This document shows positions 1 through 43,227 of a DNA stretch of 43,227 nucleotides, piece after piece. The position numbers were made by a program, and so were the translations under genes. The DNA is from Helicobacteraceae bacterium. GTDB lineage: Bacteria > Campylobacterota > Campylobacteria > Campylobacterales > Sulfurimonadaceae. Every line of letters starts with the position of its first letter. The stretch's first letter is position 1. A model generated the notes under the pieces. That model saw only the letters and a list, made by a program, of their open reading frames with translations. It searched no databases and had not been told where the DNA came from. The stretch lies in NCBI GenBank assembly GCA_015488775.1, contig WFNF01000028.1, positions 1-43,227 of the forward strand. The letters are read 5' to 3'.

Positions 1-101
1 ACTATAAGCAACACACCTTGCTTATATTGTAATTCCAATTTATCTAATACAAACATAATAACAATTTTAAGCATAAACTGTTCCACATTAAAATCATTCA
101 T
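1..101 (-). CDS. possible 5' end of a divergent gene, unknown
   Basis: An open frame begins at an ATG at 101-99 on the minus strand and stays open to the window edge, giving about 33 residues (starts MNDFNVEQFM, then a mildly hydrophobic stretch). It would be transcribed divergently from cysK. No clear Shine-Dalgarno precedes the ATG, and such a length is expected by chance in AT-rich DNA. No function can be assigned. It is reported only because it is the sole explanation I see for the first 100 bases. Confidence 0.25.
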   Translation of the reverse strand, partial: MNDFNVEQFMLKIVIMFVLDKLELQYKQGVLLI

Positions 102-176
102 AAGTAATATGCTTGTAATTAAAAGAAATTTAATAATAATATCTGTAAGATGTTTAAAATTTTTAAAAGGTACACA

Positions 177-1100
177 ATGAAAATTGCTCAAAATATTACT
201 GAACTTATTGGGAATACACCTTTAGTTAAGTTAAATCACCCATCACACTCAACTGGGACAACAATTTTAGGTAAATGTGAGTTTTTAAATCCAACATCAT
301 CTGTTAAAGATAGAATTGGCTTTAATATGATTAATGATGCCTTAGAAAAAGGTTTAATTACTAAAGATACTATGATTATAGAACCAACTTCTGGAAACAC
401 TGGTATAGCACTTGCAAGTATATGTGCTGCGCTTAACCTAAACCTTACATTAACTATGCCTGAATCTATGAGCATAGAAAGACGTAATCTATTAAAAGCA
501 CTTGGAGCGGAGCTTGTATTAACTCCTGCTATATCTGGAATGAAAGGTGCGATAGAGGAAGCTGATAAATTAAATAAATTAAACGATAATTCTATTGTAT
601 TACAACAGTTTAATAACCCTGCGAATCCAGAGATACACAGAAAAACTACTGCAATAGAAATTTTAAGAGATACAGATGAGCAAGTTGATGTTTTTGTTGC
701 AGCAGTTGGAACAGGTGGAACATTAACTGGAACATCTACTGTACTAAAAGAAAAAATTGAAAACATTAAAATTGTTGCAGTAGAACCAAAAACTTCAGCA
801 GTTCTTAGTGGCGAAAAAGCTGGTGCACATAAAATACAAGGTATTGGTGCTGGTTTTATACCTGAGGTTTTAGATACATCAGTATATGGTGAGATTATAA
901 AAGTCAGCAATGATGATGCAATGAAAACAGCAAAAATGCTAGCTAAAGAGGAAGGATTACTTGTTGGTATATCAGCAGGAGCGAATGTGTATGCAGCAAT
1001 GCAAATAGCATCACGTGATGAGTTCAAAGGAAAAACTATTGTAACAATACTTTGTGATACAGGTGAGCGTTACTTAAGTACACCATTATTTAGCTCTTAA
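177..1100 (+). CDS. cysK: cysteine synthase (O-acetylserine sulfhydrylase)
   Basis: PLP enzyme of the last step of cysteine synthesis, making cysteine from O-acetylserine and sulfide in the cytoplasm. The 307-residue protein has the family landmarks in order: ELIGNTPLVKL at the N-terminus, the PLP lysine K44 in PTSSVKDR, the TSGNTGIA substrate loop near residue 72, the GTGGT phosphate-binding loop near 180, and a GISAGA segment near the C-terminus. The ATG at 177 is chosen because AAAAGG lies six bases upstream. An ATG at 150 is in frame but has no ribosome site and adds a non-conserved tail. Length is normal for CysK; CysM cannot be excluded by eye. The stop directly abuts the next start, so the two genes are probably co-transcribed. 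Confidence 0.95.
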   Translation: MKIAQNITELIGNTPLVKLNHPSHSTGTTILGKCEFLNPTSSVKDRIGFNMINDALEKGLITKDTMIIEPTSGNTGIALASICAALNLNLTLTMPESMSIERRNLLKALGAELVLTPAISGMKGAIEEADKLNKLNDNSIVLQQFNNPANPEIHRKTTAIEILRDTDEQVDVFVAAVGTGGTLTGTSTVLKEKIENIKIVAVEPKTSAVLSGEKAGAHKIQGIGAGFIPEVLDTSVYGEIIKVSNDDAMKTAKMLAKEEGLLVGISAGANVYAAMQIASRDEFKGKTIVTILCDTGERYLSTPLFSS

Positions 1101-1688
1101 ATGAAGCTTTTTGAAACAATTAAGTTTAGTGATGATACTTTTCATCACTTAAACTTTCATCAAGAAAGAATAAACACATCTTTAAAAAAACTAAATCTTA
1201 ATAGAAAATATATACTCAAAGATATATTAACACCACCAAATACAAATGAAACTTATAGGACAAAGTTTATATATGATAAGGATGGTTTTAGTTTTGAGCA
1301 TTTTTTATATAAGCAAAAAATTATTAAATCTCTTAGCTTAATTGATGCTTCACATATAGAATATTCACTAAAATATTTAGATAGAAAAGATATCGATATT
1401 TTAAAAAATAAAAGTGATGATGAAATCATCATGATAAAAGATGACTATGTAACTGATACGTCAATAGCAAATCTTTACTTTTTAAAATATAACACCTGGT
1501 TTACACCGTCCACATCACTACTTAGAGGAACATATCAAAAGAACTTGCTAGAAAATACAAAGGTAAAACTAGCAGATATAAGAGTTAAAGATATATTAAA
1601 ATATAAAAATATTGCTATAAGCAATGCAATGATAGGTTTTTTTGAGTTAAAAGAAGATATAATTTCAAATATCAAACACTTGGAATAA
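1101..1688 (+). CDS. aminotransferase class IV / 4-amino-4-deoxychorismate lyase-like protein
   Basis: A 195-residue protein of the fold-type IV PLP family (PabC, IlvE, DAAT). It opens with an ETI...LNFHQERI segment like the family N-terminus. It carries DTSIANLYF, matching the conserved (E/D)TS.AN motif, followed by WFTPSTSLLRGTYQ, matching the TP....LL.G..R motif that holds PLP phosphate. PabC converts aminodeoxychorismate to p-aminobenzoate and pyruvate for folate. That is the likeliest role, but substrate cannot be read from the sequence. It is shorter than E. coli PabC (about 270). The ATG sits directly on the cysK stop without a strong Shine-Dalgarno, so translational coupling is likely. 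Confidence 0.75.
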   Translation: MKLFETIKFSDDTFHHLNFHQERINTSLKKLNLNRKYILKDILTPPNTNETYRTKFIYDKDGFSFEHFLYKQKIIKSLSLIDASHIEYSLKYLDRKDIDILKNKSDDEIIMIKDDYVTDTSIANLYFLKYNTWFTPSTSLLRGTYQKNLLENTKVKLADIRVKDILKYKNIAISNAMIGFFELKEDIISNIKHLE

Positions 1689-1690
1689 CA

Positions 1691-2170
1691 ATGTTAACAA
1701 ACCTAATAACTACGAAATCTTATGCAAATCTTATGAAAAAACATATAGATGATTTACTTTTACACTTTTTTGAAAATAGCTTACACTTTGGTATTTTATG
1801 TAAAATTGAAGATATAGAGTTTAATCCTCAACTTCCTGATCATATAAATGAGCAATTTAATCAACTTACACTATTTTTTTTAGCTGACTATACTTATGAT
1901 AGTGCAAGGATAGTTGATGATATGCTAATGTTTGAAGCAGGATTCGGGTCTGAAAATGTTGGTAGTGTAGTTAGTGTTCCACTTTTAAGTATAATTCAAA
2001 TTATTATTGATGAAACACCAATCTTTATAAATTTATCAGATTACAACGAAGAGCTAGATATCACTAAGCATAACTTGAATAATAATTCAAAAGATACAAA
2101 TCACGGAGTTGAAAACTCAATGAATGCATTTTTATCAAATCCAGAAAATAGTAAACTTATAAAGAAATAG
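1691..2170 (+). CDS. hypothetical protein, 159 residues
   Basis: Not recognised. The acidic, soluble protein has no signal peptide or membrane segment. A helical N-terminal half (residues 1-75) with several Phe/Leu pairs is followed by a strand-rich stretch ending in SVPLLSIIQIIIDETPIFINL (about 98-118, hydrophobic but ending in acidic residues). The C-terminal 35 residues are Asn/Ser-rich and probably disordered. It starts two bases after the pabC-like gene, with GGA as a weak ribosome site, so it is the third gene of the cysK unit. It converges on tyrA with nine bases between stops. No function is proposed. Confidence 0.7.
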   Translation: MLTNLITTKSYANLMKKHIDDLLLHFFENSLHFGILCKIEDIEFNPQLPDHINEQFNQLTLFFLADYTYDSARIVDDMLMFEAGFGSENVGSVVSVPLLSIIQIIIDETPIFINLSDYNEELDITKHNLNNNSKDTNHGVENSMNAFLSNPENSKLIKK

Positions 2171-2179
2171 GGTTAAATC

Positions 2180-3010
2180 TTATTCAAAGATATCGTGTAA
2201 TTTTCTGCCCTCTTTAAGTTGAGTATTTACACTATCCCAATCATCTTGCTTTATTGCCTTTTTTAAAGATGATAGCTCTTTTTCAAAAATCTCTAAAGAA
2301 TCTAATACATTATCTTTATTTTGTCTGAAAATATCTTCCCACATAGTTGGTGATGATTTTGCAATTCTTGACATAGACCTAAATCCACCCCCTGCCATAG
2401 CTAAGATAGATTCGCGATCTTCTTGAGCCAAAACTGTATTTGCAATAGAAAAAGACAAAACATGTGGCATATGAGATATAAAAGCAGCATGTCTATCATG
2501 CTCACAAGCTTTCATATATGTAAGCTTCATATGTATCTGTGAAAATATTCTAACAGCAACCTCTTGCTGAATGTCGCCACTATCTTCTAAGTTACATAAT
2601 ACAACAACTTTATCCTTATATAAGCCTTCAAAAGCAGCACTAGGACCAAAATTTTCAGTTCCAGTCATAGGATGAGCAGCAACAAAGTTTTTTCTGATTA
2701 CACTTGGAACAGAGTTCAATATTTTTTCTTTTGTCGAGCCCAAATCTATAATCGTCGTTGATTCTTTTACATCTTTCAAATCTTGCAAAATAGATATTAC
2801 GGCATCAACAGGAACAGCTAAAATAATTATGTCACATACTTTAATTTCATCAAAACTAGCAATTTTGTCAACTAAACCAAGTTTTAATGCCTCTACAATA
2901 TGTTCATCATTATGATCACTACCAATAACATTATCAATAAAAGACAATTTTTTAAGTTCTAGGGCTAATGAACCACCCATTAAACCTAATCCAATTATTC
3001 CAACCTTCAT
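2180..3010 (-). CDS. tyrA: prephenate dehydrogenase
   Basis: Oxidative decarboxylation of prephenate to 4-hydroxyphenylpyruvate for tyrosine synthesis, using NAD(P). The 276-residue protein starts with a Rossmann loop, GLGLMGGS (GxGxxG, residues 7-12). It has the LAVPVD strand near 65 and the AAHPMTGTE motif near residue 110, whose histidine is catalytic in the family. The C-terminal half is all-helical, with the conserved GGGFRSMSRIA segment. There is no fused chorismate mutase and no C-terminal ACT domain, so tyrosine feedback through ACT is not expected. It is the last gene of the five-gene minus-strand operon, 12 bases after the cyclophilin gene. Confidence 0.92.
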   Translation of the reverse strand: MKVGIIGLGLMGGSLALELKKLSFIDNVIGSDHNDEHIVEALKLGLVDKIASFDEIKVCDIIILAVPVDAVISILQDLKDVKESTTIIDLGSTKEKILNSVPSVIRKNFVAAHPMTGTENFGPSAAFEGLYKDKVVVLCNLEDSGDIQQEVAVRIFSQIHMKLTYMKACEHDRHAAFISHMPHVLSFSIANTVLAQEDRESILAMAGGGFRSMSRIAKSSPTMWEDIFRQNKDNVLDSLEIFEKELSSLKKAIKQDDWDSVNTQLKEGRKLHDIFE

Positions 3011-3022
3011 TATGCTAGTACT

Positions 3023-3547
3023 TTACTTAACAATGTAAGCTTTGATAATTTTTTGTGTTTCAAGAGGTTTATCTCCTGCACTTCTACCTGTAGTCGCAAC
3101 ATTTTCAAGTTTTTTTACAACATCTTTACCACTAATAACCGCGCCAAAAATAGTATGTCTTCCGTTTAACCAAGGAGTTGGCTGAACAGTAATAAAAAAT
3201 TGAGATCCATTAGTCATAGGACCAGCATTTGCCATTGCTAATATGTATGGCTTATCAAAAGTAAGGTTTTTAAACTCATCTTTAAAAGGTTTTTTCCATA
3301 TAGACTCACCACCAGTACCTGTACCAGTTGGATCACCACCTTGTATCATAAAATTTTTAATAATTCTATGAAAAATAATTCCATCATAATAACCATCTTT
3401 TACATGAGTTGTAAAATTTTCAACTGCTAGTGGAGCTACATCTTTATATAACTCAAAAGTTATCTTACCCTGAGTTGTTTCAAAAACAACCTTGTCATCT
3501 GCCATTAGACTTAGCATTAGAGCTAAGATTAAAACTATTTTTTTCAT
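3023..3547 (-). CDS. periplasmic cyclophilin-type peptidyl-prolyl isomerase
   Basis: Catalyses cis-trans isomerisation of prolyl bonds, probably in the periplasm. A signal peptide (MKKIVLILALMLSLMA) precedes a complete cyclophilin domain. Recognisable are TTQGKITFELYKD, VENFTTHVKDGYYDG, FHRIIKNFMIQGGDPTGTG (containing the catalytic-site FHR), the MANAGPMTNGSQFFIT core and the LNGRHTIFG motif. Length (174) matches secreted bacterial PpiA proteins. AAGGATAT sits just before the ATG. It lies between a beta-barrel protein gene and tyrA, and the operon also holds msrB, which fits a protein-quality theme for part of the unit. Confidence 0.92.
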   Translation of the reverse strand: MKKIVLILALMLSLMADDKVVFETTQGKITFELYKDVAPLAVENFTTHVKDGYYDGIIFHRIIKNFMIQGGDPTGTGTGGESIWKKPFKDEFKNLTFDKPYILAMANAGPMTNGSQFFITVQPTPWLNGRHTIFGAVISGKDVVKKLENVATTGRSAGDKPLETQKIIKAYIVK

Positions 3548-3555
3548 TTATATCC

Positions 3556-4065
3556 TTAAAAATATACTTTTAAATTTGCACTACTTAAAGTACCCATAGT
3601 GAAATCACCACCAAAACCAACTGCATAACCAACTTCACCACCAAGGCTTAATTCATCCGCAAGAAAGTACTCTAAACCAGCTATTCCACTTAACACAACA
3701 TTAGAATTTAAAGGAGTCAAATCTCCAAGCTGTACTTTACCTCCAGCATATATCTGAGTATGCTCACCAAATTTTTCTAATATATAAAATCCTGATCCTA
3801 TGCCAAAATTAAATCTATCATTATTATTGCTATAGTTTAATATAATCTCTGGTTCAATCCTAAAAGTATCACTAATATCTACCAGACCTTTTATAACTGG
3901 ACTTGTTGCAGCAAAAGAAAAGCCAACACCAAATTTTAAATCATCTATTTTGGTAGATGGTGATGAGTTTTCTACATCAACATCATCAAATTCATCTGCA
4001 TCACTTGCATTTGCACTAATACTTAATATGCTAATTAAAAGCAAACTATACAAATATTTTTTCAT
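3556..4065 (-). CDS. small outer-membrane beta-barrel-like protein
   Basis: A 169-residue exported protein. The signal peptide ([20 protein letters not shown]) is followed by an acidic linker (DADEFDDVD) and alternating hydrophobic/polar strands rich in Gly, ending in Phe (LKVYF), the usual signature of an outer-membrane barrel C-terminus. The strand pattern resembles YfaZ-like or general porin-like small barrels, but no specific family is certain. Its ATG overlaps the msrB stop by one base (TAATG), so it is translationally coupled to msrB. Eight bases separate it from the cyclophilin gene, a possible folding helper. No ligand can be inferred. Confidence 0.8.
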   Translation of the reverse strand: MKKYLYSLLLISILSISANASDADEFDDVDVENSSPSTKIDDLKFGVGFSFAATSPVIKGLVDISDTFRIEPEIILNYSNNNDRFNFGIGSGFYILEKFGEHTQIYAGGKVQLGDLTPLNSNVVLSGIAGLEYFLADELSLGGEVGYAVGFGGDFTMGTLSSANLKVYF

Positions 4066-4460
4066 TAATTATCCTCTTCAAATTTCAAACATACTGAATT
4101 AATACAATATCTTAAACCCGTTGGTGCAGGCCCATCTTCAAAAACATGACCTAAATGTGAGTCACATCTATTACACAGCACTTCAACTCTTCTCATACCA
4201 AAACTGCTATCTATATTTTCACGCACAGATTCATCACTAGAAGATTCATAAAAACTAGGCCAACCAGTTCCTGAATCAAACTTTGTGTCTGATGAAAAAA
4301 GTTTTTCACCACAACAAACGCATTTATAAACTCCATCACCTTTAAAATCATAATACTTCCCACTAAATGGCGCTTCAGTACCATGTTCTCTTGTTACATT
4401 ATAAGTATGCTCATCAAGAAGTTCTCTCCACTGTGTTTCACTTTTTATTATTTTATCCAT
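4065..4460 (-). CDS. msrB: peptide-methionine (R)-S-oxide reductase
   Basis: Repairs methionine-R-sulfoxide in proteins. The 131-residue, single-domain MsrB lacks a signal peptide. It shows two zinc CxxC pairs (CVCCG near residue 50 and [10 protein letters not shown] near 98), the FSGKYYD and GTGWPSF motifs, and the catalytic cysteine in RYCINS near residue 118. A further cysteine (SVC) may act as resolving residue. The start overlaps the end of the upstream NERD/SF1-like gene by eight bases, and the stop overlaps the barrel gene by one base, so three genes are tightly coupled. Confidence 0.95.
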
Positions 4461-5919
4461 TATTTACTGCCTCTATAAAAACTTTACTTGCCTCTTTAGT
4501 TTTATCATATAAAAGATACATCTCTTTTGATGCCCTATTAAGTGCATATGAAATTTTATCTTCATCAATATTAGTACTTTGAGTAAAAACTATACTTACA
4601 GATTTTTGTAAGCCTATGCACTCATTTACATTTAATATACTAATCTTTTCATGATTTTGAAATACTAAATGTTGGTAAGCATTCAATTGCTTTGTATTTT
4701 CATCAATGAAAGAGTTAAAATCTTCTAAAACGGCTTTTAATTCAGTATTATCCTCACAAATAATAAGTATTTCACTAAAATCATAAGTCTTAGTTATCTT
4801 TTTAAGAAGTAACATTGTATTTAAAAACATATTTCCCTTAAGGACACTTACCTTAAAATCTTTCTCTTCTCTATATGAACCCTCATCAAATATCTCATTA
4901 TCACAGTAATTTAAAGAGTAGGTACTTAATAAAACTAAAGAGGTATTTAAATTATTAAGTTCATTCAAATCAGCTTTATCAAAAAACTCTGCATCATCCA
5001 CTATAATTAAATCTGCTTTTTTAAAACTTTTTTTATATAAAGATGTTTTACCTAGCTTTTGGGTGTGAAATTGAGCAGGAGTTATAATTGGTATAGATGT
5101 TGGATCAATATCTAACATTGAGTACTCAATCAATTCTAATAACTTTTGAGAGAGCAAATCACAAGCTACTTGCGTCATAGCTATAATAAGGACATCATCA
5201 TTTGTAGATATTTTTCTGTATAAAGCCTTTAAAATAGCTAGAGAACTTTTACCAGATCCATGTGTACTTATATAGTTTACCTTAGTGGATACATCTTCTA
5301 ACAAGTTTTCTTGAAAAGTATTTGTTAAACACTTACTTTTACCATTATCTAAAATAGCATTTAGAGGGTAAAGAGCTGAGATTATATCTACTTCCTTAAG
5401 AGGTAATTTTAGCTTATCTATAGCAGATCTAAATTTTTCAAATATTGCTGATTCTTCATCATCACTAAAAATCACTTTGGAGCGTGGAACTAAATTTATA
5501 AAGCTTGGATCTAAACTTTCGTATTCCGCGCGTGTTAAATTGTCTAAAAGTAAAAATTTTGTTATGCTTGATGCATCATAATGAAGTATTTCATTGATTT
5601 TTAAAGTTATAAACTCTTCAATTTCATCAACTTTTATATCTGACTTATCTTTTTTTTCTTTATCATTTACAGATACTTTAACATCTCTCAAATCTTCAAA
5701 ATTCCAAAATTTTTGTTCTAAAATATAGAAGCCTCTATATTTGTCAAAAAGTAATGAGTATGGAGTAATACTTTTGTCTCTATGATAAATAGTTTTATGT
5801 GTAAAAACATTGATACCATATTTATTTTTTGCATATGTTATTGTTGAAAGAAGTTTTGATGGTGTTGAAAGTTCTTTAGGAGTGTCTCTTTTGAAAAATG
5901 AAAAAAATGAAAAACTCAT
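4453..5919 (-). CDS. NERD-like domain fused to degenerate SF1-type (UvrD-like) ATPase
   Basis: A 488-residue cytoplasmic protein, first of the operon. Residues about 30-85 contain [18 protein letters not shown]. The aspartate followed by E68-x-K70 is the pattern of the NERD (nuclease-related) domain of the PD-(D/E)xK group. Residues 217-226 (STHGSGKSS) look like a Walker A loop whose first glycine is serine. [11 protein letters not shown] near residue 310 resembles an SF1 motif II with DDAE instead of DExx. The C-terminal [15 protein letters not shown] (458-472) matches UvrD-type motif VI (VALTRAxxxLYL). NERD-SF1 fusions exist in other bacteria, and roles in DNA processing or stress are inferred only. 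The start ATG has AAAGG five bases upstream. The leader is unusual (see 5925-6007). The ATP site may be impaired. Confidence 0.65.
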
Positions 5920-5924
5920 AAAGA

Positions 5925-6007
5925 CCTTTGGGATATATTGTAACCCAAATTATGTAGTAGAGGACTCAATAAAGCATCTATCATTGTTCCCTACTGCATA
6001 ATTTGGG
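5925..6007 (-). promoter_or_regulatory. structured leader with alternative hairpins upstream of the NERD/SF1-like gene
   Basis: Arms at 5944-5960 and 5991-6007 form a 17-bp inverted repeat with one mismatch around a 30-base loop. On the minus strand the proximal arm ends in TTTGGG (5949-5944). This can pair instead with CCCAAA at 5932-5927, which overlaps the Shine-Dalgarno AAAGG (5929-5925) of the gene starting at 5919. The two pairings exclude each other. TATAGT at 6017-6012 could be a -10 box placing the transcript start at the distal arm. The sequence shows the repeats; a regulatory switch is inference. Confidence 0.5.
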
Positions 6008-6014
6008 CTTAAAC

Positions 6015-6039
6015 TATAAAATGGGAAACCCATTTTATA
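6015..6039 (-). terminator. hairpin after the HU gene
   Basis: A perfect 11-bp stem (TATAAAATGGG / CCCATTTTATA) with a three-base loop lies 23 bases past the HU stop on the minus strand. Only a short T run (GTTT) follows, so termination may be weak, but placement and perfect pairing fit a terminator for HU transcription. Confidence 0.6.
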
Positions 6040-6061
6040 CATTATAAGTAATAAGTACTAC

Positions 6062-6346
6062 TTATTTACCAGCTGCAACACTATCTTTTAAAGATTTACC
6101 AGCTTTAAATTTTGGAACCATCTTGTCTTGAGTAGTATAAGTTTTTTCAGTTCCAGGAACTTTACCACTTTTACCTTTTTGTAGGGCAGAAACAAAACTA
6201 CCAAAACCTACAAGAGTAACATCCTCTTTAGAAACTAAAGCTTCTGTAATAGAATCTGTAAAAGCTTTAATAGCATTTTCAGCTTCAACCTTAGTTTTAA
6301 ACTCACCATTTTTTTGTACTAACTCAACAAATTGCGCTTTATTCAT
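6062..6346 (-). CDS. HU family DNA-binding protein
   Basis: Small histone-like nucleoid protein of 94 residues. The MNKAQFVELVQ start, the helical dimerisation half, the VTLVGFGSF turn and the beta-arm region with VPGTEKTYTTQ and VPKFKAGKSLKDSV are all standard for HU. The arm proline is present within KVPGT. It is expected to bind and bend DNA as a dimer. TAAGG lies upstream of the ATG. The gene appears monocistronic, with a hairpin downstream and a 173-base spacer upstream. That spacer holds a 6-bp AAGAGC/GCTCTT inverted repeat but no gene. Confidence 0.95.
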   Translation of the reverse strand: MNKAQFVELVQKNGEFKTKVEAENAIKAFTDSITEALVSKEDVTLVGFGSFVSALQKGKSGKVPGTEKTYTTQDKMVPKFKAGKSLKDSVAAGK

Positions 6347-6519
6347 AAAAACTGCCTTACGTTTATTTTTTAACTTAAGTATGCTACAAGAGCACCTTAC
6401 ATAAAAACTTCATAAAAGCTCTTATTTAAGGGACTTTTGACATAAACTATAAGTTGGTACTTGTACTTTAATATCAATTAGCTTAAAAAATTCTTCTTTT
6501 TTTCAAAACCGAGATAGAT

Positions 6520-6705
6520 TTAGCTTATTTGAGTAACTTTTTTCCCTATTTTAGCCATTTTTCTTGTATCTTCTATAAATCTTACATAGTTTTTTTTAGA
6601 AAATATTTCATCTAATAAAGTTGAAAAACTTCTATTCGAATATGAAATACTTAAAAAAACCTCATCCAAATCTATACGCTCTTTATCACTTAATGTAGTA
6701 TTCAC
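6520..6705 (-). CDS. hypothetical small protein, 61 residues, GTG start
   Basis: Not recognised. The GTG at 6705 follows AGGAAG with four bases between, a good ribosome site. The N-terminal third is acidic (LSDKERIDLDEVFLSIS); the rest is basic (RKMAKIGKKV) and predicted helical. There is no membrane segment. It is transcribed alone toward HU, behind a leader of about 110 bases with two stem-loops (6715-6786) and a TATAAT at 6828-6823. The good start signals and promoter make a real gene likelier than chance. Function is unknown. Confidence 0.6.
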   Translation of the reverse strand: MNTTLSDKERIDLDEVFLSISYSNRSFSTLLDEIFSKKNYVRFIEDTRKMAKIGKKVTQIS

Positions 6706-6714
6706 AACACTTCC

Positions 6715-6828
6715 TAATGCTTTTATTTTTGCATTACCTTTAATATTAACCTAACATTTTAGACACAGCCACCGCTGATTAGGTTATAAATACCAATCCA
6801 CTAATTTACTAGATTCAAAAGTATTATA
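6715..6828 (-). promoter_or_regulatory. promoter and structured leader of the 61-residue gene
   Basis: On the minus strand TATAAT occurs at 6828-6823. The leader then holds TAACCTAA/TTAGGTTA arms (6747-6754 and 6779-6786) enclosing a nested CAGC-CACC-GCTG hairpin (6766-6777), then TAATGC/GCATTA (6731-6736 and 6715-6720), whose last base is the first base of the Shine-Dalgarno. No known riboswitch class is recognised. The rest of the 288-base gap (6829-6933) is AT-rich with no gene visible. Confidence 0.45.
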
Positions 6829-6933
6829 TGAATATTAAAAAGGTTAATCACTTCTATTACATGATAATATCAAAAATTAACTTTTTAATGTATTAAAATG
6901 TTACTAAAATATATAAAATACAATTTAGCGAAT

Positions 6934-6966
6934 TATTTATTAATAAATATTAAAGTATACTTTAAT
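6934..6966 (+). promoter_or_regulatory. two abutting perfect palindromes upstream of the DUF2511-like gene
   Basis: TATTTATTAATAAATA (6934-6949) and ATTAAAGTATACTTTAAT (6949-6966) are perfect palindromes of 16 and 18 bases sharing one base. The second contains TATACT (6956-6961), usable as a -10 box with a start near 6968, 26 bases before the ATG. A dimeric regulator site over the promoter is inferred; simple AT-rich symmetry is the alternative. Confidence 0.45.
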
Positions 6967-6993
6967 CAAGTTAAGATGATTTAGGAGTAATAT

Positions 6994-7296
6994 ATGAAAT
7001 ATTTATTGAGTGTACTTTTAGTATTTTTTATTTCTTGTAGCAATTCAAATGAAATATCTAAACATGAGTATAAAGACTTATGGCCTTTTTTAGTAAACAG
7101 TGGACAACTTGAGTGTAGAAAAAGCAATGAAATCGTTTTTATATACAAAGATGATATTTATGCATTAAATTACAATGCCATAAAAAGTAAAAAGTACCTT
7201 AGTGTTGAGAGCTTACGCAGACGTAATCCACCACCTAGCAATACTAAAATATCTATGAAAAGTGTTATTAGCAAAGCTAAAGGATTTTGTAGGTGA
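6994..7296 (+). CDS. DUF2511 (YebY-like) lipoprotein
   Basis: A 100-residue exported protein. The signal sequence MKYLLSVLLVFFISCS has a lipobox-like FISC, so it is likely lipid-anchored. The mature part has the pattern LWPFLVNSGQLECR...IYALNYNAI...C. This resembles the DUF2511 domain of E. coli YebY, in which W, G-x-L-x-C, YALN-type and a C-terminal cysteine are conserved. YebY lies in a copper-linked operon in enterics, but no copper gene is visible here. AGGAG lies seven bases before the ATG. The 3' end overlaps the convergent FapA gene by 20 bases. Confidence 0.65.
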   Translation: MKYLLSVLLVFFISCSNSNEISKHEYKDLWPFLVNSGQLECRKSNEIVFIYKDDIYALNYNAIKSKKYLSVESLRRRNPPPSNTKISMKSVISKAKGFCR

Positions 7297-8899
7297 TTTC
7301 ACTGTTTTTTATAGTAAAACGAGAATATTTTTTATTTTGAGTATTTTCAAATTTTAATTTTTCTTCTGGGTTTATAATAAACGAGATAGTGTTGTAAGCT
7401 TTAAATACACCCTCGACTTCAATATAAGATATGAAAATCTTATTATACATCTCATCAATAACACTTTGTAAATTAGATATCTTTTGTGTAATATCACTAA
7501 TCTTAGATACTTCATTATGATCAACTGCATTTTGTAAAAGGTACTTAAAATCGTGAATCTCTTGATTTATGAAGTCAATCTTTTTTTGGGCTACATCTAT
7601 TTTTGAAATATCAATAGATAAAAAATTATCTTCACCACTTACTCTTTTAATGGCTATAGAATTTGAAGCGTAAACCTTTACTTTTGATTTTAGATTATCA
7701 ATAACAACATCACATCCGTATATTTCACCACCAAGTGCTGTTTCAATATGAAGTGATGTTCCTTCAACTTTACCACCTTCTAATAGTTTTATCTTAGCAT
7801 TTTGACATCTTAACTCACCCTTGTGCCTATTTATCTCAGCTTTTTTTGAAAATATTTTAGAACTTTTATGAGTTGATCCACCGATAATAACCTCATTCGC
7901 TTCTATTTGAGAGTTTGCACCTATAAAACCATCTACTTTTATTTTATAAGACTTTACTTTAGTACCTTCCCCAATAGAATCCTTTGTGACATCATCGTTA
8001 GTAATACGTATTTCAACATCATTTTTTTCTTTATAAGTTAGCGAATTTTCTACCCTTTTTATCTCATTGGTAGAAAAAGAGTTAGAGATACAAATAACAT
8101 CATCATTTATCTCGACAAAGCCTTGTTTTTTAGCATAGTATGAAACAATACCATCTACATCTTCTTTTTTAACAGATTCACTGTCATATTTGTATTTTAA
8201 TAAAATAGAATTATTTAACTCCCCTGCTCCAACCCATTTGCCTTGAGCATTGAATCCATTTGTTCCAACTTTTAGTTTTACAAATTTTAGAAGTAATTCA
8301 TCCTTTTTTACCTCTTTTATTTGAGATTTAAGTTCCTTAAAAAAAAGTTTTAAAGAGCTTTTTCTTGATATTACTGGCTCAACAGAGTTAAAAAGTGAAA
8401 TTTCAAAAGGCTCATAAAAATCTTTACTTACAATTTTTTTAGTTAATATTTTAATATCTTCTTTAATATTTTCATCTCTAAAACCAATTATCATCTGATT
8501 GACAGCCTTGATTTTATTCACCTCGCTTAAGATATATAAATACAACTCTTTAACACTAAGTTTTGGAAATATAGTTTTAGGTAAAATTTTGAGTATTGGA
8601 AATAAAAAGTTTTCACTTAAGTCTAAATCATATTCTAGAACTTCAGAACCTAAGTTTACTCTATATGGCTCAATCACATAAACTTGTTTTATAACTAATC
8701 TATCTTCAATTATATCTTTTTCATTAGCATAAGTATCTCTATAACTTTTTGTAAATGATGCAAAAGTATCAAGATGTTTTGTTTTTAAATATGTAGAAAC
8801 AGATTTTAAATCAAAATCAAGTTCGTCAAATTTGAGATAGTTTTCTTTAGCAAACTTTTTTAGCTCAAAAGTAATATCTCTTGTTTTAAGTTTTTCCAT
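7277..8899 (-). CDS. FapA/DUF342 family protein
   Basis: A 540-residue cytoplasmic protein. The central part (about 200-425) has the DUF342 hallmarks: GTNGFNAQGKWVG, a DVDGIVSYYAKKQGFVE segment, and a run of short beta-helix-like rungs (VDGFIGANSQIEANEVIIGG and onward). It ends with a coiled coil (about 430-490) and a beta-rich tail. DUF342/FapA proteins influence flagellar assembly or placement in Vibrio; here that role is inferred. The residue 1-150 extension is not recognised. The gene overlaps the stop of the coiled-coil gene by one base (TAATG), and a cyclase-like gene starts the operon. No other flagellar genes are in the window. Confidence 0.75.
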   Translation of the reverse strand: MEKLKTRDITFELKKFAKENYLKFDELDFDLKSVSTYLKTKHLDTFASFTKSYRDTYANEKDIIEDRLVIKQVYVIEPYRVNLGSEVLEYDLDLSENFLFPILKILPKTIFPKLSVKELYLYILSEVNKIKAVNQMIIGFRDENIKEDIKILTKKIVSKDFYEPFEISLFNSVEPVISRKSSLKLFFKELKSQIKEVKKDELLLKFVKLKVGTNGFNAQGKWVGAGELNNSILLKYKYDSESVKKEDVDGIVSYYAKKQGFVEINDDVICISNSFSTNEIKRVENSLTYKEKNDVEIRITNDDVTKDSIGEGTKVKSYKIKVDGFIGANSQIEANEVIIGGSTHKSSKIFSKKAEINRHKGELRCQNAKIKLLEGGKVEGTSLHIETALGGEIYGCDVVIDNLKSKVKVYASNSIAIKRVSGEDNFLSIDISKIDVAQKKIDFINQEIHDFKYLLQNAVDHNEVSKISDITQKISNLQSVIDEMYNKIFISYIEVEGVFKAYNTISFIINPEEKLKFENTQNKKYSRFTIKNSEITYKIL

Positions 8900-9525
8900 T
8901 AAATTTCCAAAAGATCACTATAATCATATTTAGAAAAATCTAAGTAGAACATACCATTTTGTTGAACTACCCTAACATCACTGCCATACGAATTTAAAAA
9001 TCTCTTTTTTATAACTTTTCTTTGTGGTGATTTTATCTCTAATTTTTTTAGATACTCTTTTAGTTCAACAAGCTTAACATTCTCTATAATATCTACATCT
9101 TCAACTTTTTCAACATTATGAGTCAACATATCAGCTTTCATTTTTGCATCAAAAAGTTCTATTATACTTTTTACTTGTTCATCTTTTGTCTTATATATAG
9201 TTTCAATTCTATCTCTTTCAGCAATCAACATATTTTCTTTATCACTGATCAAAGAATCAACTTTAGATTCTAAACGCTCAATTTTATCTTTTAATGCTTG
9301 ATTTTCTTTTTGATATAGAGATAAAATTGTTCCAACTTTAGTTCTAACCTTAGTGTTTTGTTGAACATCATTAGAATTCATTTGATTCATTTTACTCTTT
9401 GGAACGACTATATATGTTATGCCATCTTCTATAATATAATTAAGTTTTTTTGTTCTAATTTTTGAGTTAATCATCTCTTTTGACATTTTGTATGCACTAG
9501 AATATTCTTCTATAGTAAATCTCAT
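8899..9525 (-). CDS. hypothetical coiled-coil protein with HTH-like N-terminus
   Basis: A 208-residue protein. Residues 1-45 (FTIEEYSSAYKMSKEMI then a TYIVV strand) resemble the small winged-helix fold of excisionase/MerR-type proteins, with a basic second helix. Residues about 65-115 are a strongly charged heptad-rich coiled coil (ALKDKIERLESKVDSLISD). The C-terminal 50 residues are basic, then beta-like. AAGGAAA lies six bases upstream of the ATG. Sandwiched between the cyclase-like gene (15-base gap) and the FapA gene (one-base overlap), it likely works with them. Function is unknown; DNA binding is only suggested. It may belong to a Campylobacterota DUF family. Confidence 0.7.
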   Translation of the reverse strand: MRFTIEEYSSAYKMSKEMINSKIRTKKLNYIIEDGITYIVVPKSKMNQMNSNDVQQNTKVRTKVGTILSLYQKENQALKDKIERLESKVDSLISDKENMLIAERDRIETIYKTKDEQVKSIIELFDAKMKADMLTHNVEKVEDVDIIENVKLVELKEYLKKLEIKSPQRKVIKKRFLNSYGSDVRVVQQNGMFYLDFSKYDYSDLLEI

Positions 9526-9540
9526 ATTTTTCCTTAATAG

Positions 9541-10191
9541 CTACATTTTTAACGAATTAAATGTATTATTTGGTGGATTAATAACTCCACCTTTTCTTAG
9601 CCAGACTAAGTATCCTTCTCTTTTGATAGAGTGTTTATCTTTAAAATCATACAGTACGGAGCGTTTAAATCCCCTTTCGTGTAATAACTCAATATAATCT
9701 TTATATATATCTAAAAATATTTCAAAACTTTCATAAGCCTCTTTTGAAACCATAATTGTAGATATCGCATATGCTTTATATTCTAAATACCTAGAACAAT
9801 CATTTAGACCATCACCAACATAATTAACATTTCCTAATATATCTTTAAATTCATACATAGACCCTGTATGAACAGCAACTCTTATACCTTCAAAATATGG
9901 AAATTTCTCAGGTACCATCTCAGAAAAATGGTTAAAGCCAAGAGCCATAATTACACCAAAACCTTTTAGTTTAGAGTTGAGAATGCAGTAAAAACCATCG
10001 CCAGTGGATATAAATCCAAGTAGCATTTTTTTTATACTTAGATTTGAATTTGAAATCATTTTATTAATCATTTTTTTATATGATCTGGTTAAAAAAGTTA
10101 TTAATTCTAATTGTTGATCAGAAGTAAGTTTTGAAAAACCTATAATATCCACAAGTATAATATCAGTATGTAGTTCTTTTTCTTTAGTCAT
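9541..10191 (-). CDS. class III nucleotidyl cyclase-like domain protein
   Basis: A 216-residue single-domain protein with the adenylate/guanylate cyclase fold signature: VDIIGFS (metal Asp D15), STGDGFYCIL (second metal Asp D65), RVAVHTGSM, then NYVGDGLNDCSRYL. The last carries the catalytic Asn and, four residues on, the transition-state Arg. The residues that usually read adenine look replaced: Ile at the Lys position (three before GD) and Asn before YVG in place of Asp. It may therefore use another substrate or be a binding/scaffold relative. No sensor domain is attached. It is the first gene of the operon with the coiled-coil and FapA-like genes. Family assignment rests on motif order. 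Confidence 0.65.
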   Translation of the reverse strand: MTKEKELHTDIILVDIIGFSKLTSDQQLELITFLTRSYKKMINKMISNSNLSIKKMLLGFISTGDGFYCILNSKLKGFGVIMALGFNHFSEMVPEKFPYFEGIRVAVHTGSMYEFKDILGNVNYVGDGLNDCSRYLEYKAYAISTIMVSKEAYESFEIFLDIYKDYIELLHERGFKRSVLYDFKDKHSIKREGYLVWLRKGGVINPPNNTFNSLKM

Positions 10192-10268
10192 TTTTTATTT
10201 TATGGTAACATACTTGTAATAAGATAGTGTTAAAATAAATCTAAAATATCTATTTATAAGAAGTATTG

Positions 10269-11720
10269 ATGAAAAAAAGAACAAAAATAATTGCAACAAT
10301 AGGCCCTGCATCTTCTAGCCTACAAAATATAAAAGATTTAATCAAAGCAGGAGTAAATGTTTTTAGACTAAACTTTTCTCATGGTACACATGCTGATCAT
10401 GAAAAAGTTTTAGCTAATATTAGAGAAGCTATGAAAAGTATTGGACTAATAGTTGGAATTCTACAAGATATAAGTGGTCCAAAAATTAGAGTTGGAATGC
10501 TTGAAGAAGACTTCTATCTAAAGCTAGGTGATACAATAAAACTTACGGTTGAAGACATTGTTGGTAAAGCTATTAGTGAAAATCATTATGAATTAAGTAT
10601 AAATCAAAAAAATATTATTAATGAACTTGAGGTTGGAAACTTAGTATATATGTATGATGGAATCATAAAAACTAAAGTAAGTAAAAAAAATTCTGATTCT
10701 TTAGAACTTACAGTTTTAAATGATGGAAAGTTAAGTTCAAAGAAGGGAGTAAATTTTCCAAATAAATCTATTGGAATAGAGGTATTAACACAAAAAGACA
10801 AGGATGACATAGCTTGGGGTGCTAAAAATCAAGTTGATTTTATGGCTATAAGCTTTGTTCAAAATGGTAATGATATGAAACAAGCAAGACAACTTGTAAA
10901 ATCACATGGCGCTGATATTTCACTAATTGCAAAAATAGAAAAGTTTGATGCAGTTTTAAATATTGATGATATTTTAGAGCATAGTGATGGGTTAATGGTT
11001 GCAAGAGGTGATTTAGGAATAGAAGTTCCATTTTATGAGGTGCCAAATATACAAAAAATGTTAATTAAAAAAGCAAATGAAGCTTCAAAACCTGTTATAA
11101 CAGCAACTCAGATGATGTTATCTATGACAAGCAATGATTCTGCAACTAGGGCAGAGATTAGTGATGTTGCGAATGCTGTTTTAGATGGGACAGACGCTGT
11201 TATGCTTTCTGAAGAATCTGCTATAGGTAAACATCCAGTTTTAGTTGTTGAGACAATGGTTCAAACCATCAAAAATGTAGAAAAGATATATCCATACAAT
11301 AAGTTTTCTGCATTCGAGCATCAAGATGATATGGATATTATAGATGAATCAGCAGTAAGGTTAGCAAGAGACTTAGATGCTAAAGGTTTGTTAACATTAA
11401 CATCCTCAGGACAAAGTGCAAAAAAAATAGCAAGATACAGACCAAGCCAAGATATATATGCGATAACCCATAATCATAAGATAGCTTCTAGTCTTACAAT
11501 AGTATGGGGTGTAGTACCAGCTTTTTTAATAAAAAAAGGTACTTTAGATGAGATGTTATGTGAAGTAGCAACCATAGGACTTAAAAATAACTCCTTAGAT
11601 GAATCAAAAAGATATATACTTACAGCAGGTAATCCTATAGGTGTTCCTGGCACAACTAACTCAATAAGAATACTTAGAGATGAAGAATTGAAATATTTTA
11701 GAAATTTAAAGAGAAAATAA
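10269..11720 (+). CDS. pyk: pyruvate kinase
   Basis: Converts phosphoenolpyruvate and ADP to pyruvate and ATP. The 483-residue protein has all core motifs: TKIIATIGPAS, FRLNFSHG, LQDISGPKIRVG, the B domain (about 70-165), KIEKFDAV with the catalytic Lys, MVARGDLGIEVP (metal-binding acidic residue) and ITATQMM. The C-terminal domain (about 345-480) ends in a short basic tail. The ATG at 10269 is preferred over the adjacent TTG at 10266 because AAGAAG is five bases upstream. It is divergent from the cyclase-like operon, with TAAAAT-like -10 sequences between them. Confidence 0.96.
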   Translation: MKKRTKIIATIGPASSSLQNIKDLIKAGVNVFRLNFSHGTHADHEKVLANIREAMKSIGLIVGILQDISGPKIRVGMLEEDFYLKLGDTIKLTVEDIVGKAISENHYELSINQKNIINELEVGNLVYMYDGIIKTKVSKKNSDSLELTVLNDGKLSSKKGVNFPNKSIGIEVLTQKDKDDIAWGAKNQVDFMAISFVQNGNDMKQARQLVKSHGADISLIAKIEKFDAVLNIDDILEHSDGLMVARGDLGIEVPFYEVPNIQKMLIKKANEASKPVITATQMMLSMTSNDSATRAEISDVANAVLDGTDAVMLSEESAIGKHPVLVVETMVQTIKNVEKIYPYNKFSAFEHQDDMDIIDESAVRLARDLDAKGLLTLTSSGQSAKKIARYRPSQDIYAITHNHKIASSLTIVWGVVPAFLIKKGTLDEMLCEVATIGLKNNSLDESKRYILTAGNPIGVPGTTNSIRILRDEELKYFRNLKRK

Positions 11721-11806
11721 GCTAAAAAAGTACAAAATATGGAACAACTATTAATTGTACAACTTAAAAAGTTTTAGGTGTACATATTTATTATAAGGTA
11801 TATATT

Positions 11807-12130
11807 ATGGAAGAAAAATTATTAAAAATTTGTGGATACTCAATCAGTGAAGAATCACTAAGCTTAGCTAAAACTATAAAAAATTCATATTCTGATTTTG
11901 ATGGTATCGTTACAAGTATAGAGAGCTTAAAACATTTTCTTGATCATAGTGATTATTATTTATCATTGCAAAGTGATAGAAATATGCTTAACATTAGAAA
12001 TTCACTAGTAAGTGAAGATGATTTTATGTTAAACGATTCAGAAATAATTGTTTGGGCCAACACTCATAAAATAGATATTGAAGAGGGTGAAAATCAAATT
12101 TGCATACTTGGATTTCATCAAAAAGATTAA
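11807..12130 (+). CDS. hypothetical protein, 107 residues
   Basis: Not recognised. It is a small acidic soluble protein (many Asp/Glu/Ser), without signal peptide or membrane span. It begins EEKLLKICGYSISEESL and ends ENQICILGFHQ, a pattern of alternating helices and a final strand. AAGG lies upstream of the ATG. It sits between pyk and prs in the same direction but with 86- and 97-base spacers, and prs has its own -10 box, so it is probably a separate unit. A 6-bp TTAAAC/GTTTAA hairpin (12153-12169) follows the stop and may be a weak terminator. Confidence 0.65.
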   Translation: MEEKLLKICGYSISEESLSLAKTIKNSYSDFDGIVTSIESLKHFLDHSDYYLSLQSDRNMLNIRNSLVSEDDFMLNDSEIIVWANTHKIDIEEGENQICILGFHQKD

Positions 12131-12192
12131 ACTTAACTACATCCTGAGATAATTAAACATTTAGTTTAAATAGCCTCTTATAGATTCTAAAG

Positions 12193-12198
12193 TATAAT
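12193..12198 (+). promoter_or_regulatory. -10 box of prs
   Basis: A perfect TATAAT 30 bases before the prs ATG, preceded by AT-rich DNA with no evident -35 box, as is usual for sigma70 promoters of Campylobacterota. The expected start is near 12205, leaving a short leader with AAAGG at 12217-12221. Confidence 0.5.
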
Positions 12199-12227
12199 CG
12201 CACATTAATTTACTCTAAAGGTGTGTA

Positions 12228-13154
12228 ATGCGTGGTTATAAAATTTTTGCTGGATCTGCATGTGTTGATTTTGCTAGTGAAGTGTGTAAAACTTTAGATG
12301 TTCCTCTTTCAAAGGCTGATATAAAAACATTTAGTGATGGTGAGATTTCTGTACAAATTGCAGAAAGTGTTCGTGGTCGTGATGTATTTATTGTACAATC
12401 AACTGGAGCTCCATCAAATGATAATTTAATGGAACTTTTAATAATGACAGATGCTCTTAGACGTTCATCTGCAAGCTCTATTACAGCGGTAGTTCCTTAC
12501 TTTGGTTATGCTAGGCAAGACAGAAAAGCCGCTCCTCGTGTTCCAATTACAGCTAGACTTGTTGCTGATATGTATGAAAGTGCTGGTATAGATAGAGTTA
12601 TAACTATCGACCTTCATGCTGGACAAATTCAAGGATTTTTCGACATACCTGTTGATAACCTTTACGGCTCAATAATCTTTCAAGAATATGTTGAATCAAA
12701 AAAACTAGCTAACCCTATAGTAGCTTCTCCAGATATTGGTGGAGTTGCTCGTGCTAGATACTTTGCACAAAGACTGGGACTAGAGATGGTTATAGTTGAT
12801 AAAAGAAGAGAAAAGGCAAATGAAGCTGAGGTTATGAATATAATCGGTGATGTTGAGGGTAAAGATATAATCATAATAGATGACATGGTTGATACAGCTG
12901 GGACTATGGTTAAAGCAGCAACTGCACTTAAAGCGAAAGGTGCAACATCTGTTATGGCTTGTGCAACACATGGTGTTCTTAGTGGAAAAGCTTACGACAA
13001 TTTAAACAAAGGTGAGCTAGATGAACTTGTTATCTCTAACACCCTTGTAACAAAAGAAAATAAATATATAAAAGTTTTAAGTGTTGCTCCACTTTTTGCT
13101 GAAGTAATAAGAAGAGTTTATCATAATGAAAGTGTTAATTCACTTTTTTCATAG
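12228..13154 (+). CDS. prs: ribose-phosphate pyrophosphokinase
   Basis: Makes PRPP from ribose 5-phosphate and ATP, feeding purine, pyrimidine, NAD, histidine and tryptophan synthesis. The 308-residue class I enzyme shows FAGSACVDFA near the start, FSDGEISVQI, the flexible-loop YFGYARQDRK, DLHAGQIQGFFD (metal and ribose site) and the PRPP loop IIIDDMVDTAGTM near residue 215. An SD (AAAGG) and TATAAT precede the ATG. lepA follows ten bases after the stop. The window also holds purC, purS and purQ, which use or derive from PRPP, but in a different operon. Confidence 0.97.
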   Translation: MRGYKIFAGSACVDFASEVCKTLDVPLSKADIKTFSDGEISVQIAESVRGRDVFIVQSTGAPSNDNLMELLIMTDALRRSSASSITAVVPYFGYARQDRKAAPRVPITARLVADMYESAGIDRVITIDLHAGQIQGFFDIPVDNLYGSIIFQEYVESKKLANPIVASPDIGGVARARYFAQRLGLEMVIVDKRREKANEAEVMNIIGDVEGKDIIIIDDMVDTAGTMVKAATALKAKGATSVMACATHGVLSGKAYDNLNKGELDELVISNTLVTKENKYIKVLSVAPLFAEVIRRVYHNESVNSLFS

Positions 13155-13164
13155 GAAATAATAA

Positions 13165-14955
13165 TTGAAAAACATAAGAAATTTCTCCATCATTGCACAT
13201 ATTGATCATGGAAAATCTACTCTAGCAGATAGAATTATACAAGAGTGTGGTTCTGTAAGTGCTAGAGAGATGACTACACAGATGATGGACACAATGGACA
13301 TCGAACAAGAGCGTGGTATAACCATAAAAGCTCAAAGTGTTAGACTTGACTATGTAAAAGATGGTGAGCATTATGTTTTAAATCTTATTGATACTCCGGG
13401 TCATGTTGACTTCTCTTATGAGGTTAGTAAATCTTTAGCTTCTAGTGATGGTGCTCTTCTTATTGTTGATGCGGCTCAAGGTGTTGAAGCACAAACTATT
13501 GCAAATGTTTACCTTGCACTAGATAATGATTTAGAGTTACTACCAGTTATCAACAAGATAGATCTTCCAGCAGCTGAACCTGAAAGAGTTGCTGAAGAGA
13601 TTGAAACATCTATAGGGATAGATGCAACTGATGCATTAATGGTTAGTGCAAAAAGTGGCTTAGGAATACATGAACTTTTAGATGCAATTGTTGATCGAAT
13701 CCCAGCTCCTAGTGGAGATAAAGATGCTACAACTAAAGCCATTATATATGATTCTTGGTTTGATCAGTATCTTGGTGCATTAGCATTGGTCAGAGTTTTT
13801 GATGGAAAGATTACAAAAGGTCAAAAAGTTCAGCTTATGGCTTCAAAAGATGAACATCAAGTCCTTGATCTTTTTTATCCTCACCCTCTAAAAAGAATCT
13901 CTACTAAAAATATAAATTCAGGCGAGATAGGCGTTGTAGTACTTGGATTAAAAGAGGCGGGCAACATCAATGTTGGTGATACTATAACAGATGCTGCAAA
14001 CCCTGCAAAAGAAAGTGTTGGAACTTATGAGCCAGCTAAACCTTTTGTTTTTGCTGGACTCTACCCTATAGACACAGATAAATTTGAAGAATTAAGAGAT
14101 GCACTTGATAAACTTAAACTTAATGATAGCTCTTTATCTTACGAACCAGAGACATCAGTAGCTCTTGGTTTTGGATTTAGAGTTGGTTTTTTAGGTATGT
14201 TACATATGGAGGTTGTAAAAGAAAGGTTAGAACGTGAATTTAATCTTGATCTTATAGCTACTGCTCCATCAGTTGTATATAATGTAAAACTAAACTCAGG
14301 TGAGACAATTCAAGTTCAAAATCCATCAGAGCTTCCAGAGGTTAACTATATAGATACAATAGAAGAGCCTTATGTAAGAGCTACAGTTATAACACCTACT
14401 GAGTACCTTGGTAATGTTATGAATCTTTTAGTTTCCAAGCGTGGAATGCAAGAAAAGATGGATTACCTTAATGAAGAAAGAGTTTTATTAGAATACTCTA
14501 TGCCTATGAACGAAATAGTAGTAGATTTTTATGATACTTTAAAATCAATATCAAAAGGTTATGCATCATTTGATTATGACCCAAGTGAATTTAAAGTTGG
14601 TGATCTTGTAAAACTTGATGTAAGAGTTGCTGGAGATGTAGTAGATGCTTTATCTATAATAGTTCCTAGAACATCATCTGAGTCAAGGGGTCGTTTACTT
14701 GTTAAAAATATGAAAGAGATAGTACCTAGACAACTTTTTGAAGTTGCAATTCAAGCAAGCGTTGGAAGTAAAATCATAGCACGTGAAACTGTAAAATCTA
14801 TGGGTAAAAATGTTACTGCAAAATGTTATGGTGGCGATATTACAAGAAAAAGAAAACTTTTAGAAAAGCAAAAAGCTGGTAAAAAACGTATGAAGTCAAT
14901 AGGAAAGGTTCAACTTCCTCAAGAGGCTTTTATGTCAGTTTTAAAGATGGACTGA
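13165..14955 (+). CDS. lepA: elongation factor 4 (LepA) GTPase
   Basis: Ribosome-associated translational GTPase. The 596-residue protein has G1 AHIDHGKST, the RGITIKAQ switch region, G3 DTPGHVDF and G4 NKIDLP, then domains II, III and V. The LepA-specific C-terminal region includes [23 protein letters not shown]-like sequence near the end, which separates it from EF-G. The start is TTG, supported by AGGA eight bases upstream, which overlaps the prs stop codon. Length is the family norm. It is likely co-transcribed with prs and followed by comF after 21 bases. Confidence 0.97.
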
Positions 14956-14976
14956 TAAAAGTTTTAGTTTAATATT

Positions 14977-15549
14977 ATGAAATGTCTTTTATGTGAATCT
15001 CTAAGTTATTCACATATTTGTCACATTTGTGAAACAAAATTTTTAACACCAACAATATCTCAAAGAATCTTATTATCTGACATTAAAGTTATCTCTTTTT
15101 ATTCTTATGAAGAGATAGCTAAACTCCTGCACACAAAGCATTTAGACATTGGATACTATATCTTTGACATACTTGCCAAAAACTCTCTCAAGGTGTTTGC
15201 TAATCATTACGAAAGTGATGAAAGATGTGTAAGTTTAGCTATAAGTGAAAAACTAAAAGAAAGTTATTCACACACAGAGGTATTAAATAAAAACCTTAAG
15301 TCAACATATATAAAACCCTTATATCAAAAACTATTAAATCAATCAAATATAAAATATTCAGGATTAAGTTTTCAAGATAGATTACTAAATTTAAGAAAGT
15401 TCAAACTAAAAAAGTTTAAGTGTGAAAATGTAATCTTAGTTGATGATATAATTACTTCTGGATTTACTATAATACAAGCAGTTAATACTCTAAGAAGAGA
15501 GGGGAAAAATGTGTTATTTGTTCTTTGTTTAGCTGATGCATCTAGGTAA
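14977..15549 (+). CDS. ComF-family phosphoribosyltransferase-like protein
   Basis: A 190-residue protein with an N-terminal four-cysteine zinc-finger-like element (CLLC...CHIC, residues 3-18) and a C-terminal type I phosphoribosyltransferase motif, VILVDDIITSGFT, near residue 152. This is the layout of ComF/GntX proteins, which support DNA uptake in competent bacteria. The middle is divergent and the protein is somewhat short (family about 200-240). The N-terminal half lacks other catalytic landmarks. It lies at the end of the prs-lepA unit. A perfect hairpin overlaps its stop. Confidence 0.85.
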   Translation: MKCLLCESLSYSHICHICETKFLTPTISQRILLSDIKVISFYSYEEIAKLLHTKHLDIGYYIFDILAKNSLKVFANHYESDERCVSLAISEKLKESYSHTEVLNKNLKSTYIKPLYQKLLNQSNIKYSGLSFQDRLLNLRKFKLKKFKCENVILVDDIITSGFTIIQAVNTLRREGKNVLFVLCLADASR

Positions 15550-15561
15550 ACCATAGATGCA
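15537..15561. terminator. bidirectional hairpin between comF and the small lipoprotein gene
   Basis: TGCATCTA (15537-15544) and TAGATGCA (15554-15561) pair perfectly, and GG/CC inside the loop can extend the stem. The comF stop is in the loop, and the convergent gene stops seven bases beyond. ATTTTTA follows on the plus strand (about 15574-15580). Confidence 0.6.
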
Positions 15562-15567
15562 AATCAA

Positions 15568-15699
15568 CTAATAATTTTTATGAGCCTCTGCGGCCGCATT
15601 ATTTTGTCTCTCATAAGAACCTTGATTTATCTCTTTTTTAGGTGCTGATGCACAACCACTTAGAACCATTATACTTATAACTAAAAGTATGTATTTCAT
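15568..15699 (-). CDS. small lipoprotein, 43 residues
   Basis: A short complete frame with strong signals: ATG at 15699, TAAGGATA just upstream and stop TAG at 15570-15568. The product starts MKYILLVISIMVLSGC, a textbook lipoprotein signal with lipobox LSGC (Cys16). The mature peptide has only 28 residues and is Ala/Asn-rich with an AAAEAHKNY end. It starts 12 bases after the stop of the DASS transporter, so it is probably co-transcribed. It may be an entericidin-like or transporter-associated lipoprotein; function is not known. An eight-base GCGGCCGC stretch inside it is unusual in such AT-rich DNA. Confidence 0.75.
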   Translation of the reverse strand: MKYILLVISIMVLSGCASAPKKEINQGSYERQNNAAAEAHKNY

Positions 15700-15711
15700 A
15701 TATATCCTTAA

Positions 15712-17121
15712 TTAACCTATACCTAAAACCATCATCCATAAAGTACCTACACTCAAAAAGATTATAGTATTGGCAAGAGTAACTATACCACCATTTTTAT
15801 AAATTTCTCCAGCACTCAAATATTCGCTACTAACAAATATAACATTTGCGGAAGATCCTTGAGGTGTAATTATAGAGTTAAAATTAGTTGCGAAAAGAAG
15901 CATTAGTGCCATCATTTCAGGAGGAACACCAGCTTCTATACCTACACTTAAAAACACACCATATAAGGCAAGCATTTGCGCTGTTTGAGAAACAAACAGA
16001 TAATGTATTAAAACATAAGAAACAATTAGAAGTATATAAACACTAAACCAAGAAAACCCAAGTAAGGATTGAGCAATATTATCACCAACATAATTCATAA
16101 AACCAAATTTATTTAGATATGTACTTAAAGTGTACAAGGTAGCAAACCAGATTAGAGTGTTTAAAGCTTCACCCTGCTCTTTTAAATCATCAATAGTAAA
16201 AATTTTACTTATCATCAAGATACCAAGTCCACCAAAGGCGACAGCAGTTTTGTCTATAGGAAAAAGTCCAGATAAAGACCATAATGTAACCATAGACAAA
16301 AATGTTATAGCAGTAATATACTCATTTTTACTCATCTTACCCATTTTAACAAGAGCCTCTTTTGCCATTATAGGTGCATTTGGTGTATCTTTAACCTCAG
16401 GTGGAAATACTTTATATAAAAGTCTAGGTATAAGTATAAACGCAACTAAAGATGGAACTAAGGCTGCAATAAACCAAGATCCAAAAGTTATATGTATGCC
16501 CATTTTTTCAGCAATTCCTGCACCAACAGGGTTAGATGCCATAGCAGTAAACCACAAAGCGGATGAGATAGAGAGACCTGCCATTGAATTCATCATTAAA
16601 AAGGCTCCCATCTTCTTTCTAGTACCATCAGCAACTTTTGAACCACTGTCATGAGCAAGAGAGTTAACTATAGGGTAAAGAACACCAGACCTAGCAGTAT
16701 TACTAGGGAAAGCTGCCGCAATTAAAATATCTGTAGCAAACATTGAATAACCCAAACCTAAGGTTGACTTACCAAATTTAGAAATTAAAATCATAGCTAT
16801 ACGTTTACCTAGCCCAGATTTAACAACAGCACGTGAAACCAAGAATGCAACAACAATTAAAAGTATAAAACTTTCTCCGAAACCAGAATAAGCTTCACTA
16901 GGCTTTAGAACACCACTAAGCACAGTAAAAGATAAGGCAATAATAGAAGCTACAAAAATTGGTAGTACATTCAGTATTATAGATAATATAGTTGTAAAGA
17001 AGATAGCAAATAGTTTCCATGCTTCAGGTTTTAAACCCTCTGGCGCAGGATATAGCCAAATAAGTAAACCAATTACTAATGTTAAAAAGCTCAAAAAAGA
17101 TTTTGATTGTAAAATTTTCAT
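15712..17121 (-). CDS. DASS/SLC13 family anion:sodium symporter
   Basis: An inner-membrane transporter of 469 residues with about 11-12 hydrophobic segments. Two hairpin motifs typical of divalent anion symporters are visible: AAAFPSNTARSG near residue 140 (SNT) and TPQGSSANVIF near 420 (second, SSA instead of SNT). The overall look matches the 2-oxoglutarate/malate translocator branch, so a dicarboxylate substrate is likeliest; sulfate cannot be excluded. AGGAG lies just upstream of the ATG. It is divergent from grpE-dnaK and followed by a 43-residue lipoprotein gene. Confidence 0.88.
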   Translation of the reverse strand: MKILQSKSFLSFLTLVIGLLIWLYPAPEGLKPEAWKLFAIFFTTILSIILNVLPIFVASIIALSFTVLSGVLKPSEAYSGFGESFILLIVVAFLVSRAVVKSGLGKRIAMILISKFGKSTLGLGYSMFATDILIAAAFPSNTARSGVLYPIVNSLAHDSGSKVADGTRKKMGAFLMMNSMAGLSISSALWFTAMASNPVGAGIAEKMGIHITFGSWFIAALVPSLVAFILIPRLLYKVFPPEVKDTPNAPIMAKEALVKMGKMSKNEYITAITFLSMVTLWSLSGLFPIDKTAVAFGGLGILMISKIFTIDDLKEQGEALNTLIWFATLYTLSTYLNKFGFMNYVGDNIAQSLLGFSWFSVYILLIVSYVLIHYLFVSQTAQMLALYGVFLSVGIEAGVPPEMMALMLLFATNFNSIITPQGSSANVIFVSSEYLSAGEIYKNGGIVTLANTIIFLSVGTLWMMVLGIG

Positions 17122-17244
17122 AAATTCTCCTAGTTTTATTCTTTAAATCATATCATAAAAGCCCCTTAAAAGCCTAAAATATGGATAATAGTCCACTTTA
17201 GTCTTATAGGCTCAACTTAATTGAATAATATTACTAAAGATATA

Positions 17245-17265
17245 CTTGACACCCATTGACTCAAT
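17245..17265 (+). promoter_or_regulatory. HAIR-like HspR operator
   Basis: CTTGACA-N7-ACTCAAT matches the HAIR consensus CTTGAGT-N7-ACTCAAG at 11 of 14 arm positions with exact spacing. It overlaps the -35 box and spacer of the grpE promoter, as expected for repression. HspR controls the dnaK genes of Helicobacter and Campylobacter. No CIRCE element (HrcA site) is seen in the gap. Confidence 0.8.
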
Positions 17266-17275
17266 ATGATATAAT
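17246..17275 (+). promoter_or_regulatory. sigma70 promoter of grpE-dnaK
   Basis: TTGACA (17246-17251), 18-base spacer, TATAAT (17270-17275), with an extended TG at 17267-17268. All hexamer positions are consensus, which is unusual in this phylum, where -35 boxes are mostly absent. The expected start is near 17282. Confidence 0.8.
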
Positions 17276-17309
17276 ACGTTCAGATTTCAAATAAAAGGAG
17301 TCCTAATTA

Positions 17310-17870
17310 ATGTCTGAAAAAGAAAACATTGATCAAGAGATACAAGAAGAAAATTTAGAAAACACCTCAAATGAAGATTCAATCTCAGAAGTAGAGATTG
17401 AAACTCAAGAGGAAGATGAACTTAGTAAAGTACAAAAAGAGTTATCTGAATTAAAAGATACTTATGCAAGAGTACATGCTGATTTTGACAACATAAAAAA
17501 AAGGTTGGAACGTGAAAAACACCAATCATTAGATTATGCTTTAGAAAAATTTGCAAAAGACTTAGTTCCAGTTGTTGATTCATTAACACTAGCACTTGAT
17601 TCTAAAAATAGTGATATCGCTGATGAAGACTTACTACCAAAAGTATTTGAGGGAGTTGAGCTTACTATGAAACAACTATTAAGCACTCTTGAAAAGCATG
17701 GAGTAACACAAGTAAGCGAAGATGAAGAGTTTGATCCAAATATTCATCATGCGGTTCAAAAAGTAGATTCTGATGATCATGAAAGTGGTCAAATTGTAAA
17801 TACTTTTCAAAAAGGTTATAAATACAAAGATCGTACATTACGCGATGCAATGGTAGTTATAGCTAACTAA
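17310..17870 (+). CDS. grpE: GrpE nucleotide exchange factor
   Basis: Exchanges ADP for ATP on DnaK. The 186-residue protein has a very acidic, disordered N-terminus (about 1-45), a long helical coiled-coil dimerisation part (about 45-100, containing DFDNIKKRLEREK), and the C-terminal beta-wing domain with FDPNIHHAVQ and KGYKYKDRTLRDAMV. AAGGAG lies nine bases upstream of the ATG. It is the first gene of the heat-shock unit, 50 bases before dnaK. In many relatives hrcA precedes grpE; here the upstream gene is a divergent transporter. Confidence 0.97.
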   Translation: MSEKENIDQEIQEENLENTSNEDSISEVEIETQEEDELSKVQKELSELKDTYARVHADFDNIKKRLEREKHQSLDYALEKFAKDLVPVVDSLTLALDSKNSDIADEDLLPKVFEGVELTMKQLLSTLEKHGVTQVSEDEEFDPNIHHAVQKVDSDDHESGQIVNTFQKGYKYKDRTLRDAMVVIAN

Positions 17871-17920
17871 TTATAGTTTAAAAACAAATAAATATTTAAA
17901 ATAGATTAAAGGAAATTAAT

Positions 17921-19801
17921 ATGAGTAAAGTAATAGGAATAGATTTAGGTACAACAAACTCTTGTGTAGCAGTATATGAAGGTGGTGAGGCTAAAATCAT
18001 CCCAAATAAAGAGGGTAAAAATACAACTCCTTCAATAGTTGCATTCACAGATAAAGGTGAAGTTTTGGTTGGTGAAAGTGCGAAACGTCAAGCTATTACT
18101 AATCCAGAAAAGACAATTACTTCTATAAAAAGAATTATGGGTCTGATGATGAGTGAAGAAAAAGCAAAAGAAGCTCATGATAAAGTAACTTATAAAATTG
18201 TAGATAAAAATGGGATGGCAGCTGTTGATGTTGCTGGTAAAATATATACACCACAAGAAGTTTCATCTAAAATTTTAATTAAACTAAAAGAGGATGCAGA
18301 ATCTTACATAGGTGGAAGTGTTACTGATGCGGTAATTACTGTACCTGCATACTTTAATGATGCACAAAGAAAAGCTACAAAAGAAGCAGGAACAATTGCA
18401 GGTCTTAATGTTTTAAGAATTATAAATGAGCCAACTGCTTCTGCACTTGCTTATGGACTTGATTCTAAAAGTGATGAAGAGGTAATTGTTTATGACCTTG
18501 GTGGTGGTACTTTTGATGTAACTACTTTAGAGATTAGCGATGGTACTTTTGAGGTTCTTTCGACTGATGGTAATGCATTTTTAGGTGGAGATGATTTTGA
18601 CAATAGAATTGTTGATTTTTTAAATGATGAGTTTAAAGCTGATCATAGTATAGATCTTAAAGCAGACAAGATGTCTCATCAACGTCTAAAAGAAGCTGCT
18701 GAAAATGCTAAAAAAGAGCTTTCAAGTGCTAGTGAAACTGAGATAAACTTACCATATATTTCTGGTGGTGCGGCTGGTCCATTACACCTTGTAGTAAAAC
18801 TTACACGTGCTAAATTTGAGGGAATGATTGAAGATTTAGTTAAAGAAACTATTTCACATATTGATGTTGCAATGAAAGATGCAGATTTATCACCAAGTGA
18901 CATTAAAGAAGTTATCATGGTTGGTGGTTCAACTCGTGTACCAAAAGCGCAAGAGATGGTATCTGCATATTTTGGTGGCAAAGATTTAAACAAAGGTGTT
19001 AATCCTGATGAAGTTGTTGCGGCTGGTGCTGCTATACAAGGTGGTGTTTTAAGAGGAGATGTAAAAGATGTTCTTCTTCTTGATGTTACACCACTTTCTT
19101 TAGGTATTGAAACTCTTGGTGGAGTTATGACTAAGATTATTGAAAAAGGTACTACTATACCTGTAAAAAAATCTCAAGTTTTCTCAACTGCAGAAGACAA
19201 TCAACCTGCTGTTTCTATATCTGTAGGTCAAGGTGAACGTGAGTTTGCTAAAGATAATAAATCTCTAGGTTTATTTGAATTAGGTGACATACCAGCTGCA
19301 CCACGCGGTGTTCCACAAATTGAAGTAACTTTTGATATTGATGCAAATGGTATATTAACTGTAAGCTCAACTGATAAAGGTACTGGAAAATCTCAATCAA
19401 TCACTATATCTGGTTCATCTGGACTAAGTGAAGAGGAGATTAACCAAATGGTTCAAGATGCTGAAAAGAATAAAGAAGCTGATGAAAAACTAAAAGAGAT
19501 GGTTGATACTAGAAATCAAGCTGATTCATTAATAGCAGCAACTGAAAAAACTTTAAATGAAGCTGGCGAAAATGTAGAAGCTAGTGAAAAAGAAGCTATA
19601 GAGAAAGCTATAAGTGAGCTTAAAGATACTTTAAAAGATGAAAATGCTACAAAAGAGCAAATAGATGAAAAAGTTAAGGCTTTAACAGAAGTTTCTCATA
19701 AAATGGCTGAAAATATGTATAAACAAAAAGATGGTGAGCAAGCTGGTGATGAAAAAGCTAAAAAAGATGACGATGATGTTATCGATGCTGAAATAGATTA
19801 A
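17921..19801 (+). CDS. dnaK: molecular chaperone DnaK (Hsp70)
   Basis: ATP-dependent folding chaperone. The 626-residue protein has the [10 protein letters not shown] phosphate-1 loop, the DLGGGTFDV phosphate-2 motif, [11 protein letters not shown] and the [14 protein letters not shown] linker. It continues with the substrate-binding beta domain (about 390-500), the helical lid and a charged tail ending in [11 protein letters not shown]. All landmarks are intact and the length is typical. AAAGGAAA precedes the ATG. It is expressed with grpE from the HAIR-controlled promoter. A strong hairpin follows the stop. dnaJ is not in the window. Confidence 0.98.
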
Positions 19802-19810
19802 GAAAAATTA

Positions 19811-19832
19811 AAGCTAGGTTAAATCCTAGCTT
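19811..19832 (+). terminator. hairpin after dnaK
   Basis: AAGCTAGG and CCTAGCTT form a perfect 8-bp stem with a six-base loop ten bases after the dnaK stop. No long T run follows, so it may act as a terminator or as a 3'-end stabilising structure. Confidence 0.6.
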
Positions 19833-19898
19833 ACCACTTTACACAAAATTAAAAAAAACACTTATAGATATAGATATTAAACCTCAATTTTATTATAT

Positions 19899-19912
19899 TA
19901 CATTATAATGTA
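19899..19912 (+). promoter_or_regulatory. palindromic promoter element of the ankyrin gene
   Basis: TACATTATAATGTA is a perfect 14-base palindrome containing TATAAT (19904-19909). A start near 19916 would leave a leader of about 24 bases. A dimeric regulator site over the -10 is possible but not shown. Confidence 0.4.
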
Positions 19913-19939
19913 GTCAAAATTTATTTTCAGGGATAACTA

Positions 19940-20554
19940 TTGCGTTATATTTTCATACTTTTCACATTCGCTACACTTCTATTTTCTTCAGAGATTCATG
20001 ACGCAGTAAACTCTGGAAACTTAAAAAAAGTTAAAGCTCTACTTAAAGAATACAAAGTAGATACTAAAAATGAGCAGTACAATCAGACACCTTTGCATCT
20101 AGCAGTTTACAATGAAAATTATGATATTACTAAGCTTCTAATAGACAACAAAGCTAATGTTAATGCTAAAATGGTGAATGGTCAAACTGCACTATTTATA
20201 TCGTCCTATCTAGGGGATGTAAAAATAACAGAGCTACTTCTTAAACATGGAGCTAAAGTAAGCATAAAAGACATTAGAGGCAACACAGCATTACATAGAG
20301 CAGCAGAAGGTGGTGATCCTGAAAGTGTAAAAATATTGATTAAAGCAAAAGCAAATGTAAATGCAAAAAATGATGCAAAATCTACACCTCTACATATTGC
20401 TGCATACATGGGTAATGAAGAGGCTTTATGGGTTTTATTGAAAAATGGTGCTGATATAACTATATTGAATGATGAAGATATGTCACCAATTGACGAAGCA
20501 GATGAAGAGGATAACGATAGATTAGTTAAAATTATGCAACAGTATGAAAAATAA
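19940..20554 (+). CDS. periplasmic ankyrin-repeat protein
   Basis: A 204-residue exported protein: hydrophobic signal (MRYIFILFTFATLLFSS), then five to six ankyrin repeats of about 33 residues. Repeats carry the TPLHLA / TALHRAA / TPLHIAAY motif and end in ANVNAK-type turns. Such proteins bind partner proteins; one in Pseudomonas (AnkB) supports a periplasmic catalase, but no catalase gene is here. The start is TTG, chosen because AGGG lies seven bases upstream and it gives a full signal peptide. The 3' end overlaps the ABC ATPase gene by 11 bases, so the two are coupled. Confidence 0.85.
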   Translation: MRYIFILFTFATLLFSSEIHDAVNSGNLKKVKALLKEYKVDTKNEQYNQTPLHLAVYNENYDITKLLIDNKANVNAKMVNGQTALFISSYLGDVKITELLLKHGAKVSIKDIRGNTALHRAAEGGDPESVKILIKAKANVNAKNDAKSTPLHIAAYMGNEEALWVLLKNGADITILNDEDMSPIDEADEEDNDRLVKIMQQYEK

Positions 20555-21155
20555 TGTTCTTAATATAGAAAATCTTACATTTGCATATAAAAACTCTAAG
20601 CCAATATATAAAAACTTTAATCTAAATATAGCTAAATCTCAAATCAAAGTTATAGTTGGTGCGAGTGGATCTGGAAAAACAACTCTTTTTTCGCTAATTA
20701 CTAAATCTTTAAGCCCTCAAACTGGAACTATCACTAATAAAAAAGTTGTGCAAGTATATCAAGACCCATACACATCTTTTCATACATCTTATACTATAAA
20801 AAATCAAATTCAAGATGTAACAGCATTAGGTAATTTACATTTATACTTAAAATCATTGTCACTAGATGAAAAATTACTTTATAAAAAGCCATCAGAGCTA
20901 TCTGGAGGACAACTTCAAAGGTGTTCAATACTTAGAGCCTTATTACAAGAGCCTGAGTTATTACTACTGGATGAGCCTACATCTGCACTTGATAATGTAG
21001 TTCAACTTGATGTGATGAAAAAAATTATTTCAATATCAAAAAATATTGGAATACTATTAATAACTCATGATAATGCCTTAGCATCTTGGTGTGCAGATGA
21101 GATTATTACTTTAGAAACTGACTCATACCAAGATAACCAAATCCAGCCATCATAA
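20544..21155 (+). CDS. orphan ABC transporter ATP-binding protein (peptide/nickel type)
   Basis: A 203-residue nucleotide-binding subunit: Walker A GASGSGKTT (near 40), Q-loop VYQDPYTSF (near 75), signature LSGGQLQRCSILRAL (near 118), Walker B LLLLDEPTSALD and the switch His in ITHD. The QDPxxS Q-loop is typical of DppD/DppF/NikE-type ATPases. No permease or binding protein is next to it, so the partner must be encoded elsewhere. It starts inside the ankyrin gene end. It also overlaps the end of the convergent crcB gene by 50 bases, an unusually long antisense overlap. Confidence 0.9.
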   Translation: MKNNVLNIENLTFAYKNSKPIYKNFNLNIAKSQIKVIVGASGSGKTTLFSLITKSLSPQTGTITNKKVVQVYQDPYTSFHTSYTIKNQIQDVTALGNLHLYLKSLSLDEKLLYKKPSELSGGQLQRCSILRALLQEPELLLLDEPTSALDNVVQLDVMKKIISISKNIGILLITHDNALASWCADEIITLETDSYQDNQIQPS

Positions 21156-21498
21156 CACTTCCAAACATATTTAAAAACATATTTGTAAATCCTAAAACTA
21201 TTTGACCTTGGTGCAAAAATAAAAAACTTTCAATTGCAAAAGTTGAATATGTAGTTAATGCTCCTAAAATTCCAGTTGACATAAATGATTTAACAGGAGT
21301 AGAAAAAAATGTTGTATAAAAAAAAAGAGCAAAAAGTATCCCCATAGCAAATGAGCCTAATAGATTTACCCCCAAAGTACCAAATGGTAAGGCGTGAGGT
21401 AGTTTATTAGATATAACACCATTTAGATAGGATCTTAAAATTGCTCCTATAAAACCACCACTACCTATTGCTAGAACTGTTTGCCAACCCATCATCAT
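21106..21498 (-). CDS. crcB: fluoride exporter Fluc (CrcB)
   Basis: A small dual-topology inner-membrane fluoride channel, about 130 residues, four hydrophobic helices. Conserved motifs are GGFIGAILRSYL at the N-terminus, GTLGVNLLGSF (pore Asn) and GILGALTTYSTF (Phe-box/TM3 break). Three consecutive ATG codons (21498, 21495, 21492) are possible starts; AAAAGG is three bases from the first and six from the second, so the second may be used. The start overlaps the end of plsC by 38 bases. There is only one crcB copy here, consistent with a homodimer. No fluoride riboswitch is recognised upstream. Confidence 0.92.
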   Translation of the reverse strand: MMMGWQTVLAIGSGGFIGAILRSYLNGVISNKLPHALPFGTLGVNLLGSFAMGILFALFFYTTFFSTPVKSFMSTGILGALTTYSTFAIESFLFLHQGQIVLGFTNMFLNMFGSVMMAGFGYLGMSQFLK

Positions 21499-22159
21499 AT
21501 ACCTTTTGCATTTGTATTCTTAACTTATTTAACCACTCTTTATCTCTTTTATCAGCAACAAATTGATCAAGAATTATAGCTTTCACAGTGCCACTATTAT
21601 ATATTTTATTTTTAATATCATAGTGTCTAGCAGTTCCAAGAAGAACAACTGCCTGAACTTTTAACTGGTACTTATCTGCAACAAACTTTGCACCTGGTTT
21701 AAATGGCAACATCTTTCCACTTCTACTTCTAGTTCCCTCAGGAAACATACAAACTAACCTATCATTATCAACTCTATCTTTAACATCTTTCATCAGTTTT
21801 ATAAGAGAAGTTTTACTTTCACGCTCAATCATAATATGTTTAGGCATTCTTAGTGCATATCCAAACCAAGGCATATAGAAAAGCTCTTTTTTTGCAACCC
21901 AAGCAAGATTTCTTGTAGTAATCATCTCAATAGAACTAACATCCAAATCACTTTCATGGTTTATTAAAAGCATTTGAGTATCCTTTTTTACCTTACCAGT
22001 TTTCCTAACTCTATACATAATCAATCTATGATAAAAGTATGAAATAGATTTTATAGCCCAAGGTTTAGGTAAAAAGTAAAATATAACTATATATATAGAT
22101 GTTAAAACAAAATATATTATAGTTGCATAAGCCCATTTAATAAATGCATAAATCTTCAT
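21461..22159 (-). CDS. plsC: 1-acyl-sn-glycerol-3-phosphate acyltransferase
   Basis: Adds the second acyl chain in phosphatidic acid synthesis at the inner membrane. The 232-residue protein has a hydrophobic N-terminal anchor (about 5-35), the catalytic NHESDLD (H-x4-D), the glycerol-phosphate motif FPEGTRSRSG and the conserved P-G segment KPGAKF. The ATG at 22159 is preferred. A TTG at 22225 is in frame but would add 22 Lys-rich residues and lie deep in the upstream gene. The chosen start still overlaps that gene by 23 bases. It is co-transcribed with the purine and SH3-domain genes. Confidence 0.9.
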   Translation of the reverse strand: MKIYAFIKWAYATIIYFVLTSIYIVIFYFLPKPWAIKSISYFYHRLIMYRVRKTGKVKKDTQMLLINHESDLDVSSIEMITTRNLAWVAKKELFYMPWFGYALRMPKHIMIERESKTSLIKLMKDVKDRVDNDRLVCMFPEGTRSRSGKMLPFKPGAKFVADKYQLKVQAVVLLGTARHYDIKNKIYNSGTVKAIILDQFVADKRDKEWLNKLRIQMQKVYDDGLANSSSNR

Positions 22160-23192
22160 TATTGATCCATCCCACCTTTTCATTTTCAATTTTAATTTTT
22201 TTATAATTTTCAATTTCACCCTCAACTAAAAACATTTGTTTTCTATCAAGAACCCTGAATATAGTTGAATTTTTCATTGGTAAAAGTAGAATTTTAGAAT
22301 TTTTCTTAACACAAATTTCTTCTTGTGGCATAAACATATAAACTAAATATATTATAGGAAATATAGCAAGAACTATAAGATAATACCTTCTTGAATATAT
22401 AACCAACATTATTAAAAGTAATAAAGATACACCAACTATAAGCATCTTCGTAGTATCATGGCTTTTTTCTTTAGGTTTTAAATCAACCTGAGTTACAACT
22501 TTGTCATCGTCCAAAACTATAGGTATATTAATATCTACATATTCTGATTTCTTAATGTTGAAATAATTAAATTTAAAAATTTCAATTTCTTTATCTAAAA
22601 TCAAATAGTACGTAATATTTGCGTTAAAGCCATCTCTTTTATATGATTCAAAACCTTGTTTATCTATATCATTAAATTTTAGATTCTTACACATAGAGTA
22701 AGTTATCTTTCCTTTAAAAACCAATATATTATTTTTATCATCATAATGTTTAGTAGAATATTCATCTACTACAAAATTGTTTGCAACAATATGTGAATAT
22801 TTTTTATTTGGATTTAGACTTGTAGTTTTTATTTTTTTATTTTTTATTTTTTTTGTAAAATTTTCATCATTATTAGTAATAGTAATACTTAAAGAAGGTA
22901 TAGTAACCCTATAACCTTTAACATAAAAATAAAAAGTATCATACTCAAATCCTGAGTCATGACGTATGTGTGGTTCGTTATTTAACAAACCCACTGATTT
23001 ATTTTTAGCAAAAGAATAATCAATTGTATCGTACTCAGCCTCAGTGATTAGAACTTTATAAGTTACAGAAAATATTTGTGAAGATGTAACTCTATCTGGC
23101 ACATCTTCATAGCTTATGTAGATTACATTTTGAGCTAAGGCAGTAAAACTTAAGAAAATAGATGCTAGTAAAGCAAAAAAATGTTTATTCAT
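22137..23192 (-). CDS. exported membrane protein with C-terminal SH3-like domain
   Basis: Not assigned to a named family. The 351-residue protein has a signal peptide (about 1-20), a beta-rich periplasmic part (about 21-245) vaguely like BatD-type Ig folds, two adjacent hydrophobic helices (about 250-290), and a C-terminal segment (about 295-350) of the bacterial SH3 type. That segment shows VKKNSKILLLP, FRVLDRKQ, VEGE and KVGWINNEDL. With two spans after a cleaved signal, the SH3-like tail would again be periplasmic, possibly touching peptidoglycan. Its ATG directly abuts the purQ stop; plsC starts within its 3' end. Confidence 0.75.
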   Translation of the reverse strand: MNKHFFALLASIFLSFTALAQNVIYISYEDVPDRVTSSQIFSVTYKVLITEAEYDTIDYSFAKNKSVGLLNNEPHIRHDSGFEYDTFYFYVKGYRVTIPSLSITITNNDENFTKKIKNKKIKTTSLNPNKKYSHIVANNFVVDEYSTKHYDDKNNILVFKGKITYSMCKNLKFNDIDKQGFESYKRDGFNANITYYLILDKEIEIFKFNYFNIKKSEYVDINIPIVLDDDKVVTQVDLKPKEKSHDTTKMLIVGVSLLLLIMLVIYSRRYYLIVLAIFPIIYLVYMFMPQEEICVKKNSKILLLPMKNSTIFRVLDRKQMFLVEGEIENYKKIKIENEKVGWINNEDLCIY

Positions 23193-23864
23193 CTATTTAA
23201 AAAAAGCTTCTAACATCTTTTTACCATCAGAACTTCCAAGTATAGATTCCATAGCACGTTCAGGATGAGGCATAAGACCAAAAACATTTTTTTCTTTATT
23301 ACAAATACCAGCAATAGAGTCTACCGAACCATTGGGATTAGAGATTTCACCATTATCATCTGTATATTTTAACAATACCTGATCATTATCATAAAGATCT
23401 TTTAAGCCATCGTTATCAATATAAAAATTTCCATCATGATGAGCAATAGGGATATTTAACACCTCATAATTCTCACATTTAGCTAAAAAATCATTTTTAT
23501 TTGAAACAACACCTAACTTATGATGTTTAGAAATAAAATGCAAATGTTCATTTCTTTTTAAAGCACCTGGTAATAAGCCAGATTCAGTTAAAACTTGAAA
23601 ACCGTTACAGATACCTAAAACATTATTACCATTAGATGCGAACTCTTTAACGGCCTTCATAATTGGTGAATAAGTAGCAATTGCACCAGATCTTAGATAA
23701 TCGCCATATGAAAAACCACCAGCAATAACAACTAGGTCAGTGTCCTCAGGGATAGAAGTCTCTTTATGCCATAATATTGTAGTTTTTGCACCTAAAGATT
23801 CAAATGCATGAGTTGTATCATGCTCACAGTTAGTTCCAGGAAATTGAACAACTGCTACTTTCAT
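23193..23864 (-). CDS. purQ: phosphoribosylformylglycinamidine synthase, glutaminase subunit
   Basis: Supplies ammonia from glutamine to the FGAM synthase complex (PurL-PurQ-PurS). The 223-residue class I amidotransferase has VVQFPGTNCEHD at the N-terminus, GGFSYGDYLRSGA, the nucleophile Cys in LGICNGFQVL and the catalytic His/Glu in LMPHPERAME. Its start overlaps the purS stop by four bases (ATGA), showing coupling. purL is not in the window. Confidence 0.97.
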   Translation of the reverse strand: MKVAVVQFPGTNCEHDTTHAFESLGAKTTILWHKETSIPEDTDLVVIAGGFSYGDYLRSGAIATYSPIMKAVKEFASNGNNVLGICNGFQVLTESGLLPGALKRNEHLHFISKHHKLGVVSNKNDFLAKCENYEVLNIPIAHHDGNFYIDNDGLKDLYDNDQVLLKYTDDNGEISNPNGSVDSIAGICNKEKNVFGLMPHPERAMESILGSSDGKKMLEAFFK

Positions 23865-24103
23865 TTTACTAACTCAATAACATAATCTTCTATTACCGTG
23901 TTAGCCAAAAGTTCTTCACACATTTTTTTAACTTCTTCTCTTGCAGATTTTTCATCATTAGAGTTAAGTTCTAAAACTATTTGTTTACCAATACGAACAT
24001 CTTCAACACCCTCAAAATGTAAAGAGTCTAATGCATGATGAACAGCCTTACCTTGAGAGTCTAAAACTCCCTTTTTTAGTGAAATATTTACTATAGCAGT
24101 CAT
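23861..24103 (-). CDS. purS: phosphoribosylformylglycinamidine synthase, PurS subunit
   Basis: An 80-residue bridging subunit of the multi-protein FGAM synthase. It shows the family pattern VNISLKKGVLDSQGKAVHHAL, a central VRIGKQI strand, and NTVIEDY near the C-terminus. Its presence implies a small-type PurL, as in Gram-positives and Campylobacterota. It lies nine bases after purC and overlaps purQ by four bases. Confidence 0.96.
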   Translation of the reverse strand: MTAIVNISLKKGVLDSQGKAVHHALDSLHFEGVEDVRIGKQIVLELNSNDEKSAREEVKKMCEELLANTVIEDYVIELVK

Positions 24104-24112
24104 AGTTTATCC

Positions 24113-24826
24113 TTATTTTTTTAAAATTCTTTCTAATACTTGTTCATATGCAACTTTTAAGCCACCTAGACCTTGACGAAATCTATCTTTATCTAGTTTT
24201 TCACCACTTTCCATATCCCAAAAACGGCAGTTATCTGGAGAGATCTCATCTATTAAAATAATATTATTATCTTTATCTTTACCAAATTCTAGTTTAAAAT
24301 CTACAAGATTTAAACCTTTTTGTGCAAAGTACGGTTTTAAAATATCATTAATTTGTCTAGCCATACGACGAAGTTTATCCAACTCGTCTTGGTATTCAAC
24401 TAAACCTAAAATTAGAGCATGTTGATCATTTAGTTTTGGATCACCAAGTGCATCATCTTTGTAATCAAATTCCACTAAAGTAAATGGTAGAACTTTTCCA
24501 TCTTCAATGCCTAAATTTCTACTCAAAGATCCAGTAGCAATATTTCTCACAATAACTTCTATTAAGATTACATCAGCTTTTTTATGCAACATATTGTTGT
24601 CATCTAACATCTCCACAAAGTGAGTAGGAATACCCTTAGAATCAAGAAGCTTAAACAACTCAGTTGAAATTTTATTATTTAAAGCACCTTTACCTGCCTC
24701 ACTAGATTTTTTTTCACCATTAAATGCTGTCAAATCATCTTTAAACTCAGATATAACTAAATTTTCATCTTCTGTAAGGTAAAGTCTTTTTGCTTTACCT
24801 TCATACAATAACTCTTTTTTTTGCAT
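24113..24826 (-). CDS. purC: SAICAR synthase
   Basis: Joins aspartate to CAIR in purine synthesis using ATP. The 237-residue protein has [11 protein letters not shown] (ATP loop), the FNGEKK motif, [13 protein letters not shown] and the signature [12 protein letters not shown] near residue 190. Length is normal. It starts three bases after the ctpA stop and is followed by purS and purQ, so three purine steps are co-transcribed with a cell-envelope protease. Confidence 0.97.
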
Positions 24827-24829
24827 CTA

Positions 24830-26161
24830 TTATTTTCCTTTAACTATGATAAGTGCTTTTATAATATCAACACCCTCTTTTAATTGTATATCTTTATTTA
24901 ATTGCTGTTGAGTAATGATTTTTTCATCTTTATCTTTATCTTCATCTTTTTTAATTTTTTTATCTTTATTATCAGAAACTTTTTCTAATTCAGACTCTAA
25001 ATGTTTTTTAAGATCAGCTTCTTTTATAGCAAATTCATTTTCAACAATTTTAATTGATCCTGATTGTACTTTTATATCTGGCACAACTCCAACAGCTTGT
25101 ATAGTTCTACCACTTGGTAAATAATATCTTGCAATGGTAAGTTTAATAGCTTCAGTATCTGTAATCGGTAAAATCACTTGTACACTACCCTTACCAAAAG
25201 TCTTTTCACCAACAATTACACCACGTTTATGATCTTGAAGTGCACCACTAACAATTTCACTAGCACTTGCACTACCCTCATTAACCAATACAACTAATGG
25301 GACGTCCGTTACAGTTTTAGATGAACTTGCGTTATAAGATTTATCATCACTTTTATTACGCCCTTTTTGTGAAACAATAACACCATCATCAACAAATAAA
25401 TCAACTAAACCAACAGCTTGATCAAGTAAACCACCAGGATTATTTCTTAAATCTAAAATAATTCCAGTATCATGGCCCATATGTTTTTTAATTTCACGTC
25501 TAACATCTTTAGTAACTTTCTGATCAAAAGATGTTACTCTAATATATAAAATATTATCACCAATTTGCTTAGCATAAACAGAATCAATTTTGATTATATC
25601 TCTTATGATATGAATAGCTAAAGGTTTTCTTTCACCCTTTCTAACTATAGTTAAATCAATAGCAGTTTTAGGCTTACCTCTCATAATACTAACAGCGTCA
25701 TCAATAGTCATACTAAGTGTAGATTTATCATTAATTTTTAGGATAATATCTCCAGCTTTCATACCAGCTTTATCTGCTGGAGTACCTTCAATTGGAGATA
25801 TAACAGTTAAAGCACCATCTCTAATACCAACAGTTATACCTAAACCACCAAATTCACCTTTAGTTTGAACCTTTAGTGAATCAAAATTCTTTTTGTTTAA
25901 AAATGATGAGTGTGCATCTAAGTTACCCATTAAACCTTGTAAAGCTTTATCCATCAACTCTTCTACACCTAGTTTATCAACATTGTATCTTTCAACTATG
26001 CTTAAAACTTTAGTAAATTTAGCTAATGACTGCAAGCGTGAAGCTTCTGTTGTAGGGGCATCCGACGGCTTGTCTTTTGCCATCAAATCTGGCTGTAAAA
26101 TAAGCCCTACTGCTATAACAGCACTGAAAAAACCAAGTGTAAGATATTTTTTATTGATCAT
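24830..26161 (-). CDS. ctpA: C-terminal processing protease (S41 family)
   Basis: A periplasmic or membrane-anchored tail-specific serine protease, 443 residues. An N-terminal hydrophobic segment (about 5-25) is followed by a PDZ domain (about 95-180, with GGLGITVG and GTPADKAGM). The S41 catalytic domain follows, with Ser in GSASASE and Lys in GEKTFGKGS forming the dyad. The C-terminal 100 residues are highly charged (Lys/Asp/Glu repeats) before a final conserved helix. AAGAAG lies before the ATG. It heads the ctpA-purC-purS-purQ-SH3-plsC-crcB operon and is divergent from the FG-GAP gene. Confidence 0.93.
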   Translation of the reverse strand: MINKKYLTLGFFSAVIAVGLILQPDLMAKDKPSDAPTTEASRLQSLAKFTKVLSIVERYNVDKLGVEELMDKALQGLMGNLDAHSSFLNKKNFDSLKVQTKGEFGGLGITVGIRDGALTVISPIEGTPADKAGMKAGDIILKINDKSTLSMTIDDAVSIMRGKPKTAIDLTIVRKGERKPLAIHIIRDIIKIDSVYAKQIGDNILYIRVTSFDQKVTKDVRREIKKHMGHDTGIILDLRNNPGGLLDQAVGLVDLFVDDGVIVSQKGRNKSDDKSYNASSSKTVTDVPLVVLVNEGSASASEIVSGALQDHKRGVIVGEKTFGKGSVQVILPITDTEAIKLTIARYYLPSGRTIQAVGVVPDIKVQSGSIKIVENEFAIKEADLKKHLESELEKVSDNKDKKIKKDEDKDKDEKIITQQQLNKDIQLKEGVDIIKALIIVKGK

Positions 26162-26324
26162 AATTCTTCTTTATATTTAATTTATAAATCTATTGAACTT
26201 GGCATTATACAAAAAAAAGTTTAATGAACTTCTTTTGCTTTTTCTTTATATGTATTTCAAAGTTTTTTTATAGAGAGTAATATTACAAAAATATAATTTT
26301 ATATGTTTATTAGACTTAAAAAGT

Positions 26325-26362
26325 TATAATAAAACCATTAGACTTTTAAGTTAAATTAACTT
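26325..26362 (+). promoter_or_regulatory. promoter and palindrome upstream of the FG-GAP lipoprotein gene
   Basis: TATAAT at 26325-26330 is followed by the perfect palindrome AAGTTAA-a-TTAACTT (26348-26362), 23 bases before the ATG. TTAGACTT occurs twice as a direct repeat (26310-26317 and 26339-26346). The rest of the 26162-26385 gap is AT-rich and shows no gene. Confidence 0.4.
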
Positions 26363-26385
26363 TAAATATGTCAAAAAGGATTTTT

Positions 26386-29300
26386 ATGAAAAACTTAAAA
26401 TATATATTATTACCATTTTTAGTTTTATTTCTGCTAGATGGATGTGGTGGTGACAATAGTATAAAGCTAACTAGCAATACCAATGAAGTTAATGATGATA
26501 ATACAACAAAGATTGTAGTAGATGAAAACAAAACGAAAGTTATTATAGACGATACAATTCCAAGCGTTAATTTACCAGTTATATCAAATATTGCTCCTAT
26601 AGAAATATTAGAAGATACTCAAAAGGGTACTATTCTTGGTAAAATACGTTTATCCAAAAATGGTGATAATTTTATTAATAAATTCATACTTAGTGGCACT
26701 GGAAGTTTTTACTTTTTAATTAATAATGATGGTGAAATTATTTTTAATGCAAATGTACCACTACTTAATATTAATCAAAATGAATTTAATTTAAAAGTTA
26801 AAGCTGTTAATAATGATGGTGAATCAAATGAGATACCACTTTTAATACGAGTAAAACAAACTGTACAAAGTGATGTGCCAGTTACTTTAGATACTGTTAT
26901 AAATGATGTAGCTGAAAAAGCACCTATTGGAACGTATATTGGTACACTTAAAATCAATACAAGAGGATCTTCACCAATAACATCATATACAATCTCTGGA
27001 ACCTATAGTTATATATTTAGTGCAGATAGTAATGGTGATATAACTTTAGTAAAAAATTTACAAAGTTATTCAAGTGTTAGCACTTATAATCTTACTTTTA
27101 TTGCTACAAATAATATTGGAAACTCAATATCTAAAAATTTAACTATCAATATAAATAAATATAATCCACAAAAACCAAATATGGGTCCAAGCCTTTTTGA
27201 TGTTAGTGAAAATTTAACTCCACCTTTTAATATTGGAAAAGTTATTGCAAAATTAAGTGAAGAGACTATTATAGCTTATGAGATATCTGGTGAAGAAGCT
27301 GTAGATTTTAATATATCAAAAGATGGTATGTTAAGCTCAAATATAAGTTTTGACTATGAAGCTAAAAATCGCTACCGTTTTTATGTAAAAGCAATAACAG
27401 CTACTCAGTCATCATCACCAGCTTATATAACCATCAATGTAAAAGATATTGCTGATGTTAAACCAAGTATAGAAAATTTAAAACTATATGCAAAAGAGAG
27501 TACAGCTATAGGTACTATTTTGGGAAAAGTGAATATTTTACAATATGGTGATTCACAAATAAATGGATATCAAATCAAAAATGACACTTCAAATGCTTTT
27601 GGCATAAATAGTTCAGGTGAAATATATTTTACAAAAGAGCTTCTTTTTGATTCAAATAACGCATTAAATAATATTAAAAAGTTCAATGTTATAGCTACAA
27701 ATGATGCTGGTTCAAGTTTAGAAGCAAATGTTACTACATATATAACTGAAATATTTGAACCTAAAAATATAGCTCGCATTGATGTAAGACAAAAACACTA
27801 TTTTTATTCACACACAAGATATGCTCATGATCATCTTGGTGAAGATATAGCTATAGAGGGTGATTTAATTTTTGTGGGTACACAAACTGATTCAAAAAGT
27901 GTTGGTTATGTTAATGTTTTTGAGAAACAAGATGATGGAAGTGTAAAAAAACTTTATGCTCTACATGGAAGTGAAAACAATATATCTTTTGGTCACTCTA
28001 TAGATGTATATCATAACAAAGTAGCTATTGGGGCGAAAGTTAAGATGGAAAATCCAGACATAAAAGCAAATAATACTAAACAAGGGTATATAGCTTTATA
28101 CGATTGGGACAATAATACAAAAACATTAACAAATCAAACTATATTAGATATAAACGATACAAACGATAGTCTAGGCGAAAGCATAGCAATATCTAGTAAG
28201 TTTGTAGCCATAGGAGCATCTGATGCTTATGACACAGACCCTAGTAAAAGAACAGGTAAAGTGTATATTTATAATTACAAAGATAAGAACATAACAAATA
28301 TAATCAACCCAATATCAGCATTAGATGGTGATCATTTTGGGGCTAGTGTAGCTTTAAGTGAAAAATATTTGGTTGTTGGTGCACCAGAGCATAGTAAAAA
28401 TGATGTTGGAGCACAAAGTGGTTCAGTTTATATATATGATGTAGCTAATAACTTTAGTTTGATTAAACATTTTGTTGCAACTGGCGATGAAAATGCAACA
28501 ACGGGGGATGATCATTTTGGATACAGTGTTGCTACATACGCAGATCGCATAATAGTTGGCGCACCTAATAAAACAGTAAATGGTATGAGTGGAGCTGGAG
28601 CAGCTTATGTGTTTAATGTTAAAAATAACTCTGTAAATCTAGTCGCAACCCTTCACTCTAACAACCCTCAACAAGATGCATATTTTGGAAGTGATGTTGA
28701 TTTTAATAGAGATTATTTTATCATAGGTTCTAAGTTAGAAAACAGTGCATATATATATAGAGTTTCACCAGACTCTAACACAAGTGAATTTATCTCAAAA
28801 TTAACTACACCATATACACAACTAAGTGGCACTCCAAATCCAGATTTTGGACATGCAGTAGCTATAGATGCATCAAATATAGTTGTAAGTGCGCCAAATT
28901 ATAACTCTGTAACAGCTGAATCTGGCTCTGTGTTTGTTTATGATGCTAAGGCTAAGGAGACTCCATACATCTTAAACATTGCAAATAAACATTATCAATA
29001 TTGGGAAGATGATATAGATAGGGTTTTTAAAGAGTTTTTACCAAGTGATTTGTATAGTACTGGTAGATATGAGATAAATATTACAGATAACAATAATAAG
29101 CTAATACTAAGTGATGGTAATAAGCTTAGAGTTGATCCTAGCTTAAATAATCCATATCTAGATTTTGAGAATCCAACTTTAAGTGGAGTAACAAGTATAT
29201 ATAATCTAGATGCTAATAATGGCACTGGTAACATAAGTAATGTCTCTTTACACCCATTTAGTCTAACTATAACAAATCTAGACACTCAAAAAAGTTTTGA

Positions 29301-30654
29301 TTATGAGCTTAACGTAACTATAAAAGATCTAGATTTTTTCAAATATGAACCAAAAAAACTTTCTGGAGGAGATACAAGCGATATTGCTAGATATAAGAAT
29401 TTTGTTTATATCGCACAAGATGGTGGTGCTATTTCTAAAGGTCAAATTTATGTATATGATAGATCTAAAGAGTTTTCAGCTCAATTTGTTGAGGATTATC
29501 ATGAAAATTCAGTTGATGTTGGAGATCTATATGGTAAAACTTTAATGGCAAAAGATGCTTATTTATATGTTGGTGTGCCAAATGATGATAAGGGTACAGC
29601 CAATGGTTCTACAGAGACATCAACAGACGATCCTGGTGCAATTTTTATGTATAAAATACATACAGATGGAAAGTTAGGTTTTGTAAGTGAGGCTTCAGGT
29701 ATAACAGCTAAAAAAGGTGCTCATTTTGGAACATCATTAGATGTAAATGGTAATGGATATATTGTTGTTGGATCTCCTGATTTTAATGGTAGTGGAAAAA
29801 TAGATCTTTTAAAACACTACAAAGATACAAATACAAATATAGATAGAATTGATGAGTTAGTAGAGTTTAACTCAAGTAAGTTAAATGGAAACCTTGGTAG
29901 TGCAGTAGCTATATACAACAATATAGCAGTTGCAAGTGATCCTAAAAACGGTACAATCTCAATATTTGAGATACTAAATGAAAGTTTAAAAAAGCTAGGT
30001 GATTTCAACTCAACTGATCAGAATGTATCTTTTTTATATCAAGATGGTAATGAATCAAATAAAACAACTGTTCGTGATACAAATCAAACTTATTTAACTC
30101 AAGATTTTGGTAAAACAAAAATTGTTATGGACTCAAAATATATATATATTAATGCTCCAACTAATGCAAATAATACAGGTGCAATATATATATATAAATA
30201 TGACAATTCAGACAGCTTCTACCCAAGTGATACAAATAGAACATATAGAAAATATTTTGACATAAAGTTTGTAGAAAAACTATCAGGGTTTTATGAGGGA
30301 GATAGTTTTGGTTACGATATATCACTAGAGAAAAATTTCTTAGCAGTTGGTTCACCAAACAGTGATGTATTTAGTCTAAACGATAATAATGGTCTTGTGT
30401 ATATCTATAAGATAGATAAAAACAATGACACTTTTAATATATACCAAACAAAACCAAGCTCAGATATGTATGTATATTCAAGACAATCTGGAGAAGGTAA
30501 TAATTTTGGACAATGTGTAAATATCTATCAATCAAATTCAACACAAGATGGAATTGATACTAAAGATAGAATTAGACCACATCTAGAGATAGGTGGAAAA
30601 GAGACTAACACTGGTATGTTCTACACCTTTAGTGAAGATCCAACACCAAACTAA
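26386..30654 (+). CDS. giant lipoprotein with cadherin-like repeats and two FG-GAP beta-propellers
   Basis: A 1422-residue surface or periplasmic protein. The lipoprotein signal ends LLDGC (Cys20). Residues about 55-460 hold roughly four cadherin-like domains (patterns GTILGKI, YEISG, DYEAKNRYRFYVKA). About 475-860 hold seven FG-GAP (integrin-alpha) blades, e.g. HFGASVALSEKYLVVGAPE and DHFGYSVATYADRIIVGAP. A spacer domain (about 865-990) follows, then about seven more blades to 1390. Each set of seven could close one propeller. The ATG at 26386 has AAAAAGGA five bases upstream; an ATG at 26368 has none and would spoil the signal. Adhesion or polysaccharide binding is inferred. Confidence 0.85.
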   Translation: MKNLKYILLPFLVLFLLDGCGGDNSIKLTSNTNEVNDDNTTKIVVDENKTKVIIDDTIPSVNLPVISNIAPIEILEDTQKGTILGKIRLSKNGDNFINKFILSGTGSFYFLINNDGEIIFNANVPLLNINQNEFNLKVKAVNNDGESNEIPLLIRVKQTVQSDVPVTLDTVINDVAEKAPIGTYIGTLKINTRGSSPITSYTISGTYSYIFSADSNGDITLVKNLQSYSSVSTYNLTFIATNNIGNSISKNLTININKYNPQKPNMGPSLFDVSENLTPPFNIGKVIAKLSEETIIAYEISGEEAVDFNISKDGMLSSNISFDYEAKNRYRFYVKAITATQSSSPAYITINVKDIADVKPSIENLKLYAKESTAIGTILGKVNILQYGDSQINGYQIKNDTSNAFGINSSGEIYFTKELLFDSNNALNNIKKFNVIATNDAGSSLEANVTTYITEIFEPKNIARIDVRQKHYFYSHTRYAHDHLGEDIAIEGDLIFVGTQTDSKSVGYVNVFEKQDDGSVKKLYALHGSENNISFGHSIDVYHNKVAIGAKVKMENPDIKANNTKQGYIALYDWDNNTKTLTNQTILDINDTNDSLGESIAISSKFVAIGASDAYDTDPSKRTGKVYIYNYKDKNITNIINPISALDGDHFGASVALSEKYLVVGAPEHSKNDVGAQSGSVYIYDVANNFSLIKHFVATGDENATTGDDHFGYSVATYADRIIVGAPNKTVNGMSGAGAAYVFNVKNNSVNLVATLHSNNPQQDAYFGSDVDFNRDYFIIGSKLENSAYIYRVSPDSNTSEFISKLTTPYTQLSGTPNPDFGHAVAIDASNIVVSAPNYNSVTAESGSVFVYDAKAKETPYILNIANKHYQYWEDDIDRVFKEFLPSDLYSTGRYEINITDNNNKLILSDGNKLRVDPSLNNPYLDFENPTLSGVTSIYNLDANNGTGNISNVSLHPFSLTITNLDTQKSFDYELNVTIKDLDFFKYEPKKLSGGDTSDIARYKNFVYIAQDGGAISKGQIYVYDRSKEFSAQFVEDYHENSVDVGDLYGKTLMAKDAYLYVGVPNDDKGTANGSTETSTDDPGAIFMYKIHTDGKLGFVSEASGITAKKGAHFGTSLDVNGNGYIVVGSPDFNGSGKIDLLKHYKDTNTNIDRIDELVEFNSSKLNGNLGSAVAIYNNIAVASDPKNGTISIFEILNESLKKLGDFNSTDQNVSFLYQDGNESNKTTVRDTNQTYLTQDFGKTKIVMDSKYIYINAPTNANNTGAIYIYKYDNSDSFYPSDTNRTYRKYFDIKFVEKLSGFYEGDSFGYDISLEKNFLAVGSPNSDVFSLNDNNGLVYIYKIDKNNDTFNIYQTKPSSDMYVYSRQSGEGNNFGQCVNIYQSNSTQDGIDTKDRIRPHLEIGGKETNTGMFYTFSEDPTPN

Positions 30655-30673
30655 GAAGTATTTTACTTCTTAG
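30651..30673. terminator. hairpin over both stop codons of a convergent pair
   Basis: CTAAGAAGTA and TACTTCTTAG pair perfectly (10 bp, three-base loop). The stop of the plus gene (30652-30654) lies in one arm; the stop of the minus gene (30665-30663) spans the loop and the other arm. Likely a bidirectional terminator. Confidence 0.65.
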
Positions 30674-31106
30674 CACAACATGATTTATATTTTTTTCCAC
30701 TTCCACAAGCACATTTTTCATTTCTTGCTATCTTAGTTTTTAAAATCTCTCCATCAACATATAACCATCTATCTTTAAAAAAAATAAAATTAGATATCTC
30801 ATGGTGTAACATCATCTTTTCATTATCTTTATAGTAAGCTTTAAACTCAACTTGATTATTACTTTTTGTAACAACCTCAAGTTTCAGCCATTGAGTGTTT
30901 TTAGAGTGTTCATATAAAAGTTCCACATCCTCCTCAAAACAATTTTCTTCAACTATAGTATCTTGTAGATATATAAAGTTATTCGAACAGTATGCGCTAT
31001 ATCTTGAGCGCATAAGGGTAAGAGCATCTTTAGCTAATTTATTTTTATTAAGATATGGTTCACAACACTCTTTATAAGATTTTTCTGTATCACAGTAGCA
31101 TTTCAA
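30663..31106 (-). CDS. YchJ-family protein with SEC-C motifs
   Basis: A 147-residue soluble protein. It has an N-terminal metal-binding element (CYCDTEKSYKECC), the LMRSRYSAY motif, a NTF2-like central domain (about 45-120) and a C-terminal SEC-C zinc motif CACGSGKKYKSCC. This is the YchJ (UPF0225) layout; SEC-C zinc motifs mediate contacts in SecA and other proteins, but YchJ function is unclear. The start is TTG at 31106, supported by AAAGG nine bases upstream. An ATG at 31101 is out of frame. Confidence 0.88.
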   Translation of the reverse strand: MKCYCDTEKSYKECCEPYLNKNKLAKDALTLMRSRYSAYCSNNFIYLQDTIVEENCFEEDVELLYEHSKNTQWLKLEVVTKSNNQVEFKAYYKDNEKMMLHHEISNFIFFKDRWLYVDGEILKTKIARNEKCACGSGKKYKSCCAKK

Positions 31107-31148
31107 ATTTATAAGCCTTTTTATATTTTTTTTTAGTATTATAGTGAA

Positions 31149-33275
31149 ATGATAGATATATTGAAAACTTTAAATTACGAAGACTTATTGGATAATTTTC
31201 CAGAACCTATACTCATACTAAATAAACTTGGCATAATTTTACATGTAAATGATGCTTTTATAAAATTAATGGAATATTCAAAAGAGGAGATAATCAATGA
31301 AAATCTTCTAAAATTCATTGATCAAGATTATGTGTTTGAGTCTTGCATGAAGGATATAGAGGAGCTAGGTTATTCTAAAGATAAAAAAACATCTTTTTTA
31401 AAATATACAAATGAAAAAGTTACACTTCTTAAAAATGTAAAATTGATTTGTTCAAACAACGAAGATTTTTTATTTGTTAATCTACGAAATATTAGTGAGA
31501 TAGATTTAATCAATGATAAACTTGAAAGAGATTCTCTTGAAGCTGAATCTTTAAGCTATAAATTAAAATCTATACTTAGTACAAAAGAGGAAGAGCTTGT
31601 TAGTGCACAATCTCAACTAAATGAAGTTTTAAATGCCATCAATGAGATTATATGGTACATAGATGATAAAGATATGAGTATTCAGTATGTATCTAAGGCA
31701 GTAGAGCCTATATTTGGCGTTGAAGTATCAAACTTTATGTCGGACTCATCACTTTGGCAAGAGATGATATATGTTGATGATCAAGAGAAAGTAATGAACT
31801 TTTTTCAAAATTTAGATGAAAATGCAACAAATAGTATGGATTTTCGTATAAAATCTTATGATGGAACTATAAAATGGCTAAATAATAGAATAATCTACAA
31901 AAAAAATCTTGGTATATATATTGGTGTATCCTACGATATAACTCAAAATAAAAAATCTCAAGATAAAATTGAATATTTAGCATATCATGATATATTAACA
32001 TCTCTACCAAATAGAGCTTATCTTACACAAGAGATAAATAAACAACTTAAAAGTTCTTCAACAATAAAACATAGTTTTGCAGTACTATTTTTAGACTTAG
32101 ATAACTTTAAGTATATAAACGACTCATTAGGTCATGAAGTTGGAGATGAAGTTTTAAAAAGTGTGGCAACTAGACTTTTAGATACCCTCAGTTCAAATGT
32201 CATATGTTCACGCTTTGGTGGAGATGAGTTTATAATAATCATAAAAAATATACAAAATGATGTAGATATAAAAAAAGATACAAATTTAATTATTAAATCT
32301 ATGCAAGAGCCATTTATTGTAAGTGAACATTCGTTTTTTATATCTTGTTCTGTAGGAATATCTATTTATCCTAAAGATGCAAGTAGTAGTTCTAACCTAC
32401 TGAAAAATGCAGATACAGCTATGTATGAAGCAAAAAAAGCTGGAAAGAATCAATATAAATTTTACACCAAAAAAATGGATGATCAAGTTGAAGAGTTTAT
32501 ACATTTAGAAAACATTGTAAAAGAAGCACTAAGTAACTCATATTTTGAACTTTACTTTCAACCACTTGTTAATTCAAAAACATTGATTATTAATGGATTT
32601 GAATCTCTACTAAGGTTAAATCATCCAAAATATGGTTTTATATCCCCAGAACAATTTATACCTGTTGCTGAGTCTTCAGGTGATATTTTAGATATTTCAA
32701 AATTTGTTTTAGAAAAATCGTGTATTTTTAATAAAAAAATCAACTCAATAAGTGAAAATAAATATTTTGTTGCAGTTAACGTCTCAGCAAGACAATTTCA
32801 AGAGGAGTATTTTGCTGAAAAATTTTTAAAATGTCTCAAAGATAATGATGTAAATCCAAAGAATGTAAAAGTAGAACTAACAGAATCAATAATCATGGAT
32901 AATATTGATATTGCAACTAAAGAGCTTAAAATATTACAAGAATTAGGTGTAACAACTGCTTTAGATGACTTTGGAACTGGCTACTCATCTTTTGAATACT
33001 TGGCAAAACTTCCAATAGATACAATTAAAATAGATAAATCATTTATAATTAATCTATTTGAAACAAATGAAAATAAGCATATAGTAGAAGCTATGACTAC
33101 ACTAGCACATACCATGGGCAAAAGTGTAGTAGCAGAAGGTGTAGAAAGCCTAGAACACGCTAAATACATTGCATCACTTGATATAGACTATATACAAGGA
33201 TTCTTTATTTCACAAGCTATAAAGTCACAAGATATATTTAAAAACTTTGATCAAAGAGAAAAACATTACTATTAG
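31149..33275 (+). CDS. PAS-PAS-GGDEF-EAL cyclic-di-GMP signalling protein
   Basis: A 708-residue cytoplasmic protein without membrane spans. PAS1 (about 8-120), a short helical linker, PAS3-type domain (about 155-272, with WQEMIYVDDQEKV), GGDEF (about 275-440) and EAL (about 455-700). The cyclase motif FGGDEF near 355 is intact, but the inhibitory RxxD site is absent (SSNV at that place). In the phosphodiesterase domain EAL is ESL; ELTES, DDFGTGYSS, KIDKSF and AEGVES are present, so activity is plausible. Net direction of c-di-GMP control cannot be told. It stands alone, divergent from ychJ. Confidence 0.92.
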   Translation: MIDILKTLNYEDLLDNFPEPILILNKLGIILHVNDAFIKLMEYSKEEIINENLLKFIDQDYVFESCMKDIEELGYSKDKKTSFLKYTNEKVTLLKNVKLICSNNEDFLFVNLRNISEIDLINDKLERDSLEAESLSYKLKSILSTKEEELVSAQSQLNEVLNAINEIIWYIDDKDMSIQYVSKAVEPIFGVEVSNFMSDSSLWQEMIYVDDQEKVMNFFQNLDENATNSMDFRIKSYDGTIKWLNNRIIYKKNLGIYIGVSYDITQNKKSQDKIEYLAYHDILTSLPNRAYLTQEINKQLKSSSTIKHSFAVLFLDLDNFKYINDSLGHEVGDEVLKSVATRLLDTLSSNVICSRFGGDEFIIIIKNIQNDVDIKKDTNLIIKSMQEPFIVSEHSFFISCSVGISIYPKDASSSSNLLKNADTAMYEAKKAGKNQYKFYTKKMDDQVEEFIHLENIVKEALSNSYFELYFQPLVNSKTLIINGFESLLRLNHPKYGFISPEQFIPVAESSGDILDISKFVLEKSCIFNKKINSISENKYFVAVNVSARQFQEEYFAEKFLKCLKDNDVNPKNVKVELTESIIMDNIDIATKELKILQELGVTTALDDFGTGYSSFEYLAKLPIDTIKIDKSFIINLFETNENKHIVEAMTTLAHTMGKSVVAEGVESLEHAKYIASLDIDYIQGFFISQAIKSQDIFKNFDQREKHYY

Positions 33276-33344
33276 TGATGCCCTTATCTTATCTTCATTA
33301 AATATTATATATAATACCATATAATTAATTTAAGGATAGTTTGA

Positions 33345-34001
33345 ATGAAAAAAATACTTTTATCATCTGTTGCATTACTTACACTAGCTCAAAGTGCAAA
33401 TGCAGATTTATTTGTTGGTCTTGAATACATGAGTGATAGTTTAACAGCAAACTACACAAATCAAATCACCAATCTAGAGGTAAATAATGAAACAAGTTAC
33501 TCGCCTGGCAGATTTATATTAGGTTCTGGATACACTGATGATACAAGTATGGGTATAACATACTCTTCTGACAACATTGGCTTAGCTACACTTAGTGAAT
33601 TGGGATATTACGTTAGACGTGGTTTTGATATTAATTCAGTTCCACACTTTCATCCATACTTCCAAATTGGTGTATCTTATGGAATATTAAACTATAATTC
33701 TAATCTAAACACGTCTTCAAACACTTCTGTGGACTATGATGGAACACTAGGTTTATATGGTGGAGTTGGGATAGGATACACTATAGCAGATTTGATAGAG
33801 TTGCAAGCTGGTATAGATTACACAAAAAGATGGACAACAAATACTAATAATCTTACATTTACAGGACCAAGTTTTAGAATAGGATTAAACATATGGTTTG
33901 GTTCAAGTGAATTACATACATCACACTATAAATCAACTTCTAGCCAAACTTATAAAGCAGTTAAGCAAGAACAAACTCAAGAGGATGATTTCTTTTATTA
34001 G
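33345..34001 (+). CDS. outer-membrane beta-barrel protein
   Basis: A 218-residue exported protein: signal peptide MKKILLSSVALLTLAQSANA, then amphipathic strands with many Gly/Tyr/Asn (GLEYMSDSL, GLYGGVGIGYTIADLIELQAG, FRIGLNIWFG). The domain resembles OmpA/porin-family eight-stranded barrels. After the last strand there is a polar tail of about 35 residues rich in Ser/Gln/Lys, ending DDFFY. AAGGAT lies before the ATG, with TATAAT at 33310-33315. It converges on the small periplasmic protein gene. Confidence 0.8.
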   Translation: MKKILLSSVALLTLAQSANADLFVGLEYMSDSLTANYTNQITNLEVNNETSYSPGRFILGSGYTDDTSMGITYSSDNIGLATLSELGYYVRRGFDINSVPHFHPYFQIGVSYGILNYNSNLNTSSNTSVDYDGTLGLYGGVGIGYTIADLIELQAGIDYTKRWTTNTNNLTFTGPSFRIGLNIWFGSSELHTSHYKSTSSQTYKAVKQEQTQEDDFFY

Positions 34002-34002
34002 A

Positions 34003-34023
34003 AATCACTCTTTTAGAGTAATT
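34003..34023. terminator. imperfect hairpin between convergent stops
   Basis: AATCACTC and GAGTAATT pair with one mismatch around TTTTA, directly after the TAG of the plus gene and reaching the TAA of the minus gene. TTAAAAC follows. Probably a weak shared terminator. Confidence 0.4.
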
Positions 34024-34348
34024 AAAACTTAACCGAGTTCTCACTATCATACTTCTCTATATATATCGCTCGTCTATTTACAAAATAGTTATTACCATCT
34101 TTCAAAGCAAGAACCTTAACAAAATTTGCACACGACTCTGGATCGTTTGGGTATGAAGTGATTTTATCTTGAACATCTAAAATAATACATGAGTATTGCA
34201 TAGAGTAAAGATTTAATTTAACATAATCATCTGACACATCATAAGAGCCTTTTAACAGCTCTATAGATGAACAGGCGATGGTTTTAACTTTTACTTTATC
34301 TGCATTTAAAATATTTATAAGTAGTAAAAAACTTAAAAAATATTTCAT
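34022..34348 (-). CDS. small periplasmic protein, 108 residues
   Basis: Not recognised. A signal peptide (MKYFLSFLLLINILNA) is followed by a compact basic/acidic domain with three cysteines (IACSS, YSCII, ESCAN) that could form a disulfide, and a C-terminal part containing NYFVNRRAIYIEKYD. The start is one base after the stop of the upstream barrel gene, so it is translationally coupled and likely part of the same envelope unit as the barrel and the Ig-like lipoprotein. Confidence 0.7.
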   Translation of the reverse strand: MKYFLSFLLLINILNADKVKVKTIACSSIELLKGSYDVSDDYVKLNLYSMQYSCIILDVQDKITSYPNDPESCANFVKVLALKDGNNYFVNRRAIYIEKYDSENSVKF

Positions 34349-34349
34349 G

Positions 34350-34949
34350 CTAGTCCATTACATATTTGAACAATATACTTGCATAACCTTGTGTGATGTA
34401 TGGAACTTTAATTGTACTGCCATTATTAGTGATACTACTGTCCATAGCCATATATCTTCCACCTAGCTCAAGGCCAAAGGTATCTCCAATATCAAAGTTT
34501 AAACCTGCATTACCACCATAATACATTTGAAAACCAGTTTCAGCAGTTTCTTCTCCCCCAGTTGATGGTGAATAGCGAAATCTAAAAGTAGCCCCACCAG
34601 CTTCAACACCTAAAAATAGGTTACCCCAGTCTGCGTATCTAAACAGGTATTGTACAGTAGCTCCAGCACTCAAAGCAAGTTCAGTTTTTTCCATAAAATA
34701 ATATCTAGTATTTAATAAAATTCTATACTCTTGCCCTTCAGCACCAATTTTAATACCAGCAGATTTAGGAACTGTATCTATAATATTTTGACCAGAAATC
34801 TCTGTTTGGGATTTTCCAAAAGCACCTTCAAAACCTATAACTGACTTTACGCCCCAATTTTCATTATAACTTGTACTACTTTGATCAGCAGCTAAAGAGA
34901 TTGTTAATGCAGTTGATATAACTGCTAAACTTTTTACTAATTTTTTCAT
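34350..34949 (-). CDS. outer-membrane beta-barrel protein
   Basis: A 199-residue exported protein with signal peptide MKKLVKSLAVISTALTISLA. About eight amphipathic strands follow, e.g. YRILLNTRYYFMEKTELALS, FLGVEAGGATFRFRY, GLELGGRYMAM and the final YASILFKYVMD. It ends two residues after the aromatic, so a terminal barrel strand is likely. AAGGAAA lies upstream. It starts nine bases after the 684-residue lipoprotein and is coupled to the small periplasmic gene downstream. The three probably form one surface module; no ligand can be named. Confidence 0.8.
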   Translation of the reverse strand: MKKLVKSLAVISTALTISLAADQSSTSYNENWGVKSVIGFEGAFGKSQTEISGQNIIDTVPKSAGIKIGAEGQEYRILLNTRYYFMEKTELALSAGATVQYLFRYADWGNLFLGVEAGGATFRFRYSPSTGGEETAETGFQMYYGGNAGLNFDIGDTFGLELGGRYMAMDSSITNNGSTIKVPYITQGYASILFKYVMD

Positions 34950-34958
34950 TTATTTTCC

Positions 34959-37013
34959 TTATCTAAGTTCTGAACCAAATCTGCTTGGCACTGTAATAGT
35001 AACTGTACCTGGTTTAGTTGGATCATCTGTAACTATATTAACCATTAGATCTAATGCATTATTACAATCAGTTAAACCTGATGGTTCATACACAGTTGCA
35101 GCGATACCAGCATAATCTGAAGTATTAGTATCATTATAAGCATTTTTATTGAATGTATATGCATAACCGTCACCTACACTTACTACCCCAGCATAACCAT
35201 AATACATAACATAACCAGTTTCTAAGATATCAACACCTATAGCATTACGAACATAATATCTACCAGGATAAGCTGTAAATTTAAGTTCTGCTGTTTCTTT
35301 AATCCCAACACCACTTAAAAAGCGTTTATAACCTGCACCAATTCTAATAAGTTCATCTGTTTTATTATCCATACCAACAATATTAGCTCCAACAAATACA
35401 TCAGCACCAACAAGAGGATAGTCATAACTAACATCTATATAGCCAACACCGTTAACATTTAACTTTGTTATACCATCTTTTGGTTCTGTTCTTAAGGTAC
35501 TAACTTCATTATTTTCACAAGTTTTTTTAGATCTAAAGTTATGACCTACAACAAAATGTAGATTATCAAAACTACCAGGAGCAAGAGTTCCAAGTTTCTT
35601 AAATGCTGCAGCGTCGCCAACCAGTGTTAGTGTAGTAGCAGTAGCTGATGCAATTTCCCAAGTTCCAAATGCTCCAAATGAAAACTCTTTGTGAACATCA
35701 TTACGACCAAATATAATCAAATGATCATCATTAATATTTACATCACTAAAGTCGTGTTCACCACTTGTATCTGTAAAAGTTATTTTTGTTCCATCAGAAC
35801 TTATTTTACCACCACCAACTAAATCATAAAGCAATCCAAAATCTCCACGTCCATAAGAGCTACCATTTCCATCACGTCTTGGCCATAGGTTTTGATCAGC
35901 AGGATCCCCAATAATTCCTGTTGAAGGGTACTTAGCATCATGAGCAGGTCCTGCAACAGAGTTCACATTAAATTGTGATGGGTATCTTAATGGTGTTACT
36001 GGGTTATTGTATTTATCAGTAACTTGTAAAGCAAGATGATCTATAAACTGCCCTTTTTCAAGATCATGTTCACTGCCTAGTTTATAGATAGAGGTTGCAG
36101 TTGGAGGACCTGAAAATACTGTTACACTTTTAGTCTCAACATCTGTAAGTGTATTGCCTAAAGCATCAGTGAAAACAGCAGTTATTTTAAACATAGCTAA
36201 ACCAGATATCTTCTTTGTACTCACAAAAGAGCTTACATTGTTTTTACCTGCACCAAAAGTTAAAGAATCCTTTTCAGATTTAGTTCCATCAGTACCTAAA
36301 ATAAGCTGAGCATAGTTAGTTCTTAAAGATTCTATTTTTATACTCTTGATTCTTTTACTATCTATAATAGCACCTGACTTACTCTCTTTTACTACAATAT
36401 TAAAAGGTGTAGCAGCATCTAAATCAAGACCTTTTTGATCATCTAGCACTAAATCAATAGCGTATTTTTCTAAGTCTGGCACTTTTGCTGTTGAGGGTTT
36501 AAACACTACAGGGATGTCTATGTATCTACTACCATTACTTTCATCACTAAACAAAAAAGTAACTTGCGAATTTTTTGCTTTACTTTGAGCTAAAGCAACA
36601 TTTTGTGGTGCTTTATATTGAAAAGTTGCTATACCCTTCTCTATGTCCTTAGCTGATTGAGGAGCAATAGTACCTATATCAAACTCTGTATTTTCTTGAG
36701 GATAGAACACTTTAATTCTTCCAGTTTCAACTGGTGCATTAAAAGAGTCAAACGCTCTTACTTGTATAGTAAAAGAGTCATTTCTAGTAGTTACAACTAT
36801 AGGATCACCAAAGTATCTTAAAGTTGTTATATCACTTTTTACCGTACTACTATTTGTATCTGGAATAGGTGTAGGTGGAACTACTGGTGGTTTTGTTACA
36901 TTCACATCTGGCTTTGTATTATCAACCGAATCTGGGTTACTAGAACAAGCCGCCATTAAAAACATCGTAGCTATTGCTGCGAAGAACATTTTATTAAAAA
37001 AACTGTATTTCAT
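34959..37013 (-). CDS. large Ig-like lipoprotein, 684 residues
   Basis: The signal has lipobox LMAAC, followed by a Pro/Thr/Asn-rich linker (about 25-60). The rest is beta-rich: segments such as IQVRAFDSFNAPVETGRI and LALQVTDKYNNPVTPL match bacterial Ig-like (Big_1/invasin-type) strands, with perhaps three such domains to residue 340. A second half (about 345-684) is not recognised and has isolated cysteines (KTCENN, TDCNNA) that may pair. There is no C-terminal anchor. AAAGGTAG precedes the ATG. It heads the operon with a barrel and a small periplasmic protein. The 284-base gap 37014-37297 upstream holds no gene that I can see. Confidence 0.78.
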   Translation of the reverse strand: MKYSFFNKMFFAAIATMFLMAACSSNPDSVDNTKPDVNVTKPPVVPPTPIPDTNSSTVKSDITTLRYFGDPIVVTTRNDSFTIQVRAFDSFNAPVETGRIKVFYPQENTEFDIGTIAPQSAKDIEKGIATFQYKAPQNVALAQSKAKNSQVTFLFSDESNGSRYIDIPVVFKPSTAKVPDLEKYAIDLVLDDQKGLDLDAATPFNIVVKESKSGAIIDSKRIKSIKIESLRTNYAQLILGTDGTKSEKDSLTFGAGKNNVSSFVSTKKISGLAMFKITAVFTDALGNTLTDVETKSVTVFSGPPTATSIYKLGSEHDLEKGQFIDHLALQVTDKYNNPVTPLRYPSQFNVNSVAGPAHDAKYPSTGIIGDPADQNLWPRRDGNGSSYGRGDFGLLYDLVGGGKISSDGTKITFTDTSGEHDFSDVNINDDHLIIFGRNDVHKEFSFGAFGTWEIASATATTLTLVGDAAAFKKLGTLAPGSFDNLHFVVGHNFRSKKTCENNEVSTLRTEPKDGITKLNVNGVGYIDVSYDYPLVGADVFVGANIVGMDNKTDELIRIGAGYKRFLSGVGIKETAELKFTAYPGRYYVRNAIGVDILETGYVMYYGYAGVVSVGDGYAYTFNKNAYNDTNTSDYAGIAATVYEPSGLTDCNNALDLMVNIVTDDPTKPGTVTITVPSRFGSELR

Positions 37014-37297
37014 TTTTCTACCTTTAAATATTTAACATTCCTGATTATCTTCCATTTTTACTTATTGCGCTTGCAACAAAAATAGACTAAACTTCATTAT
37101 ACACTATTTTGCTTTTAAGTTTGACTTAAATTATTTCAAAATCGTGATTAATACTCTAATATCGACAAATCATTAATCTTTTTTACACATTTTTATCTAA
37201 AAATACAATTCACGATGAATTTGCTATTTGTCATATTTATAATCTTAAAAGTATATATGAGATAAACTACAAACTATAATTACAGTGGAGATACACT

Positions 37298-39064
37298 TTG
37301 AGTTCAGAAGTTTTAGCATTAAAATACAGACCAAAAAATTTTACTGAGTTAATCGGTCAAGATAGTATTAGAACAACTTTATCTTTAGCCCTTGACAGCT
37401 CCAGACTCTCACACGCTTACCTTTTTTCAGGTTTAAGAGGTAGTGGTAAAACATCCACAGCTAGAATATTTGCTAAATCTTTACTTTGCGATAAGGGTCC
37501 AACATCTAATCCATGTGAAGTTTGTACAAATTGTGTAATGGCATCAACATCAAAACATATGGATATAATAGAGATGGATGCTGCATCATCAAGAAAGATT
37601 GATGATATTCGTGATCTTATTGAACATACAAAGTACAAACCATCAAGCGCTAGATTTAAAGTTTTTATTATAGATGAAGTACATATGCTTACAAAAGAAG
37701 CTTTTAATGCTCTTTTAAAAACACTCGAAGAACCACCACCCTATGTTAAGTTTATCTTAGCAACAACTGATCCACTAAAACTTCCTGCAACCATTTTAAG
37801 TCGTACTCAACATTTTAGATTTAAACGTATTAGTGATACTGATGTAACCTCCCATCTTGCACATATTTTAAACAAAGAAAATATAGAGTTTGAAAGTGAA
37901 GCTTTAGATATCTTAGCAAGATCTGGGGGTGGAAGTTTAAGAGATACATTAACACTTCTTGATCAAGCTATTATCTACTCAAAATCTATTTTAGATGCTT
38001 CAACTGTTACAAATATGTTAGGTTTAGTTGATCCAGATTTTTTAGAAAATCTTTTTACTACTATATTTGCTAAAGATACAAACACCCTTATAAGTTACAT
38101 AAAAGAGCTAGATTCATACGAAGCATCAATGATTATAGATGAACTTATAGCTTTTTTAAAAGACAAACTTTACAATAATGACAAAAAATACCCTATCTTA
38201 GTTATAGAAAGATTTTTTAGAATTTTAAGTGAATCAAAAACTCTTATATTTTTAAATGCTGATAACTCTTTTGTTTTAAGTATAGTATTTTTTAAGATGA
38301 TAGAAGCACTAAAGATAAAAGACCTTGATGATATGATACATTCGCTTGAAGATAGTGTAGCATCATCAACAAGTGTTAAGATTAATACAGTTCCTAGTAT
38401 AGAAACACCAAAAGCCACTCCAATAGTTTCACCTCAACCTAAACTAGAACCTGTAAATGTTAAACCTCAAGTAAAGACAGCAGCACCAAGCACTAAAAAG
38501 ATTGAAAACATAGATAAGTTTGAAAAGCTCATCATAAAAATTAAAGATAGAGATGCAAAACTTGCTGAATGTTTTGAGCGTAGCATTAACTTTAAAAAGT
38601 ATGAAGACTCTACAATTTATTGGGAAAGTGAACCTAGTGAACTTTGTAAAGATGAACTTAGACATGGATACTCAGTTATAAACACCTTTATAAAAGATAT
38701 ATTTGGGTTTGAAACAAAAATTAAAAAAGTTATAGCAGAGAAAAAAACACAAGTTGTAGAAGAAGAAAAAAAAAATTACGATGATGATATATTAGTTGCC
38801 AATATACAAAGTGATTTCAAAGAACCTCAAGAGATAAGTAAGTCATTAAACTATTCTCAAGATATAAACACACAAGAGATACAACAAAGTGGCTCAACCA
38901 TAGAAAATGTAGAAACAGCAGATGGTTCTTGTGTAACAGGATGTTCAAACAATGATTTAAGTGTCAAAGAGTTTAATGCAAAAGATATTTTAGAGGAACC
39001 AATGGTTAAAAAGGCTCAAGAGCTATTTGAAGCTACAAATATAAAAATACAAAATAAAATATAA
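37298..39064 (+). CDS. dnaX: DNA polymerase III subunit gamma/tau
   Basis: Clamp-loader ATPase of the replisome, 588 residues. AAA+ core: LKYRPKNFTELIGQ, Walker A GLRGSGKTS, four-Cys zinc module (about 61-76), Walker B FIIDEVHML, LLKTLEEPP and sensor-1 LATTDP. A low-complexity linker follows (about 355-400), then a C-terminal part ending PMVKKAQELFE. The start is TTG with GTGGAG seven bases upstream. Codons 490-493 contain ten consecutive A; slippage by one base either way ends translation within about eight codons, giving a product of about 495 residues, so a gamma-like short form is possible. Confidence 0.95.
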   Translation: MSSEVLALKYRPKNFTELIGQDSIRTTLSLALDSSRLSHAYLFSGLRGSGKTSTARIFAKSLLCDKGPTSNPCEVCTNCVMASTSKHMDIIEMDAASSRKIDDIRDLIEHTKYKPSSARFKVFIIDEVHMLTKEAFNALLKTLEEPPPYVKFILATTDPLKLPATILSRTQHFRFKRISDTDVTSHLAHILNKENIEFESEALDILARSGGGSLRDTLTLLDQAIIYSKSILDASTVTNMLGLVDPDFLENLFTTIFAKDTNTLISYIKELDSYEASMIIDELIAFLKDKLYNNDKKYPILVIERFFRILSESKTLIFLNADNSFVLSIVFFKMIEALKIKDLDDMIHSLEDSVASSTSVKINTVPSIETPKATPIVSPQPKLEPVNVKPQVKTAAPSTKKIENIDKFEKLIIKIKDRDAKLAECFERSINFKKYEDSTIYWESEPSELCKDELRHGYSVINTFIKDIFGFETKIKKVIAEKKTQVVEEEKKNYDDDILVANIQSDFKEPQEISKSLNYSQDINTQEIQQSGSTIENVETADGSCVTGCSNNDLSVKEFNAKDILEEPMVKKAQELFEATNIKIQNKI

Positions 39065-39084
39065 TATTATAGACTTATAATATT
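39063..39084. terminator. AT-only hairpin over dnaX and epimerase stops
   Basis: AATATTATA (39063-39071) and TATAATATT (39076-39084) form a 9-bp stem with loop GACT, followed by TTT on the plus strand. The stop codons of dnaX (39062-39064) and of the convergent epimerase (39069-39067) both lie in the first arm. Confidence 0.6.
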
Positions 39085-40047
39085 TTTATCAATTTTTATA
39101 ATTTGTAGTTTGTAATTTTTTGAATATAACAATGGTGAGTCTAAATCAATATACTCTATAACATCTGCATAATTGGCACATAACTTTATAGCTTCAGATA
39201 TACTAACTTCACCCTCAATCATAGATCCAAACATACACTTAACATTTTGACTTCTACAAAACTCAAGTATCTCTATAGCCTTACTAACACCACCACATTT
39301 CATAAGCTTTATATTTATAAGCATATGTGGATTATCTTTGATCAAAGATTTTACCTCATCAAGATTAAAAGCACTCTCATCTGCCAAAATTGGTATCTTA
39401 GATACTTTAGATATATATAACAGATCTTTATAAAACTCTTTTTTGACTGGTTGTTCTATGAGTTTTATATTTTTATAATCTAGATTTTCAATAATTTTCA
39501 AAGATTGCTCTTTACTCCAAGCCTGATTTGCATCTACTAAAATTGTACAATCTGGCAAATTTTCAGCTATAAGACTTATACGTTCACCATCTTTACCATC
39601 ATCTTTACCAACTTTAATTTTTAAAATATCATAAGCTTTTTCGTAGTATTCATGAGCATCTTCTAACATCTGATATGGTTCATTTAAAGAGATAGTAACA
39701 GCTGTTTTTATTTTTGTAGATATATATTTGCTCTGAATTAAAGCCATATCTATAGCGCTAGTTGCAGATGTGGAGTTTTTTAAAGTATTGTGTAAGATAT
39801 CTAACTGTTTAGAAAGTGTTTTATATCTCATAACTTTTTTCATTAAAATATTTATATCTTTATATATAGAGATTTTATCTTCAAGAGTTATAGCTTTTGT
39901 TGGAGTTGTTTCACCAAAATAAGTTTTATTACCACTATAGATACTTAATCTTATGATGTATGCGTACCTAACAGTTCTCAAAGCAGTTATAAAAGGCTTC
40001 TCTAATGCTATCTTATAAGAACTAAGTTTATAAGCCGTAATTTTCAA
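39067..40047 (-). CDS. dipeptide epimerase (L-Ala-D/L-Glu type), enolase superfamily
   Basis: A 326-residue member of the muconate-lactonising subgroup. It has the Lys pair LKIKVGK (near 143), metal ligands in DANQAW (near 172), IEQP (near 197) and LADES (near 220), and the opposite catalytic Lys in IKLMKCGG (near 245). These match L-Ala-D/L-Glu epimerase (YcjG/YkfB), which lets cells use the dipeptide released from peptidoglycan. Specificity is inferred from context. The start is TTG with AAAGG seven bases upstream, overlapping the permease stop by four bases (TTGA). Confidence 0.88.
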   Translation of the reverse strand: MKITAYKLSSYKIALEKPFITALRTVRYAYIIRLSIYSGNKTYFGETTPTKAITLEDKISIYKDINILMKKVMRYKTLSKQLDILHNTLKNSTSATSAIDMALIQSKYISTKIKTAVTISLNEPYQMLEDAHEYYEKAYDILKIKVGKDDGKDGERISLIAENLPDCTILVDANQAWSKEQSLKIIENLDYKNIKLIEQPVKKEFYKDLLYISKVSKIPILADESAFNLDEVKSLIKDNPHMLINIKLMKCGGVSKAIEILEFCRSQNVKCMFGSMIEGEVSISEAIKLCANYADVIEYIDLDSPLLYSKNYKLQIIKIDKNIISL

Positions 40048-41171
40048 AACAACACCTTTAAAATATAAGCTAAAAACAATGCAACAAAAGTTCCAACCAA
40101 ATAACCCATAAGGGCTAATACAACTCCAAAAGGGATAAGTGCTTTATTGTATGTTGAAGCCAATATTGGTGCAGATGCTATGCCGCCTATGTTTGCTAGT
40201 GAACTAACACCTATGCTAAACATATCTAGTTTAAATATCTTAGCTAGAGTAAACATTATAAAAGCATGAATAAGTAAAACTACAAAACCAGCAAACACAT
40301 AAACATAAAGATTTGAAAAACTCTCTATATGCGCTTTAGACGCAATAAGTGCTATAAGTATATACAACATACTAGTAGCTAAATCATTTGAGCCATTTAT
40401 AGTTTTTAATCTTGTAAAAGAGCCAATTATCCCTAATGTTGTAGCTATTAATATCATAGATGTTGATGATGAGTAGATAATAAATATTTTAGATACACTA
40501 ACACTAAAAAAAGCTACAACAAGAGATATAGCCAAAAACAGATAGTACTTTTTAGCACCTATAGTACAAGAACATCCTATATTTTCTAAAACTTTTGTTT
40601 GTTCACTTGCACCAAGAAATCTATTTATTTTACTAGAATATTTACTTAGAAAAAGTAAAAAAGTAAACCATAATGAGTAGTTAATAGTATCAATAACAAG
40701 TGCTATACCTAAGTCCTCTTCACTAACTTTTAAAGCTGAAGCTATAGCAATCATATTTGCACTTCCACCTAACCAAGATGCAGCTAATGTTGAAAATATA
40801 CCAATTTGTGAACTAGAGTATGAAAAAATCGTAAACATAATTATAAATGCTAAAACTATACTTATTACTGAAAAAAAGTAAGATAATAAAATCTTTTTTG
40901 ACAAAGAGAAAAAAGATTTAAAGTCTATTTGTAACATAAAAAGAAAAAGCATTGCACTTAATAAGTTGTTTTTTAAGTTTGTATAATTATCTTTTATCTG
41001 ATCAGTAAAACTAATCAAATCATTAGAGCCAATAATCATAAATATTATATATATAAGAACAATTGCGGGCAAATATTTAAAAACTTTAAGTTTTAATTTA
41101 AACTCTAAAAAGCCTATAAATACACTTATGCTACATATAAGCAAAAGGTACTCAAAACTTGTATCTATCAT
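40044..41171 (-). CDS. DUF819 family membrane permease
   Basis: A 375-residue inner-membrane protein with about ten hydrophobic helices. The motif AASWLGGSANMIAIASAL (near 130) and a second half with IGVSSLANIGGIASAPILA (near 325) show an internal repeat typical of DUF819 (YjcL-like) proteins, resembling two-fold transporters with broken helices. Substrate is not established for the family. Its four-base overlaps with a peptidoglycan amidase upstream and a dipeptide epimerase downstream suggest it imports a peptidoglycan peptide; that is inference. Confidence 0.82.
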   Translation of the reverse strand: MIDTSFEYLLLICSISVFIGFLEFKLKLKVFKYLPAIVLIYIIFMIIGSNDLISFTDQIKDNYTNLKNNLLSAMLFLFMLQIDFKSFFSLSKKILLSYFFSVISIVLAFIIMFTIFSYSSSQIGIFSTLAASWLGGSANMIAIASALKVSEEDLGIALVIDTINYSLWFTFLLFLSKYSSKINRFLGASEQTKVLENIGCSCTIGAKKYYLFLAISLVVAFFSVSVSKIFIIYSSSTSMILIATTLGIIGSFTRLKTINGSNDLATSMLYILIALIASKAHIESFSNLYVYVFAGFVVLLIHAFIMFTLAKIFKLDMFSIGVSSLANIGGIASAPILASTYNKALIPFGVVLALMGYLVGTFVALFLAYILKVLF

Positions 41172-41815
41172 TTACAATTAGCCCTTTTAAGATCTGGATT
41201 TTGCTCTTTTAATTTATTCATAAACCATCTTGATGGATCAGTTTTTTTAGTTCTATAATCATGGTCTAACTCTAAAAACAGCTCAGTACCCTCAAAACAA
41301 GTGTATTCATAATGTCCTGCAAGATACTCAATAGTTTTATATCTTGACTTGAGATGATTGATCAAAAAGATATTTGCCTTTAATTGTTCTGCTGTAAGAT
41401 TTGCTTTATCACCTTGTCCACCAACATTTTCTATACCGATAGCATAATAGTTTAATCCAATTACATGTCTAGCCATATATGTTTCAGGCATCAACTGATA
41501 TATAGTCCCATCAGGCTTAACTAAAAAATGAGCTGATACATTTAATGAGGAAGCAGAAGATATATCTTTTCTCATACCACCAAGTGTTTGAGGATAAAAT
41601 CTTTTAAATGATTCATCAAAACTATCTATAGCAGTATGATGTATTATTATTATTTTTGGAACTATTTTTATATCTTTAGCATCAAAACCATAGTGCTCTT
41701 TTATATATTCTTTTGTTAGCTTAACTCTTTCTTCACCAAAGTTAATAGGTTTGAAAATAATATTATTTGCCATAAGTGTGTTAAAAAGTAATAGTAGTAG
41801 TATATTAGCCTTCAA
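41168..41815 (-). CDS. exported N-acetylmuramoyl-L-alanine amidase
   Basis: Cleaves the bond between muramic acid and the stem peptide. The 215-residue protein has a signal peptide (MKANILLLLLFNTLMA) and an Amidase_2/PGRP domain. Zinc ligands appear as His in IIIHHTA (near 58), His in AGHYEYTC (near 165) and Asp in KTDPSRW (near 190). SAHFLVKPDGTIYQL and YAIGIENVGG are conserved segments. The start is TTG, with AGGAT seven bases upstream. It heads a three-gene unit with the DUF819 permease and the epimerase, fitting murein peptide release, uptake and conversion. Confidence 0.9.
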   Translation of the reverse strand: MKANILLLLLFNTLMANNIIFKPINFGEERVKLTKEYIKEHYGFDAKDIKIVPKIIIIHHTAIDSFDESFKRFYPQTLGGMRKDISSASSLNVSAHFLVKPDGTIYQLMPETYMARHVIGLNYYAIGIENVGGQGDKANLTAEQLKANIFLINHLKSRYKTIEYLAGHYEYTCFEGTELFLELDHDYRTKKTDPSRWFMNKLKEQNPDLKRANCK

Positions 41816-41850
41816 GATAAATCCTATTTTAAAATGTTTTTGATTATTAT

Positions 41851-42246
41851 ATGACTATGCAAATAAATAACATAGAAAACAATTTTTTTACAAACATTAG
41901 TATATCAAATGATGCTTATAAACTTGTAAATGCAATATATAATACTTATAATATAGAAGATGAACCATATTTAGAGATAAAAGCTAAAAATATAATAAAC
42001 CTATTTCCCAATAAATCAGTGAATGAATCTATCTTTTGTATAAAAAAACTTTTTTTAGAGATTAATGAACCAGTACTAATTAAAAATTTTGATTTTAAGG
42101 GTAAATATATATATTGGAGAGCTTTATCTTTTTGTAACTGTCATAATTACATAGAAAAAGAGAGTGACACATTAAAATTAGATATAGATGAAATGTATAT
42201 TGAATTACTTAAAAATGATAAAACTCAAAAAATTTTAAATATATAA
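41851..42246 (+). CDS. hypothetical protein, 131 residues
   Basis: Not recognised. It is a soluble Asn/Ile/Lys-rich protein with no signal peptide. Residues 20-75 look helical (AYKLVNAIYNTYN, IKAKNIINLF); the C-terminal half has YIYWRALSFCNCHNYIE with two cysteines, a possible metal or disulfide site. ATG codons at 41851 and 41857 are both possible, and neither has a clear ribosome site. It is divergent from the amidase operon with a 35-base gap and precedes the exonuclease gene by 35 bases. Confidence 0.6.
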   Translation: MTMQINNIENNFFTNISISNDAYKLVNAIYNTYNIEDEPYLEIKAKNIINLFPNKSVNESIFCIKKLFLEINEPVLIKNFDFKGKYIYWRALSFCNCHNYIEKESDTLKLDIDEMYIELLKNDKTQKILNI

Positions 42247-42281
42247 AGTTATAATTTTAAAAAATTTCAGGACATATTACT

Positions 42282-43028
42282 ATGGCATCAAAATATATCA
42301 TATTAGATACAGAAACTACTGGTACTTTAGATGAAGATAGAATTATACAACTTGGCTATATAGTTTTAGATGGCAAAAAAGTTGATGTATATAATGAATT
42401 TAACTCTTGTGATGTAGATATAAAAATACCTGCAATGGAAGTTCATGGCATAACACCAGACCTTTTAGAGGGAAAACCATCTTGTACTCAAACAAATGCA
42501 TATAAAACATTAGAGGTTTTAAACGAAAGTTCAAATTATATGATTATTCACAATGCACCTTTTGATATAGGTATGTTAAATAAAGAGGGATTTAATCTAA
42601 ATATGAAACTTATAGATACACTTAGAGTATCTAAGCATGTTTTTGCAGATGAAGATTACCATAGATTACAATACTTTAGATATAAATTTGAACTTTATAA
42701 AAAAGAGGAAGCAGAAGCATCTAAACTTAATATAGTTGTCAAAGCACATGACGCTATTGGTGATGTTTTAGTTTTAAAACTTTTTTTAAGTGTATTAAGA
42801 GAAAAAGTATCTGAACTATATCCTCAAGACAACCCAGTTGAAAAGATGGTTGAGCTAACAAAAACACCAGTTTTTTACTCAAAACCTTTAAGATTTGGAA
42901 AACATAAGGGTAAAACACTTCAAGAGTTAGCAAGTGAAGATAGTGGCTATTTGAGATGGATGGTAGATAAAATGGACGGACTTGATGAAGATATGAGATA
43001 TTCAATAAACAAAGTTTTAGAGTTTTAA
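42282..43028 (+). CDS. DnaQ-type 3'-5' exonuclease with ExoX-like C-terminal domain
   Basis: A 248-residue DEDDh exonuclease. Exo I ILDTETTG with the catalytic Asp/Glu, Exo II HNAPFDIGML and Exo III HDAIGDVL (His and Asp) are all present. Residues about 200-248 (LRFGKHKGKTLQELA, YLRWMVDKM) form the small domain seen at the end of ExoX-like proteins (DUF3820-type). Substrate could be DNA or RNA; a proofreading epsilon role is less likely than an accessory nuclease. AGGA lies nine bases before the ATG. The next gene starts directly at its stop. Confidence 0.88.
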   Translation: MASKYIILDTETTGTLDEDRIIQLGYIVLDGKKVDVYNEFNSCDVDIKIPAMEVHGITPDLLEGKPSCTQTNAYKTLEVLNESSNYMIIHNAPFDIGMLNKEGFNLNMKLIDTLRVSKHVFADEDYHRLQYFRYKFELYKKEEAEASKLNIVVKAHDAIGDVLVLKLFLSVLREKVSELYPQDNPVEKMVELTKTPVFYSKPLRFGKHKGKTLQELASEDSGYLRWMVDKMDGLDEDMRYSINKVLEF

Positions 43029-43227
43029 TTGAAAAAACTTTTTTTTATTTTTTTAGTAAGTTTAAACTTTATCTCTTGTGAAGCTCAAAAAAGCGATAAA
43101 GAAGAAGTTTTTACTCTAAACAATACATACTGGGAGCTTGAAAACTACTCTGTAAATTCTGATCAAAAAAAGATTATTACTTCAACATTTTATACTTTAA
43201 AGTTTAGTTCTAAGTTTGGAGATATTG
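43029..43227 (+). CDS. META/HslJ-like lipoprotein, 5' part
   Basis: The frame runs off the window after 66 codons. A TTG start directly abuts the exonuclease stop (TAATTG). The signal MKKLFFIFLVSLNFISC has lipobox-like FISC. The mature start NNTYWELENYSV resembles the first strand of META domains (L-x-x-TxWxL), found in HslJ and other envelope lipoproteins. A META family assignment on one strand is tentative. The 3' end is missing because of the window edge, not by mutation. Confidence 0.6.
   Translation, partial: MKKLFFIFLVSLNFISCEAQKSDKEEVFTLNNTYWELENYSVNSDQKKIITSTFYTLKFSSKFGDI

Follow-up and report, generated by a model that had tools for sequence, protein, structure and literature searches.

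Results

Organization of the three-gene unit

The window (the whole stretch of DNA analyzed, 43,227 nucleotides) carries a unit of three genes on the minus strand: first an Amidase_2 gene (N-acetylmuramoyl-L-alanine amidase; positions 41168-41815, 215 aa, TTG start), then a DUF819 permease gene (40044-41171, 375 aa), whose product we propose as an importer of L-Ala-D-Glu, and finally a gene for an L-Ala-D/L-Glu-type dipeptide epimerase of the enolase superfamily (39067-40047, 326 aa, TTG start). The first-pass annotation had described four-base overlaps at both junctions, and these can be read in the sequence: ATGA (41168-41171, minus strand) contains the amidase stop and the DUF819 start, and TTGA (40044-40047, minus strand) the DUF819 stop and the epimerase start. 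On the epimerase side the unit meets a convergent dnaX; on the other side lies a divergent ORF of 131 aa. Housekeeping or non-recurrent neighbors here and at other DUF819 loci (ExoX/RNase_T; dnaX; a sulfate permease, L026; YceI, L035; patatin and an ICMT-like protein, L025; an NhaA-type antiporter, L034; HepT, L038) were set aside; Pfam names of neighbor clusters were assigned on selected representatives, not on each neighbor.

The amidase matches PF01510 with 70.9 bits (cut-off 26). By eye, its N-terminus shows a Lys followed by a hydrophobic stretch, with similar starts in L099 and L107, and the protein thus looks exported. An Amidase_2 gene also abuts DUF819 in L030, L036-L039, L041, L099, L101, L107, L110 and L111. 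The amidase is a local partner in one part of the phylum and not a core member of the unit.

DUF819 has the predicted fold of CitS and AspT

The permease matches PF05684 with 242 bits (cut-off 27) over 363 residues, covering profile positions 3-378 of 379. A profile search found no solved structure related by sequence (best E-value 2.3, to chains named KWOCA), whereas an AlphaFold2 model of the window protein (pLDDT 89.9) resembled, in a structure comparison, the sodium/citrate symporter CitS (Z 25.9 over 354 residues) and the aspartate:alanine exchanger AspT (Z 24.4 over 343 residues). The predicted fold is thus shared along the whole chain, despite only about 14% identity, and places DUF819, as modeled, in the CPA/AT-type reentrant carrier fold class (CitS, AspT, GltS). 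PMC8396727 and PMC8562792 put DUF819 in a glutamate symporter clan, and the former describes two reentrant hairpins in DUF819. In PMC4521371, DUF819 is presumed to be a sugar carrier. The known substrates of the two structural relatives are citrate (CitS) and aspartate/alanine (AspT), i.e., both carry carboxylates or acidic amino acids, which we counted in favor of an anionic dipeptide as substrate.

Identity of the epimerase

The window epimerase contains MR_MLE_C (PF13378, 110 bits), and its closest solved relative is 1jpm, the L-Ala-D/L-Glu epimerase of Bacillus subtilis (E-value 1.4e-40, residues 1-308). In an alignment of 16 epimerases, K143, K145, D172, E198, D223, K247, D301, D303 and R24 were invariant, and the first six of these were kept in all 58 epimerases that neighbor DUF819 wherever the column was covered (three of the 58 are cut by contig ends). 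Presumably, the KxK motif and the Lys on the opposite face are the acid/base lysines, and the D, E and D are the metal ligands. D301-L-D303 of the window enzyme aligned to the D-F-D of 1jpm, a C-terminal DxD that holds the amino group of the dipeptide. The window enzyme has Arg24, which binds the Glu side chain in the B. subtilis enzyme, as do 55 of the 58 neighbor epimerases; it is replaced by Gly in L114, L119 and L123, and these three epimerases pair with a separate DUF819 clade.

Because the window enzyme scored below all NCBIfam equivalog cut-offs, we name it "L-Ala-D/L-Glu-type" and not as an equivalog: it reached 141 bits against 500 for L-Ala-D/L-Glu epimerase (NF041118), 93 against 343 for PRK15129, and 154 against 400 for DgcA. 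As the DgcA score is the highest of these, slightly above that of the L-Ala-D/L-Glu epimerase, the enzyme might be a DgcA-like N-acetyl-D-glutamate racemase, with DUF819, in keeping with its glutamate symporter clan, carrying acidic N-acyl amino acids or glutamate and not a murein dipeptide. We regard this as very improbable, because the closest solved relative is an L-Ala-D/L-Glu epimerase, D301 and D303 align with its DxD, L112, a relative, has its highest score (267 bits) against the model for L-Ala-D/L-Glu epimerase, and the gene neighbors are amidases, NlpC/P60 peptidases and dipeptidases.

DUF819 and the epimerase co-occur in the phylum of the window

DUF819 has a patchy distribution in the phylum, being found in 21 of 249 genomes, 19 with an intact gene and two with remnants. 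A strong epimerase match (at least 331 bits) was present in all 19 genomes with intact DUF819 and in none of the other 230; neither remnant genome has one. The two genes lie within 8 kb of each other in 17 of the 19 genomes and are unlinked in two, while about 0.7% of genomes would be expected to show such linkage by chance (one copy of each per genome of about 2.2 Mb). For this association the Fisher p-value was 7e-29, a figure that overstates independence because the genomes are related. The linkage of DUF819 and the epimerase exceeds chance. The patchiness might be read as a mobile nutrient island or a chance neighborhood with no common function; we give this reading almost no credence, however, since presence and absence match perfectly, including the two genomes in which the pair is unlinked, both remnant genomes have no epimerase, and gene orders around the pair differ among nine phyla.

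Co-occurrence in other phyla and DUF819 clades

Counts of loci are HMM hits in six frames, because the ORF caller was unreliable in GC-rich loci; an apparent DUF819-epimerase fusion (an 851-aa ORF in L030) was ruled out as an artefact of that caller, the two genes lying in different frames. An epimerase was found within 5 kb at 58 of 103 DUF819 loci, and nine of the 14 phyla sampled had at least one such locus (the count omits L093, whose DUF819 is identical to that of L029, and the remnants L042 and L043). The link was not seen in Bacteroidota (0/3 loci), Zixiibacteriota (0/3), Synergistota (0/2), Fidelibacterota (0/1) and Planctomycetota (0/1). In a sample of 80 named loci, ordered by how closely their DUF819 resembled one from Fusobacterium that has an epimerase link of its own, 45 were checked, of which 8 had a neighboring epimerase and 37 had none. 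In the order of Dyella (counts compiled by hand from result tables), a strong epimerase occurred in 33 of 77 genomes with DUF819 and was absent from 44; 11 of the 33 pairs were at most 8 kb apart, and three of 36 genomes with a strong epimerase had no DUF819 match.

Distances between DUF819 proteins correlated with those between their epimerases (rho 0.51 over 57 loci; 0 of 999 permutations as high), a correlation for which shared species history could suffice and to which we therefore gave no weight. The DUF819 tree, a quick reconstruction without L093 and rows of fewer than 250 residues, is poorly supported at its base and places the window on a long branch, and only its starred clades were used. 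The epimerase link is absent from one DUF819 clade. In Xanthomonadaceae, DUF819 of the second clade is part of an OPT - S9 peptidase - DUF819 - CstA cluster (seven loci with OPT and S9, six of these also with CstA). A consistent placement of DUF819 beside unrelated pathways, which would speak against a role in murein-peptide uptake, was not seen in the main clade, and the second clade gave a mixed picture. The proposal that DUF819 is a candidate for such uptake gained strongly from co-occurrence, both within the phylum and beyond it.

Further steps of the proposed route and other importers

Each of the other steps of an L-Ala-D-Glu route adjoins DUF819 somewhere: Amidase_2, SH3-NlpC/P60, PepV and a PepD-type dipeptidase. 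The order DUF819 > NlpC/P60 > epimerase was found in Kordiimonas, Wallbacteria and seven Xanthomonadales loci (SH3-NlpC/P60), and the NlpC/P60 proteins of DUF819 operons look exported, judged from their N-termini by eye. The dipeptidases beside DUF819 scored above cut-off (PepV, NF005591, 477 and 526 bits; PepD-type, TIGR01893, 507-542 bits); the genomes of eight PepD-linked loci have no strong epimerase. A peptidase cutting the tripeptide had been noted as missing from the window, and none is encoded in the unit, but the genome has a candidate on another contig, an exported-looking SH3-NlpC/P60 peptidase (L133:2994-4445). Since 208 of the phylum's 249 genomes have N_NLPC_P60, its presence is not specific.

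The suggestion of a route without AmpG agrees with the search: no match to this MFS permease (TIGR00901) above cut-off was found in the 249 genomes of the phylum, and no match at all was reported in the 19 genomes with DUF819, that of the window included. The window genome also gave no matches to an OppA-type binding protein (SBP_bac_5) or PTR2; the former is present in 17 of the 19 phylum genomes with intact DUF819. No Mpl match reached the cut-off, nor did any LdcA match in the window genome; scavenging therefore fits the route at least as well as the recycling first envisaged.

Discussion

We consider it likely that DUF819 imports anionic L-Ala-D-Glu after extracytoplasmic cleavage and that the unit is a murein-dipeptide utilization operon. 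The amidase, acting outside the inner membrane, would detach stem peptides from MurNAc. A secreted peptidase of the SH3-NlpC/P60 kind would cut the gamma-D-Glu-diaminopimelate bond to yield L-Ala-D-Glu with its two free carboxylates. DUF819 would serve as a secondary carrier of the elevator type, with the CitS/AspT fold and probably coupled to Na+ or H+, and take the dipeptide into the cytoplasm, where the epimerase would convert it to L-Ala-L-Glu and a dipeptidase (of PepV or PepD type in other species) would split it. Gene order, gene families, co-occurrence, correlated loss, the predicted fold and the conserved epimerase residues are the observations behind this route; the substrate, direction and coupling ion of DUF819 and the cellular location of the hydrolases are what we infer.

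The first-pass annotation had left the substrate as the peptide or a breakdown product; a role as uptake carrier is supported, and the presence of NlpC/P60 peptidases that look exported alongside DUF819 favors the dipeptide over the tripeptide. Import of whole tri- or tetrapeptide stems and their cleavage inside the cell before the epimerase acts, as in B. subtilis, is in our judgment unlikely. An amidase alone yields whole stem peptides, an amidase is the only hydrolase adjoining DUF819 in the window, and in PMC2954226 the B. subtilis route takes up free murein peptides through what is called an unidentified permease. The exported-looking peptidases, however, point to cleavage before import, PepV and PepD dipeptidases adjoin DUF819, and the CitS/AspT fold carries small anions.

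A general carrier of dipeptides (or N-acyl amino acids), with murein as one source of substrate among several, is a somewhat doubtful but real contender. The OPT - S9 peptidase - DUF819 - CstA cluster of the second Xanthomonadaceae clade, the PepD-linked loci with no strong epimerase and the three Gly24 epimerases matched to a separate DUF819 clade would all agree with it, but in the phylum of the window no intact DUF819 occurs without the epimerase, and the partners of the epimerase-linked clade are murein enzymes.

The proposed murein-dipeptide route has parallels in known systems. According to PMC2954226, the Bacillus YkfA-D/dppB-E route and B. cereus ykfBC co-encode an NlpC/P60 gamma-D-Glu endopeptidase and an L-Ala-D/L-Glu epimerase, as at DUF819 loci, but their transport is tied to neighboring ABC dipeptide genes or unidentified, where DUF819 systems would have a single-gene secondary carrier; for B. 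cereus, extracellular release and import of L-Ala-gamma-D-Glu have been proposed. The same paper describes MpaA - YcjG - PepD of E. coli, in which an endopeptidase, an epimerase and PepD, the peptidase splitting L-Ala-L-Glu, act in series on the same peptide as in the DUF819 route, though after import by AmpG, whereas the first cut in the DUF819 route seemingly takes place outside. AmpG, MppA-Opp and YejBEF-YepA import cell-wall fragments across the inner membrane, as proposed here for DUF819 (PMC9790009 for part of these). AmpG belongs to the MFS permeases and carries anhydromuropeptides, and the other two are ABC systems, whereas DUF819 belongs to an unrelated fold class and is proposed to carry the dipeptide only. 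Of 128 Neisseria meningitidis genomes, 75 pair an M15 metallopeptidase with DUF819 (PMC12671195), which we counted as independent support for murein-dipeptide import. The literature searched, which covers subscription papers and preprints little, yielded no published peptide substrate for DUF819 and no DUF819-murein link.

More tentatively, at somewhat less than even confidence, the DUF819 family might comprise single-gene, elevator-type carriers that move short acidic peptides. They would be the first peptide importers recognized with the CitS/AspT fold; their specificity would have co-evolved with that of the neighboring epimerase (Arg24 versus Gly24 clades), and they would open to many bacteria a route to cell-wall dipeptides that needs neither a binding protein nor AmpG. 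If the proposed function is true, a concrete, testable role could be assigned to a family that is widespread but still carries the label "unknown function", and DUF819 would be a candidate for the carrier left open in the B. subtilis-type route and in B. cereus (PMC2954226). The fold class, known from the transport of citrate and glutamate/aspartate and from Na+/H+ exchange, would also gain a peptide carrier.

The amidase-DUF819-epimerase unit

Three genes lie on the minus strand where the first-pass annotation had placed them: an Amidase_2 gene (41168-41815), the DUF819 (PF05684) permease gene (40044-41171) and an L-Ala-D/L-Glu-type epimerase gene (39067-40047), joined by four-base overlaps (ATGA and TTGA), and in a Pfam search of the window Amidase_2, DUF819 and MR_MLE_C were all above their cut-offs. 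The unit is flanked by a convergent dnaX, itself above the PRK08451 cut-off, and by a 131-aa ORF (41851-42246) that diverges from the amidase, and matches no Pfam family; the next gene is RNase_T/ExoX-like. Some relatives, among them L031, L099 and L107, likewise have an ExoX-like gene close to DUF819. The assembly that contains the window as contig C28 measures 2.70 Mb (170 contigs, 95.4% complete). In the tree the closest named relatives of the window's DUF819 are Campylobacterota, two of them Sulfurimonas; with the dnaX match, this would place the window in Campylobacterota. At a further DUF819 locus, a 480-aa ORF without a Pfam family (L041:6420-7862) is placed between DUF819 and the epimerase.

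Among solved structures, the best match to the window epimerase is 1jpm, the corresponding L-Ala-D/L-Glu enzyme from B. subtilis (aligned residues 1-308). K143, K145, D172, E198, D223 and K247, which we take to be the catalytic and metal residues, are invariant across 16 aligned epimerases, as are the pair D301/D303 and R24. We call the enzyme 'L-Ala-D/L-Glu-type' because it scored under every NCBIfam equivalog cut-off, the DgcA score being a little higher than that of the L-Ala-D/L-Glu model. Gly replaces R24 in three epimerases (L114, L119, L123) whose DUF819 partners form a separate branch, so that carrier and enzyme may change specificity together.

Co-occurrence of DUF819 and the epimerase

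A PF05684 search of 249 Campylobacterota genomes gave 21 matches, 19 full-length and two consisting of fragments only (G116, G163). Profile A2 for the epimerase, to which this phylum contributes 9 of 16 rows, was run on 249 genomes drawn likewise and gave 19 strong matches (332-522 bits), exactly in the 19 genomes with intact DUF819, and three weak ones (61-82 bits), all in genomes without DUF819; p-values for this co-occurrence assume more independence than is real, because the 19 genomes fall in eight genera. The DUF819 remnants (L020-L023, L042:7995-8534, L043:7995-8534) belong to two genomes of one genus, G116 and G163, neither with an epimerase match to profile A2, which is a correlated loss. 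The two genes are at most 5 kb apart in 15/19 genomes and 5.9 and 7.1 kb apart in another two. In G126, whose DUF819 sits at the edge of its contig, and in G234 they are on separate contigs.

A wider scan of genome contigs, reaching other phyla, yielded 80 loci, ordered by how closely their DUF819 resembles one from Fusobacterium. Once the loci of the phylum and five from a plasmid collection were added, and one duplicate and two remnants removed, the set comprised 103 loci from 14 phyla. An epimerase was within 5 kb of DUF819 in 58 of these (52 at 300 bits or more): Campylobacterota 26/35, Bacillota 15/33, Pseudomonadota 9/17, Actinomycetota and Omnitrophota 2/2 each, and Spirochaetota, Fusobacteriota, Walliibacteriota and Thermodesulfobacteriota 1/1 each. 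None was within that distance in Bacteroidota (0/3), Zixiibacteriota (0/3), Synergistota (0/2), Fidelibacterota (0/1) or Planctomycetota (0/1). Nine of the 37 examined genomes whose DUF819 locus has no neighbouring epimerase carry a strong one (>400 bits) elsewhere. Within 5 kb, NlpC/P60, Amidase_2 or a beta-lactamase-fold hydrolase was present at 30/103 loci and an M20 dipeptidase at 16/103. Among 121 genomes of the order of Dyella, DUF819 occurs in 77, a strong epimerase in 36 and both in 33 (11 pairs at most 8 kb apart), and three strong-epimerase genomes have no DUF819 match; the co-occurrence is significant (Fisher p 2e-5), yet far from perfect.

Operon variants and route steps

The order DUF819, SH3-NlpC/P60, epimerase is found in Kordiimonas (L080), Wallbacteria (L082) and seven Xanthomonadales loci (L092, L096, L097, L098, L104, L106, L128), and NlpC/P60 is also near DUF819 at L024, L027, L029, L073, L085, L087, L109 and L119. 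Shouchella (L075) shows DUF3870, DUF819, epimerase and a YkfC-type NlpC/P60, and Fusobacterium (L044) epimerase, DUF819, a beta-lactamase-fold hydrolase and DUF3870. In several Clostridia (L050 and relatives) DUF819 accompanies a transglutaminase-like protein, which follows it at L050-L055, a PepV dipeptidase and the epimerase. Eight Clostridia/Synergistota loci (L063, L064, L066, L067, L068, L070, L074, L083) combine DUF819 with a PepD-type dipeptidase, whose family match was over the cut-off in all four scanned; none of these eight genomes has a strong epimerase. DUF3870, a small protein, recurs in Bacillota, Fusobacterium and Brachybacterium at loci with DUF819 (L044, L051, L052, L054, L055, L061, L069, L075, L078, L079, L086, L089, L094, L095).

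With amidase, NlpC/P60, PepV, PepD and epimerase among these variants, each step from stem peptide release to the splitting of L-Ala-L-Glu is therefore found beside DUF819 somewhere. An excerpt of PMC2954226 gives the same step order for E. coli (MpaA, YcjG, PepD) and, for B. cereus, proposes extracellular release and import of L-Ala-gamma-D-Glu.

In the window genome, N_NLPC_P60 matches on contig C140 a 483-aa peptidase (L133:2994-4445; SH3, N_NLPC_P60 and NLPC_P60 domains) with an N-terminus that, by eye, is lipoprotein-like; the family is in 19/19 DUF819 genomes, but also in 208/249 overall. AmpG was over its cut-off in 0/249 genomes, without any match in the 19 DUF819 genomes; among the 21 genomes with a DUF819 match, LdcA and Mpl were over cut-off in none, PTR2 was found in none, and SBP_bac_5 (OppA/MppA type) was missing in G000 and G139 and found in the remaining 19. 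Absence of such importer and recycling families from the window genome is not proof, because the assembly is incomplete.

Predicted fold of the permease

An AlphaFold2 model of DUF819 (43 sequences; pLDDT 89.9, pTM 0.86) had CitS as its top Foldseek match (E 1.4e-4, TM up to 0.69). A second structural aligner gave CitS (Z 25.9, 354 residues, rmsd 4.0) and AspT (Z 24.4, 343 residues, rmsd 4.0), next the oxaloacetate decarboxylase beta subunit (Z 17.4) and then Na+/H+ antiporters near 13. The predicted fold agrees with the placement of DUF819 in the CPA/AT clan in the sections consulted of PMC8396727 and PMC8562792. With its two free carboxylates, L-Ala-D-Glu would chemically resemble the cargo of CitS/AspT-type carriers.

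DUF819 as a probable dipeptide importer

Many Dyella-order genomes carry a second DUF819 clade, found beside OPT transporter and S9 peptidase genes in a Xanthomonadaceae-type cluster (L134, L136, L138, L140, L142, L143, L046), six of the seven loci also having CstA; these neighbours point to peptide metabolism, not murein. DUF819s of Colwellia, Vibrio and Bacteroidota have no such partner at their loci.

The earlier proposal that DUF819 imports murein peptides is supported by the phylum co-occurrence, the operon variants and the CitS/AspT fold, and is sharpened to L-Ala-D-Glu. Residual doubt over the predicted importer concerns substrate breadth, direction and coupling; most likely, the DUF819 of the window's clade imports L-Ala-D-Glu as part of an operon for the use of murein dipeptides. 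In the prpC-acnD region of Neisseria meningitidis, an M15 metallopeptidase is followed by DUF819 in 75/128 genomes, according to an excerpt of PMC12671195, which is a second peptidase pairing for DUF819.
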